A stretch of 53,614 nt of DNA. Origin: Ruminococcus sp. GTDB lineage: Bacteria > Bacillota > Clostridia > Oscillospirales > Ruminococcaceae. The position numbers were made by a program, and so were the translations under genes. The stretch is from NCBI GenBank assembly GCA_017478965.1, contig JAFVCV010000018.1:1-53614 (forward strand). Reading direction: 5' to 3'. Below, one piece after another: positions 1 to 53,614 of this stretch; position 1 is the first letter of the stretch; every line of letters starts with the position of its first letter. The notes beneath the pieces were generated by a model. That model was not told the DNA's origin. It made no database searches and worked only from the letters and a program-made list of their open reading frames with translations.

Positions 1-129
1 GCTAGGCGACTTATATCTATCTCTCACGTCTCTGCAAGCATTTTACCGGACTTGGGCGCAGTAATGCTGCTGGGTGGGCGGCAGTTTGATGAAACTGTCC
101 GCATCGGCATTGAGTGTGCCGATTTTTGA
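1..129 (+). CDS. C-terminal fragment of an unidentified protein (possibly PfkB-type kinase)
   Basis: Frame 1 is open from the window edge to a TGA at 127-129, giving 42 residues. The other two frames close early. The hydrophobic run around LGAVMLLGG followed by an amphipathic stretch ending in ADF weakly resembles the last helices of PfkB/ribokinase-type vitamin kinases, but the match is too short to name a product. The gene start lies outside the window, so this could equally be an unrelated or decayed end. Confidence 0.25.
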   Translation, partial: ARRLISISHVSASILPDLGAVMLLGGRQFDETVRIGIECADF

Positions 130-334
130 ATGTCGATATGCTTATCGTTACATTCAAATTTCCGTTCTGTCTGACCGCTTATGAAAAATACCCTTCACTT
201 ATATACCGAGGATTTTGAGGTTTGTCGCAAGAAAAATCGAAAAGTTTACAATTTGTTTATGACGGTTCTCCCTTGTGCATAAATTCAACAACGGATTTCT
301 GTAAATGGTGACGGCAATTTGTGTATAAAATCAA

Positions 335-363
335 TTGCTTTTTCTTCAAAACTATGATATAAA
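335..363 (+). promoter_or_regulatory. Candidate sigma-A promoter for the CPBP protease gene
   Basis: A TTGCTT -35 at 335-340 is followed after 17 bases by TATAAA at 358-363. It sits 59 bases upstream of the protease start codon. Apart from this, 130-400 is AT-rich and shows no gene. Confidence 0.45.
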
Positions 364-422
364 ATTTAAATTAAGGTGGAATTATAGATCATTCTGTAAT
401 CGTGATTTATCAAGGAGGAAAA

Positions 423-1031
423 ATGAGTTTATTGCTTTCAAAATTGGTGAGCAGTATCATTCAGATTATCTTATTTTCGTTGATACCGTTTATCTGGTGG
501 ATAGTTACATCAAGGAAAGAATGTAGTTTCTTTGAATGGGTCGGTTTGAAAAAAATATGTGGCAAAGATAATAAGCCTGTGCTTTGGATTTGTGGAATTT
601 CTATAGTGTTCATACTTATCTCTGTTTTCATGCTGTATGTGCTTAGAAATGTTGAAAGTGCAACGACTGATTTCGATGGACTTGGTGCGGGTGCAATTCC
701 TGCAATCCTGATATATGCTATCCTCAATACCGCACTTCCTGAAGAAGTTTTATTCCGTGGATTCCTTTTGAAACGTTTATCAAACCGTTTCGGATTTACT
801 GTTGGAAATACTGTACAGGCAACTATATTCGGGATAATGCACGGTATTATGTTTTTTAGTGTAGTGGGAGCATTAAAAGCTATTCTGATAATACTGTTCA
901 CTGGGACAATAGGCTGGTTTATGGGGTATACAAATGAGAAAAAATCAGAAGGTTCTATATTACCCAGTTGGTGTATCCATTCAATAGCAAATGTATTCTC
1001 AGGATTATGTTCCGCTTTTGCTCTTTTCTAA
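423..1031 (+). CDS. CPBP family intramembrane metalloprotease
   Basis: A 202-residue polytopic membrane protein of the CPBP (CAAX protease/bacteriocin-processing) family. These enzymes are membrane-embedded proteases; many in Firmicutes give bacteriocin self-immunity or process small proteins. The three family motifs are visible: EEVLFRG near residue 107, a His in IMHGIMF, and HSIAN near the C-terminus, so the metal-site residues look intact. The start was set at the ATG preceded by AAGGAGG (411-417) rather than an in-frame ATG 21 bases upstream. Base composition is clearly more AT-rich than the genes after 2,200, and a recombinase remnant follows, suggesting horizontal origin. Substrate unknown. 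Confidence 0.85.
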   Translation: MSLLLSKLVSSIIQIILFSLIPFIWWIVTSRKECSFFEWVGLKKICGKDNKPVLWICGISIVFILISVFMLYVLRNVESATTDFDGLGAGAIPAILIYAILNTALPEEVLFRGFLLKRLSNRFGFTVGNTVQATIFGIMHGIMFFSVVGALKAILIILFTGTIGWFMGYTNEKKSEGSILPSWCIHSIANVFSGLCSAFALF

Positions 1032-1070
1032 TTTTTTGTTATCTATAATTGTTAAATTGAATCTAAATTC

Positions 1071-1103
1071 AATGCAGAGCAACACCAGCTCTGCATTTTT
1101 TCT
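1071..1103 (+). terminator. Intrinsic terminator after the CPBP protease gene
   Basis: Perfect 10-bp stem: AATGCAGAGC at 1071-1080 and GCTCTGCATT at 1088-1097, with a 7-base loop and a T-rich tail. It lies 40 bases after the protease stop codon. Confidence 0.85.
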
Positions 1104-1268
1104 TTTCTACCGACAAAAATTCCCCAGTCAAAATATCGAACGGAAAACTCTTATGGCGCACTCAATTTCATGCGCAATGCGAATAGACAAAAAGCCCGTA
1201 TCTGCGCTATAATATTATCATGGGGATGAGTGATCGGCTCTCCAAAAAATATGATAGGTGGTGATGAT

Positions 1269-1936
1269 ATGGCTACAACTTCTATCGCTGACAAGCTGGC
1301 AAAGCTCGAAAGGACAAGAAAGCCCATAACAAGCGTATCCCTAACAATGCGAATGCCAACCATTCTTGGCTGACGGGCTTTCTGAAAGGCGGTCACTGTG
1401 GCTATCATTTGGAAATGCACTACTATGATAATGCGAAAAGCGGAAAGCGTTACAGATACCTCAGAGATTCGGGAGCATACCGCAAGAAAGGCTGTGTAAA
1501 AAAGTTTCTGAAAACCCGCCCCGAAGAAGTTGAGAGTGCTGCCCGGCAGGCGATGCGTGAGCGTATCGACCAGCTTGTGATCACAAAGCGAAGTGCAGAT
1601 GTTCCCGATGCCGGCACCGAAGCGTTGAGGGCTGAGATCATCAAAATAGACGAGGAAATTCGCAAGCTGATGAAAAAGCTCGCTGATGCCGATACGGTTC
1701 TGTTTGAGTATATTCAGAACACGGTCAATGAGCTGCACGAACAGAAGGCGGCTCTGGAACGTAAGATGCAGGCTAAGGCTCGTAAGCGCAGGACGGTTGA
1801 TACCGCACCTTTGGAAAAGCCGATGATGCATTAGGATAAGCTCTCCATTCCCGAAAAGCACGAACTTGCGGCAGTTATGCTTGAAGCGGTCTACGTGAGC
1901 GATGAAAATGGCATTGAGGTGAAATTTAGCATATAA
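1269..1936 (+). pseudogene. Remnant of a large serine recombinase (C-terminal half)
   Basis: What remains is the zinc-ribbon and coiled-coil end of a large serine recombinase (the Zn_ribbon_recom region seen in Tn/ICE integrases). The reading frame from the ATG at 1269 carries a recombinase-like KLER stretch but stops soon. The homologous frame then resumes near 1,350 with WLTGF-LK-GHCGYHL, a Tyr-rich strand and a long charged coiled coil. An in-frame TAG at 1832-1834 interrupts it, and it continues to TAA at 1934-1936 with a typical C-terminal AAVMLEAVYV segment. The first zinc-ribbon Cys (usually LKCG) is Gly here. The catalytic resolvase domain is absent. Clear decay: a frameshift, a stop, a lost ligand and no N-terminal domain. 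Confidence 0.8.
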
Positions 1937-1967
1937 GGGAACGGCGATTTTACGCTGTTTTCAAAAT

Positions 1968-2111
1968 ATGGTGGAGTGCAGCGATCGGCGTTACTATATC
2001 CATGTTGAAGGACCTGATCTTGTCGCTGACGAGATAAAAAGGTTTATCAGTGAGCTTGACAATGGTCGACTATACCACGGCAAGGAGAAACACTCTCCCT
2101 GCCGTTTTTAA
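1968..2111 (+). CDS. Possible 47-residue ORF at the element edge
   Basis: An ATG at 1968 opens 47 codons ending in TAA at 2109-2111, with no convincing ribosome binding site. The composition (SDRRYYIHVEG, then a helical stretch) looks protein-like, and a remnant of the same mobile element is possible. Its last codons lie inside a strong terminator hairpin, which argues it may only be read-through sequence. No family recognised. Confidence 0.2.
   Translation: MVECSDRRYYIHVEGPDLVADEIKRFISELDNGRLYHGKEKHSPCRF
2077..2110 (+). terminator. Intrinsic terminator at the end of the recombinase-remnant region
   Basis: An 11-bp stem, ACGGCAAGGAG (2077-2087) with CTCCCTGCCGT (2095-2105), contains one mismatched or wobble pair and is followed by a T run. 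It marks the boundary between the AT-rich patch and the GC-rich genes downstream. Confidence 0.75.
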
Positions 2112-2153
2112 TTCAGGCGTTTCTTTTTCTGAACTGCAAATGTTTCAGAACTA

Positions 2154-2183
2154 TTGACGAAATGTGTAATAATGTGCTATAAT
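2154..2183 (+). promoter_or_regulatory. Sigma-A promoter for the PEP mutase gene
   Basis: TTGACG at 2154-2159 and TATAAT at 2178-2183 with an 18-base spacer. The start codon is 45 bases downstream. Confidence 0.7.
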
Positions 2184-2227
2184 AGTCCCATAGCCCGTGC
2201 TGCGCACAGGCAGATAAGGGGGACAAA

Positions 2228-3514
2228 ATGAAAACTGTTTATACTTGTTTTGATACTGATGTCATTCACGAGGGACATCTTGAACTTATAAGGCAGGCCT
2301 CCGCTGTGGGGGAACTTACCGTAGGCGCACTGTCGGACAGAGCGCTCATGAGCTGCGGAGGGTTTTCCACTCTGGGAGAAAAGGAAAGGGCGCTGATGTA
2401 TTCCGGGCTGGAGGGCGTCGGAAGACTTTGCATACAGGACGATATTTTTTACGGCGGTGAGATAGAAAGATACAGGCCTGACGTAGTGATCCACGCCGAG
2501 GGGTGGAGGATACCGGCGGTAAGGGAGCAGGCGCTGAGGGCTCTGGAGCATTACGGCGGGACTCTGATGGAGATACCGAGACTTTCGAGCGAGAGTATCA
2601 GGCGGGCTGAGGGGGCCATGAGGGACAGGCTCTCGATGCCGGAATTCCGGCGCAGACGCCTCAGGGCCCAGCTCAAAGCCCTTCCCATCGTAAGGGTCAT
2701 TGAGGCCCACAACGGTCTGACGGGGCTGATAGCTGAAAAGACCTCTGTGGCGGCGGCTGAGGGACTCAGGCAGTTCGATGCCATGTGGATAAGTTCTCTT
2801 TGCGACTCGGCGGCCAGGGGCAAGCCTGATATCGCTCTGGTGGACATGACCGCCCGGGCTGGGACCGTGACGGAGATAACGGAAGTCACCACCAAGCCAG
2901 TGATACTTGACTGCGACAACGGAGGTGCTCCTGAGCACCTGCCGTATAATATCAGGACCCTGGAAAGGCTGGGGGTCAGCGCCGTGATGATAGAGGACAA
3001 GGAGGGGGCCAAGAAGAACAGTCTCTTCGGCGTCCGGCACGGGCAGACCCAGGCGGACAGGGAGGATTTTTGCAGGAAGATAGCCGCCGGCAAGGAGGCA
3101 CAGCTCACTGAAGACTTCATGCTCATCGCCAGGGTGGAGAGCCTGATATTGGAAAAGGGCATGGAGGACGCTCTTGAAAGGGCGCAGAGCTATGTGAGGG
3201 CCGGGGCTGACGGGATCATGATACACAGCCGCCGCAAGGACCCGGGAGAGATACTTGATTTTTGCAAACGGTTCCGTGAGCGCTGTCCGGACACTCCTCT
3301 GGTGGCGGTGCCGTCTTCTTACAACGGCGTTACTGAGGAGCAGCTCAGCGCCTGCGGGGTGAACATGGTCATTTACGCAAACCAGCTGATACGCAGCGCA
3401 TTCCCCGCCATGCAGCAGACTGCCGAGGAGATACTGCGCTTTCACAGGGCAAAGGAGTCCGAAGAAAGGCTCATGCCCATCAGCGACATCATCACGCTCA
3501 TTGACACTATCTGA
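2228..3514 (+). CDS. Nucleotidyltransferase / phosphoenolpyruvate mutase fusion
   Basis: Two domains in 428 residues. Residues 1-130 are a cytidylyltransferase-like fold with the nucleotide-binding HEGH at 14-17 (HxGH signature, as in TagD/GCT-type enzymes). Residues about 150-410 are a PEP mutase of the isocitrate lyase superfamily, which isomerises PEP to phosphonopyruvate, the entry step of phosphonate synthesis. Active-site elements are visible: WISS at 187-190, LDCDNGG near 228, the EDK-x(4)-KNS signature at 256-265, ARVES near 304 and IHS at 335-337. The start has an AAGGGGGA ribosome site. No phosphonopyruvate decarboxylase or AEP transaminase lies nearby, although flux through the mutase normally requires such a partner. 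The fusion suggests a CDP- or CMP-activated phosphonate for surface decoration (inference). Confidence 0.88.
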   Translation: MKTVYTCFDTDVIHEGHLELIRQASAVGELTVGALSDRALMSCGGFSTLGEKERALMYSGLEGVGRLCIQDDIFYGGEIERYRPDVVIHAEGWRIPAVREQALRALEHYGGTLMEIPRLSSESIRRAEGAMRDRLSMPEFRRRRLRAQLKALPIVRVIEAHNGLTGLIAEKTSVAAAEGLRQFDAMWISSLCDSAARGKPDIALVDMTARAGTVTEITEVTTKPVILDCDNGGAPEHLPYNIRTLERLGVSAVMIEDKEGAKKNSLFGVRHGQTQADREDFCRKIAAGKEAQLTEDFMLIARVESLILEKGMEDALERAQSYVRAGADGIMIHSRRKDPGEILDFCKRFRERCPDTPLVAVPSSYNGVTEEQLSACGVNMVIYANQLIRSAFPAMQQTAEEILRFHRAKESEERLMPISDIITLIDTI

Positions 3515-3525
3515 CCGCAGCGTAC

Positions 3526-3561
3526 AAAAAGGCTTATCCGCACAGGTCGGATAAGCCTTTT
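3526..3561. terminator. Bidirectional terminator between convergent genes
   Basis: Perfect stem AAGGCTTATCCG / CGGATAAGCCTT (3529-3540 and 3548-3559) with A-rich 5' and T-rich 3' flanks, so it can serve the plus-strand mutase and the minus-strand lipoprotein. It overlaps the sequence just before the convergent stop codon at 3567. Confidence 0.9.
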
Positions 3562-3566
3562 GAAGT

Positions 3567-4409
3567 CTATGCGAGAAGTTCGAGAGTCGGTGAGACATAG
3601 AAGCGGCAGCCTTTTTCCTTGCAGTAGGCGGAGATCTCTTCTATGAGGGCCGGGTCGGAGGTGTATTCAAGGAGGAAAACGTCCTTGCCATGGTCCATCA
3701 CTCTTTCGGCGTAGTCCATGAAATATCTGCGTTCCTCGGGGTCATTGGCAGAGAATGTGCCCTTATCGAAATCAATGGCAGTGAAGACCGTTTCCTGGTT
3801 CACTCCGTCTATAAGCCCGTCAAGGGTGCCGAAACGCTTTTCACATTCGGTCACGAAACAGTCTCCGCCGTTGATGAGCACATAGGCTCCCTTTGACTTG
3901 AAACTGTTCAGGATATTGCAGACGCCGCTGAAGACCGGGTCCGTGGGGTAGTGGTAGTAAACGTCGGTGTTGTCCACAAAAAGGCCGTCAACGCCCTTTT
4001 CCATCAGCTCCCCGGCAAGGACGTCCCCCACAAAGCTTTGCCAGCGGCTGTCGGAAACGTCCACCCACATCTCCTCCTCCCAGTTTTCGTAGGGGTCCAG
4101 GGTCAGGTCGGAGTATTCATCATAATAGGGTCTGAAATCCTCCAGAGCGCCAAGGTTTATGTAGCTGTAGACCGTGCTGCCGCCGTCGGTGAGCTTTTTG
4201 ATATCCTCATGGGTGAAATACTGCGCATCCAGGACCACTGTGCGGTATGGCGTCATTTTACTCAGGTCTTCCGGGCCTGCGCCGATGAACACGCCGTAAT
4301 CATAGGAAGGCTCACTGTCAGGTCCGTTCTCAGGCTCTGAGCTTTTTGAGCAGCCGCAGTTAAGGCACAGGGCTGATGTCAGCAGTATGGCTAAGATCGT
4401 TTTTTTCAT
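3567..4409 (-). CDS. GH114-like (TM1410-type) lipoprotein
   Basis: A 280-residue exported protein. A Lys-Lys signal peptide is followed by a Cys-rich lipobox region (CLNCGC), so it is probably lipid-anchored outside the membrane, although neither Cys has an ideal lipobox. The body matches the GH114 / TM1410 TIM-barrel family, some members of which are endo-alpha-1,4-polygalactosaminidases. Strand-end motifs visible are SYINLGALEDFRPYY, WVDVSDSRWQ, GLFVDNTD, GVNQE and LEYTSD, with the acidic residues at the expected strand ends. The start was moved from an upstream ATG to MKKTIL because AAAGGAGAA lies directly before it. It is convergent with the PEP mutase gene. Substrate not deducible; a role on exopolysaccharide is plausible. 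Confidence 0.8.
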   Translation of the reverse strand: MKKTILAILLTSALCLNCGCSKSSEPENGPDSEPSYDYGVFIGAGPEDLSKMTPYRTVVLDAQYFTHEDIKKLTDGGSTVYSYINLGALEDFRPYYDEYSDLTLDPYENWEEEMWVDVSDSRWQSFVGDVLAGELMEKGVDGLFVDNTDVYYHYPTDPVFSGVCNILNSFKSKGAYVLINGGDCFVTECEKRFGTLDGLIDGVNQETVFTAIDFDKGTFSANDPEERRYFMDYAERVMDHGKDVFLLEYTSDPALIEEISAYCKEKGCRFYVSPTLELLA

Positions 4410-4483
4410 GTTATGTTCTCCTTTTCTTTTTTTTATTATCATATCACATTTCTCCCTATTTAACAAGAGGCAGGAAACGATCT

Positions 4484-4525
4484 CGCCCTTACTGTTGAAA
4501 AAAACAGTAAGGGCGAAGTTTTTTT
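4484..4525 (+). terminator. Strong hairpin with a plus-strand T tract
   Basis: Stem CGCCCTTACTGTT (4484-4496) / AACAGTAAGGGCG (4503-4515), 13 perfect pairs, followed by AAG and seven Ts on the plus strand. No plus-strand gene precedes it. It lies between two minus-strand genes: after the Clp gene stop and before the lipoprotein start. On the minus strand the hairpin has no T tract after it. Confidence 0.6.
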
Positions 4526-4570
4526 GTCTATTATGGTCAACGGCATAAAAGCATTCAGATGATCTGACTG

Positions 4571-6892
4571 TCAGGCCGGCTGGACTGCGGCGGCGCTGAA
4601 CCTTCCCTCGCAGACGGTCAGGCGCAGGTCCTTGCAGCCCTTCAGCAGCAGGTCGCAGATGAGCTTTTCGGCCTCAACGGTCATTATCCGCCTTATCTCT
4701 CTGCCGGAGCCGGTAAGAGCGGCCCGTTCTGCGGCCAGGTGAAGGACGCTCTGGTCGATGGTCAGCCTGCTGCCGATGGCGGCGGTCCGTTCTTTTAGGG
4801 ACTTAGCCTCCTGCCCGGCAATGTCCTCCAAGGCGCTTAGGGATAGGGGAGAGAAAAACACTGTCTCGTCCACCCTGCCTAAAAGCTCCGGCGGCATGAG
4901 CTTTTTCAGAGCCTCTCTGAGTGCGGCCTCTCTCTGCTGCTCCCTGCTGCCGGCGGAAAAACCGCAGGAGCGGCTGCCTTCCTCCCTAGCAGAACCGGCG
5001 TTGGTGGTCATTATTATCATGGTGTTGGCAAAGGAGACCTTTCTGCCTGTACGGTCCGTAAGAACACCGTCTTCCAGAATTTGCAGCAGCAGGTAGAAAA
5101 TGTCCGGGTGGGCTTTTTCTATCTCGTCGAACAGCACCAGGCTGTAGGGCTTTCGCCTGACGGCTTCGGTGAGTTCGCCGCCCTCTTCATAGCCCACATA
5201 GCCGGGAGGTGCGCCGATGAGCTTTGAAACGCTGTGTTTTTCCATATATTCGGACATATCCAGCTTTATCATGCTGTCCGGTCCGAAAAATTCCCTTGCC
5301 GTCCCGAGGGCAAGAAGGGTCTTTCCCACCCCTGTGGGGCCGGAGAATATAAAGCTCCCCATAGGGCGGCGGTGGTCCCTCAGACCGGTCAGGCTGCGCT
5401 TTATGGCCGAGCACACCGCTCCCACTGCACCTGGCTGGCCGATAACGCTGCTCATAAGGCGCTTTTCAAGGCCCTCGAATTTTTCAGCTCCCTCCTGGTC
5501 AGGGCAGCTTATGCCTGTGCGCCGTCGTATTACTCCACGAAGATGCTCCATGGTAAGCTCCGGCCTTGACCGGGGGGACAGTACGCTCAGATAATCGTCC
5601 CGGCTTATCTGACCTAAAAGATAACGCTCGAAGGCCTTGTCGGCCAGGGTACGGCTGTTTGCGTCGGTGAGCTTTGCACCTGCGCAGGCCTCGTCCATAA
5701 GGTCGATGGCTTTGTCGGGAAAGCGGCGGCCGTGGATATATCTGCCGCTGAGGGCCACGGCTCCGTCGATGACCTCGTCGGGTATGGTCATGCCGTGATA
5801 GTCCTCATAGCGGCTGCGGATACCCATGAGTATCTCACGGGTCTGCTTTTCGTCAGGCTCTCTGACGGTGACACGCTGGAAACGGCGGTCCATGGCTGCG
5901 TCCTTTTCGATGGTCCGCCGGTATTCCTCGAAGGTGGTGGCCCCGATGAGCTGGAGTCCCCCACGGGCAAGCTGGGGCTTTAGGATATTGGCGGCGTCGA
6001 TGGCGCCCTCCGCCGCACCGGTACCCATGATGTTATGCAGCTCATCAATAAAAAGTATCACCCCATCCTCCGAGGCGGCCTCTTCCAGGCAGTCCTTCAG
6101 CCTTTCCTCAAAATCGCCCCTGTATTTCGCCCCGGACAGCAGCAGAGTAAGGTCCAGAGAGAAGATCCGCCTGCCGCTGAGAGCCTGGGGGACGCTGCCG
6201 GTCATGATGCGCATAGCAAGGCCCTCCACCACGGCGGTCTTTCCTACTCCGGCGTCTCCCACCAGGCAGGGGTCGTTCTTGGTCCGGCGGCATAGGATCT
6301 CCATGACCTGCTGAACCTCGTCTTCCCGGCCGATGAGAGGGTCGAAGTTCAGGCAGACTGCCGGGTCTGTCAGTTCCTTGCCATAGCGGGAAAGGTTCTT
6401 GAGCCGCCTGCGCTGTGAACGGCGGTCGGTCAGAGGGTCTGTGCCTATGCAGAGGGTGGCGAGCCTTTTTTCGCTGATGCCAAGCTGTGAAAGTATCTGT
6501 AAAGCGCAGCAGCCCCTTACCCTTGTCATGGCGGCAAGGATATGCTCGCTGCCTGCACGGGTCTTCATGGAGTCCGCTAAGCACACCGCTCCCTGCAGGG
6601 CTGAACGGGCGTTGGGGGTGAAGTCGTTCTCGTCCGGCAGGCAGGGAGTGCCCCGGCCTATGATCTTCTCCACTGTGTCTTTTATGCCCTCGAAGGTCCC
6701 GCCCTCCTTCAGAAGAGCGGTCCCTGCCGCCGAATCGGGGCTGTCTGCGCAGGCGGCCAGAAGATGCTCGGTGCCTACATATGTGTGGCCCCAGTGGCCC
6801 GCTAATGCTATGGCTCTGGAAATGACCTCTCTTGCCATCGGGGTGAATGAGGGGTCCTCCTGAGGACGGCGTCCGGTATTCTTTCTTTCCAT
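4571..6892 (-). CDS. ClpC/ClpA-like AAA+ unfoldase with reduced middle domain
   Basis: A 773-residue Hsp100 ATPase. In order: a Clp_N double repeat (about 10-150); AAA1 with Walker A GDAGVGKT, Walker B ILFIDELHN and arginine-finger MDRRF; a short linker near 395-440; AAA2 with Walker A GPTGVGKT and Walker B LVLFDEIEKAH; and a ClpB-D2-type end. The segment between AAA1 and AAA2 is too short for the coiled-coil middle domain of true ClpC. A CGF tripeptide after TTNAG sits where the ClpP-binding xGF loop is expected, so it may feed ClpP. The start is the ATG behind AGGGAGATAGT; a longer in-frame start upstream was rejected. No clpP, mcsA/mcsB or ctsR nearby. Probably a secondary, perhaps sporulation-linked, Clp ATPase (inference from neighbours). 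Confidence 0.88.
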   Translation of the reverse strand: MERKNTGRRPQEDPSFTPMAREVISRAIALAGHWGHTYVGTEHLLAACADSPDSAAGTALLKEGGTFEGIKDTVEKIIGRGTPCLPDENDFTPNARSALQGAVCLADSMKTRAGSEHILAAMTRVRGCCALQILSQLGISEKRLATLCIGTDPLTDRRSQRRRLKNLSRYGKELTDPAVCLNFDPLIGREDEVQQVMEILCRRTKNDPCLVGDAGVGKTAVVEGLAMRIMTGSVPQALSGRRIFSLDLTLLLSGAKYRGDFEERLKDCLEEAASEDGVILFIDELHNIMGTGAAEGAIDAANILKPQLARGGLQLIGATTFEEYRRTIEKDAAMDRRFQRVTVREPDEKQTREILMGIRSRYEDYHGMTIPDEVIDGAVALSGRYIHGRRFPDKAIDLMDEACAGAKLTDANSRTLADKAFERYLLGQISRDDYLSVLSPRSRPELTMEHLRGVIRRRTGISCPDQEGAEKFEGLEKRLMSSVIGQPGAVGAVCSAIKRSLTGLRDHRRPMGSFIFSGPTGVGKTLLALGTAREFFGPDSMIKLDMSEYMEKHSVSKLIGAPPGYVGYEEGGELTEAVRRKPYSLVLFDEIEKAHPDIFYLLLQILEDGVLTDRTGRKVSFANTMIIMTTNAGSAREEGSRSCGFSAGSREQQREAALREALKKLMPPELLGRVDETVFFSPLSLSALEDIAGQEAKSLKERTAAIGSRLTIDQSVLHLAAERAALTGSGREIRRIMTVEAEKLICDLLLKGCKDLRLTVCEGRFSAAAVQPA

Positions 6893-6965
6893 ACTATCTC
6901 CCTGCTTTCTGTGATCGGTTTCTGAAATGAGCATTGGCAGGCCGGGTGGAGTTTATTCAGCTGTA

Positions 6966-6992
6966 ACACTTTTTCCGGTCCGGCATAATATG
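6966..6992 (+). promoter_or_regulatory. Possible sigma-K-like promoter of the Cys-rich peptide gene
   Basis: An AC dinucleotide at 6966-6967 lies 16 bases before CATAATATG at 6984-6992, close to the sigma-K pattern (AC, 16-17 bases, CATAnnnTA) with one mismatch. No good sigma-A alternative is visible. A GC-rich hairpin (CCGGGG at 7009-7014 with CCCCGG at 7021-7026) follows in the leader. Pattern-level evidence only. Confidence 0.3.
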
Positions 6993-7060
6993 TACCATAA
7001 GGCAAAGACCGGGGGCAAGGCCCCGGCCGCCTTAAATAACTATCTAAAAGGAGAACCGTT

Positions 7061-7183
7061 ATGAATTTTGGTTTTAACAACTACTGGTGGATCATAATCC
7101 TCATCCTCATCATCGGCATGGCATCCTGCGGCTGCAACAGCTGCGGCTGTGACAACAACAACTGCGGCTGCGGCTGCAACTAA
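7061..7183 (+). CDS. 40-residue membrane peptide with Cys-Gly-Cys tail
   Basis: Starts at an ATG with an AAAAGGAGAA ribosome site and ends in TAA at 7181-7183. Residues 1-10 are polar/aromatic, about 10-21 form a hydrophobic Ile/Leu helix, and the last 18 residues carry seven cysteines as CGC, CGC and CGCGC groups separated by Asn/Ser/Asp. It has its own leader and a strong terminator, so it is a real transcription unit. No family recognised. The layout recalls small spore-coat or sporulation peptides with one membrane helix, and it is divergent from the clp gene and convergent with spoIVA. Metal binding or disulfide cross-linking are possible roles; a peptide natural-product precursor is less likely because no modifying enzyme is near. 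Confidence 0.75.
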   Translation: MNFGFNNYWWIIILILIIGMASCGCNSCGCDNNNCGCGCN

Positions 7184-7198
7184 GGAAGTCAAAACCGG

Positions 7199-7227
7199 GG
7201 GGCGGTCTGCGGACCGCCCCTTTTTTT
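7199..7227 (+). terminator. Intrinsic terminator of the Cys-rich peptide gene
   Basis: Stem GGGGCGGTC (7199-7207) / GACCGCCCC (7212-7220), tetraloop TGCG, then seven Ts. The convergent spoIVA stop codon is at its edge. Confidence 0.92.
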
Positions 7228-8701
7228 ATAATATCAGACATATCAGCCCCGAGCAGCCTTCGTTTATCATTCTTTCCACTGTCTCCCTCAGACGGAGCCT
7301 GGCGTCCTCAGGGAGCCGGGAAAGCTTGCCCGAAAGGCCCTCGCTGACCAGTTCATGAAGGGATTTGCCGAAGATGTTTGAACTCATTATCTTTTCCGGG
7401 GAGTCCTCGAAATCTGTCATCATGTAGGAGATCAGCTCCTCGGACTGCTTTTCTGAGCCTACAATAGGGGCCACCTCGGTGTTGACGGTGGTCTTTACCA
7501 TGTGGATAGCCGGTGCGGCGGCCTTTATGCGAACGCCGTACTTGCCGCCCTGCTTTATTATCTCCGGCTCCTCAAGACTCAGCTCGGAAAGCTCCGGCAT
7601 GACTATGCCGTAGCCGCTTCGCTCCATATCGTCGATGGCTGAGGCGTATTTCTCAAAGCTGCGCTTGATGTTCATAAGCTCCATGAGCTTTGGCATAAGC
7701 TCGTTCTCGCCGCTTATCTGAAGGCCTGTGACCTCGCCTATGATGCGGTAGAAAAGCTCAGGCAGCAGTGCGGCTTCGATGTCGGCGGTGCCGGTGCCAA
7801 GGTCGATGCTTTTCACCCGGCATGAAGAGATGTATTCACATTCTCCGATGGCCTCAGCGCAGCCGTTGAGCTCCCGGAGCACCTTGGTATCTGCGGCGGC
7901 GCTGCGGATATGGCCGAAAACTGCATCCTTCAGCCAGTGTCCCTTTGGCAGGGAATTTATCCAGGAGGGCATGGATATGTTTATCTCCGAGGTGGGGAAG
8001 GACATGAGGACGTTTGAGAGTATCTCTTTTATCTCCTCCTCACCAAGGTCCGGGCAGCTTACCGGCATCACCGGGGTCTGATATTTTTCGCTGAGCCTTT
8101 TTGCAAGCTCTTTTGCCGAGGGGGACCCCGGTTCGGTGCAGTTGAGCAGCACTGCAAAGGGCTTTCCTATCTCTTTTAGCTCGTTTATGACCCTTTCCTC
8201 ACAGTCCTCATATTCCTCTCTGGGAAGGTCTGTCACGGAGCCGTCGGTGGTGATGACCAGGCCGATGGTGGAATGTTCGGATATGACCTTGTGGGTGCCG
8301 ACCTCGGCAGCCATATTGAACGGGACCTCCGTATCGAACCAGGGGGTCATGACCATACGGGGGGCCTCGTTCTCAATATATCCGGCGGCGCTGGGGATTA
8401 TGTAGCCTACACAGTCTATCATCCTGACCCGCAGGCCGGTCCCCTCGGGAAGAGTGATGTCCACGGCCTCTTCGGGTATAAATTTAGGTTCCGTAGTCAT
8501 GATGGTCCTTCCGGCGGCGGACTGGGGAAGCTCGTCGGTGGCCCTTTCCCTGCGGTAGCCGCTGTCGATGTTGGGGATCACCATCTGTTCCATGAACTGC
8601 TTGATGAAAGTGGACTTGCCGGTCCTTACGGGGCCGACTACACCTATGTAGATATCACCGCCGGTCCTTTGGGCTATGTCTTTATATATATCGTTGTTCA
8701 C
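7226..8701 (-). CDS. spoIVA: Stage IV sporulation protein A (spore coat morphogenetic ATPase)
   Basis: A 491-residue protein matching SpoIVA along its length. SpoIVA is a mother-cell ATPase that polymerises on the forespore surface as the basement layer of the coat. The N-terminal MNNDIYKDIAQRTGGDIYIG is typical, with Walker A GPVRTGKS at 23-30, a Walker-B-like MIDCVGY and sensor TDGSV region, and the conserved C-terminal segment ending in CLIL. The start is a GTG preceded by AAAGGAGGAAAA. It lies 35 bases downstream of the sipL-like gene on the same strand, so the two are probably co-transcribed. Expression in the mother cell under sigma-E is expected from the family; no clear site was found in the 35-base gap. 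Confidence 0.96.
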   Translation of the reverse strand: MNNDIYKDIAQRTGGDIYIGVVGPVRTGKSTFIKQFMEQMVIPNIDSGYRRERATDELPQSAAGRTIMTTEPKFIPEEAVDITLPEGTGLRVRMIDCVGYIIPSAAGYIENEAPRMVMTPWFDTEVPFNMAAEVGTHKVISEHSTIGLVITTDGSVTDLPREEYEDCEERVINELKEIGKPFAVLLNCTEPGSPSAKELAKRLSEKYQTPVMPVSCPDLGEEEIKEILSNVLMSFPTSEINISMPSWINSLPKGHWLKDAVFGHIRSAAADTKVLRELNGCAEAIGECEYISSCRVKSIDLGTGTADIEAALLPELFYRIIGEVTGLQISGENELMPKLMELMNIKRSFEKYASAIDDMERSGYGIVMPELSELSLEEPEIIKQGGKYGVRIKAAAPAIHMVKTTVNTEVAPIVGSEKQSEELISYMMTDFEDSPEKIMSSNIFGKSLHELVSEGLSGKLSRLPEDARLRLRETVERMINEGCSGLICLIL

Positions 8702-8736
8702 TGTATTTTCCTCCTTTATTGCGGTGGCTCTTAGGT

Positions 8737-10269
8737 TCAGCTCTCTATGGGTATGAGCAGCAGGCCGTCGGACAGGTCGTTCTCCTCCTCAATGGCACGC
8801 ACGGAGGTGGAATATCGCTTTGCCACGTCCCACAGGTCCTCCTTGCCGCTGCACCGGCAGAGCTTCAAAGCGCAGCTCTGGTCTCTTTCCTTAGGCTTGT
8901 CGGTCAGCAGGCGTACCGTGCTGAGGACCCCGCCGCTGATGGGAGCGCTCACGTTCCCCCTTATCTTTACCTCGGCCTTGAGGTCGATGGAGCTGGTGTC
9001 GGTGAGGTAAAAGCTAAGGGCGCCGGCCTGGGCGGTAAGATCTATCTCAGCCTCAGGGTCAAGGTCCCCGGGCAGATCGAGCTCAGCCTCAAAGGGGACA
9101 GAGTTTTCCAGCAGGAAGGGGTGACGGTCGGAATTGGCGCCGATGGCTGTGAAGGTCAGGGTACCGGCTGCGGCAGTGCGGCCCTCCTCCCTTTCAAGGG
9201 TCAGTGCGCTGCATTTTGCATAGCAGCCGTAGACTACGCCTATGTCCCCTTCGGCGTAGCTGAGGGTGCATTCGCTCTGACAGGAGGCGCTTACCTTGAC
9301 AGCTGGGCCTTCGATGGGCAGGCTGCATTTCTCTGTCTCACATTCGTATTTTGTGGAGTAGGCGTCGGTCACGGCCTCGCCGGTCAGGAATTTCACTGCG
9401 GTGCAGCTGAGATTTAAAATTATCTCACATTCCAGCTTTGTGCCGCCCTCGCCCTTGGGCATGACCGTGCAGCCGGCGGCGGTCATTTCCACCCTCGGCT
9501 CAAAGCTCTCGTCTATCCCCTCGATGTCTATCATCTGGCTTATGGGGACGGTAAAGCGCATTGTCTCAGCGGTATCGGCGCCGTTCTGGTCAACGCAGGA
9601 ATAAAGCAGCTCTATCTCGGCTTCGCCCTTGGTGATGAGCTTGCCGGCGATCATTCTCTCCTCTCCCGGAGTGATCTCACAGCCGCATCTGAGCACTGTT
9701 CCAAGAGCAGGCTTGGAGGACGGCAGCTCCAGGTCCTCGATGAGTGTCATGCGCTTTGATGCCGTGAGCCTGGCAGCAGGGTAGGTGATGAGCTGTTTTT
9801 TCAGCTGTATCCCCCCGCCGGAGGCCTGGGTCAGTATCTGTTCTTTGCACAGGCATTTCACTCTTACTGCGGCGCTGACCGCACCCCGCAGGTCAAGCCT
9901 TCTTCGGTTCACCACCCGGCAGTTCATATAGCTGCATCCAAGGACGATGCGGACCTCCGGGCTTATGCAGCCATCCTCGATATCAAAAGCCTTTGACATC
10001 GGCAGTCTTTGCTCTATGCAGTTTATGCGGTCATCGTTCTCGCTGAGATAAAGTATCCTCACCAGTCCCTCGGCGTCAAAGCTCAGCTTGCTGCCGTTGA
10101 TGCTCTGGGAAGTCACAGACGGCTCCACGGTGCATTTCAGTATCCTGAAAATGTCCGGGAAATAGTCCGGCAGGACAAAGTCCCTTTCAATACTGAGCTC
10201 GGTCTGGCAGTTCAGCACGGTCTTTACCGCACTGACGTTCTCCCGCAGTGTTCGCAGTTCGTTCTCCAT
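8737..10269 (-). CDS. SipL-like SpoIVA-interacting coat protein (DUF3794 + LysM)
   Basis: 510 residues. It contains repeated DUF3794 modules (Asp-rich, each with a Pro-Asp-like start such as LPDYFPDI near residue 33) followed by a C-terminal LysM-like segment from about 460 (GKEDLWDVAKRYSTS ... LLIPI). This architecture is that of SipL, shown in Clostridioides difficile to bind SpoIVA through its LysM domain and attach the coat. The gene directly upstream of spoIVA supports the same partnership here. The start ATG has a GGGAGGAA site. No signal peptide, consistent with a mother-cell cytoplasmic protein. DUF3794 proteins also occur in other spore roles, so the specific name is inferred. Confidence 0.85.
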   Translation of the reverse strand: MENELRTLRENVSAVKTVLNCQTELSIERDFVLPDYFPDIFRILKCTVEPSVTSQSINGSKLSFDAEGLVRILYLSENDDRINCIEQRLPMSKAFDIEDGCISPEVRIVLGCSYMNCRVVNRRRLDLRGAVSAAVRVKCLCKEQILTQASGGGIQLKKQLITYPAARLTASKRMTLIEDLELPSSKPALGTVLRCGCEITPGEERMIAGKLITKGEAEIELLYSCVDQNGADTAETMRFTVPISQMIDIEGIDESFEPRVEMTAAGCTVMPKGEGGTKLECEIILNLSCTAVKFLTGEAVTDAYSTKYECETEKCSLPIEGPAVKVSASCQSECTLSYAEGDIGVVYGCYAKCSALTLEREEGRTAAAGTLTFTAIGANSDRHPFLLENSVPFEAELDLPGDLDPEAEIDLTAQAGALSFYLTDTSSIDLKAEVKIRGNVSAPISGGVLSTVRLLTDKPKERDQSCALKLCRCSGKEDLWDVAKRYSTSVRAIEEENDLSDGLLLIPIES

Positions 10270-10361
10270 AAGTATTCCTCCCTGTTTATCTAACTTTCGG
10301 TCACATATACCCTGTGTCCTTTATTTCATTTATATGTCCGCCGGACCGTTGTTAGAACAGC

Positions 10362-10391
10362 GAATAACCTGTGGGCGCTCAGGGCATGATA
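10362..10391 (+). promoter_or_regulatory. Sigma-G-like promoter of the germinant receptor operon
   Basis: GAATA at 10362-10366, an 18-base spacer, then CATGATA at 10385-10391. Both elements fit the forespore sigma-G consensus (GHATR and CATnMTA). The first start codon follows 27 bases later. Forespore expression is exactly what is known for gerA-type operons. Confidence 0.6.
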
Positions 10392-10417
10392 TACAGTGAA
10401 AAAACTTCGGGAGGGAT

Positions 10418-11887
10418 ATGATGATAAACGAAAACAGCCCCATAGGCCGCAGCATTTCCCAGGTGCGCTCGGACCTCAGCGCCCTGACCGGGAACAGCAT
10501 GGACCTTAACATCACCGAGGCGGACCTTGGGCGGGCCAGGCTCTGCGTGATAAGTGCGGAGGGTATGCTGTCCTCGCAGATGCTCTCTGAGATGCTTTTA
10601 CAGCCCCTGAACGACCTGGGAAAAAATAAGGACCTTACTGACGCTGAGGCCTTTGACTTTCTCACAAAGGGCAGCCTTATCGCCCCGTCCTCAAACACCG
10701 TCAGCACCTACGGCGAGCTGCTGGAGGCGGTCTATTCCGGCTTTGCGGCGGTATGTGTCCGTGGAACGGGAAAGGCGGCGGCATACGGGGTGCAGGGCTA
10801 TGAGAAACGGACCGTTTCGATCCCTGAGAACGAGCAGAGCCTTGGTGCGGCCCAGGACAGCTTTACGGAGACTCTGCGCACCAATATCTCTCTTATCCGA
10901 CGGAGGCTGAAGACCCCCCGGCTGAGGTTCGAGATCATAAAGGCCGGAAGGCTTTCCGGCACGGAGCTTTGCCTAGCCTACATCAGCGGCAGGGTCCCGG
11001 AGAGCATACTGTCCGACCTGCGGCGCAAGCTTGGCTCCATCAGGCTGGACACAGTACTTGACTCCGGTTATGTAAGGCCGTATATCGACCCTTGCTATGG
11101 GCTGTCTGTATTTTCGGGCACCCTTTCTACTGAGCGGCCGGACCAGACGGCGGTCTATCTCAACGAGGGCCGGGCGGCGGTCCTCATTGACGGCTCGCCC
11201 TTTGTCATACTGATACCGGCCCTTTTTGCGGATAATTTCAGGACCATGGACGACAGCTGTGAAAAGGGATTTTATGCCGCCTTTTCAAAGCTCCTGCGCT
11301 ATTTTGCGTTTTTCCTTGCCATAGGCCTGCCGGGGCTTTATGCGGCGGTGGTCATGTTCCATCCGGAGACTCTGGACCTTAAACTCCTGCTGAACCTGGC
11401 CGCCGCCGAGGAGTCTACACCCTACCCGCTGACGGTGGAGCTTTTGCTGGTGATGGTGCTTTTTGAGATAATGAGAGAGGCCGGCATAAGGCTGCCGAAG
11501 ACCGTGGGCGGCGCCGTTTCCATAGTGGGGGGACTGATGATAGGAGACGCTGCGGTGAAAAGCGGCCTTATCTCCCAGCCCCTGCTCATCGTGGTGGGCA
11601 TAACTGCTACGGCTTCATTTGTTCTGCCGGAGCTTTACCCTGCGGTGTCAGTACTGAGGATAGTTTTTATTTTAGCCGGGGGACTGGGGGGCCTGGCAGG
11701 GATAGGTGCAGCCTCGGCCCTGCTCCTTTGTGACCTGGCGGCAGCGGACAGCTTTGGCATAGAGTTTACCGCACCGGCCTCGCCCTTTTTCCCGTCGGGC
11801 CTTAAAGGACTTCTGGGCAGGGACAGCTTTTACGATTACGAGAAGAAGGAGACTACCGCCGCAGGCTATTCAGGTGATGTGAAATGA
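10418..11887 (+). CDS. Spore germination protein, GerA (A-subunit) family
   Basis: 489 residues, A subunit of a Ger receptor, which sits in the inner spore membrane and triggers germination on nutrient binding. A hydrophilic N-terminal half (to about 285) is followed by the membrane part, with helices around 290-310, 345-362, 385-400 and 415-445, as in the GerA/SpoVAF family. Signature segments include FVRGTGKA-like and DGSPFVILIPALFADNF stretches. The start is the first of two adjacent ATGs behind GGAGGG. The stop codon overlaps the next start by 4 bases (ATGA at 11884-11887), indicating translational coupling with the B subunit. Confidence 0.93.
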   Translation: MMINENSPIGRSISQVRSDLSALTGNSMDLNITEADLGRARLCVISAEGMLSSQMLSEMLLQPLNDLGKNKDLTDAEAFDFLTKGSLIAPSSNTVSTYGELLEAVYSGFAAVCVRGTGKAAAYGVQGYEKRTVSIPENEQSLGAAQDSFTETLRTNISLIRRRLKTPRLRFEIIKAGRLSGTELCLAYISGRVPESILSDLRRKLGSIRLDTVLDSGYVRPYIDPCYGLSVFSGTLSTERPDQTAVYLNEGRAAVLIDGSPFVILIPALFADNFRTMDDSCEKGFYAAFSKLLRYFAFFLAIGLPGLYAAVVMFHPETLDLKLLLNLAAAEESTPYPLTVELLLVMVLFEIMREAGIRLPKTVGGAVSIVGGLMIGDAAVKSGLISQPLLIVVGITATASFVLPELYPAVSVLRIVFILAGGLGGLAGIGAASALLLCDLAAADSFGIEFTAPASPFFPSGLKGLLGRDSFYDYEKKETTAAGYSGDVK

Positions 11888-12954
11888 CAGGAAAACAGGA
11901 GCTTTCAGCTTACAGATTAACGGCGATGATGCTGATGGGGAGGATATTCGCCGCTATGACATACTTCCCCGCAGGCTATGAAGGCCCAGGAACGCTCATG
12001 GCCGGGACTTTGCTCTCGGCTCTTTTCCAGGGGCTTCTCATGATACCGGCGGCGGTCCTTTACCGCCGTGGCGGCAGAGAGGTAAGCCGTGGGGCGGCGG
12101 CGCTCTACCTTATATATTTCTGCTACGAGATGTTCATGGATATCGGGGGATATGTGTATTTCTCGGACTTTCTTTTCGGAGGCGAGGTCCGCCGGACAGC
12201 GGTCCTGGGAGCGCTGGTGCTGAGCGCACTGTTTTTGGCAGCCATGGACACGGCCGTTCTGGGAAAGGCGGCGGGTACGGTGCTCATTGGCATGGCAGCA
12301 GCTCTGCTCATAATAGGCGCCGGGGCCGCCCGTAAGGCCTATTGGGTGAACATCGACTTTGCCGCAGCTGACCCGGCGGGGGCAGTACTCAGGGCAGCGG
12401 CAGCGGAAACTGCCAGATGCGAATGTCTGGTGCTCTATGCCTTTCTCCTGCCAAGGACCAGTCTGTCCCGCAGGAACTCTCCCGGCAGGACAGCAGCAGG
12501 TTTTCTGGCGGCAAAGGCCGTGGTCCTGGAGACTGTGTTCTTTCTCACTGCCGCTGTCCTGGGAAGATATTTTTATCACACGAAGCTGCCGGTATTCTCA
12601 GCGGCGTCCTATTCGGGCGGCAGGGTCATACAGCGTTTTGACGGGCTGTTCCTGCTGATATGGTGCGCCGCCGCCATCGTTAAGCTGGGCGTACTGGGTG
12701 CCTGTGCGAGGGACTGCATAATGATACTGCGGCCCTCCGCCGAGAGAAATCGGGCCGCTGCCCTGGCGCTCCTGCCATGCGCCGTAGGTGCTGCGGTGCC
12801 GGTGCTGAGATACAGATGGGAAAGCGTGGTATACGGTGAGCCTGCGGCCCTGGTGTTTGCGGCGGTGGTGATACTGACTGCGGGAGTGCCGGCGGCGGTC
12901 CTGGCGGGCCGGGCGCTAAGGCGAAGGACAGTCAGCAAGGGGGTAAGAGCATGA
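11884..12954 (+). CDS. Spore germination permease, GerB family
   Basis: 356 residues with about ten transmembrane helices, an APC-fold permease-like B subunit of the germinant receptor. In known Ger receptors this subunit contains the germinant-binding pocket. Regular hydrophobic segments alternate with short loops rich in Arg and Gly, and the N-terminus TGKQELSAYRLTAMM resembles the conserved GerAB start. It overlaps the A gene by 4 bases and the C gene by 4 bases (ATGA at 12951-12954). The Ala-rich composition reflects local GC content. Specific germinant cannot be read from the sequence. Confidence 0.88.
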   Translation: MTGKQELSAYRLTAMMLMGRIFAAMTYFPAGYEGPGTLMAGTLLSALFQGLLMIPAAVLYRRGGREVSRGAAALYLIYFCYEMFMDIGGYVYFSDFLFGGEVRRTAVLGALVLSALFLAAMDTAVLGKAAGTVLIGMAAALLIIGAGAARKAYWVNIDFAAADPAGAVLRAAAAETARCECLVLYAFLLPRTSLSRRNSPGRTAAGFLAAKAVVLETVFFLTAAVLGRYFYHTKLPVFSAASYSGGRVIQRFDGLFLLIWCAAAIVKLGVLGACARDCIMILRPSAERNRAAALALLPCAVGAAVPVLRYRWESVVYGEPAALVFAAVVILTAGVPAAVLAGRALRRRTVSKGVRA

Positions 12955-14093
12955 TAAGAGAGCTTAACAAGAATGCAGCAAAAAAGCTGAGGGTCTACCT
13001 TATGGCGGCGGCTGTGCTGGTAATGGTGGGCTTTACCCACTGGGGCAGGAGCCATAATATAGATGATAGGGCAATGGTCCACGCCATGGGGATAGATCAG
13101 GACGGTGACGGTCTGAGGGTGAGCCTACAGATATTCAAGCCTGACGGACCCGGCGGCGACACCGCTATCGACACTGCCCAGCCCAACGTCAGGGTCATGA
13201 CCTGCCGGGGCAGAACGGTGGGGGAGGCCTTGCAGGAGGCCGGGGCAAAGGCCGGCAGAGAGCTGTTTTTTGGCCATTTGCAGCTCATCTGTCTTGGGGA
13301 GGAGCTTGATCTGGAGGACCCGGAGGAGCTTTTCGCCTTTGCGGTAAAGGACAAAAACATCTTTCTCGGAACCCCCATTTGCACTGCCGACGGAACGGCG
13401 GAGGAGATAATGCGGGTGCGCTCTTCTCCGGAGGAGACTGCCGCAGAGGCCATGGGTGACCTGATCGAGAACGGTATCTCGGAGGGCCAGGTCCCGGATT
13501 ACAGGCTCATCGACGTGGCTGCCACCGAAGAGAGCGGCACCGCAGCAATGGCAATGCTCAGGGCGTCGGAGGAGGAGAACGGCAGCAGCTCTGAAGAGGG
13601 CCAGGGCGGCAGCGTGGAGCTGGCGGGGACTGCGGTGATAAGGGAGGGCAGGCTGGTGAAAAAGCTTGACCCGGAGCAGAGCCGTACCTGTGTCCTGATG
13701 GCTGGCCGGACCGAAAGGAGCAGCACAGCCTTTACTCTGGGCGGCCGCAGGTACAGTGCCAGGCTGACTGATATCAGTGTTTCCTCACGGGTATATATCA
13801 GCGCCGGCAGGCCTGTGCTTGAGCGGCGGTTCAGCCTTACCGCAAGGGTCCCGGCCGACCTTCATTCTGCCGAAGACAGCGCCGCCGCAGCGGCCGATAT
13901 AAGGGACCGTCTTGAGGCGGATATGGCCGCCGCTGCAGAGGAGCTCATAGTGGACCGTGGAACGGACATCTTTGGCTTTTTCACTCAGGTCAGGCACAGT
14001 GCCCCGGCCCTGGCTGTCAGGTATGAACAGTCTCCGGAGAAACTTCTCAGGCTCATGCAGTACCGCTTCATCGTTGAAGTTGACGTGGAATAG
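12951..14093 (+). CDS. Spore germination protein, GerC family, without lipobox cysteine
   Basis: 380 residues of the Ger(x)C family, the C subunit that is normally a lipoprotein. After a membrane segment (about 14-28), family members have a GCW-type lipobox followed by a D-R-x-I motif and a GID. Here the aligned residues read THWGRSHNIDDRAMVHAMGID, with His30 where the lipidated Cys should be. The mature domain otherwise matches: the MTCRGRTVGEAL, FGHLQLICLGEEL and C-terminal GTDIFGF motifs are all present. The protein is therefore probably anchored by an uncleaved N-terminal helix. Last gene of the operon, ending before a gdhA-oriented terminator. Confidence 0.9.
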   Translation: MIRELNKNAAKKLRVYLMAAAVLVMVGFTHWGRSHNIDDRAMVHAMGIDQDGDGLRVSLQIFKPDGPGGDTAIDTAQPNVRVMTCRGRTVGEALQEAGAKAGRELFFGHLQLICLGEELDLEDPEELFAFAVKDKNIFLGTPICTADGTAEEIMRVRSSPEETAAEAMGDLIENGISEGQVPDYRLIDVAATEESGTAAMAMLRASEEENGSSSEEGQGGSVELAGTAVIREGRLVKKLDPEQSRTCVLMAGRTERSSTAFTLGGRRYSARLTDISVSSRVYISAGRPVLERRFSLTARVPADLHSAEDSAAAAADIRDRLEADMAAAAEELIVDRGTDIFGFFTQVRHSAPALAVRYEQSPEKLLRLMQYRFIVEVDVE

Positions 14094-14100
14094 GGCGCAA

Positions 14101-14140
14101 AAAAACAGACCGCACCATATCCGATGCGGTCTGTAAAAAC
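14101..14140 (-). terminator. Intrinsic terminator of gdhA
   Basis: Stem ACAGACCGCA (14105-14114) / TGCGGTCTGT (14125-14134). Read on the minus strand it is followed by a run of Ts (complement of the A run at 14099-14105). It ends gdhA and sits just after the gerC stop, with As on the other side, so it may act in both directions. Confidence 0.9.
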
Positions 14141-14167
14141 TGTATCTAAGCTTTATTTAAGATAGGA

Positions 14168-15520
14168 TCAAACCACGCCCTGAGCCTTCATAGCCTCTGC
14201 TACCTTCAGGAAGCCTGCGATGTTAGCGCCTGCTACCAGGTCGTCCCCAAGGCCGTACTCGTTTGCAGCCTTGATGGAAGAATCGAAGATGTTCTTCATG
14301 ATCTCATGGAGCTTAGCGTCAACCTCTTCAGAGGTCCAGCTGTATCTCATGGAGTTCTGGCTCATCTCCAGACCGGAAACTGCAACGCCGCCGGCGTTAA
14401 CAGCCTTGGAAGGAGCGACGATAGCGCCGTTCTCTCTCAGGTAAGCAACTGCTTCAGCAGTGGTAGGCATATTGGAAACTTCTACGTAGTACTTCACGCC
14501 GTTAGCGATGATGTTCTTGGCGTCCTCGATAGCGACCTCGTTCTGTGTAGCGCAAGGCATAACGATATCGACCTTCTGCTCCCAGGGCTTCTTGCCTGCG
14601 AAGAAAGGTACGCCGAACTTATCGGCATAATCCTGAACTCTGTTGCGGCAGGATGCTCTCATCTCCAGGAGGTAATCTACCTTCTCGTCAGTGCTGATGC
14701 CGTCTGCATCGTAGATATAGCCGTCAGGACCGGAAATGGTAACTACCTTACCGCCCAGCTCGTTGACCTTCTTGATCGTGCCCCATGCAACGTTGCCGAA
14801 GCCGGAAACTGCAAATGTCTTGCCCTTGATGTCGTCACCGAAGTGCTTGAGCAGCTCAACTGCATAGTAAACTGCACCGTAGCCGGTAGCCTCAGGTCTG
14901 ATGAGGGAACCGCCGAACTCACGGTTCTTGCCGGTCAGAACGCCGGTGAACTCGTTTCTCAGTCTCTTGTACTGGCCGTAGAGATAGCCTATCTCTCTGC
15001 CGCCTACGCCGATATCGCCGGCAGGAACGTCGGTGTCAGCACCGATGTGCTTGCAAAGCTCTGTCATGAAGCTCTGGCAGAATCTCATCACCTCAGCGTC
15101 GCTCTTGCCCTGAGGATCAAAGTCGGAACCGCCCTTGCCGCCGCCCATAGGCAGAGTGGTAAGGCTGTTCTTGAAGATCTGCTCGAAACCAAGGAACTTG
15201 ACTACGGATGCGCAAACGGTGGGGTGAAATCTCAGACCGCCCTTGTAAGGACCGATAGCAGAGTTGAACTGGATACGGAAACCTCTGTTTACCTGTACCT
15301 TGCCGTTGTCGTCTACCCACGGAACACGGAAGATGATCTGTCTCTCAGGCTCAACTACTCTGTCGAAAACGCCTGCGTCGATAAGGTCCTGTCTCTTGTC
15401 AGCTACAGGAACGAGGCTCTCGAGCACTTCGTAAACAGCCTGGTGGAACTCGCTCTCACCGGGGTTTCTCTTAACTACCTGGTCGTATACCTTCTGGAGG
15501 TATTCATTCTTCAATGCCAT
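14168..15520 (-). CDS. gdhA: NADP-specific glutamate dehydrogenase
   Basis: A 450-residue hexameric-type glutamate dehydrogenase, which aminates 2-oxoglutarate with ammonia and NADPH; a main route of ammonia assimilation in ruminal and gut Firmicutes. Visible signatures: the catalytic-lysine motif LTTLPMGGGKGGSDFDP near 120-135, PAGDIGVGGREIG, and the Rossmann motif SGFGNVAWG. Length is standard. Translation most likely starts at MALKNEY (15520), with GGGAG 8 bases upstream; the ATG 15 bases earlier has no site of its own. It has its own consensus promoter and a long leader with a hairpin (CCGGAGAA at 15566 with TCCTCCGG at 15594). Confidence 0.96.
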   Translation of the reverse strand: MALKNEYLQKVYDQVVKRNPGESEFHQAVYEVLESLVPVADKRQDLIDAGVFDRVVEPERQIIFRVPWVDDNGKVQVNRGFRIQFNSAIGPYKGGLRFHPTVCASVVKFLGFEQIFKNSLTTLPMGGGKGGSDFDPQGKSDAEVMRFCQSFMTELCKHIGADTDVPAGDIGVGGREIGYLYGQYKRLRNEFTGVLTGKNREFGGSLIRPEATGYGAVYYAVELLKHFGDDIKGKTFAVSGFGNVAWGTIKKVNELGGKVVTISGPDGYIYDADGISTDEKVDYLLEMRASCRNRVQDYADKFGVPFFAGKKPWEQKVDIVMPCATQNEVAIEDAKNIIANGVKYYVEVSNMPTTAEAVAYLRENGAIVAPSKAVNAGGVAVSGLEMSQNSMRYSWTSEEVDAKLHEIMKNIFDSSIKAANEYGLGDDLVAGANIAGFLKVAEAMKAQGVV

Positions 15521-15617
15521 TGTAAAAACTCCCATCTTAATAAATTATTACAATAATGATATCGTCCGGAGAACGCCTTTAAAAAAACTGTCCTCCTCCG
15601 GCCAACACTGTACGTCT

Positions 15618-15646
15618 ATTATAGCACACTTCTTTACATTTTGCAA
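15618..15646 (-). promoter_or_regulatory. Sigma-A promoter of gdhA
   Basis: On the minus strand: TTGCAA at 15646-15641, 17-base spacer, TATAAT at 15623-15618. This leaves a leader of about 90 bases containing an 8-bp hairpin with a long A/T-rich loop. Confidence 0.75.
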
Positions 15647-15832
15647 GTCCTAAATTCAAAAATTTCAAAAAAATATTTATTTTTCACAAAACCTATATGT
15701 TCGGTCACTGAAAAGCAGCGGCATTATCAGAAATATGCACAAACTTTCCGACATCTGCCCTGAACATTCCTTATAAAAAACGACGTTTTTAAAATGCACG
15801 GTCTAAAATGGCGGGACGGTTTATGACGGCAT

Positions 15833-15876
15833 TCCTGCATAAAATGAAATTCTGCCGTTAAAATCCTGCATAAAAT
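15833..15876 (+). repeat. Short direct repeat in the gdhA/ttcA intergenic region
   Basis: The 13-mer TCCTGCATAAAAT occurs at 15833-15845 and again at 15864-15876, 31 bases apart (about three helical turns). The 443-base region 15521-15963 otherwise holds the gdhA promoter and leader and no gene. Such phased repeats can be protein-binding sites; nothing shows which protein. Confidence 0.45.
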
Positions 15877-15963
15877 ATACTCCCCTGGGAGGGATATGTG
15901 TTTGTGGCACAGAGCGTTTCGATGCTCTCTGCGGTCATGATGAGGGCCGTCATCAAAAACTGT

Positions 15964-16872
15964 TCATTCGCCGCCTTCGCTGCTGTCCTCTTTTCCTATT
16001 GCCGGGGGCGCACCCTCGGCCACAGTCCCACGAACGCTCCTGCCCTTGTCATATTCGTCAAGAAAATGGTGATACTCGTCTCCGATGTGGTAGGAGATGA
16101 TGGTCTGAAGATTTACATTCTCCACGCTGCGGAAAATGTTCATGTCCACCGCCGGGTTATTGGCCCGCAGTTTTCGCAGGAGCAGCTTTATCTCGTGGCG
16201 CTTTGAGGTGCTGCTGCCGTCCTCCTCCACCTTGTTGTTCTTTGTCATCAGGCAGGCGCACTGGATAAACTCCAGGCCGTTATACTTAGCCCAGCTTATG
16301 ATGTCGTCCTCTCTCACCATGTAGAGGGGCCTGATAAGCTGCATACCCTCGAAATTCTCGCTGTGGATCTTAGGCATCATGGTCTGTACCTGTGAGCCGT
16401 AAAGCATTCCCATGAGTATAGTCTCGATGACGTCGTCAAAGTGGTGGCCTAAGGCTATCTTGTTGCAGCCCAGGTCCATGGCGTTCTTATAAAGGTAGCC
16501 CCTCCTCATTCTTGCGCACAGATAGCAGGGGTTGTTCTTCACATTCACCACCGAGCGGAAGATCTGGGTCTTGAAGATCTTTATGGGTATCTCCAGCTCC
16601 CGGGCGTTGTCGATTATTTTTTGCAGGTTGACTTCGTCATAACCCGGGTCCATGACCAGATACTCCACCTCGAAGGGGACCTTCGAGTACCTTTGCAGCC
16701 TCTTCATGCAGACCGCCATTAGCATTGAATCCTTTCCGCCGGAAATGCAGACGGCGATCCTGTCACCCTCTTCGATGAGCTTGTATTCCTTCACCCCTTT
16801 GAGAAATCTTGACCATATGCCCTGGCGGTATTTTTTTATGAGCGAAAGCTCATGCTCGTTAGCCAGCTCCAA
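15964..16872 (-). CDS. TtcA-like tRNA thiolation ATPase (PP-loop)
   Basis: 302 residues of the PP-loop ATP pyrophosphatase family, closest in layout to TtcA, which makes 2-thiocytidine at tRNA position 32. The PP-loop SGGKDS is near residue 46, a CxxC pair (CYLC, followed by ARMRRG) is near 117-120 and a third conserved Cys region lies near 206 (CAC), as expected for Fe-S or persulfide chemistry. GHHFDDVIETILM is the family substrate motif. The start appears to be TTG at 16872, behind AAGGAG with a 9-base spacing. A perfect-consensus promoter lies upstream. Other TtcA/TtuA-like thiolases are possible. Confidence 0.85.
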   Translation of the reverse strand: MELANEHELSLIKKYRQGIWSRFLKGVKEYKLIEEGDRIAVCISGGKDSMLMAVCMKRLQRYSKVPFEVEYLVMDPGYDEVNLQKIIDNARELEIPIKIFKTQIFRSVVNVKNNPCYLCARMRRGYLYKNAMDLGCNKIALGHHFDDVIETILMGMLYGSQVQTMMPKIHSENFEGMQLIRPLYMVREDDIISWAKYNGLEFIQCACLMTKNNKVEEDGSSTSKRHEIKLLLRKLRANNPAVDMNIFRSVENVNLQTIISYHIGDEYHHFLDEYDKGRSVRGTVAEGAPPAIGKEDSSEGGE

Positions 16873-16920
16873 ATCCTCACGCTCCTTGATAACATTTTTT
16901 TTCTCGGTTGACCTCTGTTA

Positions 16921-16949
16921 ATTATATAACATACTTTCCCCGTTGTCAA
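16921..16949 (-). promoter_or_regulatory. Consensus sigma-A promoter of the ttcA-like gene
   Basis: On the minus strand TTGACA (16949-16944), 17-base spacer, TATAAT (16926-16921): a perfect match to consensus. Confidence 0.88.
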
Positions 16950-17012
16950 CTTTTCATTATACATATGCCTGGAGAAAAATATTAACAAAATGTAAAAAAC
17001 ACCGCAGCCCTG

Positions 17013-17041
17013 TTGACGGGGGAGGGGAAAGCTGTTATAAT
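17013..17041 (+). promoter_or_regulatory. Sigma-A promoter of the fur/zur-znu operon
   Basis: TTGACG at 17013-17018, 17-base spacer, TATAAT at 17036-17041. The transcription start would fall near 17048, right at the Fur-like box. Confidence 0.8.
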
Positions 17042-17044
17042 ATC

Positions 17045-17067
17045 AAATTGAGAGTTGTTTTCAATTT
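17045..17067 (+). promoter_or_regulatory. Fur/Zur-like operator
   Basis: Perfect 7-bp inverted repeat AAATTGA (17045-17051) and TCAATTT (17061-17067). The core 15-mer at 17049-17063 matches the 7-1-7 Fur-family pattern TGATAAT-n-ATTATCA at 10 of 14 positions. It overlaps the predicted transcription start, so a bound regulator would block the operon. The neighbouring zinc transporter makes Zur the likely ligand. Confidence 0.65.
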
Positions 17068-17086
17068 CAAAAAGGAGGGACTTGAA

Positions 17087-17488
17087 ACGGCTAAGTATAA
17101 TACTGTCCAGAAGGAGGAGCTGCTGGAGTTCCTGGCACAGCACAGGACCGAGGCGTTTACGGTCAGGCAGATATGCGAGCTGATGAAGGCTGACGGGGGA
17201 CTGAAGAAGGCGCCGGGGGAAAGCACTCTTTACAGGCTCATCAAGGAGCTGGTGGAGAGCGGCACGGTCAAAAGGACCGTCAAGGGCAGCAGCAGGCAGT
17301 TTGTTTATCAGCTCACCGACGGAGAAAGCTGTCATCATCATCTGCATATGAAGTGCGTGAGCTGCGGAAAGCTTTTTCACATGGACGATGAGGAGAGCAG
17401 TGAGCTGGTGGAAAGGATACTCAAAAGCGACAGCTTTGAGATAGACAGCAGCGCTGTGCTGCCAGGCAAGTGCGGAGAATGCAGATGA
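17087..17488 (+). CDS. Fur-family regulator, probably Zur, with apparent ACG start
   Basis: 133 residues with the Fur layout: an N-terminal winged helix (to about 80, with STLYRLIKELVESG as recognition region), the metal-sensing HHHLHMKC segment, and two CxxC structural zinc pairs (CVSC and a C-terminal CGEC). The next genes encode a zinc importer, so it most likely represses zinc uptake. The ribosome site AAAGGAGG (17070-17077) points to codon ACG at 17087, where the expected M-A-K-Y start would need ATG. The only in-frame standard start upstream, TTG at 17048, coincides with the predicted transcript start and precedes the ribosome site. The frame is open further upstream but lacks a sensible start. 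Confidence 0.82.
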   Translation, partial: TAKYNTVQKEELLEFLAQHRTEAFTVRQICELMKADGGLKKAPGESTLYRLIKELVESGTVKRTVKGSSRQFVYQLTDGESCHHHLHMKCVSCGKLFHMDDEESSELVERILKSDSFEIDSSAVLPGKCGECR

Positions 17489-17549
17489 GGGTCAGAGCTT
17501 TTCCGGGAAAGCAAAAGTAAGAACGGTCAATGAGAAGTAAGAAAGTAAG

Positions 17550-18548
17550 ATGAAAGTTATGAAAGCGAAAAAGATCTTTACAGCGGCTATTCTATGCGCC
17601 GCTTTATGCTCCGCTATGACTGGCTGCGGCGGGTCGGACAAAAAGGACAGCCCGCAGAAAAGCGGGCTGAACGTGGTGTGTACAAGCTTTGCGGCCTACG
17701 ACTGGACCTGTGAGATAGTGGGGGACCACAGCGATGAGGTGGAGGTGACTTACCTGCTGGAGAGCGGGGTGGACCTTCACAGCTATCAGCCTTCGGTGGC
17801 GGATATCACAAAGATATCTGACTGCGACGTGTTTATTTATGTCGGCGGTGAGTCTGAGAGCTGGACGGAGGACCTTTTGAAGGAGGCCCGCAATAAGGAC
17901 ATGAAGACTCTCAGGCTCCTTGACATCGGTACTGCGGTCGAGGAGGAGCTCAAAGAGGGCATGGAGGCCGAGAGCGAAGAAGAGCCTGAAGACGGGCACG
18001 GGGAAGAAACAGAATATGACGAGCACGTCTGGCTGTCGCTGAGAAATGCGCAGGTCTTCTGTGAGGAGATAGCGGACCTTCTGGGCGAAGCCGACAGCGA
18101 AAACGCTGAGGACTATAAGTCTAACGCTCAGAGCTACTGCGGAAAATTAGGTGCTCTTGACACAAAGTTCACGGAGCTTTTCAGCGAGCACCCGGGTACT
18201 GTGCTGATCTTCGGGGACAGGTTCCCTTTCAGGTATTTCTGCGCCGACCATGGGGTGGACTACTATGCGGCTTTTGCAGGCTGCTCGGCTGAGACAGAGG
18301 CCAGCTTTGAGACGGTGACGTTTCTGGCCGGCAAGGTCGATGAGCTTGATGTGGGGACCGTTTTCACCATAGAGAATTCTGACGGGCGGGTAGCTCAGTC
18401 TATCGTACAGACTGCTGAGAAGAGCGGCGTCAGGATAGCGCAGCTGGATTCCGTCCAGAGCGTCAGCCGGCAGGATATGGACAATGGCAGGAACTATCTT
18501 TCAATAATGGAAAAGAATTATGACACTTTAAAAGAGGCTTTGGGATAA
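17550..18548 (+). CDS. znuA: Zinc ABC transporter substrate-binding lipoprotein
   Basis: 332 residues of the ZnuA/TroA cluster A-I binding proteins, capturing zinc outside the membrane. Signal peptide with lipobox ending at Cys26 (MTGCG). Metal-ligand regions: His77 in DLHSYQPS and His159 in DEHVWLS. An acidic, His-containing loop (about 137-158, many Glu) precedes the second ligand, a hallmark of zinc-type members. The third usual His is replaced: the segment reads GDRFPFRYF at 222-230 where others have HDAFGYF, so coordination may use Asp or the C-terminal Glu in FTIENSD. Follows the Fur-family gene by 61 bases; overlaps znuC by one base. Confidence 0.92.
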   Translation: MKVMKAKKIFTAAILCAALCSAMTGCGGSDKKDSPQKSGLNVVCTSFAAYDWTCEIVGDHSDEVEVTYLLESGVDLHSYQPSVADITKISDCDVFIYVGGESESWTEDLLKEARNKDMKTLRLLDIGTAVEEELKEGMEAESEEEPEDGHGEETEYDEHVWLSLRNAQVFCEEIADLLGEADSENAEDYKSNAQSYCGKLGALDTKFTELFSEHPGTVLIFGDRFPFRYFCADHGVDYYAAFAGCSAETEASFETVTFLAGKVDELDVGTVFTIENSDGRVAQSIVQTAEKSGVRIAQLDSVQSVSRQDMDNGRNYLSIMEKNYDTLKEALG

Positions 18549-19306
18549 TGAGTAAAAAGCAAGTCAGCAGCGGTGAAAAACAAAAGCCAAAGCAGATAGA
18601 ATGTAAAAATGCGGCCCTTGGGTATGAGGGCAGTGCGGTGGTGGAGGGGCTGGACTTCTCGGTCAGGAGCGGGGACTATCTTTGTATCCTGGGGGAGAAC
18701 GGTTCGGGCAAGAGCACGCTGATAAAGGCGCTGTTAGGCCTTCAGAGCCTGATGTCCGGGACCATCGAATGGACCGGCGGGCTGACACCAAAGGAGATAG
18801 GATATCTTCCTCAGCAGACCTTAGTCCAGAGGGATTTTCCCGCATCGGTCAGGGAGATAGTTATAAGCGGCTGTCTCTCGAAGACCGGGCTGCGGCCGTT
18901 TTACAATAAGGCCGAGAAAAAGCTTGCAGCGGACAACATGGAAAGGCTGGGCATAACCGAGCTTTCGGGCCGGTGCTACAGGGAGCTTTCCGGAGGTCAG
19001 CAGCAGAGGGTGCTGCTGGCCAGGGCGCTTTGCGCCACGGGCAAGCTCCTGCTCCTTGATGAGCCGGTGACGGGCCTTGACCCCAAGGCCCAGATGGACC
19101 TCTACGAGCTGATAGCGGGGCTTAACAGGCAGGGGATAACCGTGATAATGGTCTCCCACGACGTCAATGCGGCGGTCAGATATGCCAGCCATATCCTTCA
19201 CATCGGCAGCCGCAGACAGCTGTTCTTCGGGGAGAAGAACGCTTATATGGACAGCAGGATAGGCAGGACCTTCTTAGCGGAGGAAGGCGGTGAGGACGTT
19301 GGCTGA
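18548..19306 (+). CDS. znuC: Zinc ABC transporter ATPase
   Basis: 252 residues, ATP-binding subunit of the zinc importer. Walker A GENGSGKST, Q-loop in GYLPQQ, signature LSGGQQQRV, Walker B LLLLDEP and switch His in MVSHD are all intact. Its ATG overlaps the znuA stop (TAATG) and its end overlaps the permease start by 17 bases, so the three are translationally coupled. Confidence 0.94.
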   Translation: MSKKQVSSGEKQKPKQIECKNAALGYEGSAVVEGLDFSVRSGDYLCILGENGSGKSTLIKALLGLQSLMSGTIEWTGGLTPKEIGYLPQQTLVQRDFPASVREIVISGCLSKTGLRPFYNKAEKKLAADNMERLGITELSGRCYRELSGGQQQRVLLARALCATGKLLLLDEPVTGLDPKAQMDLYELIAGLNRQGITVIMVSHDVNAAVRYASHILHIGSRRQLFFGEKNAYMDSRIGRTFLAEEGGEDVG

Positions 19307-20213
19307 GATGATAGACACCCTGGCGGGGTATTTTGAATTTTCCATCATCAGATATGCGCTGATAGTAGGACTTCTCATAGCCCTTTGCTCCTCTCTGCTG
19401 GGAGTGACTCTGGTGCTGAAAAGATTTTCGTTCATCGGCGACGGGCTTTCCCATGTGGCCTTCGGGGCCATGTCGATCGCAACGGTACTGGAGGTCACGC
19501 TCAAGGCGGCCAAGTACAGCGACAATAAGCTGGCCAGGGCCATAGTGGACGTCATCGACCGCAGCAGCAGCATGGCGGTCATCCTTCCCATTACCATACT
19601 GGCGGCGGTACTGCTTTTGAAGACCGGTCAGAACACCCGGATAAAGGGCGATGCTGCGGTAGCCATGATCTCTGTGGGGGCCTTAGCTGTGGGGTATATG
19701 CTCATAAACCTGTTCTCGGCCTCGGCTAACGTCACAGGGGACGTTTGCAGCACACTGTTCGGCTCGACCCTCATACTTACCCTGACCAAGGAGGAGGTCT
19801 GGCTCTGCGTTATAATGGCGGCGATCGTCATTGCCACATTCCTGGTTTTCTACAACAAGATATTCGCTGTGACCTTTGATGAGAATTTTGCCCGGGCCAC
19901 CGGCGTGCAGTCAGGGGCATACAATCTGCTGATAGCGGTAATAACGGCGTTCATAATCGTGCTGGCCATGAATCTGGTCGGCTCGCTGCTCATATCGGCG
20001 CTTATAATCTTTCCGGCACTGTCGGCAATGAGGGTGTTCAAAAGTTTCAGGAGCGTCATAATCTGCTCGGCGGTCATCTCTGTCATCTGCGCCGGGGCGG
20101 GAATGATAGCCTCGATCTTGTTCTCAACTCCGGTGGGGTCCACCATCGTGATCGCTGACATAGCTGTGTTTGCTGTTTTCAGCCTGATCTCGTCTGTATT
20201 AAGGAGGGCGTAA
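19290..20213 (+). CDS. znuB: Zinc ABC transporter permease
   Basis: 307 residues with about eight membrane helices, ABC-3 family permease of metal importers. The family signature GDGLSHVAFGA and a GDVCSTLFGS coupling segment are visible. The start was taken as GTG at 19290 because GGAGG ends 6 bases upstream; TTG at 19299 and ATG at 19308 are alternatives. Compared with short ZnuB proteins, it has a longer loop near residue 70-90 (KYSDNKLARAIVDVIDRS). It is followed at once by a lipoprotein gene whose ATG begins one base after the stop. Confidence 0.92.
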   Translation: MRTLAEMIDTLAGYFEFSIIRYALIVGLLIALCSSLLGVTLVLKRFSFIGDGLSHVAFGAMSIATVLEVTLKAAKYSDNKLARAIVDVIDRSSSMAVILPITILAAVLLLKTGQNTRIKGDAAVAMISVGALAVGYMLINLFSASANVTGDVCSTLFGSTLILTLTKEEVWLCVIMAAIVIATFLVFYNKIFAVTFDENFARATGVQSGAYNLLIAVITAFIIVLAMNLVGSLLISALIIFPALSAMRVFKSFRSVIICSAVISVICAGAGMIASILFSTPVGSTIVIADIAVFAVFSLISSVLRRA

Positions 20214-20214
20214 G

Positions 20215-20823
20215 ATGAAGATTAAAATAATGTCGGCTGCTGTTCTGGCAGTGATGATGCTCGGCGGCTGCGGCGATACCTCGAAGGTGGATAAAATAAT
20301 CGCTGACAGCAGGGCCGCCGAAGATGTTGAGCTGAATGCTGCGGACAAGGCGGTGGCAGATCAGGCCGAAAGGGAGGCCATGAACTATCTGCTGAGTTCC
20401 GAGTCTGCCTTTGTGGCAGATAGCCCTGAGGGACCTGAGATATCGCAGGAGGACCTTAAAAACGGTGATATCGACATCGACCTGGTGGGCGTTAACTCCA
20501 ACATCACCTATGCGCAGGTGTTCGCCATGGTGAATTCGCCGGAGGAGTATGTGGGGAAGACTGTCAGAGTTGAGGGGACCTTCGCCCATACCGTTGACGG
20601 AGGCAAGGATTACTATGCGGTGTTCATAGCCGACGCCGCTGCCTGCTGTCAGCAGGGAATGGAATTCGTCAGGGCAGGGGAGTACGCTTTCCCACAGGAT
20701 TACCCGGCGGTGGATACGGATATCCAGGTCACCGGGACCTTTGCGACCTATGATGAGAACGGCTACACCTACTGCACTCTGGAAAATGCAGTCATGACGG
20801 ACTCAGTGAAGAGTGAAAACTGA
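20215..20823 (+). CDS. Zinc-operon lipoprotein with OB-like domain and Cys-Cys motif
   Basis: 202 residues. Signal peptide with lipobox LGGC (Cys19), a charged helical region (25-75), then a beta-rich domain from about 95 (TYAQVFAMVNSPEEYVGKTVRVEGTF ... VTGTFATYDENGYTYCTLENA). The strand ends and an ADAAACCQQGMEF segment resemble the OB-fold half of DUF1980/YcgQ-type proteins, some of which are linked to zinc homeostasis. Fourth gene after the regulator and directly adjoining znuB, so it is probably repressed with the importer. A role as an extracellular zinc-handling accessory is inferred; not a named family. Confidence 0.72.
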   Translation: MKIKIMSAAVLAVMMLGGCGDTSKVDKIIADSRAAEDVELNAADKAVADQAEREAMNYLLSSESAFVADSPEGPEISQEDLKNGDIDIDLVGVNSNITYAQVFAMVNSPEEYVGKTVRVEGTFAHTVDGGKDYYAVFIADAAACCQQGMEFVRAGEYAFPQDYPAVDTDIQVTGTFATYDENGYTYCTLENAVMTDSVKSEN

Positions 20824-20861
20824 ACAAGCGGACAGTATCGTCCTTTGGACGATGGGTCCCT

Positions 20862-20895
20862 GCCCCCTTCCCCGGCCTGCGGAAGGGGGCTTTTT
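20862..20895 (+). terminator. Intrinsic terminator of the znu operon
   Basis: Perfect 10-bp stem GCCCCCTTCC (20862-20871) / GGAAGGGGGC (20881-20890), then five Ts. Confidence 0.93.
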
Positions 20896-20936
20896 GCTGC
20901 TATGACAGCCCGGCCAAAAATATGATCCTTCGGTCA

Positions 20937-20965
20937 TTGACAAAACAGTGTTTGTATGTTACAAT
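20937..20965 (+). promoter_or_regulatory. Sigma-A promoter of the EAL-domain gene
   Basis: TTGACA at 20937-20942, 17-base spacer, TACAAT at 20960-20965. The start codon is 56 bases downstream. Confidence 0.82.
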
Positions 20966-21020
20966 AAGATGAATAAGTATATGATACTTTTTGTATGAGA
21001 AGTGAAAGGGAAATCCGGGT

Positions 21021-23117
21021 ATGAATTACAGCTGCAATGAAAAGGACCTGAGGGTCATCGGCAGTTTCGCCGAGAAAGCGTCCTTCGCCAAGAACGAAAG
21101 GGACCTCAGACAGGCGGAGGAGGAATACTGGAACAGGCTGAGCCGGGAGGCGCAGACTGAGGAAAGCGTTATCGACCTCTGGCACAACATTGTTGCCATG
21201 AGTTTTGATCTGGTGCGGCACAAAGCTGCCAGCGCTGACAATTCCAGGGCCAGGAGGATACTTGACCTGGGGCCTGAGGAAAGGGAGATCTTTGAGCAGG
21301 TAGGGGACATCATTGATGAGAACGCCTTTACCTACCATTTTCAGCCCATCGTCGATGCTTCCAGCGGGGAGATATATTCCTATGAGGCACTGATGAGGCC
21401 TGAGGGCAGGGAGGGCATAACGCCCTATACCATATTGAAGTATGCAGAGCTTTCTGACAGGCTGGGTGAGATAGAGAAACTCACTTTCCTGAACGTTCTG
21501 GGAGCGGTGGAAAATGAGGGCGGCAGATTTTTCGGCAGGCCGGTGTTCATCAACAGCATACCCAATGTCAGGCTAAGCGACGAGGTCAGCGGCAGGATAA
21601 ACGCATTGCTCAAAAAGCACTCCGGGGACGTGGTGGTCGAGATCACCGAGGGGGCTGAGTATGACGAGTATCAGCTCAGTGCGGTCAAGGAAAGGTACGG
21701 GGTACTGGACATCAAGCTGGCCATCGACGACTACGGCACCGGGTTCTCAAATGTTAAGAACCTGCTGAGATATATGCCGGAGTATGTGAAGATAGACAGG
21801 GAGCTTCTCAGCGGCATAAGCAAGGACCTGAAGAAAAAGCACTTTGTCAGGGAGATAGTCGATTTCTGCCACGACAACGGCATACTGGCTCTGGCGGAGG
21901 GCGTGGAGACCTCGGAGGAGCTGAGAACGGTCATACTCTTCGGGGTGGACCTTATTCAGGGCTATTATACTGCCCGGCCCTCTGCTGAGGTCATCGGGTC
22001 GATACCCTCGGAGATAAAGCAGGAGATAGTGCTTTACAGGCAGGAGCGGCAGGACGGCAAGGCCAAGCAGATATACAAGTCGGCTCCGGGGGAGCACGTC
22101 ATGCTGGAAAGGCTTGTCAAGGAGAGCTACAGCTGTGTGTTCGTAGGCGAGGAATGCAGCGGCACCACAGTGACGGTCATGGGAAGGACAAATCTTGACA
22201 CTGATATACATATAGTCACCGCACCGGGCTTTCAGGGTACCCTTGCCATTGAGAACGTGCATCTGTCAAATGTCAAGGGCAGGCCCTGCATAGACATAGG
22301 CGAGGGCAGCCGGACGGAGCTGAAGATAATAGGTGAGAGCAGGCTGATGCACACAGGCATAAGGGTGCCGGAGAAGAGTGCGCTGATGGTAACGGGACAG
22401 GGGAGCGTCTTCATCACCCTGGACGGTACGGATTATTACGGCATCGGAAACGATCTGTCTTCCAGAAACGGCAGCATCACCATGTGCCATAACGCACTTA
22501 TCGAGATGGAGAGCATAAGCCAGTCAGGGGTGCTCATCGGCTCCGGGCTGGGGGGCGAGATATCCATAAACAGCGGAAAATACGTACTCAGGTCCGGGGG
22601 CAAGCACTGCGTGGGCATCGGAGCCTATAACGGCGATGTTGACCTGAGACTGAGAGAGTGCGACATCGAGGCCAACATCTCCGGGGAGCTGGTGACGGTG
22701 CTCGGGTCTATGAACGGCAAGGCGCACATAGATATCAGGAATTCCAGCTTCCGCAGTCATGCCAGCGGTGAGGTCGGAGTGGCCATAGGGACGGTCAGGG
22801 GCAGCTTTGCGAAAATCGCTGTGGACTGCACCAATACGGTCATGACACTGCTGTGCGACGATCTGGCGGCCATGGGTTCGTTTGACGGGGATTCGGATAT
22901 CGTCATCGAAAGGGCCTTAGTCAGGATAAACGCCGGAGGTAACGACGCCATGGCCTTTGGCGGCAGCAAGGGCGAGACCTCGCTCATTATCCACTACGCA
23001 GACTGTGCGGTGAACTTCACTACCACCAACCAGAGGATAACCAAGGCGGTGTTCAAGGAAAGTTCGGATATGCCAAGGTGCAGAGTGATACTCAACGGTG
23101 AGGAAACTTATCTTTGA
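21021..23117 (+). CDS. EAL cyclic-di-GMP phosphodiesterase with beta-helix-like C-terminal domain
   Basis: 698 residues, no signal peptide or membrane helix. Residues 1-95 are helical and charged. An EAL domain follows (about 100-345) with all catalytic elements visible: EAL at 122-124, the Asn of FINSIPN, the Glu of EITEGAEY, DDYGTGFSN, KID, the Glu of AEGVET and the Gln of IQGYY, so hydrolysis of cyclic-di-GMP to pGpG is expected. Residues about 365-698 are short repeated beta strands with many Gly, Asn and Ser at turns (GSITMCHNALIEMES, GEISINSGKYVLRSGG, GKAHIDIRNSSFRSH), the look of a right-handed parallel beta-helix or Cthe_2159-type carbohydrate-binding fold. The start has GAAAGGGAAA upstream; single-gene unit. 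A cytoplasmic sugar- or polymer-responsive phosphodiesterase is the simplest reading (inference). Confidence 0.88.
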   Translation: MNYSCNEKDLRVIGSFAEKASFAKNERDLRQAEEEYWNRLSREAQTEESVIDLWHNIVAMSFDLVRHKAASADNSRARRILDLGPEEREIFEQVGDIIDENAFTYHFQPIVDASSGEIYSYEALMRPEGREGITPYTILKYAELSDRLGEIEKLTFLNVLGAVENEGGRFFGRPVFINSIPNVRLSDEVSGRINALLKKHSGDVVVEITEGAEYDEYQLSAVKERYGVLDIKLAIDDYGTGFSNVKNLLRYMPEYVKIDRELLSGISKDLKKKHFVREIVDFCHDNGILALAEGVETSEELRTVILFGVDLIQGYYTARPSAEVIGSIPSEIKQEIVLYRQERQDGKAKQIYKSAPGEHVMLERLVKESYSCVFVGEECSGTTVTVMGRTNLDTDIHIVTAPGFQGTLAIENVHLSNVKGRPCIDIGEGSRTELKIIGESRLMHTGIRVPEKSALMVTGQGSVFITLDGTDYYGIGNDLSSRNGSITMCHNALIEMESISQSGVLIGSGLGGEISINSGKYVLRSGGKHCVGIGAYNGDVDLRLRECDIEANISGELVTVLGSMNGKAHIDIRNSSFRSHASGEVGVAIGTVRGSFAKIAVDCTNTVMTLLCDDLAAMGSFDGDSDIVIERALVRINAGGNDAMAFGGSKGETSLIIHYADCAVNFTTTNQRITKAVFKESSDMPRCRVILNGEETYL

Positions 23118-23276
23118 TGGGAAGAAAGGGAGCGTGACAGGCAGATATCAAAGAATAGCCGGATCTGCGGTAAAATAAAACGGGATAGGGGAGATACGGA
23201 AAGCATTTCCCCTGAAAGACAGACGATTTGTTGTGACAGGTTCAAAAGAGAGATAAAGACAGAAGGAGACGAGGTC

Positions 23277-23882
23277 ATGAATAAGGAGAGAACGTTTGAG
23301 GCACCTGTATATCAGGGCCATGAAAAAGAGATGTACAATGAGATCGACAATTTCCTCGGTATGTCGGCAAAATACAGTCCGGCAGGAGCGAGGAAGATAA
23401 GGATATGCGGCCTGCTGGGAGGACTTGCGGCGGCGTTGGTGCTGTATGTGGGGTCTGACAAGGTGAGGGCTGACGATAAGTTCGGGTTCACGGTGACAAT
23501 GCTGCTTCTGGCGGCCTGCGGGCTGAGTTTTTTCTTCTTCTACGGGAGAAAGCCTTTCCCCATGATGGAGGAATTCAAGAAGATAGTGGCCGAGGACGGA
23601 GTGCAGAGGATATACACGGATATGAAGATATCCCGCCATATAAAGGGCAGCGGTTTCTCAGTGGGTGATGAATATGTTTTCAATAATTCCCTGGGACTTT
23701 TCCGAATGAGAGACGTGAAGAACGTGTATATAGCCGAGTATCCGGGCAGGGGCGGTAAGGAGTATCATGCCGCTTTTGAAATGTCGGACGGCAGAAAGAT
23801 ACCGATGAAAAGACTTATGGGTCTGAGAGATGAAAAACGCATACAGGAGTTTATGGGAATAAAGAGTATGTTCAGAGTGTAA
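23277..23882 (+). CDS. Unrecognised two-helix membrane protein
   Basis: 201 residues. A polar N-terminus (1-40), two membrane helices (about 43-60 and 70-88), then a cytoplasmic domain of about 110 residues with alternating strands (YVFNNSLGLFRMRDVKNVYIAEY), reminiscent of bacterial PH/YcxB-like domains but not confidently assignable. The start ATG has an AGAAGGAGACGAGGTC site. It lies 160 bases after the EAL gene with no terminator between, so it may share that transcript. Function unknown. Confidence 0.75.
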   Translation: MNKERTFEAPVYQGHEKEMYNEIDNFLGMSAKYSPAGARKIRICGLLGGLAAALVLYVGSDKVRADDKFGFTVTMLLLAACGLSFFFFYGRKPFPMMEEFKKIVAEDGVQRIYTDMKISRHIKGSGFSVGDEYVFNNSLGLFRMRDVKNVYIAEYPGRGGKEYHAAFEMSDGRKIPMKRLMGLRDEKRIQEFMGIKSMFRV

Positions 23883-23885
23883 ACA

Positions 23886-23912
23886 AAAAGGCGTCCCCTG
23901 CGGACGCCTTTT
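23886..23912. terminator. Bidirectional terminator after the two-helix protein gene
   Basis: Stem AAAAGGCGTCC (23886-23896) / GGACGCCTTTT (23902-23912) with a 5-base loop. A-rich and T-rich arms allow action on both strands; the convergent YfbR gene ends 79 bases away. Confidence 0.88.
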
Positions 23913-23990
23913 ACTGTTCAGTGTTCAATTTGCACCGGGCAGGCCACGGACAAAATAAGGCCTGGCCCCGGTCCCCATATGCGCCTGCGC

Positions 23991-24569
23991 TTATGCCTGT
24001 TCGTCAAGGGTAAGGTCGTAGGCCGGTATGAATTCTTTCAGGAATACCTCGACCTCAGGTATATCCAGCTTTTTTATAGCCTCCAGGGTGGACTTTTCTG
24101 CGGAGAGAAAATCGCTGTTGCCCATCTTGCGTTCCTCTATGCACTTTATCAGCGCCGAGAGCTTGTCGGCACCCTTGACTAAGCGCCAAAGCTCCTCTTC
24201 TTCCTCAGTGGGACCTAAGAGCGGCTCGTAGTCCCCCCGCAGGTCCTCAGGAAGATAGGAAAGCAGGGTGTCCTTTGCTTTCTCCTCTATCTCACCATAG
24301 GCGCCTTTTATAGCCTTGCTGTAGTACTTTATAGGCGTTGGCAGGTCCCCGGTGATTATCTCGGTGGTGTCGTGGTACATGGCCAGCAGAGCGCACCTTT
24401 CCGCATTCACATTCCCGCCGAAGCGCCTGTTGCGTATAAGGGCAAGTGCGTGGGCGATAAAGGCCGTTTCCAGGCTGTGGACGCTGATGTTCTCACTGAT
24501 GGTGTTTCTCATCAGCGCCCACCTGTTTATATATTTCATTCTCGAAATGACTGCAAAAAATCTTTCCAT
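23991..24569 (-). CDS. HD-domain 5'-deoxynucleotidase, YfbR family
   Basis: 192 residues of the HD phosphohydrolase superfamily, YfbR branch, which dephosphorylates deoxynucleoside 5'-monophosphates. Metal-binding motif residues are visible: His in VHSLETAF near 31, the HD pair in MYHDTTEII near 67, and the later Asp in KGADKLSALIKC near 136. TGDLPTPIKY is the conserved YfbR loop. The start was placed at MERFFAV because AAGGGAGG lies just upstream; an ATG 39 bases earlier was rejected. Length matches the family. Confidence 0.9.
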   Translation of the reverse strand: MERFFAVISRMKYINRWALMRNTISENISVHSLETAFIAHALALIRNRRFGGNVNAERCALLAMYHDTTEIITGDLPTPIKYYSKAIKGAYGEIEEKAKDTLLSYLPEDLRGDYEPLLGPTEEEEELWRLVKGADKLSALIKCIEERKMGNSDFLSAEKSTLEAIKKLDIPEVEVFLKEFIPAYDLTLDEQA

Positions 24570-24655
24570 AGTTGCTGACCTCCCTTGATATATGACATTA
24601 TACCTCATCTAAGGACCTGAGTCAATAGCTATGAGGGAGTTTTTCTGGACTTTAC

Positions 24656-27403
24656 TTACTGCTTTTTCAGTTTCATGACCTTGTATACAAAGACCTCTAC
24701 TGAGATCAGCGCCGCAAGAGCGCCGCCCACTATCAGTGCGATAAGGCCGGTCTTTGATGAGCTTTCCTTATCCTCCGGCTTGCTGTCGGTCTTTTGGTCA
24801 GGGGCGCTCTCACTTGTATCCCGTTCGCTCTTATCCTCGCTGGGGCTTTCGCTGTTTCCGGCGGTGCTGCTTTCCTTATTCTCCTCCTGCGATGAAGAAG
24901 TCCCCTCCGCATCGGCGGTCCCGTTCTCGTTGGACTGACCGTCGCCGCCGTTATTTATCCTTTCTGCGGTGTTGACGCTGCCGATCTCTATGCCGCCGTT
25001 TTCCGCCGCCGCAAAGCCTGCGATCCAGGCTAAGGATGCGTTCCAGTTTATCGTACACTCGTTTACGGACCATGCCTCGATATGGTCAAGGTAACATTTC
25101 TGCGGGGCTATCTGACCTTTTTTCCAGCCGGAGCCCTGTACCCAGGGGTCCTGCATACCTGAATTCGGTCCGCCGGCCATTACTCCGCAGGGAGCTTTGG
25201 GATAAGCGGCATCTATCTGGTTTGACCACCAGCGGTGATGGGGGTTTTCGGTGCTGTGAGTGCCGTAGCCGGTCACATAGCTCTGGTCCATGGCGTTGCG
25301 GCCCAGGAGGTAGTCCAAGCCACCGATGACGCCGTCAAGATATTTGTCCTCCCCGGTGAGGAGATAGCCGTAGGCCATCACCACCGAGTTGTCCGCCACG
25401 AAGGAATTGGAACCCCACATATAACCCTTGTCACTGTCATTATAGCTTATGGTGCTGGAGCCGTAGGGGACTCCGTAGCCCTGGCTGTCCTCCAGTTCAA
25501 GATAGTGGTCGGCAGCGGCCTTTATGCTGTCCAGGGCGGCCTTTCTGTCCTTATCCTCAAAGCCTTTGCCGCTGATGGCGGCGCTGAGGGTGCCAAGGCC
25601 GGCGGTGTTGCCCCAGTCAAAGCTGCCAACGGAGTCAACGCTCTCGCCGCCCCCCAGGCTGGTTGGCATTTTCATAAAGAAGTCCGACCCGGCTGCGTCC
25701 TTGTAATAATCCTCCTTGCCGGTGGTGATATAAAGCTCGCAGGCGGCCCAGTAGAACTCGTCGCTCACGTCATCGTCACCGTAGGCACCTCCGCCCACGG
25801 ATTCGTCCAGGGGGGCGTACATGGAAGGGTGCTTTTTAGCCGCTGCATAGGCCTCCTCGGCGGCCTTCAGGCATTTGTCAGAAAAGCTCTTGTCGATGTT
25901 TTCCCAGAGCCTTGCAGCCTGAGCGCCGCAGGCAGCAAGGTTAAGGGTGGCCGCAGTGGTGGGCGGCTTGATTATGCGCTTTTCTTCGTCCTGCGCCGGG
26001 GCGGTGCCGAGGGCGGTCCACTTCTCGTCGTGAGCCTTGTGGTATGCCATGCCCGCAAAGTCGCCGGTCTGAACGATCATTTTCAGCATCCATTCCATTT
26101 CCCACCGGGCCTCGTCCAGCAGGTCGGGATAGCCGTTATTGTTCTCCGGCAGGTTCATGGAGCCGTCCTCGTAGCCGTCGCTGAAACCGTATTTCACAGC
26201 GCTCTCATACTGGTTCTGCATCAGCCATACCGACAGGCCGCCGTTGACCACATACTTGCCGTGGTCCCCGGCGTCATACCATCCGCCGGTAACGTCCTGG
26301 CTGCCGCTGGAGCCTGTGTAGCCCCAGGTCTGCTGTATCTCGGCGTTGTCAGTGGTATGACCTGCGGCCCTGGCAAGGGAATTCTTGTCCCCGGAGGTTA
26401 TGAAGTCCGCCTTTATCTCTATGCCGCTGCGGTTCTGATAAAAATAGTTCAGCGCATCGTAGAGCAGGGCGCTGTACATGGTGCTGCCGCCTATCTGGAA
26501 TTCCCGGCTCTTTGCGCCGTTTGCGGCCTCGATATGGTAGGTACCGCTGTCTCTGAAGTCTGAAAAGTCAAAAATATGGACGGTGTCGCCGGAATCCGGG
26601 TCCTCACCGAAGTAGGTGCTCTTGCCGGAATAGACCGACTTGCCCCCCTGGTCGATAAGCTCAAGCTCCACGCTTTCCTTATCGCTGCAAATAAGGGTGG
26701 CCTGCTTTTTCCTGTCGGTGAAATAGCCCACCTGGTTCGTGAGGATCTCCGCCCTTTTCCATACCTCAGGGGCCTTATAGTCGTTCTCGTCGCTGGTCAG
26801 GTCCACCAGCGACATATTGTCGAAGGTTATGACCGTCCCCACGGGAAAACAGTCCCCCTGGGTATACTGCCCCTCGCCGCCCAGATGGAAAGCCCATTCT
26901 GCCACATCAAGACTCTGTCCGGCGGTGAATGTCAGGTCCACCACTTTTTTCTCATTGGCGCCTATCTGTATGGGGTCCCAGTTGCTGTCAAGGTCCCACT
27001 GGCCAGTGGCCATATTGTGCCATATCTCTACATCGCCTTCGAGATTTCCGATCTTGGTATAGTACTTTCCCGAATGTGACGGCGTTATCTCATAGTGGAC
27101 CTTATACTGGTGGCCGGAAACGATCTTCAGTCCCCTGTGCCGGAACTGGCAGTCCCACCTGTCCTCGCCGCCTCTGGAGGCTCCGCCCGGATTGAGGATA
27201 GTTATTTTATAAACCCCGTCGCTTATCTCAAAATCCATTTCACCCGGACCTGACTCGCAGATATGCCAGGGAAGGCCCACGCCGTTCTCAAAATCGGTCT
27301 GGCCCAGCTGTTCGCCGGCGAAAACGTCAATGACCGGCACTACAGTCCCGGCAGCAATAACCGCCGCACAGCCAGCGCTCAGTGCTCTTCTGATAGCTTT
27401 CAT
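24656..27403 (-). CDS. GH9 cellulase, CBM4/9-Ig-GH9, membrane-anchored
   Basis: 915 residues. Signal peptide (1-29); an N-terminal carbohydrate-binding module of the CBM4/9 type (about 35-195, with strands such as YKVHYEITPS and FDNMSLVDL); a CelD_N Ig-like domain (about 215-300, starting ILTNQVGYF); and a GH9 (alpha/alpha)6 catalytic domain (about 305-775). Catalytic signs: the GGWYDAGDHGKY aspartates, the HHRWW histidine site, and the C-terminal NEC-INWNASLAW glutamate. An acidic Ser/Glu-rich linker (about 790-880) leads to a C-terminal membrane helix and a Lys-rich tail, so the enzyme is held on the cell surface and has no dockerin. Start set at MKAIRR, giving a clean signal peptide. Acts on cellulose or related beta-glucans. 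Confidence 0.94.
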   Translation of the reverse strand: MKAIRRALSAGCAAVIAAGTVVPVIDVFAGEQLGQTDFENGVGLPWHICESGPGEMDFEISDGVYKITILNPGGASRGGEDRWDCQFRHRGLKIVSGHQYKVHYEITPSHSGKYYTKIGNLEGDVEIWHNMATGQWDLDSNWDPIQIGANEKKVVDLTFTAGQSLDVAEWAFHLGGEGQYTQGDCFPVGTVITFDNMSLVDLTSDENDYKAPEVWKRAEILTNQVGYFTDRKKQATLICSDKESVELELIDQGGKSVYSGKSTYFGEDPDSGDTVHIFDFSDFRDSGTYHIEAANGAKSREFQIGGSTMYSALLYDALNYFYQNRSGIEIKADFITSGDKNSLARAAGHTTDNAEIQQTWGYTGSSGSQDVTGGWYDAGDHGKYVVNGGLSVWLMQNQYESAVKYGFSDGYEDGSMNLPENNNGYPDLLDEARWEMEWMLKMIVQTGDFAGMAYHKAHDEKWTALGTAPAQDEEKRIIKPPTTAATLNLAACGAQAARLWENIDKSFSDKCLKAAEEAYAAAKKHPSMYAPLDESVGGGAYGDDDVSDEFYWAACELYITTGKEDYYKDAAGSDFFMKMPTSLGGGESVDSVGSFDWGNTAGLGTLSAAISGKGFEDKDRKAALDSIKAAADHYLELEDSQGYGVPYGSSTISYNDSDKGYMWGSNSFVADNSVVMAYGYLLTGEDKYLDGVIGGLDYLLGRNAMDQSYVTGYGTHSTENPHHRWWSNQIDAAYPKAPCGVMAGGPNSGMQDPWVQGSGWKKGQIAPQKCYLDHIEAWSVNECTINWNASLAWIAGFAAAENGGIEIGSVNTAERINNGGDGQSNENGTADAEGTSSSQEENKESSTAGNSESPSEDKSERDTSESAPDQKTDSKPEDKESSSKTGLIALIVGGALAALISVEVFVYKVMKLKKQ

Positions 27404-27463
27404 CTCCCGATACCCCCATTTTTTATCATTCTCTTTTTTCAAGTGACTTTTGTTACAAAAACA

Positions 27464-27495
27464 GCGGGCAGCCTTTTCGCAGCTGCCCGCCTGTA
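27464..27495 (-). terminator. Intrinsic terminator of the zinc-ribbon gene pair
   Basis: Stem GCGGGCAGC (27464-27472) / GCTGCCCGC (27482-27490). On the minus strand it is followed by TGTTTTTG, fitting the end of the gene that stops at 27513. It lies within the leader of the GH9 gene. Confidence 0.85.
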
Positions 27496-27512
27496 ACGGC
27501 TCAGTGCCGTGT

Positions 27513-28313
27513 CTATTCAAGCTCTATAGACGAAAATATGTTGTCAAAGGTGTCGCTCATGCGGCTCTTGATGTTCTCACTGCAGGTGCAGACGAATACC
27601 AGCAGCTTGTCATTGTGCAGGAATGTCCTTACCTCAGCATAATTGTCATAGGACTTCTCATCGTTATAGGTAAAGCTCATCCGGTTGTTGACCTTGTCTC
27701 CCAGCTTGTACCTTACCAGCTCCAGCTCAAAGGCGTCGTTCATGTCGCTGAGTATCTGACGGTCCAGGTCCTTTATGGCACTGTTGGCGTCAAGATAGTT
27801 GCTGTAGGTCTCAAAATCTCCGGTCTCGCCCTTGTTGAGCGCCTGAGGGTAGAGGGTGAACACGTCGTATTCTATAATGACGAATTCCATGGACCCGTTG
27901 GAATAGGCCCGGCAGCTGTCATAAACGTCCACTGCAAAGATGTCGTTAGTCTCCTCTTTCAGGGACACAGGCAGCTCTACGCTGAACCCCTTGAAATAAC
28001 TGATCGCAGTCTTCCTGTCATAATATACCTTCACTGCGATAAAGATGACCACCATGACGATCAGCAGTATAAGGCTGAAAAGCTTCAGATCCATGCCGGC
28101 TATAAGGCTGGCCTTCTTTTCCTTTACTGTTACGCCGCCGCTGAATTTATTAAAGTCGGGCGTATAGCCGTTGAGCCTGGGAGCATCTTTTTTCTCTGCC
28201 TTTTCCGCTGTATTTTCCGTGGCTTTTATGCCCATTTCTATCTTCCGGGTGCCGCAGGAAGGGCAGGCCTCAAGGCCGTCCTCAAATTCCTTACCGCAAA
28301 CAGTGCATTTCAT
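27513..28313 (-). CDS. Zinc-ribbon, single-pass membrane protein (paralogue A)
   Basis: 266 residues. An N-terminal zinc ribbon (CxxC near 3-6 and CPSC near 18-21), a polar linker, one membrane helix (about 76-95), then a domain of about 165 residues outside the membrane that begins FKGFSVELPVSLKEE and ends near IFSSIELE. The C-terminal domain aligns in layout with the next gene (strand pattern, FTYNDEKSYDNYAEVRTFL, LLVFVCTCSENI). Start chosen at MKCTVC with AAAGGGGA upstream. Probably co-transcribed with its paralogue, 31 bases away. Function unknown; the two-sided layout suggests signalling or envelope sensing. Confidence 0.82.
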   Translation of the reverse strand: MKCTVCGKEFEDGLEACPSCGTRKIEMGIKATENTAEKAEKKDAPRLNGYTPDFNKFSGGVTVKEKKASLIAGMDLKLFSLILLIVMVVIFIAVKVYYDRKTAISYFKGFSVELPVSLKEETNDIFAVDVYDSCRAYSNGSMEFVIIEYDVFTLYPQALNKGETGDFETYSNYLDANSAIKDLDRQILSDMNDAFELELVRYKLGDKVNNRMSFTYNDEKSYDNYAEVRTFLHNDKLLVFVCTCSENIKSRMSDTFDNIFSSIELE

Positions 28314-28344
28314 AAAGCCGTCCCCTTTCGTCAAAGCAAAGCTT

Positions 28345-29127
28345 TTACTTGAACGTTACCGAATCGAATATCTTGTTGAACTTTGAACTGAGTTTGCCGG
28401 AGTCGGCATCATCGCACATACAGATGAGCAGATACATTCCGTCCTTTTTCAGCACCGCCTTCATATCCACATATGTCTTGGCTGATTTGGAGTCGTTATA
28501 GCTGAACTTCGCACGGTTAGCTGACACAGACTTCTCCTTGTAATTGTCAAGGGTCCCCATCATGGCCATCAGCACCTGTACATAGGCTTCCTCAGTTTCC
28601 TTTATCTCGTCCTCAGACATGGAGTTCATATCATCGGCGATGTCTGAAAGGTCATATTTTATGTAGCAGAACTGAAGGTCCCTGTTGCCGTAGGTGTGAG
28701 CGCCGTCCATACCGGTCAGCGAATCGAACATACTGGTAGTTTCCTTGCAGTTCATGGGGAGCTTCACGGTGATGTCACCGATCTTGAAATTCTTCATCAT
28801 GAACTTAGGAACGAACAGCACTCCGAGCACTACCACGAGCGCCACTATGAACCCTATGAGCCTGCCGGTGTCGCCGTTCATCAGGCCCCTGCTCCGGGAG
28901 GGCGGTATGCTGTTGGCGCCGAACCCGCCGTTATAGCTGGTGTCGCCCAGACCGCTGCCGTAGCCATAGCTGTTGTTATTGCCATAGCTGTAGCCGCCCT
29001 GGGTATTGCTGCCGTAGCTGTTCTGGCTCTGACCAAAGGCAGGTCCCATCTCGCTGACCTTGGTGCCGCAGTTATTGCAGATCTGATCGTTCGGGCCGAT
29101 CTCGGCCCCGCAAATAGTACACTTCAT
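28345..29127 (-). CDS. Zinc-ribbon, single-pass membrane protein (paralogue B)
   Basis: 260 residues with the same plan as the next gene downstream: zinc ribbon CTIC/CNNC (residues 3-20), a Gly/Ser/Asn/Tyr-rich low-complexity linker (about 35-80), a membrane helix (about 90-106) and a C-terminal domain starting FKIGDITVKLPMNCKE and containing FSYNDSKSAKTYVDMKAVL and LLICMCDDADSG. The pair arose by tandem duplication followed by strong divergence of the linker. It is 118 bases downstream of pnp on the same strand. Function unknown. Confidence 0.82.
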   Translation of the reverse strand: MKCTICGAEIGPNDQICNNCGTKVSEMGPAFGQSQNSYGSNTQGGYSYGNNNSYGYGSGLGDTSYNGGFGANSIPPSRSRGLMNGDTGRLIGFIVALVVVLGVLFVPKFMMKNFKIGDITVKLPMNCKETTSMFDSLTGMDGAHTYGNRDLQFCYIKYDLSDIADDMNSMSEDEIKETEEAYVQVLMAMMGTLDNYKEKSVSANRAKFSYNDSKSAKTYVDMKAVLKKDGMYLLICMCDDADSGKLSSKFNKIFDSVTFK

Positions 29128-29180
29128 ATTTAAGTCTCCTTTACAGTAGAATAGAGATTCCTATACTTCTTGTTCCTGTT

Positions 29181-29219
29181 CTGCCAGGCCCTTCCCGGCG
29201 GGTCCGGAAAGGGCGGCAG
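29181..29219 (-). promoter_or_regulatory. Long GC-rich hairpin between pnp and the zinc-ribbon pair
   Basis: CTGCC...CCCTTCCCGG pairs with CCGGAAAGGG...GGCAG across 39 bases, with a few unpaired bases and one wobble. There is no T tract after it on the minus strand, so it looks more like a 3'-end or processing structure than a classical terminator. Confidence 0.5.
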
Positions 29220-29245
29220 ATGCTGTTGTTCTGTTACTGTGCTGT

Positions 29246-31357
29246 TTACTTGCCCTGCTTTGCTGCGATATCAGCCAGAGCGTCCTTCCTGGACAGATTT
29301 ATCCTGCCCTGGTCATCTATCTCCATTACCTTAACGACTATCTCATCACCGATGGAAACAACGTCCTCGACCTTCTCGACCCTGGACTTGTCAAGCTTGG
29401 AAATGTGTACCAGGCCGTCCTTGCCGGGAGCTATCTCTACGAAGGCGCCGAAGTTCATGATCCTTACGACTTTGCCCTTATAGATAGAACCTATCTCGGG
29501 GTCATTGGCAATGGTGTTGATGATATTGACAGCCTGCTGGCACTTGTCCTTGTCAAGGCCGGAAACGAATACGCTGCCGTCCTCATTGATGTCGATCTTG
29601 ACCTCGCACTCAGCGCTGATCTTCTGGATGACCTTTCCGCCGGAGCCGATGACTTCTCTGATCTTATCCACAGGCACCTTGGTGGTGAGCATCTTGGGAG
29701 CCCACTTGCTTACCTCAGGCCTTACCTCAGGTATAGCCTTCAGCATTATCTCATCAAGGATATACATTCTTGCCTTTCTGGTCTTCTCAAAGGCGCTGGC
29801 GATGATGTCCATAGTCAGGCCGTCCACCTTGATATCCACCTGGATAGCGGTGATACCGTTCTTGGTGCCGCCCACCTTGAAGTCCATATCGCCGTAGAAG
29901 TCCTCCAGACCCTGGATATCCACCATAGTCATCCAGCTGCCGTCCTCCTTGGTGATAAGGCCGCAGGAGATGCCTGCAACAGGCTCTTTTATCGGCACGC
30001 CGGCGTCCATAAGAGCCAGGGTGGAGCCGCAGATAGAGCCCTGTGAGGTGGAGCCGTTAGAGGAAAGCACCTCGGAAACGCACCTGATAGCGTAAGGGAA
30101 CTCATCAACGCTTGGCAGAACAGGTACCAGAGCCCTCTCAGCCAGAGCGCCGTGGCCTATCTCTCTTCTTCCGGGTCCTCTTGAAGGTCTTGTCTCACCT
30201 ACAGAGTAGGAGGGGAAGTTATACTGGTGCATATATCTCTTGCTGGTCTCCTCGTCCAGGCCGTCAAGCTTCTGAGCGTCAGAAACGGGGCCGAGTGTGC
30301 AGACGGTCATTACCTGGGTCTGCCCTCTTGTGAATATGCCCGAACCGTGTACCCTCGGCAGGACGCCTACCTCGGCAGCCAGAGGTCTTATCTCGTCGAT
30401 CCCTCTGCCGTCAACACGCTTGCCGTCATAGAGCCAGTTCCTTACTATCTTCTTCTGGAGCTTGTAGAGGACTTCCTCCAGCATAGCGCCCTGGTCGGGA
30501 TACTGCTCGTCATACTTCTCATGAACAGCATCATATATAGGCTGCATCCTTGCGTCTCTTACATTCTTGTCATCGGTATCGAGAGCCTTCTTCACGTCCT
30601 CGCCGACCATAGCCTCGATCTCGTCGAACAGGTCGTGGTCCACCTCCATGGACTCGAACTCGAACTTAGGCTTGCCGATCTCCTTCTGTATGCCCTTGAT
30701 GAACTCGACCATCTTCTTGATCTCCTCATGGCCTGTCTCGATGGCTTTGAGCATAACATCGTCAGGTATCTCGTTGGCGCCTGCCTCGATCATAACGATC
30801 TTCTCGGCGGAACCTGCGACCGTCAGGTTGAGCTGATTTCTCTCCCTCTGCTCAAGAGTGGGGTTGAGTACGAACTCGCCGTCGATATAGCCCACGTTTA
30901 TGGAAGCTACAGGGCCGTTCCAGGGGATATCCGAAATGGATATAGCGATAGCCGCAGCGATCATGCCGGTGATCTCAGGCGAATTGTCCGGGTCAACGGA
31001 AAGCACGGTCATCACAACGGTAACGTCGTTTCTCATATCCTTGGGGAACAGGGGCCTGAAAGGTCTGTCCACACATCTGGAGGTCAGTATGGCCTTATCG
31101 CTGGCCTTGCCCTCTCTCTTGGTGAACGAGCCGGGTATCCTGCCAACGGAATACATCTTCTCCTCAAAATCCACTGAAAGAGGGAAAACGTCGATGCCGT
31201 CCCTGGGTTTCTTCGATGCGGTCACGTTGGCCATTACCACAGTCTCGCCGTACCTCACCCAGCAGGAGCCGTTGGAAAGTCCGCAGGTCTTGCCGGTCTC
31301 TACTACTACCGGTCTGCCTGCGTAGGTGGTCTCAAAAGTCCTTGCGTTCTCAAACAT
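29246..31357 (-). CDS. pnp: Polyribonucleotide nucleotidyltransferase
   Basis: 703 residues of PNPase, the 3'-to-5' phosphorolytic exoribonuclease. Two RNase PH-like halves, with the second-core motifs RPSRGPGRREIGHGALAERAL and STSQGSICGSTLALMDAGVP; then a KH domain (IREVIGSGGKVIQKI near 565) and an S1 domain (YKGKVVRIMNFGAFVEIAPGKDGLVHIS near 625). Start placed at MFENARTFE behind GGAGGAA; two earlier in-frame ATGs lack sites. It follows rpsO on the same strand, the usual bacterial order. A large hairpin sits in its leader. Confidence 0.97.
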   Translation of the reverse strand: MFENARTFETTYAGRPVVVETGKTCGLSNGSCWVRYGETVVMANVTASKKPRDGIDVFPLSVDFEEKMYSVGRIPGSFTKREGKASDKAILTSRCVDRPFRPLFPKDMRNDVTVVMTVLSVDPDNSPEITGMIAAAIAISISDIPWNGPVASINVGYIDGEFVLNPTLEQRERNQLNLTVAGSAEKIVMIEAGANEIPDDVMLKAIETGHEEIKKMVEFIKGIQKEIGKPKFEFESMEVDHDLFDEIEAMVGEDVKKALDTDDKNVRDARMQPIYDAVHEKYDEQYPDQGAMLEEVLYKLQKKIVRNWLYDGKRVDGRGIDEIRPLAAEVGVLPRVHGSGIFTRGQTQVMTVCTLGPVSDAQKLDGLDEETSKRYMHQYNFPSYSVGETRPSRGPGRREIGHGALAERALVPVLPSVDEFPYAIRCVSEVLSSNGSTSQGSICGSTLALMDAGVPIKEPVAGISCGLITKEDGSWMTMVDIQGLEDFYGDMDFKVGGTKNGITAIQVDIKVDGLTMDIIASAFEKTRKARMYILDEIMLKAIPEVRPEVSKWAPKMLTTKVPVDKIREVIGSGGKVIQKISAECEVKIDINEDGSVFVSGLDKDKCQQAVNIINTIANDPEIGSIYKGKVVRIMNFGAFVEIAPGKDGLVHISKLDKSRVEKVEDVVSIGDEIVVKVMEIDDQGRINLSRKDALADIAAKQGK

Positions 31358-31419
31358 AAATCGTTCCTCCATGAAATATTTTTTCACATTCTCAGCCTCG
31401 GACCTCTGGCGCCAGCTTT

Positions 31420-31479
31420 AGCAATAAACAAGCCGCACGGCCTTGTCACAACTCCCTGCCGTACCTCTTGTTTGTTGCT
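31420..31479 (-). promoter_or_regulatory. Long leader hairpin upstream of pnp
   Basis: AGCAATAAACAAG (31420-31432) pairs with CTTGTTTGTTGCT (31467-31479) with one mismatch or wobble, and an inner GCACGG/CCGTAC pairing extends it. A long double-stranded leader before pnp matches the RNase III/PNPase autoregulation known in enterobacteria; whether the same applies here is inference. Confidence 0.6.
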
Positions 31480-31514
31480 AAATAACCCGCACCCAAGGTC
31501 CTTTCGGTTTCATA

Positions 31515-31555
31515 AAAAAACACCAAAAGGCAGTGACATAAAATGTCTCTGCCTT
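31515..31555 (-). terminator. Intrinsic terminator between rpsO and pnp
   Basis: Stem AAGGCAGTGACA (31527-31538) / TGTCTCTGCCTT (31544-31555), one mismatch. On the minus strand a T tract follows (complement of the A run at 31514-31520). It would partly separate rpsO and pnp transcripts. Confidence 0.8.
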
Positions 31556-31572
31556 GATGCTTTATACTTGGA

Positions 31573-31839
31573 TCACTTACGGATATTCAGCTTTTCGATG
31601 ATGGCCCTGTATCTTTCGATGTCGTTCTTCTTCAGGTAGTTGAGAAGATTTCTTCTCTTACCTATCATCTTGTACATACCTCTTCTGGAGTGATTATCCT
31701 TTTTGTGGACCTTCAGGTGTTCGGTCAGGTCAGATATCCTTCTGGTCAGGATAGCGATCTGTACCTCAGGTGAACCTGTGTCGTTCTCATGGGTCCTGTT
31801 AGCCTCGATAACGGCTGTCTTTTCGTCTTTTCTCAGCAT
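31573..31839 (-). CDS. rpsO: 30S ribosomal protein S15
   Basis: 88 residues, the usual length. Conserved S15 segments are visible: [33 protein letters not shown] and [10 protein letters not shown]. Binds 16S rRNA in the platform of the small subunit. The ATG is preceded by AAAGAGGTAC. Single gene with its own promoter, a structured leader and a terminator before pnp. Confidence 0.97.
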
Positions 31840-31878
31840 TTTTTTGTACCTCTTTCGATAAAAATTTTCCGCTGTAAA

Positions 31879-31924
31879 AGAATACGGCAGGTAACTTTCT
31901 CCGTTGGAGCGCAGCCCGTATTCT
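31879..31924 (-). promoter_or_regulatory. Structured leader of rpsO, probable S15 autoregulatory RNA
   Basis: A perfect 9-bp outer stem (AGAATACGG at 31879-31887 with CCGTATTCT at 31916-31924) encloses an inner hairpin CTCC-AAC-GGAG as read on the minus strand. It lies between the promoter and the start codon. S15 represses its own mRNA through leader structures in several bacteria, and the layout fits; the exact motif class cannot be assigned by eye. Confidence 0.55.
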
Positions 31925-31975
31925 GTTGCAGGGCAGTTTACTGTTCACAGCGCCGCAGCGCAATATGACTTATTT

Positions 31976-32004
31976 ATTATAACGTATCCTAGCTAAAAAG
32001 TAAA
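31976..32004 (-). promoter_or_regulatory. Sigma-A promoter of rpsO
   Basis: On the minus strand TTTACT (32004-31999), 17-base spacer, TATAAT (31981-31976). It gives a leader of about 130 bases. Confidence 0.75.
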
Positions 32005-32047
32005 GCCTGTTCACAAAAAGTTTACAATCCTATCTGAGCCAGGCTGT

Positions 32048-33007
32048 TCAGATAGCGGCTTTCCTTCGGCGCTTTATCTCATACATACGCTCATCGCTTA
32101 TCTTTATAAGGTCCTCCACCTGGGCATGGTCGCTGCTCTTAGCGGTATAGACCCCCACGCTCGCAGCTATCCTGTATGGCTTTTTCTTGACGCTCTCCAG
32201 CTGTTCAAGCCCTTCATTGATGCTCCTTGCTACGGCGGCGGCCCTTTCCTCATCACAGTCCGGCAGGAAGATATAGAACTCGTCTCCGCCGGTCCTGCCT
32301 GCGATATCGTTCTCCCCGCAGCTCCTTGCGATGACGTTTGCCACGGACTTTATGGCGAAGTCTCCCTCGGTATGTCCGTATACATCGTTTATCCTTTTGA
32401 GCCCGTCCATATCCACCACGATGGCGCTGACCAGCTCACCGTCCCGCTTGTGATAGAAAGCCTCGGCGGACTTGCTCTCAAAGCCGCTCCTGTTCAGCAG
32501 TCCGGTCAGGCCGTCCCTTATGCTGGCACTTTCCAGGCACTTTATCAGCTCTGCGATATTATTGCTCCTCAGTATCAGTTCCAGCGATATGGACATATTT
32601 ATCATCCACATCTTGTAATACTCGTTGAAAGGACCTTCGCCGGTCATTGCCACAAAGGAATAGCCGAAGGTGTGGTCGCTGCTGTAAAGCCCGGTTATGT
32701 AGTAGAACTGCGGCTCTTCGCTTCCGCAGTCGGGGATCAGCTCGCTGACGTCGATATCTCCCTCAGGCTTCTTGATCTTGCCGGTCTTGTCTATCCAGAT
32801 AGCCGGTCTCACTTTTCTGGTAGGCCTTTTGATCGTAGTCTCATAGGCAGTCCTGCCCTCACCGTCCACATAAGCCATATAGCCGAAATGCTTATAGCCG
32901 CCGAAATTGTGTGCCATTTCAAAGAAGGTCCGGCTGAGCATATCTATCTCCTGGACGCTGTTCAGCCTCAGCATTACGGCCTCGGCATTATTGAGACTGT
33001 AGTTCAT
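32048..33007 (-). CDS. GGDEF diguanylate cyclase, 3' part of a frameshifted receptor
   Basis: 319 residues from the first ATG of this frame. The C-terminal half is a GGDEF domain (from about 160: DGLTGLLNRSGFE, VVDMDGLKRINDVYGHTEGD) with an intact RTGGDEF active site and no obvious RxxD inhibitory site at the usual position. The N-terminal part is a helical/GAF-like linker. The open frame continues upstream of this ATG, through an AASCGCCK motif, to about 33,137, exactly where the upstream gene needs to shift. The ATG lacks a good ribosome site (only GAGG one base away), so separate translation looks poor. Predicted to make cyclic-di-GMP if expressed. Confidence 0.85.
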   Translation of the reverse strand: MNYSLNNAEAVMLRLNSVQEIDMLSRTFFEMAHNFGGYKHFGYMAYVDGEGRTAYETTIKRPTRKVRPAIWIDKTGKIKKPEGDIDVSELIPDCGSEEPQFYYITGLYSSDHTFGYSFVAMTGEGPFNEYYKMWMINMSISLELILRSNNIAELIKCLESASIRDGLTGLLNRSGFESKSAEAFYHKRDGELVSAIVVDMDGLKRINDVYGHTEGDFAIKSVANVIARSCGENDIAGRTGGDEFYIFLPDCDEERAAAVARSINEGLEQLESVKKKPYRIAASVGVYTAKSSDHAQVEDLIKISDERMYEIKRRRKAAI

Positions 33008-33050
33008 GCCTCTTCTCAGGTCCCCCAGCTTTGTGATGCGTGCGGCCTCC

Positions 33051-33914
33051 TTACGGTAATCCGTCTTGCAGCAGCCGCAGCTGGCGGCGTATATGTTGCG
33101 GGGGATTATATAGCTCTCGCTCTCCTCCTCGCCCTTTATTTATCATCCTTCTTGCTATCTGTGCTCCAAGCCTGTCCACAGTGGAGAGCCTTGGTATGAA
33201 CTCCTGCCCCTCGTCCACTCCGTCAAAACCGGATACACACACGTCCTCAGGGACCATCAGGCCCAGCTTTTTAAATCCGTTGCACAGTGACATGGCCATA
33301 AAATCATTTGCGCAGACCACAGCCTGTGCCTTGTGTTCTTCAGAAGAAAAGAACTCAGCGGCGGCATCGCCTTTATTGAACCAGAAATCGCCCTCAAAAA
33401 CGCCCACGCCCTCCTCGGGCAGCCCGCACTCCTTCATGGCTGATCTGAAAGCGTCCAGTCTGCCAAGGGCATCGGCCCGGTCGAAGGGACCGCACATAAA
33501 GCCTATCCTGTCAAACCCGTGGACATTGACGAAATGCCTTACCATTTCTTTTATACCGTAGGTCTCGTCCACGGTCAGAGAACGTTTCTGCCAGATATTG
33601 TTCATCATTATAACAGGGCATTCAGCCCTGTTTGTGATCTCATTATAAATAGCGTCGGAAACGCCTTCGGCATTGAAACCGTCCTCATCGTATATTATCC
33701 CGTCCAGCTCGCCGAAGGGCACTATGTCCAGGATCTTCAGTTCGTTGGCGCCGTAATCGCTGACTCTGGGACTGATGTCGCCTAAGAAATTGAAATAGAG
33801 TATGTTGTACCCCAGATCTTTAGCGGCGATATTGATGTCCCTGCAAAAATCCCTGTGATAATCGGCAGTGATACTGCACTCAAAGAAGGCGATGGTCTTT
33901 AGTGAATTTATCAT
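33051..33914 (-). CDS. LacI/PBP1-type ligand-binding domain, 5' part of a frameshifted GGDEF receptor
   Basis: 287 residues as read. A periplasmic-binding-protein-like sensor of the LacI/GalR type I fold (AFFECSITADYHRDFCRDINIAA; IGFMCGPFDRADALGRLDAF; VVCANDFMAMSLCNGFKKLGL; VCVSGFDG) without the N-terminal DNA-binding helix-turn-helix and without a signal peptide. Around 33,134-33,136 the frame appears to slip: after MINKG the predicted protein becomes RGGEREL and soon stops, whereas the +1 frame reads GEEESESYIIPRNIY-AASCGCC and joins the GGDEF gene. Removing one A from the coding-strand AAA run restores a single frame of about 621 residues. A fused sugar-sensing diguanylate cyclase is the inferred ancestral product. 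Confidence 0.8.
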   Translation of the reverse strand: MINSLKTIAFFECSITADYHRDFCRDINIAAKDLGYNILYFNFLGDISPRVSDYGANELKILDIVPFGELDGIIYDEDGFNAEGVSDAIYNEITNRAECPVIMMNNIWQKRSLTVDETYGIKEMVRHFVNVHGFDRIGFMCGPFDRADALGRLDAFRSAMKECGLPEEGVGVFEGDFWFNKGDAAAEFFSSEEHKAQAVVCANDFMAMSLCNGFKKLGLMVPEDVCVSGFDGVDEGQEFIPRLSTVDRLGAQIARRMINKGRGGERELYNPPQHIRRQLRLLQDGLP

Positions 33915-33975
33915 TTGACAAACATCTCCACAGGGCAGTTCTCCTGCCCATCCAATACAAATACTTATTAACAGA

Positions 33976-34004
33976 ATTATAACACATTAAAAAACAATTG
34001 TCAA
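33976..34004 (-). promoter_or_regulatory. Consensus sigma-A promoter of the PBP-GGDEF gene
   Basis: On the minus strand TTGACA (34004-33999), 17-base spacer, TATAAT (33981-33976): a perfect match. Confidence 0.88.
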
Positions 34005-34079
34005 GCGCCTTTTTTCGGGCTTTTGGAGGGCGGCTCCTCTCAAACGGGCGGTTTTATGGGGCTTTCGGAGAACGGGAGT

Positions 34080-34094
34080 TTGTACAAAGTACAA
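34080..34094. promoter_or_regulatory. Operator-like inverted repeat TTGTAC-AAA-GTACAA
   Basis: A perfect 6-bp inverted repeat with a 3-base centre, 75 bases upstream of the PBP-GGDEF -35 element and 65 bases upstream of the candidate small-RNA -10. The owner is unknown. Confidence 0.35.
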
Positions 34095-34158
34095 TGTTCG
34101 CAAAATTTGGCTTTTTATTCGCAATAATCGGTGAGAATAAAATCACAAAATAAGCTAA

Positions 34159-34343
34159 TATAATAACAGAAAGAGAAAAAGGACGGCCGTCAAGTGCGGC
34201 TCCTGCCTTTTTTCATATTTCAATTCTCCCGATTGATCGGGGTCTTTCCCCCAATCGCAGACCCCGATTTTGATCAGTTTACGAATTTCCTTCTGATACA
34301 GGCCCCTGTCTGACTGCCTTAACAGACAGGGGTCATTTTTTGC
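34159..34343 (+). ncRNA. Candidate small RNA with three strong hairpins
   Basis: A TATAAT at 34159-34164 (with a poor -35) precedes three plus-strand hairpins: AAAAAGG...CCTTTTTT (34176-34213, inner GGCCG/CGGCT); ATCGGGGTCT (34236-34245) with AGACCCCGAT (34259-34268); and GGCCCCTGTCTG (34301-34312) with CAGACAGGGGTC (34323-34334) followed by six Ts. No ORF fits, and the gene to the right is on the other strand. CCCGAT at 34228-34233 can alternatively pair with ATCGGG at 34236-34241, so two exclusive folds exist. This may be an independent RNA or stacked terminators; no known family recognised. Confidence 0.35.
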
Positions 34344-34362
34344 GCTTTTTCGGCATAAAAAA

Positions 34363-34389
34363 CTCCCCGCCGCCTGTGGCGGAGGGGAG
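34363..34389 (-). terminator. Intrinsic terminator of the tail-anchored protein gene
   Basis: Stem CTCCCCGCCGCC (34363-34374) / GGCGGAGGGGAG (34378-34389) with one mismatch. On the minus strand it is followed by TTTTTT. Confidence 0.92.
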
Positions 34390-34406
34390 CTGTATGCTGA
34401 TAATTA

Positions 34407-36515
34407 CTAACCGAACCAGAGCAGGCAGGCCACTGCGCCCACCAGCAGTATGAAGAAGAACAGCTTTGCTAACGACTTCGAGATATTCTTCTCGGTCTGC
34501 TTATTCTTCACATACTCCTTGAACACGTCTTCGTGGTACTCTCTGTTATAGGCTTTTCCCACTGTGGGGTCCAGCATATCTGCGATATTGATGTTCTTAT
34601 ACTTGTCCTTGATGGCCTGTGCGGCCTTCTCCTTGGTGGAGTCGTCAACTCTCTTGGTGCCGTAGGCGGCATCGAGCCTGGAATTGTCCATCTTATCCAG
34701 TTTCAGCTCGTCCATGGTCACGTTTTTATGACTGCGCTCGTCAGTGACGCCGCCGTTGATGAATACGTGGGTAGTGTCTACCTCCTGCATCATCTTGTTC
34801 TTGCGGTTTGAACGCAGGAGCTTGATAAGCGTATCGGTATACAGCTCGTCCTCCCTCTCCTGCTCGGTGAGCTTCTGGTTGGCAGTCTCCTCAGTGGCGA
34901 TGTCCACCTGTTCGATAAGGTGGGTGAGGGAGCGGTTGCTGACCTTCTTCTCCTCCTCCTCTTCCTCATACTGAACATTCCTCTTTGAACCTTCCGGCGC
35001 AGTGAACTGCATACCTGCCACAGCTGCATCGTCCACCAATGCTCCGTCGCTGTCCAGTCCTGAGAAGTTCACGGTCTTTCTCTTGGCGCTGGAGACTACA
35101 GCCACCTCTCCCAGGTCCTTCCTCTGAGCGGCGGAAACACTGCCGCTGCCGGTGCCTGCGAAGGGGTCTATGGCTTCGAGGGACCTGTTGCCCACATTGG
35201 CTGAGGGCAGGTCGGGTCTGTAGACCAGCGGCTCCTTAGGCTCCTCCCTCTTTTTCGTATATTCGTCGGGCTGAGCGTTTATCAGCATCTTCCCGGAGCC
35301 GGAATCAGGTATGGTAAAGGGCGTGGCCTTCTGCTGCGGAGCACTCTCCTCAGGGACCTTTGTGGTATTGGCCTTTGGCCTCTGCCTTGGAGCAAGGCCG
35401 TCGATGGCCTCAACGTGCTTGACAGGCACCTCTTCTTCAATAAGAGAGGTCTTCTTACCCGAGCTCTGAGCCTGTGTGCTGCTCTGCTGGGAGAACGAAG
35501 CCTGTGCGGCGATATGGTCGTCCACCAGGCTGACTCTGTGCTGCTCGGCGGGCTTTTCTGCGGGCTTAGGCGCCTGTCCGGTGACGGACTGGACAGCCTG
35601 CTCGACCTGCTGGGTAAGGTCTGATACCCTCTGAGCGCCGGCAGGCTTTACAGGGATATCCCCGGTCAGCGCATCTGCGGAGATCGCAGAAGACGCAGCC
35701 GCAAAGCTGTTGCTCTCCACCGCAGCGTCACTGTCTGAAGTGAAGTTGACCATCTTGCCCTGAGTGACGTCAAAGTATTCCTCGCCGTCCTTGACAGCTA
35801 TCTTCAGCTTAGGCGCAGGCCTGCCTGCCTGGGGCTTGTTGGCCTGGGGGATGCTGATAGCAGGGAATTCCTCATTCACATCGACCTTTGCAGCCTGAAG
35901 TATCTGTATAGCCGAGGTGCATCTCATTGAGCCTCTCACCATCTCCTTGATAGGCAGCAGGATGATGTCCTTGAAAGTCTCATGGAACTCCTCCATGAGC
36001 TGGTCGCCCTCCTTGCTTATCATAGACTTGGGGAAACGGTTGTCAAACAGCCTTCCCCACTGGCTGGGGGCAGCATTGATGAGCATATCTATATACTTTG
36101 CCAGCGGCACCCACAGCTCCGGTTCCTCAAAGCTGCGGTCGTTAGTGACCAGCCACATATAGCATCTGAGAAAAACGTCATAACAGCTGATGTCCTCCAG
36201 GTTCAGCATTATGTCGTCGATGTTCAGAGACTGCGAGAACTCACCGTCAGAATAGGCAAAGCATCTGTAGCCGGTGCTGTCGAGCTTTGCATAGGCAGTT
36301 TTCAGCGTCATCTCATCTCTCTTGAAGGGCGGCAGGGACGGAAAATCATAATCCGTCGTGTAGCTCTCCGCTGCGGCAGTGCCGGCCATCGAGAGCAGAT
36401 GCTTATAGGTAGCCTCCACCTCATTCATCTCTGCCGTTACGGGCAGGCCTAAGATCCTGAACGGGTTGCAGGCAAACAGCTCGTTAGCTGTAACGCCAAG
36501 TTTCTGGTTAGGCAA
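34407..36515 (-). CDS. Large tail-anchored protein with J-domain-like N-terminus, function unknown
   Basis: 702 residues. Residues 1-80 begin ANELFACNPFRILGLPVTA and run through DYDFPSLPPFKR and AYAKL, resembling J-like N-terminal modules (NPYRVLG type), but with no HPD tripeptide, so it is unlikely to stimulate DnaK. A helical domain follows to about 215. Residues about 225-620 are low-complexity and probably disordered (Ala, Gln, Ser, Pro, Lys, an EEEEEEKK cluster near 520). The last 20 residues form a hydrophobic helix (LFFFILLVGAVACLLWF), a C-terminal anchor, so the body is cytoplasmic. Divergent from the gene at 36,882, with a 366-base AT-rich gap between. Possibly a scaffold; function unknown. 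Confidence 0.78.
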   Translation of the reverse strand: MPNQKLGVTANELFACNPFRILGLPVTAEMNEVEATYKHLLSMAGTAAAESYTTDYDFPSLPPFKRDEMTLKTAYAKLDSTGYRCFAYSDGEFSQSLNIDDIMLNLEDISCYDVFLRCYMWLVTNDRSFEEPELWVPLAKYIDMLINAAPSQWGRLFDNRFPKSMISKEGDQLMEEFHETFKDIILLPIKEMVRGSMRCTSAIQILQAAKVDVNEEFPAISIPQANKPQAGRPAPKLKIAVKDGEEYFDVTQGKMVNFTSDSDAAVESNSFAAASSAISADALTGDIPVKPAGAQRVSDLTQQVEQAVQSVTGQAPKPAEKPAEQHRVSLVDDHIAAQASFSQQSSTQAQSSGKKTSLIEEEVPVKHVEAIDGLAPRQRPKANTTKVPEESAPQQKATPFTIPDSGSGKMLINAQPDEYTKKREEPKEPLVYRPDLPSANVGNRSLEAIDPFAGTGSGSVSAAQRKDLGEVAVVSSAKRKTVNFSGLDSDGALVDDAAVAGMQFTAPEGSKRNVQYEEEEEEKKVSNRSLTHLIEQVDIATEETANQKLTEQEREDELYTDTLIKLLRSNRKNKMMQEVDTTHVFINGGVTDERSHKNVTMDELKLDKMDNSRLDAAYGTKRVDDSTKEKAAQAIKDKYKNINIADMLDPTVGKAYNREYHEDVFKEYVKNKQTEKNISKSLAKLFFFILLVGAVACLLWFG

Positions 36516-36603
36516 TTTAACTCCCCCTTAATAAAGATTACGTAAAAATAATAAAAATAAACAGTTAAACCGTTAAAATATTATACATTTAAAAAGTATA
36601 CAA

Positions 36604-36617
36604 ATAGACAGGTCTAT
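36604..36617. promoter_or_regulatory. Operator-like inverted repeat in the divergent intergenic region
   Basis: ATAGAC-AG-GTCTAT is a perfect 6-bp inverted repeat. On the minus strand it lies in the spacer of a possible promoter (TTGATA, 18 bases, TATACT) for the tail-anchored protein gene. Rest of 36,516-36,750 is AT-rich with no gene. Confidence 0.35.
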
Positions 36618-36754
36618 ATATCAAAACAATTATATCAAATATTCTTACATAATATATCAAAGAATGATGAACATATTGTTTACAATTTATTAATTCAAGA
36701 CAAAGTGCCTAAAAAAACAAAAGAAATTTATCTTAATTAGCCCACAAAAAATAT

Positions 36755-36783
36755 TTGCAATTTAGGCAAAAATATTGTATAAT
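36755..36783 (+). promoter_or_regulatory. Sigma-A promoter of the coiled-coil/unknown-gene operon
   Basis: TTGCAA at 36755-36760, 17-base spacer, TATAAT at 36778-36783. The start codon is almost 100 bases downstream, leaving a leader with a terminator-like hairpin. Confidence 0.75.
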
Positions 36784-36822
36784 AAATGTGTATAGATAAT
36801 AAATGGAGCGTATTCCGTTTTT

Positions 36823-36855
36823 CTGCGGCGGGCCCGCAGGCATTTTTTTATTTTT
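36823..36855 (+). terminator. Terminator-like hairpin inside the leader (possible attenuator)
   Basis: CTGCGG (36823-36828) pairs with CCGCAG (36834-36839) with a GC-rich 5-base loop, followed by seven Ts, an A and five more Ts. It lies after the promoter and before the first start codon, so full-length transcription must read through it. Confidence 0.6.
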
Positions 36856-36881
36856 GAAATCTACGATCGGGGGAATTTATA

Positions 36882-37640
36882 ATGGGTCTTTTCAATAAAA
36901 AGAGACCGGCGCCGGCGCCGGCCGCAAAGCCTCAGGCAACAGCCAAGCCTGTTGATCCGGACGATATATGGAACACGCCTTCTCCGGCGAGGAAGAGGGC
37001 CTCTGACAGCGTGACCTCAGTGGCAGTGAAGGAGTCAAAGTATGACGAGCCTGTGCCGGAAAAGCTGGAGGTGGAGTCTGTTGACCCGGAGATGATAAAG
37101 ACCAAGATGGCTCAGCTGGAGGCTGAGATCGCTGAGAAGAGCAGCAGGCCTGTGAAGACCCATGCGGATTACGGCACGAGCACCGTAGGGCAGGAGGAGA
37201 TAATCGACGCCCAGACGGAGTATGAAAAGCTTTATGAGATAGAGCATGAGAGATATGTGAAGAGCCATTATGAGGACATAACCAAGGCCTCCGAGGCAGG
37301 CATGGCTGAGAAGATGGAGGCTATGTATGCAGAGCATGAGGCTAAGGTGCTGGCGGACCAGACCACTGAGTTCGAGTTCAGCAAGGTCAGCCAGGAGGAA
37401 GTGGACAAGAAACTGGCCAGTCTTCCTTATGCGCTTAAACCTGAGGAGTATGACAATTATCACGACATTGCGTCGGTGAAGAACGAGCCTGATGCCGCTG
37501 CTATCGAGCAGCTAGGCACCATAGACCACAGCGAGGACCCGGACGATATCGGATCGGTGGACGATGAGCTGCTGGCAAGGAAGGTGCAGGAATTCGAGCA
37601 GGCTTACGGTGACCGCAGGCGCAGTGACGATGATCAGTAA
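36882..37640 (+). CDS. Unrecognised hydrophilic helical protein
   Basis: 252 residues, no membrane segment. Starts MGLFNKKR followed by an Ala-Pro-Lys stretch; residues about 60-200 are charged helices rich in Glu and Lys (EMIKTKMAQLEAEIAEK; EEIIDAQTEYEKLYEIEHERYVKSHYEDITK), likely coiled coil; the C-terminus is acidic and disordered (DHSEDPDDIGSVDDE). No family recognised. It has a GGGGGA ribosome site, is divergent from the tail-anchored protein gene and is followed 27 bases later by another unknown gene. A structural or adaptor role is possible but unproven. Confidence 0.75.
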   Translation: MGLFNKKRPAPAPAAKPQATAKPVDPDDIWNTPSPARKRASDSVTSVAVKESKYDEPVPEKLEVESVDPEMIKTKMAQLEAEIAEKSSRPVKTHADYGTSTVGQEEIIDAQTEYEKLYEIEHERYVKSHYEDITKASEAGMAEKMEAMYAEHEAKVLADQTTEFEFSKVSQEEVDKKLASLPYALKPEEYDNYHDIASVKNEPDAAAIEQLGTIDHSEDPDDIGSVDDELLARKVQEFEQAYGDRRRSDDDQ

Positions 37641-37667
37641 TAAATTTTAGTTTGGGAGCGAATTTCA

Positions 37668-38204
37668 TTGAACATCAACACAGATAATGCGATCATCAAG
37701 TTTTCCATGGAGGGGAAGGAATTTCCCTACGATAAAATGTTCTATGCAACGGTGAACGATTATATACTGGAGTATAAGAACGCAAGGCTGGATAAACTGA
37801 CTGAGAAGGACCAGAGCGTGTGCTTAGCCCGGATAATCAGGAAGATGGAGGTAAACGGGGTGCCTGTTCAGCAATTCTTCAAGGAAGAGCTGGATCAGTG
37901 GTCGGACGTATCGAATTACACCAGAGTACTGAGGCTCTGCGACCTGATGGCGAGGGACATATTCTGCTGTTTTGACAAGAACAGGTATGATGATGAGGGC
38001 CATTTTGAGACAGTGGACAGACTGTATTGCGTGAACAACGACGGGGTGAGGGATTTCTTCACTCTCGACGAGTATATGAAAGCGGGCCTTTTCAAGAAGG
38101 TCAGGACGCCGGAGAGCGAATATTTCAAGGAGCTGGAGAGAAAGTTCGAGGCAGGACTGCTGCCGAAGAGCAAGAAGGACGAGGCTCTGTATTCAGGTAA
38201 GTAA
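37668..38204 (+). CDS. Unrecognised 178-residue soluble protein
   Basis: Starts at TTG with GGGAG nine bases upstream. Predicted mixed alpha/beta, no signal or membrane helix; residues 1-60 (IIKFSMEGKEFPYDKMFYATVNDYI) look like a compact domain, and the C-terminus is Lys-rich (LPKSKKDEAL). Cys pair CC near 105 (DIFCCFDKNRYDDEGHF). No family recognised. Sits between the helical protein gene and the cyclophilin gene with short gaps (27 and 18 bases), so all three form one operon. Confidence 0.75.
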   Translation: MNINTDNAIIKFSMEGKEFPYDKMFYATVNDYILEYKNARLDKLTEKDQSVCLARIIRKMEVNGVPVQQFFKEELDQWSDVSNYTRVLRLCDLMARDIFCCFDKNRYDDEGHFETVDRLYCVNNDGVRDFFTLDEYMKAGLFKKVRTPESEYFKELERKFEAGLLPKSKKDEALYSGK

Positions 38205-38222
38205 AACATGGAGGTAAGTAAA

Positions 38223-38696
38223 ATGGTAAGGATCGAGATGGAAGACGGCGGCGTGATAACGGTCGAGCTGTATCCTGAGACGGCGCCTGTTACGGTGGCT
38301 AATTTTGAAAAGCTCGTCAGGCAGGGCTTTTATGACGGACTGATATTCCACAGAGTCATAAAGGGCTTTATGATACAGGGCGGCGACCCCGAGGGGACCG
38401 GCATGGGAGGCGCCAAGGAGAAGATAAAGGGCGAGTTCAGGGCGAACGGAGTGAAAAACGACCTCAAGCACACCAGGGGAGTCATCTCCATGGCAAGGAG
38501 CATGATGCCCGATTCGGCAAGCTCGCAGTTTTTCATCGTTCATGAGGACGCACCTCATCTTGACGGTAACTATGCGGCCTTCGGCAAGGTTGTCGAGGGT
38601 ATGGATGTGGTCGATAGGATAGCCGGCTGCAAGGTCAACTTCAATGACAAGCCCCTGACGCCCCAGGTGATGAAGAAGGTCACTATAGTTGACTGA
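38223..38696 (+). CDS. Peptidyl-prolyl cis-trans isomerase (cyclophilin)
   Basis: 157 residues of the cyclophilin family, which speeds prolyl isomerisation during protein folding. Active-site motifs are visible: FHRVIKGFMIQGGD (catalytic Arg, Phe and Gln), SSQFFI and a late HLDGNYAAFGKV. No signal peptide, so cytoplasmic. The ATG at 38223 has GGAGG 8 bases upstream; an in-frame ATG at 38208 overlaps that site and was rejected. Third gene of the operon with two unknown genes, followed by a terminator. Confidence 0.93.
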   Translation: MVRIEMEDGGVITVELYPETAPVTVANFEKLVRQGFYDGLIFHRVIKGFMIQGGDPEGTGMGGAKEKIKGEFRANGVKNDLKHTRGVISMARSMMPDSASSQFFIVHEDAPHLDGNYAAFGKVVEGMDVVDRIAGCKVNFNDKPLTPQVMKKVTIVD

Positions 38697-38726
38697 ATTC
38701 GCCTGACAGGCGGGATAGAGAGAAAT

Positions 38727-38757
38727 AAGGCCTCTGTATTTATATAGAGGCCTTTGC
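38727..38757 (+). terminator. Intrinsic terminator after the cyclophilin gene
   Basis: Stem AAGGCCTCTGTA (38727-38738) / TATAGAGGCCTT (38743-38754), one wobble pair, short T tract. Confidence 0.85.
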
Positions 38758-38758
38758 A

Positions 38759-38787
38759 TTGATTTTGCTTTGATATTGGTATATATG
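38759..38787 (+). promoter_or_regulatory. Candidate promoter of the cohesin-like protein gene
   Basis: TTGATT at 38759-38764, 17-base spacer, TATATG at 38782-38787, 23 bases before the start codon. Confidence 0.5.
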
Positions 38788-38810
38788 GTTAAGTGCGGGA
38801 GTGATCTAAC

Positions 38811-40382
38811 ATGAAAATCAGACAGACTGCTGCGGGAGCCGCTGCGGCTATAATGCTTGCCTTTGCCGCCGCACCGGGGGCTGCGGCTTACTACGATGAT
38901 TACGGCAATTATTATGACTATGACTATAATTACGGTTATGACTATGACTATAATTACGGTTATGACTATAACTACGATTACGGCAACGGCTATGATAACG
39001 GCTATGACAACGGCTATAACGATTATGACAATGGGCAGGATAACGGTGATATGGGCGCCGTTACCACAGCGCCGCCGGAGAATTATGACCCGACCCAGAG
39101 TGCGGGCAATGTGGTGACGAGCTTTGACCCGAACGGCCGGAAGACCCAGACACTGCTGCCGGACAAGGCCACGACTGCGCCGTCGAGCGTATACGTGACG
39201 GCGTCGGACTTCAAGGACGGCATGGTCACGGCGGAACTCAAAATAGAGGCAGAAGAGCCTGTGGGAGCGGCTGTCATATCAATAACCTATGACAGCGCAG
39301 TGCTGAGATACGAGAATGCGGCAGTGAACCCTGAGGTCGGGGGAAAGGTGACGCAGAACGGCTTTAACGGCAGATATATTTTCAATTATCAGAACGATAA
39401 CGGCTCGGAGTTCAAGGGGACCTATGTGACGGTCCAGTTCAGGGTACTGGACGAGTCGGTGCCTTCGACCTCGCTGTTCGCAAACGTGAATACCCTCAAT
39501 AATAAGAACGGAGTTTCCATCTCTGCGGCCACGGATAACTGCATAGTAATAAATCCGGAAGTTTATGAGGAAGTGACAACGGGGGAGGAGACCAAGGAGA
39601 TAAAGACCCTGGAGGTGCCTTTCAGGAGCGAGCCGGTGGCTCTTTCCGACCTTGGTTTTGAGGACGTGAAGAATGCGGTCCCTGAGGACGAGAGCATCGT
39701 TCAGTATAAGGACGGGGCTTTCCTGACCCTTCAGCTCGGCACCACCTATGTGGACATCGCCTTCGGGGATACCAGGCTGGAGACCTATCAGCTGACGGTC
39801 TATGACGAGAACTTCCGTTCCGGCGCAGTAGATACTGAGGCCCCCATTGACAAGGGAGGTTATCAGACCGATAGGGGCAAGCTCAGAAACTTTCTCATTA
39901 TTCTGGCTGTAATAGCCGCACTGCTGGCTGTGGTGGTGGAGTATGTGGTCATCTTCAAGCCCTACAACAAAAAGCCTGCCAGGAAAAGACCGGGCGGCTC
40001 CGGAAATGTGAAGAAGACTGAGGAGCCTGAGCAGGAGGACTATCCTGAGGAAGAGGATGCTCCTGAGGAAAGCGGGGGACCCGAGGAAAAGGCTGATACT
40101 GAACCTGAGGAAAATGAAGAGCCTGAGGAAAATGAAGAGCCTGAGAGCAGGGCAGAGGCTGATGAAAAGGCTGAGCCTGAGGACAAGGAGCCTGGACCGC
40201 AGGAGGAAAAGCCCGCAGAGCCTGAGGAAAAGCCCGGGGACAGATCCGGGGAAAATGAGCAGCCCCGGAGCAGGGACCGCAGGAACAAGCGTGAGCGCAG
40301 GAAAAAGAAAAAGTCCGCCGCAGCAAGGTTAGCCGAGCTGGAGGCTATGGACGACGCCATGTTCGGCGACGACGATAATTGA
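38811..40382 (+). CDS. Secreted, membrane-anchored protein with Tyr-Asp repeats and cohesin-like domain
   Basis: 523 residues. Signal peptide (1-26); a Tyr/Asp/Asn/Gly repeat region (27-80, DYNYGY units); Thr/Pro linker; a beta-rich cohesin-like domain (about 128-255: VYVTASDFKDGMVTAELKI ... VGAAVISITYDSAVLRY ... GTYVTVQFRVLDES); a second small domain (to about 345); a membrane helix (about 360-383); then a long charged cytoplasmic tail, first acidic with EPEENEE repeats, then a basic RRNKRERRKKKK cluster. Cohesins bind dockerins in cellulosome assembly, so it may anchor a surface enzyme complex. The assignment to cohesin rests on strand pattern only. Start ATG has a GGGAG site. Monocistronic. 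Confidence 0.8.
   Translation: MKIRQTAAGAAAAIMLAFAAAPGAAAYYDDYGNYYDYDYNYGYDYDYNYGYDYNYDYGNGYDNGYDNGYNDYDNGQDNGDMGAVTTAPPENYDPTQSAGNVVTSFDPNGRKTQTLLPDKATTAPSSVYVTASDFKDGMVTAELKIEAEEPVGAAVISITYDSAVLRYENAAVNPEVGGKVTQNGFNGRYIFNYQNDNGSEFKGTYVTVQFRVLDESVPSTSLFANVNTLNNKNGVSISAATDNCIVINPEVYEEVTTGEETKEIKTLEVPFRSEPVALSDLGFEDVKNAVPEDESIVQYKDGAFLTLQLGTTYVDIAFGDTRLETYQLTVYDENFRSGAVDTEAPIDKGGYQTDRGKLRNFLIILAVIAALLAVVVEYVVIFKPYNKKPARKRPGGSGNVKKTEEPEQEDYPEEEDAPEESGGPEEKADTEPEENEEPEENEEPESRAEADEKAEPEDKEPGPQEEKPAEPEEKPGDRSGENEQPRSRDRRNKRERRKKKKSAAARLAELEAMDDAMFGDDDN
38896..39040 (+). repeat. In-gene tandem repeat encoding Tyr-Asp-Asn-Gly units
   Basis: TATGACTATAATTACGGT-type 18-base units, partly duplicated and degenerate, lie within the 5' part of the gene and encode DYNYGY / NGYD units. 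Such tracts can expand or contract by slippage. Confidence 0.75.
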
Positions 40383-40402
40383 TGATCTTTAGAATGAATA
40401 AA

Positions 40403-40440
40403 CAAGGCACTTCCGCTGGAGACAGCAGAAGTGCCTTGTT
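40403..40440. terminator. Bidirectional terminator between convergent genes
   Basis: CAAGGCACTTC...GCTG (40403-40417) pairs with CAGC...GAAGTGCCTTG (40423-40438) around GAGA with one mismatch. Flanking A and T runs suit both the cohesin-like gene and the cydC-like gene. Confidence 0.88.
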
Positions 40441-40445
40441 GTTAT

Positions 40446-42122
40446 TTAACTCATCCGGCCGTTTTCAATGGTAAAGGTCCTGTCGCAGATGCGAAGGGCC
40501 GAGGGGCGGTGGGAAACTATCAGCACCGTCCGGTCCGCTCCCGCCTCTTCCGAGATGGACTTTAATATGACGGCCTCATTGAGACTGTCAAGGCTGCTGG
40601 TCGGTTCGTCAAGGAGCATGAACGGTCCTCCGTGCAAAAAGGCTCTGGCCAGACCTATACGCTGTTTTTCGCCTTCGTAGAGCTTTTCGCCCAGCTCACC
40701 CGCCTGGGAGTCATAGCCCTCAGGCAGCGACATTATGAAATCGTGGACCGAGGCCTTTTTGCAGGCCTCTTCGATCTCCTCACGGGTGGCGTCGGCACGG
40801 GCTATGCGGATATTGTTCGCTATGGTGTCGTGAAAAAGCTGCGTATCCTGTGTCATGTAGCACTCGCTGCTGCGAAGACTGGCGGTGTTTATGCTGCCGA
40901 TATCTTTGCCGGAGATGAGCACGCTGTCTTTCTTAGCCGACCAGAACCTCATCAGCAGCTTCAGCAGCGTGGACTTTCCGCTGCCGGACCGGCCCTCTAT
41001 GCCGATAACGCTGTCCCTGGGTATCTCCAGACTCAGGTCCTCAAGGACCTTGTTTTCCTCCCCGGCAGAGTAGGAAAAGCTCAGGTCCCTTACGGCGGCT
41101 CCCTCAAAGCTCAGGTCCTCGCCGTCGATGACGTCCTCGGTCACAGGCTCCTCATCAATAAGGTCAGTGACTCTCCTGCCGGCGGCCAGAGTGTTCTGCA
41201 AAACGCTGCCAAGGTCAGCCAGAGCCGCAGTTGGCCCGAAGCTGGACATCATGGCCGCCACAGCCGTCAGAACGCCGCCAAGGCTGATCTTGCCGGCTGT
41301 ATAAAGCCCTATGGCCGCAAACAGCATAGCTATGCCGGCCACAGAAATGGCAGTGTTGGTAACGAGCTTGTTAAAGCCCGTGCTGCGGCTCATTTTCCTT
41401 TGCAGCTTTGAAAGGTCATCGGCCCGCTTGTTAAGTTTATTGAGCACCCGGTCGCTGTAGTTATACTGTATAGTTTCGTCCAGCCCCCGCAGGTCCTCCA
41501 GGACCAGGGCGGAGAGCTTGCCGGAGCGGCTGCGGTACTCCTCGGCGGTGTTCCCGCTTATCCTGAATATGAGTATCGGCACCGCTGCCCCGACGGTCAG
41601 ATAGGCCGCCGCCGCCAGCGCTCCCAGCAGGGGATGGACAGAGCCTATGAACACCGTCATGATGATACTCATGACCGCCGCTATGCAGATGGGCGAGACC
41701 GTATGTGCATAAAAAACTTCCAGCAGCTCGATGTCGGAGGTTATCAGTGCGATTAGGTCCCCCTTGTCTCTGCCCTCCAGCTTTGCGGGGCAGAGCCTTC
41801 TCAGTGCCTTGAAGACCCGGTCCCTGATAAGTGCCAGGAGCCTGAAGGCTATATAGTGGCCAAGATACTGCTCAGTGCATCTGAAAACTGCTCTGAGAAG
41901 GGCCATTACGCCAAGGGCAGTGAAGATCTGCCTGTAGCTCAGTCTGAGGTCGAAGCCAAGGCCCTGAGCTATGGCTATGACGCCGCCGATGGGGATGAAC
42001 TGGGCGCAGATAAAACCCATGACCCCAAGCAGGACTGCCAGCGCCATCAGCCCCGACAGGGGAGCCACCAGCTTTAAAAGCCGCAGCATTATGGCCGCAT
42101 TGCTCTCTTTACCGTTTTTCAT
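40446..42122 (-). CDS. ABC exporter half-transporter, CydC-like
   Basis: 558 residues: six membrane helices in the first 310 residues, then an ATPase domain with Walker A GRSGSGKST, Q-loop in YMTQDTQ, an unusual signature segment LYEGEKQRIGLARAF instead of LSGGQ, Walker B FMLLDEP and switch His in VSHR. With the upstream gene it forms a heterodimeric exporter of the CydDC type, known to export thiol reductants or heme-related cargo and needed for cytochrome bd assembly in E. coli. No cydAB genes are in the window. Start at MKNGKES with AAAGGAGG; overlaps the partner gene by 14 bases. Cargo uncertain. Confidence 0.83.
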   Translation of the reverse strand: MKNGKESNAAIMLRLLKLVAPLSGLMALAVLLGVMGFICAQFIPIGGVIAIAQGLGFDLRLSYRQIFTALGVMALLRAVFRCTEQYLGHYIAFRLLALIRDRVFKALRRLCPAKLEGRDKGDLIALITSDIELLEVFYAHTVSPICIAAVMSIIMTVFIGSVHPLLGALAAAAYLTVGAAVPILIFRISGNTAEEYRSRSGKLSALVLEDLRGLDETIQYNYSDRVLNKLNKRADDLSKLQRKMSRSTGFNKLVTNTAISVAGIAMLFAAIGLYTAGKISLGGVLTAVAAMMSSFGPTAALADLGSVLQNTLAAGRRVTDLIDEEPVTEDVIDGEDLSFEGAAVRDLSFSYSAGEENKVLEDLSLEIPRDSVIGIEGRSGSGKSTLLKLLMRFWSAKKDSVLISGKDIGSINTASLRSSECYMTQDTQLFHDTIANNIRIARADATREEIEEACKKASVHDFIMSLPEGYDSQAGELGEKLYEGEKQRIGLARAFLHGGPFMLLDEPTSSLDSLNEAVILKSISEEAGADRTVLIVSHRPSALRICDRTFTIENGRMS

Positions 42123-43857
42123 GGCCCCTGCCTCCTTTGCCGATGTTTTCAAGCTCCTGCTGGGTTTTCCACAGCTCTGAGTAATAGCCACCCTTTTTCA
42201 GCAGGTAGTGGTGTCTGCCGTTCTCCGCCAGTTTGCCGTCCTTCAGGACATATATTCGGTCCGCCCCGGCGGAATTCATGAGCCGGTGGGTGATGAGCAG
42301 GACCGTCCGGCTCTTTGCCAGATCGTAGATCATGTCCATTATCTCGTTCTCACTGTCCGGGTCTATGCTGCTGGTGGCCTCGTCGAAGATATAGACCGGG
42401 CTGTCGTGGAGCAAAGCTCTGGCCAGGGCCAGGCGCTGTCTCTGCCCGCCGGAAAGCTCGGCGGCATTCTCGCTGAGCCTGGTGTCAAGCCCTTTTTCCT
42501 CCCGCAGGAAATCCGCAAGCCTGGCCTTTTCCAGCGCCTCCCACATCTCTCTATCGTCGCAGTAGAGCTTTCCCATCCTGAGATTTTCCCTTACCGTGCC
42601 CTTGAAGAAAAAGCTGCTGCTGCCCACGTATGTCAGGCTGTCCATCAGATTCTCCTCGGAGATCTCCGAAAGCTCCATGCCGCCTATCTTCACGCTGCCC
42701 TCATAGTTCTTTATGCGCCCCATGAGTATCATGGCGATGGTGGACTTTCCGCTGCCCGAGGCGCCGGTGATGGCTGTCAGCCGGTTCTTTTTCAGCTCTA
42801 TGTTTATCCTGTGAAGTACCTCTCTGTCCTTCTCATAGCCAAATCTCAGGTCGCTTATCTTTATGCCCGTCCTGTCCGGATCTATCCGCCCGAAGGCCGG
42901 CTCAGGGTCAGGCATATCGAGAAGCCTGAACATCCTGTCGCTGGCCGCCATTCCGTTCATGGCCACGTGGAAATAGCTGCCGAGCCTTCTCATGGGGATG
43001 AAGAATTCCGCCGAGAGCATTATGACCGTAAAGCAGCCACCATAGCCTACCCGTCCTGCCCTGAACTCCGAAAGGGCTATGACCGTCCCCAGGGCAGCCC
43101 CGCCGTAGGCGATAAGGTCCATGATGGTCACGGAATTGAGCTGCATGGTCAGCACCTTCATGGTTATCCTGCGAAAGCGCTCCGCCTCGGCGTTCATGCT
43201 GCGGTTCTGTCTTTCGTCGGCCTTGTATATCTTCAGGGTGGTCATTCCCTGAAGGTTCTCAAGAAAATTGTCCCCGAGCTTTGCATACTCTCCCCAGTAC
43301 TTAGAAAGGAGTTTTTTGGCTATCTTCTGCACCGCAACGATCGCCCCCGGTATCAGCGGCACGCATACGAGCAGCACTATCGCCGCCCTCAGGCTCACTA
43401 TGCACAAGAGCCCGAACAGCGTCAGCGGCGCCAGCATCGAGTAAAAAAACTGCGGCAGGTAGGCCCCGAAATAAGTCTCCAGCTGATCGACGCCCTCTAC
43501 CGTCACCTGCACAGTCTCGGCGGTCCTGATCTTCTCCTTGTAGGAGGTGCCTGTCTTTATGAGCTTTCTGAATATCTTGTCCCTGAGGTGCTTTTTGACC
43601 CCGGCGGAGGCCTGATAGCTGTACTTTTCCTGCAATACCGAGCAGATGGCCCGGACTATGACCGCCGATAAGGAGGCGCCCGCCGCAAAGCCCACGTCGG
43701 TCCGCTCACAGGTCCCTTGTATGAGCTTTTCCAGAAGATCCCCCACGGCAAATACCATAGCCGCCCCGAAAAGCATCGCCAGCCACTGCACGGCCACTAT
43801 CCTGTATATATATTTCTTGCTGTCGCCCATTTCGGCGACAAGTCGTTTTTTTATCAT
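42109..43857 (-). CDS. ABC exporter half-transporter, CydD-like
   Basis: 582 residues, the partner half-transporter. Six membrane helices, then an ATPase with Walker A GASGSGKST, signature LSGGQRQRLALARAL, Walker B VYIFDEATSSID and switch His in LITHR. The GTVQVTVEGVDQLETYFGAYLPQ region is typical of the CydD/ThrABC-type exporters. This subunit has the canonical signature, so the active ATP site is formed with the degenerate partner. Start at MIKKRL behind AGGTGAT. A promoter (TTGCAT, 17, TATAAT) lies 40 bases upstream. Confidence 0.85.
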   Translation of the reverse strand: MIKKRLVAEMGDSKKYIYRIVAVQWLAMLFGAAMVFAVGDLLEKLIQGTCERTDVGFAAGASLSAVIVRAICSVLQEKYSYQASAGVKKHLRDKIFRKLIKTGTSYKEKIRTAETVQVTVEGVDQLETYFGAYLPQFFYSMLAPLTLFGLLCIVSLRAAIVLLVCVPLIPGAIVAVQKIAKKLLSKYWGEYAKLGDNFLENLQGMTTLKIYKADERQNRSMNAEAERFRRITMKVLTMQLNSVTIMDLIAYGGAALGTVIALSEFRAGRVGYGGCFTVIMLSAEFFIPMRRLGSYFHVAMNGMAASDRMFRLLDMPDPEPAFGRIDPDRTGIKISDLRFGYEKDREVLHRINIELKKNRLTAITGASGSGKSTIAMILMGRIKNYEGSVKIGGMELSEISEENLMDSLTYVGSSSFFFKGTVRENLRMGKLYCDDREMWEALEKARLADFLREEKGLDTRLSENAAELSGGQRQRLALARALLHDSPVYIFDEATSSIDPDSENEIMDMIYDLAKSRTVLLITHRLMNSAGADRIYVLKDGKLAENGRHHYLLKKGGYYSELWKTQQELENIGKGGRGHEKR

Positions 43858-43896
43858 TTTATCACCTGTCTTGTACATATAGTTACAGATACTAAC

Positions 43897-43925
43897 ATTA
43901 TACACCATATATATAAAAAATGCAA
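43897..43925 (-). promoter_or_regulatory. Sigma-A promoter of the cydDC-like operon
   Basis: On the minus strand TTGCAT (43925-43920), 17-base spacer, TATAAT (43902-43897). Confidence 0.75.
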
Positions 43926-44021
43926 ATCATTTTTATTAAAGCTTTGATGAATTTTGTAAGAATACCTTCCCGCCTTCTGCCCTTAGACCGGGCGCAGCGG
44001 CCGGTTTGTTCAATATGTCAA

Positions 44022-44050
44022 TGGACAATGCGGGCGTAAGATGTTATAAT
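44022..44050 (+). promoter_or_regulatory. Sigma-A promoter of the ABC-F gene
   Basis: TGGACA at 44022-44027, 17-base spacer, TATAAT at 44045-44050. Confidence 0.7.
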
Positions 44051-44104
44051 ATATCTGTTTCGTGTCCTGTTGAGGACGGTATGACTGGGAAAAGGAGAGG
44101 TAAA

Positions 44105-45721
44105 ATGATTACAGTATCGAATGTGAGCCTGTCGTTCGGCGGGCAGCTGCTTTTCAAGGACGTTGACCTTAAATTCACCGGCGGTAACTGCTACGGCATC
44201 ATCGGCGCAAACGGCGCAGGAAAATCCACTTTCTTGAGGATACTCAACGGCGAGCTGGAGCCGACCACAGGCGAGGTGGCCATTTCCAAGGGCGAAAGGC
44301 TCTCTGTGCTCAGACAGGACCACTTTGCCTTTGACAGCTATACGGTCCTTGACACGGTGATAATGGGCAACAAAAGGCTCTATGACATCATGCAGGAGAA
44401 GGACGCACTCTACGCCAAGGAGGATTTCTCCGAGGAGGACGGCGACAGGGCCGGGGAGCTGGAGAGCGAGTTCGCAGAGCTCAACGGCTGGGAGGCCGAG
44501 AGCGACGCTTCAAAGCTCATTCAGGGCCTGGGACTGCCGGAGGAAATAATGTATCAGCAGATGTCTGCACTTTCGGGCAACGAGAAGGTCAAGGTGCTTT
44601 TAGCGCAGGCGCTTTTCGGGAACCCTGACATCATCATGCTGGACGAGCCGACGAACCATCTCGACATCGACGCCATCAGATGGCTGGAGGACTTTCTTGC
44701 CGACTATTTCGGCACCGTTCTGGTAGTGAGCCACGACAGGCATTTTCTCAATAACGTCTGCACCCATATCGTTGATATAGACTACACAAAGATAAAGATG
44801 TATGTGGGCAACTACGAGTTCTGGTACGAAAGCTCGCAGCTCATGCAAAGGCTGATAAAGAACCAGAACAAGAAGGCCGAGGAGAAGATAAAGGAACTTC
44901 AGGAGTTCATAAACCGTTTCTCAGCCAACAAATCCAAGTCCCGGCAGGCTACGGCAAGGCGAAAGCTCCTGGATAAGCTCACTGTGGAGGAGATGCCTGC
45001 ATCGTCGAGAAAGTACCCATTCATAGGCTTTAATATCGACAGAGAGCTTGGAAAGGACGTGCTGAAGGTCAGCGGCATATCAAAGACCGTTGACGGGACA
45101 AAGCTTCTGAACAACGTCACCTTTACCCTATCAAGGACCGATAAGGTCGCTTTTATCGGTGAGAGCGAGCAGGCGATCACCATGCTGTTCAAGATACTGG
45201 CTGAGGAGGAGGAGCCTGACGAGGGGACTATAAAATGGGGCGTTTCCACTTCGAGGTCATACTTCCCCATGGACAATTCTGAGTATTTCAACGGTCACGA
45301 AGAGAGCATAGTTGACTGGCTGCGGCCATATTCTACTTCGGAAGTGACAGATACCTTCCTCAGGGGCTTTTTGGGCCGTATGCTTTTCAGCGGCGACGAG
45401 ATATACAAGCCCGTGCAGGTCCTTTCCGGCGGCGAGAAGGTCAGATGTATGTTCAGCAGGATGATGCTGTTCGGCTCCAATGTCATTATGCTGGACCGTC
45501 CCACCAACCATCTGGACCTGGAGTCGATCACTGCGGTGAATAACGGACTGAGGGATTTCAAGGGAGTAGTCATCTTTGCGAGCCACGACCATGAGATAGT
45601 ACAGACGGTAGCGAACCGCATAATCGAGATAACTCCTGATGGCTGCATAGACCGTGAGGGCACCTATGAGGAATTTCTGGACTGGCGCCGTGAGAGGGGC
45701 ATGAAGTCGTTTATAGAATAA
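44105..45721 (+). CDS. ABC-F family ATPase (ribosome-associated)
   Basis: 538 residues with two ABC domains and no membrane part, joined by a charged linker (about 240-300, KNQNKKAEEKIKELQEF). Domain 1 has Walker A GANGAGKST, a signature SALSGNEKVKVLLAQAL and Walker B IIMLDEPTNHLDIDA; domain 2 has a degenerate Walker A (GESEQAITMLF) but keeps VLSGGEKVR and a modified Walker B MLDRPTNHLD. This resembles the YbiT-like branch of ABC-F proteins, which act at the ribosomal E site in translation or antibiotic protection. Start chosen at MITVSN, behind AAAAGGAGAGG. Own promoter and terminator. Confidence 0.9.
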   Translation: MITVSNVSLSFGGQLLFKDVDLKFTGGNCYGIIGANGAGKSTFLRILNGELEPTTGEVAISKGERLSVLRQDHFAFDSYTVLDTVIMGNKRLYDIMQEKDALYAKEDFSEEDGDRAGELESEFAELNGWEAESDASKLIQGLGLPEEIMYQQMSALSGNEKVKVLLAQALFGNPDIIMLDEPTNHLDIDAIRWLEDFLADYFGTVLVVSHDRHFLNNVCTHIVDIDYTKIKMYVGNYEFWYESSQLMQRLIKNQNKKAEEKIKELQEFINRFSANKSKSRQATARRKLLDKLTVEEMPASSRKYPFIGFNIDRELGKDVLKVSGISKTVDGTKLLNNVTFTLSRTDKVAFIGESEQAITMLFKILAEEEEPDEGTIKWGVSTSRSYFPMDNSEYFNGHEESIVDWLRPYSTSEVTDTFLRGFLGRMLFSGDEIYKPVQVLSGGEKVRCMFSRMMLFGSNVIMLDRPTNHLDLESITAVNNGLRDFKGVVIFASHDHEIVQTVANRIIEITPDGCIDREGTYEEFLDWRRERGMKSFIE

Positions 45722-45728
45722 TATCAGC

Positions 45729-45766
45729 AATGTCTCCCGTTCGATCATAAACGGGAGACATTTTTT
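45729..45766 (+). terminator. Intrinsic terminator after the ABC-F gene
   Basis: Perfect 13-bp stem AATGTCTCCCGTT (45729-45741) / AACGGGAGACATT (45750-45762) followed by Ts. Confidence 0.92.
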
Positions 45767-45874
45767 AATGTCAGGCAAAGCTCACTATTCTTAAAATTCT
45801 TTGTGCAAGTCTACGGTATAATTGCTTGTGAGCAGCATGGATCTGTACAAAGAGCTGAAATTTACTCAAGAGTG

Positions 45875-45909
45875 TTGACATATCTGTGATGACTGTGTAT
45901 ACTGTATAC
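45875..45909 (+). promoter_or_regulatory. Promoter and GntR-like operator of the ytr-type operon
   Basis: TTGACA at 45875-45880, 17-base spacer, TATACT at 45898-45903. Two palindromic GTATAC boxes (45897-45902 and 45904-45909), 7 bases apart, overlap the -10, the expected place for autorepression by the GntR/YtrA-type regulator encoded next. Confidence 0.65.
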
Positions 45910-46046
45910 ATACAGTTCAAACAAAGTAGACAGTTGGACTTTATGCTAGCGTAAGATCCTTGACGACGGACCCCACGGCTATGGGCGAGAAAAAGAAAAG
46001 CCCCCCGGAAAGGTCCAAAAAAGAAATGAGGTGCAAACAGGAGCGT

Positions 46047-46421
46047 ATGAATATCTTTATAGACAACAAAAGCGGAGCGCCGATATATGACCAGATATAT
46101 ACACAGATAAAGAGTCAGATAATAAGCGGCGTGCTGAATGAGGACGAGGCCCTGCCTTCCATAAGGAGCCTGGCCAAGGACCTCAAGATAAGCGTCGTCA
46201 CCACCAAGCGGGCTTATGACGAGCTTGAAAGGGAAGGGTTCATCTACACCATAGCTGCCAAGGGCTGCTTTGTGGCGCCGAAGAATATGGAGCTTATAAA
46301 AGAGGCGAACCTGAGAAAGATAGAAGAGCTTATGACAGAGATAAGCAAGCTTGCAGCGAGCTGCGGGCTTACGAAGAAAGAATTGACGGAGATGTTCGAG
46401 TACATCTCTGAGGAGGAGTAA
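46047..46421 (+). CDS. GntR family regulator, YtrA type
   Basis: 124 residues: an N-terminal GntR winged helix (IYDQIYTQIKSQIISGVLNEDEALPSIRSLAKDLKIS ... TTKRAYDELEREGFI) and a short helical dimerisation tail of the YtrA subfamily, too short for an FadR or HutC effector domain. YtrA-type proteins repress adjacent ABC transporter operons until cell-envelope stress. The start was taken at MNIFIDN; the ATG at 46026 is an alternative, since the AGGAG before 46047 is only 3 bases away. The stop lies 3 bases before the ATPase start. Confidence 0.88.
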   Translation: MNIFIDNKSGAPIYDQIYTQIKSQIISGVLNEDEALPSIRSLAKDLKISVVTTKRAYDELEREGFIYTIAAKGCFVAPKNMELIKEANLRKIEELMTEISKLAASCGLTKKELTEMFEYISEEE

Positions 46422-46424
46422 CAA

Positions 46425-47273
46425 ATGGCTGAGAATGCGATAGAGATAAGGGGAGTCACAAAGAGATACAAGGACTTCTGCCTTGACAATGTAGACCTGA
46501 CCCTGCCGGGCGGCTGTATCTTAGGGCTAATAGGCGAGAACGGCGCCGGCAAATCCACACTGATAAAGGTGCTGCTTGGCATTATCCATAAGAACGCCGG
46601 TTCTGTGAAGATACTCGGCAGGGACGCTGACAGGGAGCTTTCGGATATCAAGGAGGACATCGGCGTGGTCTTGGACGAGGTGGGCATACCGGACGGTTTC
46701 AGGGCTAAGCACATAAATAACGTTATGAAACTGGCCTACCGCAACTGGGACGAGAAACAGTTTTATGATGATCTGGAAAAGTTTAAGATACCCACGAATA
46801 AAAAGTTCAAGGAATTTTCCAGGGGCATGAAAATGAAGATGGGCATAGCTATCGCTCTTTCACACAAGGCAAAGCTGCTGGTCCTGGACGAGGCCACTAA
46901 CGGCCTTGACCCGGTTATACGTGACGAGGTGACGGATATCTTCAACGACTTCACCAGGGAGGAGGACCATTCTATCCTCATTTCTTCCCATATCGTCAGC
47001 GACCTGGAAAAGCTCTGCGATTATGTGAGCTTTATACATCACGGCAGAGTCCTGCTCAATGAGGAGAAAGACGTGCTGCTGGAAGAATATGCGATCTGTC
47101 ACTGCTCGGAGGAACAGCTCGCAAGCCTTGACCCGGCAGCAGTAAAGGGCAGAAAAGTGGGCAGATACGGCGCACAGGCCCTGGTGCTCAGGGATAAGGT
47201 GCCGGCAGACATGAATCTTAGTCCGGTAAATATCGAGGAGCTGTTCGTCTTTATGATAAAGGAGGCCGATTAG
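46425..47273 (+). CDS. ABC transporter ATPase (YtrB-like)
   Basis: 282 residues, cytoplasmic ATPase of an ABC-2 type transporter. Walker A GENGAGKST, Q-loop GVVLDEV region, a signature FSRGMKMKMGIAIAL (SRGM variant typical of this branch), Walker B LLVLDEA and switch His in ISSHIV. Second gene of the GntR-led operon; its permeases follow immediately. Confidence 0.92.
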   Translation: MAENAIEIRGVTKRYKDFCLDNVDLTLPGGCILGLIGENGAGKSTLIKVLLGIIHKNAGSVKILGRDADRELSDIKEDIGVVLDEVGIPDGFRAKHINNVMKLAYRNWDEKQFYDDLEKFKIPTNKKFKEFSRGMKMKMGIAIALSHKAKLLVLDEATNGLDPVIRDEVTDIFNDFTREEDHSILISSHIVSDLEKLCDYVSFIHHGRVLLNEEKDVLLEEYAICHCSEEQLASLDPAAVKGRKVGRYGAQALVLRDKVPADMNLSPVNIEELFVFMIKEAD

Positions 47274-47274
47274 G

Positions 47275-47904
47275 TTGAAGTGTCTGTATGTAAAGGAACT
47301 CTGGCAGATGCGCACCAACGGACTGGTGTATGGCGGCCTGGCGGGACTTATCATGCTTATCACCGGCGCTGCCTTAGCGGCTCTTGGCATAGCTGACGGT
47401 TTTTTCCTCAGCTGGCCTGTGTTCCTTATGGCGGGCGTGGCACCTTTTGCAGACCTTAACGACGACTTCAAGAGCAGATGGAGCGATCTCGTCAGGACGC
47501 TTCCTGCCCGTCGAAGCGACGAGGTGGGGGCTAAGTATCTTATCGCACTGACCATTTTAGGGGCAGTGAGTCTGGTGTATATCATATCCCGTATACCGGT
47601 GATCGCAGCAGGGGGCATGGATATGGGAGAGCTTTTCAAGCGCCTAGCCTTGCTTATGTCTATGGGCTCGTTCGCACCGGCGCTGCCGCTGCCCCTGGCT
47701 TACAGATGGGGCGACAGGGGACTGAAAGCAGCCTATATCGTGACCATGGTCCTGATGGGGATGTTCGGCGGCTTCTATTCGACGGACTCTGTCCACGATA
47801 AGATGAGCGGAGCCGGGGCTGCCGTCATGCTTGGTACTTTTGCAGCGCTGTTCGGCCTGTCCTGGGTCATTTCAGCCCGCTGTATAAATAAATATGACCG
47901 GTGA
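47275..47904 (+). CDS. ABC-2 type permease
   Basis: 209 residues with about six membrane helices, unrelated in detail to ATPases and typical of small ABC-2 permeases in ytr-type operons. Starts at TTG one base after the ATPase stop, with GGAGG 10 bases upstream in the end of that gene. It keeps a conserved cytoplasmic stretch LNDDFKSRWSDLVRTLPARRSDEVGAKYL after the second helix. Likely dimer partner with one of the next two permeases; cargo unknown. Confidence 0.82.
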   Translation: MKCLYVKELWQMRTNGLVYGGLAGLIMLITGAALAALGIADGFFLSWPVFLMAGVAPFADLNDDFKSRWSDLVRTLPARRSDEVGAKYLIALTILGAVSLVYIISRIPVIAAGGMDMGELFKRLALLMSMGSFAPALPLPLAYRWGDRGLKAAYIVTMVLMGMFGGFYSTDSVHDKMSGAGAAVMLGTFAALFGLSWVISARCINKYDR

Positions 47905-47937
47905 GAAAACCGGCAGAGAGAACGGAGAGAAACAAAT

Positions 47938-48573
47938 ATGAAAGCCTTATTCAGAAAAGATCTTTACAGCTGGTGGCAGACCTGTTATTTTATGCTGCTG
48001 CTGCCTGCGATGAACGTGGTCTTCTGCATCGAGTACGCTATCCAGGGAAAACCGCTGCCCCTGCCCATGTTCATATACTCCGCCTGCTTTATGTGCGTCA
48101 CACCCGGCACCCTTCATGTGCAGGACGTCACCAGCAAGTGGTTCATCTATTCTTTCACCCTGCCCGTGAAGCGCAGCGAAACGGTGGCTGAAAAATACCT
48201 TCTTGCCCTTATCCTGGGGGCCGGGGTGGATCTTATCATGCTGCTGACCGTTGGTCTTTGCGCAGTCCTGGGGGGCGATCTGAGCGGCGCAGGCACCATG
48301 CTGCTGACCGTTTCGGCAATGGGGCTGCTGCCGGCTACGGCGTTCCTGCCGGTGAGCTTTGCTATGTCAGACAAGTCCCAGGCGGCAAGGAGCCTTGTAG
48401 GGGCGCTGATAGGCGGTTTTTTGGGCGGCGGCGCAGTCATGATGACTCAGAGGGCATTTGACAGCGAACCGTCCGCAGCCAGTCAGGCAGTGCTGTTAGG
48501 AGTCGTTATGGTGCTGTTCGGCATCTCCTGGGCAGTTTCTACAGCCATAAACAACAGAAAAGACATGGCGTGA
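47938..48573 (+). CDS. ABC-2 type permease
   Basis: 211 residues, six membrane helices. Begins MKALFRKDLYSWWQT, and a cytoplasmic loop KWFIYSFTLPVKRSETVAEKYL matches the corresponding loop of the preceding permease (PxxRSE-x-V-x-x-KYL), so the two are paralogues. Follows by 33 bases; GGAGAGAAACAAAT ribosome site. Confidence 0.83.
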   Translation: MKALFRKDLYSWWQTCYFMLLLPAMNVVFCIEYAIQGKPLPLPMFIYSACFMCVTPGTLHVQDVTSKWFIYSFTLPVKRSETVAEKYLLALILGAGVDLIMLLTVGLCAVLGGDLSGAGTMLLTVSAMGLLPATAFLPVSFAMSDKSQAARSLVGALIGGFLGGGAVMMTQRAFDSEPSAASQAVLLGVVMVLFGISWAVSTAINNRKDMA

Positions 48574-48591
48574 GAAACGGGGGAGACAACG

Positions 48592-49236
48592 ATGAAAGCA
48601 TATTTACTTAAAGAATACTATCAGAACCGGTTCGGTCATATCCTGTATGTCATAGTCTGCGTCATTGTGATGCTGGCAGGGATATTTACCGGTAATTCAG
48701 CCGGAACGGTCTATTCGCCCATACTTACCATTAGCTGTTTAATGGTCAGTATGTTCGCCATGACTGTTTTTACTAACGATGAGAGGGACAGGAGCAGGGT
48801 CATGATGGCTCTTACGCCTGTAAAGCCCCGCAGCCTGGTGAACTGCCGCTATCTTAAAGCCGTAGCTTTTCCGACAGTGATGATAGCCCTTAATGTCATA
48901 GCGGTGTTTATCGGCCTTGCCCTTGGCGGGTGGAGCATTTCGGGCCACGGCATACAGCTGCTTTTTTCCGCAGCTCTTTCCTTTGCGGCAGCTGTGATCC
49001 CCACGGCGATACTTTATCCGCTGTATTTCAGGTTTTCCGCCGAGAAGGTGGGCATTATCCAGGGCATAGTGGCATTTTTGGCAATATCTGTTATCATGCC
49101 GCTGATACTTGCGCAAGAGGCGTTCGACACCCCGGAAGGCTCCTTCGTGTGCATAGGGCTCCTCGCCGGGTCGGCAGTTTTGCTCCTGCTTTCCTATCTG
49201 GCCAGCCTGGATCTCTGCCAGAGACGTGACTTGTAA
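48592..49236 (+). CDS. ABC-2 type permease
   Basis: 214 residues, six membrane helices, third permease-like gene of the operon. Loop ALTPVKPRSLVNCRYLKA after the second helix again resembles the paralogues but is more diverged (no RSE). Start has a GGGGGAG site. Operon ends at a terminator 10 bases after the stop. Confidence 0.83.
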   Translation: MKAYLLKEYYQNRFGHILYVIVCVIVMLAGIFTGNSAGTVYSPILTISCLMVSMFAMTVFTNDERDRSRVMMALTPVKPRSLVNCRYLKAVAFPTVMIALNVIAVFIGLALGGWSISGHGIQLLFSAALSFAAAVIPTAILYPLYFRFSAEKVGIIQGIVAFLAISVIMPLILAQEAFDTPEGSFVCIGLLAGSAVLLLLSYLASLDLCQRRDL

Positions 49237-49243
49237 ATAAGAT

Positions 49244-49274
49244 AAGCCCCCGCCGCAAGGCGGGGGCTTAGTGT
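49244..49274. terminator. Terminator at the end of the ytr-type operon
   Basis: AAGCCCCCGCC (49244-49254) / GGCGGGGGCTT (49259-49269) with GCAA loop, and a short T tract on the plus strand. The convergent phosphodiesterase gene ends 7 bases away. Confidence 0.9.
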
Positions 49275-49276
49275 TT

Positions 49277-49789
49277 TCAAAGGCTGTAAAGTGTGAACTT
49301 GCCGTCCTCCAGTATCATATAAGAATGGTCCGACCCCTCCTTGGGTATGGATACCGAGCCGGGGTTCACATAGGTATAGCCGCCCATATCCCTGAGGACC
49401 GGCACATGGGTATGGCCGTGGAGAAGTATATCGCCTTTTTGCAGCGGGGGCAGACGGTCACAGTTGAATTTGTGGCCGTGGGTGGCGAATATTCTGAGCC
49501 CGTCCTGGCAGATATAGGCATAGTCTGCCATGATGGGAAATCCCAGCACCATCTGGTCCACCTCAGTGTCGCAGTTGCCTCTGACGCAGAGTATGTCTTC
49601 ACTCAGACCGTTGAGCATTTCTATGACCTTCTTCGGCTCATACTCCTCCGGCAGGTCGTTTCGTGGCCCGTGATACAACAGGTCCCCCAGCAGCAGCAGC
49701 CGTCCGGCTCCGCTCTCTTTATAGGCCCTTACCATTTTCTCACACCACAGCGCCGAGCCATGTATATCCGATGCGATAAAAAGTCTCAT
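49277..49789 (-). CDS. YfcE-type metallophosphodiesterase
   Basis: 170 residues of the MJ0936/YfcE branch of calcineurin-like phosphoesterases. The metal-binding set is complete: SDIHG near 7-11, GDLLYHG near 35, GNCD near 72, an H in THGHKF and GHTHVP near 125, with a final NPGS. Acts on phosphodiester substrates in vitro in relatives; physiological substrate unknown. Follows the AraC-family gene on the same strand by 14 bases, probably co-transcribed. Confidence 0.92.
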   Translation of the reverse strand: MRLFIASDIHGSALWCEKMVRAYKESGAGRLLLLGDLLYHGPRNDLPEEYEPKKVIEMLNGLSEDILCVRGNCDTEVDQMVLGFPIMADYAYICQDGLRIFATHGHKFNCDRLPPLQKGDILLHGHTHVPVLRDMGGYTYVNPGSVSIPKEGSDHSYMILEDGKFTLYSL

Positions 49790-49803
49790 GCTGTCCTGCT
49801 TTC

Positions 49804-50634
49804 CTACTTGCCGGCCTTTTTATGCAGCGACCGGAACTCTGCCGGCGACAGCATCTCATGCTTCTTGAACACGGCGCAGAAATAGCTGCAATCATTATAG
49901 CCGACCTTAGAGGCTATCTCGTTTATGTTGTACTTGTCGTCCAGCAGCAGCAGCTTGGCCTGCTGGATACGCTTTCTGGCCAGATACTCAAAGGGCCTGA
50001 GATTCAGGCACTCCTTGAAGAGCCTGCAAAGATACTGCGGCGACAGGTCGATAAGGTCCGCCAGCTCCACCAGAGTCAGCTCGCTTGCGAAATTCTTGTC
50101 GATATGGTCGATGACCGGCCTGAGCTGATTGAGCTTCTGGCTGTCCTGGCTGCCGTTCTGGAGATTGACCACCCTGTTGAGCTCCAGCAGGAAGGTATAG
50201 AGCAGCGCCGAGCACTCCATGCCGCAGTAATAATAGTTGGTCTTCATAAGATAGAGTATCTTCTTGAAAATGGCCTCGATGGCGTTAAGATCGTTGATGT
50301 GGACCACCTTGGGCTTGTCGAGCTTGATATGGTAAAGTATCGTATAGGCTTCACGCCCGTCAAAGGTTATCCAGTGAGTCTCCCAAACGTCCTCCACAGG
50401 ATAGTACTCGTGGGGGATGTTGGGGGGGAGATATATAGCGTCCCCGGCCTTGACGGGATATTCGTTCCCCTCGACTTTAAGCACTCCCGCACCTCTTGTG
50501 CAGTAGATTATCTGATGGTTGGGATATCCGTCCTCCCTGATGAAATGCCACTCTCTGTCCCTTGCGCCGGCGCCAAGGAGAAAAATGGGCATATTGACCT
50601 CTTCACTTAGCACAGGATAATAAAAATCTGTCAT
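49804..50634 (-). CDS. AraC family transcriptional regulator
   Basis: 276 residues: an N-terminal cupin ligand-binding domain (about 15-130: DGYPNHQIIYCTRGAGVLKVEG, AGDAIYLPPNIPHEYYP) and a C-terminal double helix-turn-helix (about 180-270: LVELADLIDLSPQYLCRLFKECL; INEIASKVGYNDCSYFCAVFKKHEMLSPAEFR). Such regulators in Firmicutes often sense sugars or oligosaccharides. Start set at ATG 50634, with GGAAGG 8 bases upstream, over a GTG three codons earlier. Has a consensus promoter 150 bases upstream. Targets not evident. Confidence 0.92.
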   Translation of the reverse strand: MTDFYYPVLSEEVNMPIFLLGAGARDREWHFIREDGYPNHQIIYCTRGAGVLKVEGNEYPVKAGDAIYLPPNIPHEYYPVEDVWETHWITFDGREAYTILYHIKLDKPKVVHINDLNAIEAIFKKILYLMKTNYYYCGMECSALLYTFLLELNRVVNLQNGSQDSQKLNQLRPVIDHIDKNFASELTLVELADLIDLSPQYLCRLFKECLNLRPFEYLARKRIQQAKLLLLDDKYNINEIASKVGYNDCSYFCAVFKKHEMLSPAEFRSLHKKAGK

Positions 50635-50782
50635 AAGACGCACCTTCCTTTGATAATTCCTTTTATAATTCCGATAAGATATTTGCCCGCCCTGCCCCCT
50701 GACGCCGACGTCACGGGGGAACGGAAGTTTTTGTTTGATGATTTAATGTTTCATATATTAATATTTCATATTGTTTTATTAT

Positions 50783-50811
50783 ATAATATCACAACAGCGT
50801 CCTTTTGTCAA
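50783..50811 (-). promoter_or_regulatory. Sigma-A promoter of the AraC-family gene
   Basis: On the minus strand TTGACA (50811-50806), 17-base spacer, TATTAT (50788-50783). The 352-base gap 50,635-50,986 also holds a terminator at 50,935 and no gene; it is AT-rich near 50,750. Confidence 0.75.
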
Positions 50812-50934
50812 GTACTTTTTTTATCTATTTGCTTTAAATTTGTCGCCTCATGGCCGCCAGGCAGAAAATTATTAATTTTTGCGTCCAGGCAACTTTTCTC
50901 CCTGGGGCGCATATAATAAAAACGGGCATAAAAA

Positions 50935-50955
50935 ACGGACCCCGCAAAGGGTCCG
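50935..50955 (-). terminator. Terminator of the second phosphodiesterase gene
   Basis: Stem CGGACCC (50936-50942) / GGGTCCG (50949-50955); on the minus strand followed by TTTTTTAT. Confidence 0.88.
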
Positions 50956-50986
50956 CAGTGGTCCTGTGTAGTTAAAGCCTCAGCGC

Positions 50987-51466
50987 TCAGAGGTCAACAT
51001 GGTTGTAGGTGATGCCGCTGTCAGTCAGATCTATCCAGGCGTAGCTGGCCGGCAGCCCGTCCCTCGGCTGTCCTGCACTGCCGGGGTTGAGTATAAGAAC
51101 GTCCCCCCTCTGCTCGGCATACCTCACATGGGTGTGGCCAAAAAGGGCTATGCAGCACCCTTCCTCCTTGGCCTTGTTGTATATCCTGTCAAGGGTGAAC
51201 CTGACAGCCCACTTGTCACCATGGGCGAAGAAGATCTTCCTCCCGTCCTTGAGGGTGATGATATCATGGTCCGGCATATCCGGCGAGAAATCACAGTTGC
51301 CCTTTATGCCGATTATGTTCCAGTCCAGATAATGGGCCTTGAGCCTGAGAAACTCATTGAGCCCGTCGCCTAAAAAAATAAACAGGTCGGCGGTACCGTT
51401 GCGCTTGAAGATCTTATGCATGGCAGAATAATTGCCATGAGTATCGGAAAAAACGATTATACGCAA
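50987..51466 (-). CDS. YfcE-type metallophosphodiesterase
   Basis: 159 residues, second member of the same family in the window. Metal-site motifs: SDTHGN, FLGDGLNE (where the other has GDLLYHG), GNCDFS, FAHGDKW, FGHTHVRY and NPGS. The start is best placed at TTG 51466, which begins RIIVFSDTHG directly and has a GAGGGGG site; GTG at 51484 lacks one. Differs from the paralogue in the substrate loop. Substrate unknown. Confidence 0.9.
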   Translation of the reverse strand: MRIIVFSDTHGNYSAMHKIFKRNGTADLFIFLGDGLNEFLRLKAHYLDWNIIGIKGNCDFSPDMPDHDIITLKDGRKIFFAHGDKWAVRFTLDRIYNKAKEEGCCIALFGHTHVRYAEQRGDVLILNPGSAGQPRDGLPASYAWIDLTDSGITYNHVDL

Positions 51467-51543
51467 GACCGCAGACCCCCTCACTCAGATTTCTGATTAA
51501 TTATACCATATTTCACAATAAATTTCAAGGGGTACACAATTTT

Positions 51544-51573
51544 TTTACACTGCCCTTGTGAACTTGTTACTAT
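51544..51573 (+). promoter_or_regulatory. Promoter of the small-gene trio
   Basis: TTTACA (51544-51549), 18-base spacer, TACTAT (51568-51573). A perfect 7-bp GC-rich hairpin (CCCGGCC at 51579-51585 / GGCCGGG at 51594-51600) follows just upstream of the ribosome site. Confidence 0.5.
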
Positions 51574-51618
51574 TCCGCCCCGGCCATCAGACCGGCCGGG
51601 ACCTGAGGAGATGATGAT

Positions 51619-51870
51619 ATGAACAGCTTTGACCGTCTTTCAAAGGAACAGACTGACGCTCTGCTGAGAGCCGCCGCCGGAAAACTTGGCACGGACCCGG
51701 CAGACCTTGAAAAACAACTCAAAAACGGCCAGCTAGGCAAAGCCCTTTCCCGTATGCCGGAAAACGAGGCAGCTATGCTGACAAAGGCTCTTTCCGACAA
51801 GAATACCTGCGAGAAGATACTGTCTTCACCGCAGGCGAAGGCCCTATTCAAAAAGCTCAGCTCCGGCTGA
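51619..51870 (+). CDS. Unrecognised 83-residue helical protein
   Basis: Starts ATG with GAGGAGATGATGAT upstream. Predicted all-helical and soluble: SFDRLSKEQTDALLRAAAGKLGTDPADLEKQLKNG, then a second helix pair ending AKALFKKLSSG. The compact repeats of about 30 residues suggest a small helical bundle. No cysteines except one in KNTCEKIL. Followed 22 bases later by the next small gene. No family recognised. Confidence 0.78.
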   Translation: MNSFDRLSKEQTDALLRAAAGKLGTDPADLEKQLKNGQLGKALSRMPENEAAMLTKALSDKNTCEKILSSPQAKALFKKLSSG

Positions 51871-51892
51871 GTAAAAACAAAGGAGTACGGAT

Positions 51893-52270
51893 TTGGACGA
51901 CATGATGGAAAAGCTTCAGCAGGTGCTGAACGATGAGGAGAGCATGGCTCAGATAAGGGAGCTTGCGGATATGCTAACAGGCGGCGGGGACCACCCTGCC
52001 CCCGCTGCCGAAAAGCCGTCCCCGGCCCCTGCCATAGGACCTGCGGTGCAGGGGCCGGATATAGCTAAGCTCATGAAACTCGGCCAGCTGGTGCAAAGCT
52101 CGGCGGCAGGGGACAAGAACATCGCCCTGCTGCTTGCTCTCAGGCCGCTGCTAAAGCCTGAGAACCAGCCTAAGCTGGACCGTGCCGTGAAACTTCTTCG
52201 CCTGCTGGACCTGTGGCCGGTCATAAAGGAAAGCGGGCTGGTCGGGGGGGACTTGTTTGGATTACTCTGA
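51893..52270 (+). CDS. Unrecognised 125-residue helical protein
   Basis: Begins at TTG behind AGGAG with a 7-base spacing; ATG at 51902 is an alternative. An N-terminal acidic helix (MDDMMEKLQQVLNDEESMAQIRELADML), a Pro/Ala linker (about 38-60) and a C-terminal half with ALRPLLKPENQPKLDRAVKLLRLLDLWPVIKESGLV, a pattern I recall as recurring in Clostridia hypothetical proteins but without a known role. Its 3' end overlaps the next gene by 14 bases, so the two are coupled. Confidence 0.78.
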   Translation: MDDMMEKLQQVLNDEESMAQIRELADMLTGGGDHPAPAAEKPSPAPAIGPAVQGPDIAKLMKLGQLVQSSAAGDKNIALLLALRPLLKPENQPKLDRAVKLLRLLDLWPVIKESGLVGGDLFGLL

Positions 52271-52520
52271 GAGCAGGTTCAGCGAGATGCAGGCTGACGC
52301 TCTGAGGAGGGCAAGGGAGATGCAAAAGCTCTCGAAGGGCCCTGAGCCCGCCCCTCAGAACGTCACTCAAGGCCCCGCTGCTGCCCGCAGCCTTGAGTCG
52401 GTCATCGGGGGGCTTGGCATAGACAGAGAAAAGGCTATGATCGGCCTGTTGATATATATACTTTATAAACAGGGGGCAGATGTAAAGCTGCTGCTTGCTC
52501 TGGGATATCTGCTCTTATAG
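52257..52520 (+). CDS. Unrecognised 87-residue protein with C-terminal hydrophobic helix
   Basis: Starts at TTG at 52257, 14 bases inside the previous gene, and ends TAG at 52520. A polar N-terminus with RRAREMQKLSKGPEPAPQ, a conserved-looking GLGIDREKAMIGLLIYILYKQGADVKLLLALGYLLL end that could be a membrane or buried helical hairpin. Third gene of the trio, likely translated through coupling. No family recognised. Confidence 0.72.
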   Translation: MDYSESRFSEMQADALRRAREMQKLSKGPEPAPQNVTQGPAAARSLESVIGGLGIDREKAMIGLLIYILYKQGADVKLLLALGYLLL

Positions 52521-52681
52521 GGCAGAGTCCACACAAAAAGGCTGATGAAGAGCCCGTAAAGGGGCATTTGTGCCAAAAAACTAAAAATGAAATGATTTTT
52601 AAGAAATCGAGAAAAACGGAGAGAAATGAAGAGAAATAAAGAGAATGAGGGGTATAAATTAAAAATTCGGCAAAAAAGGTA

Positions 52682-52710
52682 TTGACATAGACGGAAAGAT
52701 GTTGTATAAT
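52682..52710 (+). promoter_or_regulatory. Consensus sigma-A promoter of rplM-rpsI
   Basis: TTGACA (52682-52687), 17-base spacer, TATAAT (52705-52710): perfect. The A/G-rich run at 52,585-52,660 upstream holds no gene. Confidence 0.92.
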
Positions 52711-52716
52711 AAACAA

Positions 52717-52800
52717 CGTTGCGAATGTCCCGGACGTGCGCTGCGGTGTGTGCGGTGCGGCGGGGCGAGATATATGGGAAGTCCCATGAAAAATCTGAAT
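52717..52800 (+). promoter_or_regulatory. Structured leader of rplM, possible L13 leader RNA
   Basis: About 84 bases between promoter and ribosome site contain short stems, including ATGGG-AAGT-CCCAT (52774-52787). Firmicutes are known to have an L13-binding leader; this position fits, but the class was not checked. Confidence 0.4.
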
Positions 52801-52813
52801 GGAGGAAACGTAT

Positions 52814-53242
52814 ATGTCAACTTATATGCCCAAGAACGGGGAGATCACCCGTACATGGTATATTCTCGACGCTGAGGGACAGTCTCTCGGCAGAGTGGCT
52901 GCTAAGGCCGCTACCATTCTCCGTGGAAAGCATAAGCCTACTTTTGCACCTCATGCTGACTGCGGCGACCATGTCATCATCATCAACACTGACAAGGCAG
53001 TGCTCACCGGCAAGAAGCTGGAGCAGAAGAAGTACTACTGGCACACCGGCTGGATAGGCGGTCTCAAGGAGATCAAGTATTCAGACATGATGGCAAACCA
53101 GAGCGACAGAGCCATGAGGATAGCAGTTGAGGGTATGCTGCCCAACAACACCTTAGGCAGAGCCGCAGCAAAGAGGCTGAGAGTCTACAAGGGTGCTGAG
53201 CACAACAATGCAGCCCAGAAGCCCGTAAAGTACGAACTGTAA
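52814..53242 (+). CDS. rplM: 50S ribosomal protein L13
   Basis: 142 residues, full length. Conserved L13 features: [49 protein letters not shown] and [16 protein letters not shown]. Starts at the ATG behind GGAGGAAACG; an ATG 15 bases earlier was rejected because it overlaps that site. Standard rplM-rpsI operon order. Confidence 0.97.
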
Positions 53243-53258
53243 GAAAGGAGCAATTCAG

Positions 53259-53614
53259 ATGTATGAATCAAAGCAGCCATATTTCTATGGCACAGGCAGA
53301 AGAAAGCACTCTGTTGCCCGTGTTCGTGTTTACGAGGGTACAGGCAAGGTGACTATCAACGGCAGGGATATCGACGATTATTTTGGTCTTGAGACACTCA
53401 AGCTCATCGTTCGTCAGCCCTTTGCAGTTACCGGCACAGAGGACAAGTATGATATAGTCTGCACAGTAGCAGGCGGCGGAGTTACCGGACAGGCCGGTGC
53501 TATCAGGCACGGACTTTCCAGAGCACTTCTCCAGGCAAGCGACGAGTACAAGCCTCTTCTGAAGAAGGAAGGCTTCCTGACCCGTGACCCGAGAATGAAG
53601 GAAAGAAAGAAGTA
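53259..53614 (+). CDS. rpsI: 30S ribosomal protein S9 (3' end beyond window)
   Basis: 118 codons plus two bases; the end (about 12 residues) lies outside the window. Conserved S9 motifs: [35 protein letters not shown] and [19 protein letters not shown]. Starts at ATG 53259 with AAGAAAGGAG; 16 bases after rplM. Confidence 0.97.

What the first reader, a model, noticed from the sequence alone, without database searches (positions are those of the whole stretch)
21021..23117. Cyclic-di-GMP phosphodiesterase fused to a beta-helix/carbohydrate-binding-like domain
An intact EAL active site is followed by over 300 residues of short repeated strands, normally seen in secreted polysaccharide-binding proteins, yet no signal peptide or membrane helix is present. 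A cytoplasmic sensor of a polymer, or a new effector module for c-di-GMP signalling, is possible.
Basis: partly seen in the sequence, partly recalled or inferred. Interest (0 to 1): 0.75.

Follow-up and report, generated by a model that had tools for sequence, protein, structure and literature searches.

The report
c-di-GMP-degrading enzyme with beta-helix tail
This gene encodes an enzyme that breaks down the bacterial signal molecule cyclic-di-GMP, joined to a coiled protein module of a kind usually found outside cells; the same pairing recurs in related gut bacteria, so it looks like an inherited design, but what the tail does is not known.

Summary
The 698-aa ORF at 21021-23117(+) has an EAL domain (Pfam E=4.8e-48) with intact active-site motifs, followed by about 350 residues with a 28-residue repeat. 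Profile comparison links the tail to secreted GIGGG-type beta-helices (99.4%; reversed controls at most 15.1%) and, over a shorter stretch, to Cthe_2159 (96.6%). Pfam and NCBIfam do not cover it. It is not a one-off: the own genome has four, and 61 of 297 genomes of the family have a strong match. The tail-bearing EALs belong to one EAL clade that also holds 35 tail-less members. The N-terminal parts differ between members (short region, LacI-type sugar-binding domain with or without GGDEF, weak GGDEF, membrane hairpin), while EAL plus tail stays. Of 31 tail columns conserved at 80%, 29 are Gly or I/L/V/P, so an enzymatic tail is unlikely. Best reading: a phosphodiesterase whose tail is a rigid docking arm; saccharide sensing is possible but less favoured. 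No structure model could be made: the fold is inferred from sequence.

The parts
21021..23117 (+). Whole gene, 698 aa, EAL phosphodiesterase with C-terminal beta-helix-like tail
   Evidence: ORF; Pfam; whole-length relatives, 37-43% identity
21021..21311 (+). N-terminal region, residues 1-97; no known family, looks helical by eye (not predicted)
   Evidence: no Pfam match except chance-level ones with E about 0.02; median pairwise identity 0.12 in the aligned family
21312..21980 (+). EAL domain, residues 98-320
   Evidence: Pfam PF00563 E=4.8e-48; motif residues conserved
21981..22130 (+). Linker and start of the tail, residues 321-370, with the conserved Tyr352
   Evidence: alignment A3; Tyr352 in 90% of 58 tails
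22131..22445 (+). First part of the tail, residues 371-475, shared with secreted GIGGG proteins (ITLENV...GIRVPE...GxGxL pattern)
   Evidence: hhalign alignment covers tail columns 49-227
22446..23114 (+). Seven-coil repeat region, residues 476-698, IG-Gly at 476, 507, 534, 562, 590, 619, 647
   Evidence: 28-residue period; coil rows and hydrophobic register
20937..20965 (+). Promoter-like site TTGACA-17-TACAAT, 11 of 12 matches, 56 bases before the start codon
   Evidence: consensus scan, 6 found in the region against 2.1 expected; not evidence of function

Best explanation
A cytosolic c-di-GMP phosphodiesterase with a constant output unit, EAL plus beta-helix tail. Shown from sequence: complete EAL motifs; a 28-residue repeat tail homologous to secreted GIGGG beta-helix modules; tail kept under purifying selection; N-terminal parts exchanged between members. 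Inferred: the N-terminal part sets the activity of the EAL; the tail is a rigid, non-enzymatic arm that docks the enzyme to a partner (for example a diguanylate cyclase or a c-di-GMP effector), so that c-di-GMP is removed locally. The module was probably recruited by fusion from a cell-surface beta-helix in an ancestor within this class of bacteria.
For: EAL motifs 52 of 52 (E122 51 of 52). Tail homology 99.4%, controls 13.4 and 15.1%. Tail columns conserved at 80%: 31, of which 20 Gly and 9 I/L/V/P. Different N-terminal parts before the same EAL-tail unit. Tail length about 350 residues in the members read. Tail dN/dS 0.13, 0.07 and 0.25 in the three closest informative pairs. Separate GGDEF ORFs in the flanks of 9 of 57 loci, 12 ORFs against 4.4 expected from the own genome's density, five of them PBP-GGDEF proteins beside the gene.
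Against: No structure, no partner and no assay. 48 of 57 loci have no separate GGDEF ORF in the flank examined; the window's own nearest is about 9 kb away. The tail is absent from 35 members of the same EAL clade and evolves faster than the EAL. Within subfamilies polar residues are conserved, mostly in the first half of the tail, which would also fit a binding site for a small ligand.
Confidence: 0.45

Rival explanations
1. Cytosolic saccharide or polymer sensor: the tail binds an imported oligosaccharide or another polymer and thereby controls the phosphodiesterase.
For: Homology to Cthe_2159 (96.6% over 95 columns), whose members bind cellulose and polygalacturonic acid (passages of PMC6712302). 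LacI-type sugar-binding domains occur in relatives and in neighbouring cyclases. Titles of 4 of 7 named relatives state rumen, omasum or cecum. A GH9 cellulase lies close by in the window.
Against: The tail is kept with different N-terminal parts, also where a sugar-type sensor is already present; no polar or aromatic column except Tyr352 and Asn440 reaches 80% in all 58 tails. The closest kin of the tail are GIGGG proteins whose ligand I do not know.
Confidence: 0.25
2. Assembly module: the beta-helices stack or pair and hold the enzyme in the dimer or higher oligomer that EAL activity needs.
For: Fixed coil number in the members aligned; conserved Gly/aliphatic skeleton with little conserved polar surface; EAL enzymes commonly work as dimers (recalled, not from a call).
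Against: Tail-less members of the same EAL clade exist; no direct evidence.
Confidence: 0.2
3. Passenger: a fused surface module with no role of its own in the cytosol.
For: Lower identity than EAL (0.20-0.31 against 0.48 median); missing in 35 clade members.
Against: Whole tail kept across families f1, f31 and f46 of the class; dN/dS well below 1 in the close pairs.
Confidence: 0.07

Closest known systems
EAL-domain c-di-GMP phosphodiesterases (PF00563)
   Same: Domain well above the Pfam cut-off, catalytic motif residues present
   Different: About 350-residue C-terminal beta-helix-like tail that no Pfam or NCBIfam model covers
PBP-GGDEF-EAL proteins of the same EAL clade, with and without tail (for example L018, L071, L196-L230)
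   Same: Same EAL clade; L018, L071 and L098 have PBP, GGDEF, EAL and tail
   Different: The window protein has only about 97 residues before the EAL, without PBP or GGDEF; the 35 tail-less members end within 60 residues after the EAL
Secreted GIGGG proteins, Pfam Beta_helix_3 (PF18889) type
   Same: Same order of motifs over 172 columns, 99.4%
   Different: Signal peptides by eye, no EAL; Beta_helix_3 passes its cut-off in 2 of 4 of them scanned (L126, L127) and in no tail
Cthe_2159 (PF14262; PDB 4peu/4phb)
   Same: Weaker homology of the first part of the tail, 96.6% over 95 columns; best PDB profile hit, E=0.044
   Different: Secreted, in L093 and L094 with dockerin; no tail passes the Pfam cut-off, one of 58 matches at E=0.025

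Membership tests
EAL c-di-GMP phosphodiesterase (PF00563) | Domain match above the curated cut-off | tested here: met
   164 bits against 31.3
EAL c-di-GMP phosphodiesterase (PF00563) | Catalytic motif residues (EAL, N, E, DD, K, E, Q; positions recalled) | tested here: met
EAL c-di-GMP phosphodiesterase (PF00563) | Hydrolysis of c-di-GMP | not testable with these tools
   needs an assay
Beta_helix_3 / GIGGG secreted beta-helix (PF18889) | Pfam match above cut-off | tested here: not met
   no match in the window tail or in any of 58 tails at E<=0.1
Beta_helix_3 / GIGGG secreted beta-helix (PF18889) | Homology by profile comparison | tested here: met
   99.4%, reversed controls 13.4 and 15.1%; the secreted set was partly chosen because the tail profile had found it
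Beta_helix_3 / GIGGG secreted beta-helix (PF18889) | Exported protein | tested here: not met
   no signal peptide or membrane helix by hydropathy
Cthe_2159 (PF14262) | Pfam match above cut-off | tested here: not met
   no match in the window tail; 1 of 58 tails at E=0.025
Cthe_2159 (PF14262) | Homology by profile comparison | tested here: inconclusive
   96.6% over 95 columns only; PDB profile hit E=0.044
Cthe_2159 (PF14262) | Binding of cellulose or polygalacturonate | not testable with these tools
   needs a binding assay
Parallel beta-helix fold | Predicted or solved three-dimensional structure | not tested
   structure prediction busy, then switched off

The most novel reading that the evidence does not exclude
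A family of cytosolic c-di-GMP phosphodiesterases in gut Clostridia reads saccharides, or another polymer, inside the cell through a recruited cell-surface beta-helix, so that a fold used to hold plant fibre outside the cell reports on it inside and sets c-di-GMP.
Probability: 0.15. Interest if true: 0.8.

Novelty: new variant of a known kind. Interest (0 to 1): 0.5.

Why it matters
If right, a surface beta-helix module has been moved into the cytosol and inherited with one clade of phosphodiesterases, giving a testable answer to what makes one of many such enzymes act locally. The own genome has 16 EAL and 25 GGDEF matches but no PilZ match, so its c-di-GMP outputs are open. The tail also deserves its own family model, since the two domain libraries searched leave it blank.

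Tried and rejected
Considered less likely or rejected: disordered tail (period, register, selection); enzymatic tail (no polar set conserved through the family); chance fusion or assembly artefact (four paralogues in the genome and whole-length relatives elsewhere); exported protein (hydropathy); conserved operon (no neighbour shared by most of the 17 loci compared; a GGDEF-containing group in 4, an ABC ATPase in 5, and L057/L059 share several genes).

A mended idea: I first thought that this EAL clade and the tail always go together. Searches showed 35 tail-less members; in the tree the tail needs three changes, two of them forced, so one gain with losses, or more than one gain.

No use: c-di-GMP-I riboswitch search in the genome found none, but its controls were silent too; Rfam on the window had no match at gathering scores; the terminator-like hairpin at 20874 is one of 2 found against 2.2 expected, so it is no evidence.

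Literature: asked directly for EAL with beta-helix and c-di-GMP (2 and 3 papers); no title or abstract start describes such a fusion. Searches asked about Cthe_2159, about c-di-GMP in gut taxa, about GGDEF with LacI-type domains. Passages were read in PMC12750041, PMC6712302 and PMC9540692; no paper was read whole. InterPro and CDD were not available, and PHROGs and PADLOC were not searched.

Full report
What is there. The ORF at 21021-23117(+) encodes 698 residues. Pfam finds EAL at 98-320 (E=4.8e-48; the only other listed match, RepB_C at E=0.19, is chance level). The tail alone (361 residues) has no match up to E=10 in Pfam, NCBIfam or, as a single sequence, the PDB. Active-site motif residues are kept in 52 of 52 aligned sequences (E122 in 51 of 52, one gap). 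Hydropathy shows no signal peptide or membrane helix. A promoter-like site lies just upstream.

What the tail is. The profile of 58 tails (A3) matches itself best at offset 28, then 57 and 56; 0 of 300 column shuffles reach the peak. For the window sequence alone 28 is also best, but the best of 500 shuffles exceeds it. Coils start at an IG motif and have hydrophobic residues at register 2, 8, 10, 15, 17, 25 and 27, as three short strands per turn would give. hhalign against ten segments of eight secreted GIGGG proteins gave 99.4% (E 6.7e-22, 172 columns), with reversed controls of 13.4 and 15.1%; against eight Cthe_2159 segments it gave 96.6% over 95 columns, with controls of 0.6 and 1.5%. 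The GIGGG set and two of the eight Cthe_2159 segments had been found with the tail profile itself, so they are the nearest secreted relatives, not a random choice. Of four GIGGG proteins scanned, two pass the Pfam Beta_helix_3 cut-off; L093 and L094 are Cthe_2159 with dockerin. The tail profile's best PDB hit is Cthe_2159 (4peu/4phb) at E=0.044, followed by arginases at E about 1, which look like chance. Among 58 tails scanned singly, no Pfam family is matched by more than one.

How widespread. The own genome has four tail proteins, all with EAL, out of 16 EAL matches. In 297 genomes of the family 65 match at E<=0.001, in 23 of 126 genera; in four of the 65 (G051, G112, G139, G181) the only match is weak (E 2e-7 to 2e-4) and to a secreted-looking protein, leaving 61. 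In 391 genomes of the class 19 match at E<=1e-5, 13 of them strongly; of 30 places the 18 with E<1e-60 all have EAL just upstream, while of the 12 weaker places nine were found again by the local profile and have no EAL; five of these nine lie in one gene of G471. In 398 genomes of the phylum 3 match at E<=1e-10, all of this class. The seven named relatives are Lachnospiraceae, Eubacterium, Ruminiclostridium and Clostridiales records.

Architecture. In one search, 90 of 97 ORFs with a tail match also have EAL (some genes held twice). The seven others are L020 and L063 (one contig-end gene held twice), L104 (contig end), an out-of-frame remainder in L060, and three short secreted proteins L093-L095. 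Before the EAL there may be a region of about 90 residues (window type), a LacI-type sugar-binding domain without (L066) or with GGDEF (L018, L071, L098), or about 300 residues with no (L017) or weak (L089) GGDEF match. In ten of the last kind there are N-terminal membrane helices: eight of ten score as two helices, and two (L083, L087) as one segment that reads as two by eye. Few positive charges between the helices (0-2) and 2-5 after them suggest, but do not prove, that the rest stays in the cytosol. Four other ORFs with hydropathy peaks of 1.8-2.2 were not analysed further.

History. 51 tail-bearing EALs separate from 14 others (11 of the 12 other EAL regions fetched from the own genome, plus three) with 100/99 support; the program warned of long branches. 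A search with the EAL alone then found 35 relatives without tail; in all 35 the EAL lies within 60 residues of the end of the ORF. With them included, 51 tail and 35 tail-less EALs form one clade (100/100), within which the tail needs three changes, two forced. So the tail is old and mostly inherited, but dispensable. It is less conserved than the EAL (median identity 0.20-0.31 against 0.48). In the three closest informative pairs dN/dS is 0.13, 0.07 and 0.25 for the tail and 0.09, 0.07 and 0.07 for the EAL; in the other pairs listed, nearer saturation, the tail has 0.21-0.84 and one undefined value.

How it probably works. N-terminal parts vary while EAL plus tail stays, which puts the tail on the output side. 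Of 31 tail columns conserved at 80%, 20 are Gly, 9 are I, L, V or P, one Tyr and one Asn: no sign of an enzyme and no family-wide ligand site. Subfamilies (14 window-type and 13 PBP-type tails) do conserve polar residues, mostly in the first half, so a lineage-specific site remains possible. Separate GGDEF ORFs lie in the flanks of 9 of 57 loci, 12 ORFs against 4.4 expected; the profile was seeded partly from these loci and the expectation uses the own genome's density, so this is a modest hint. In L049, L073, L077, L078 and L080 the neighbour is a PBP-GGDEF protein. I commit to a docking arm (0.45), with saccharide sensing (0.25) and assembly (0.2) as rivals.

Limits. No structure model and therefore no fold search. 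The window is itself a whole contig (C29) of a draft genome, whose habitat I do not know. cannot be interpreted.

Noticed in passing
window 32048-33914 (-): A GGDEF ORF (32048-33007) and a LacI-type sugar-binding ORF (33051-33914) lie side by side in different frames; in L049 the two domains are in one ORF. Either two genes or a split one; only described.
   Followed up: partly
window 16943-20823 (+): FUR-family regulator, ZnuA-type binding protein, ABC ATPase, ABC-3 permease and a small lipoprotein-like ORF: a zinc-uptake operon just upstream of the finding.
   Followed up: no
window 24656-27520 (-): GH9 cellulase with CelD_N and CBM_4_9 domains and a hydrophobic C-terminus that looks like a membrane anchor.
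   Followed up: no
window 27513-29127 (-): Two neighbouring, similar-looking ORFs with an N-terminal zinc-ribbon-like start and one hydrophobic stretch.
   Followed up: no
own genome G000: 25 GGDEF and 16 EAL matches but no PilZ match (control genomes rang in 5 of 14), so the c-di-GMP receptors are not identified.
   Followed up: no
L073, L077, L078, L080: PBP-GGDEF genes directly downstream (0-152 bases) of EAL-tail genes of the kind without a sugar-binding domain: a possible cyclase/phosphodiesterase pair.
   Followed up: partly
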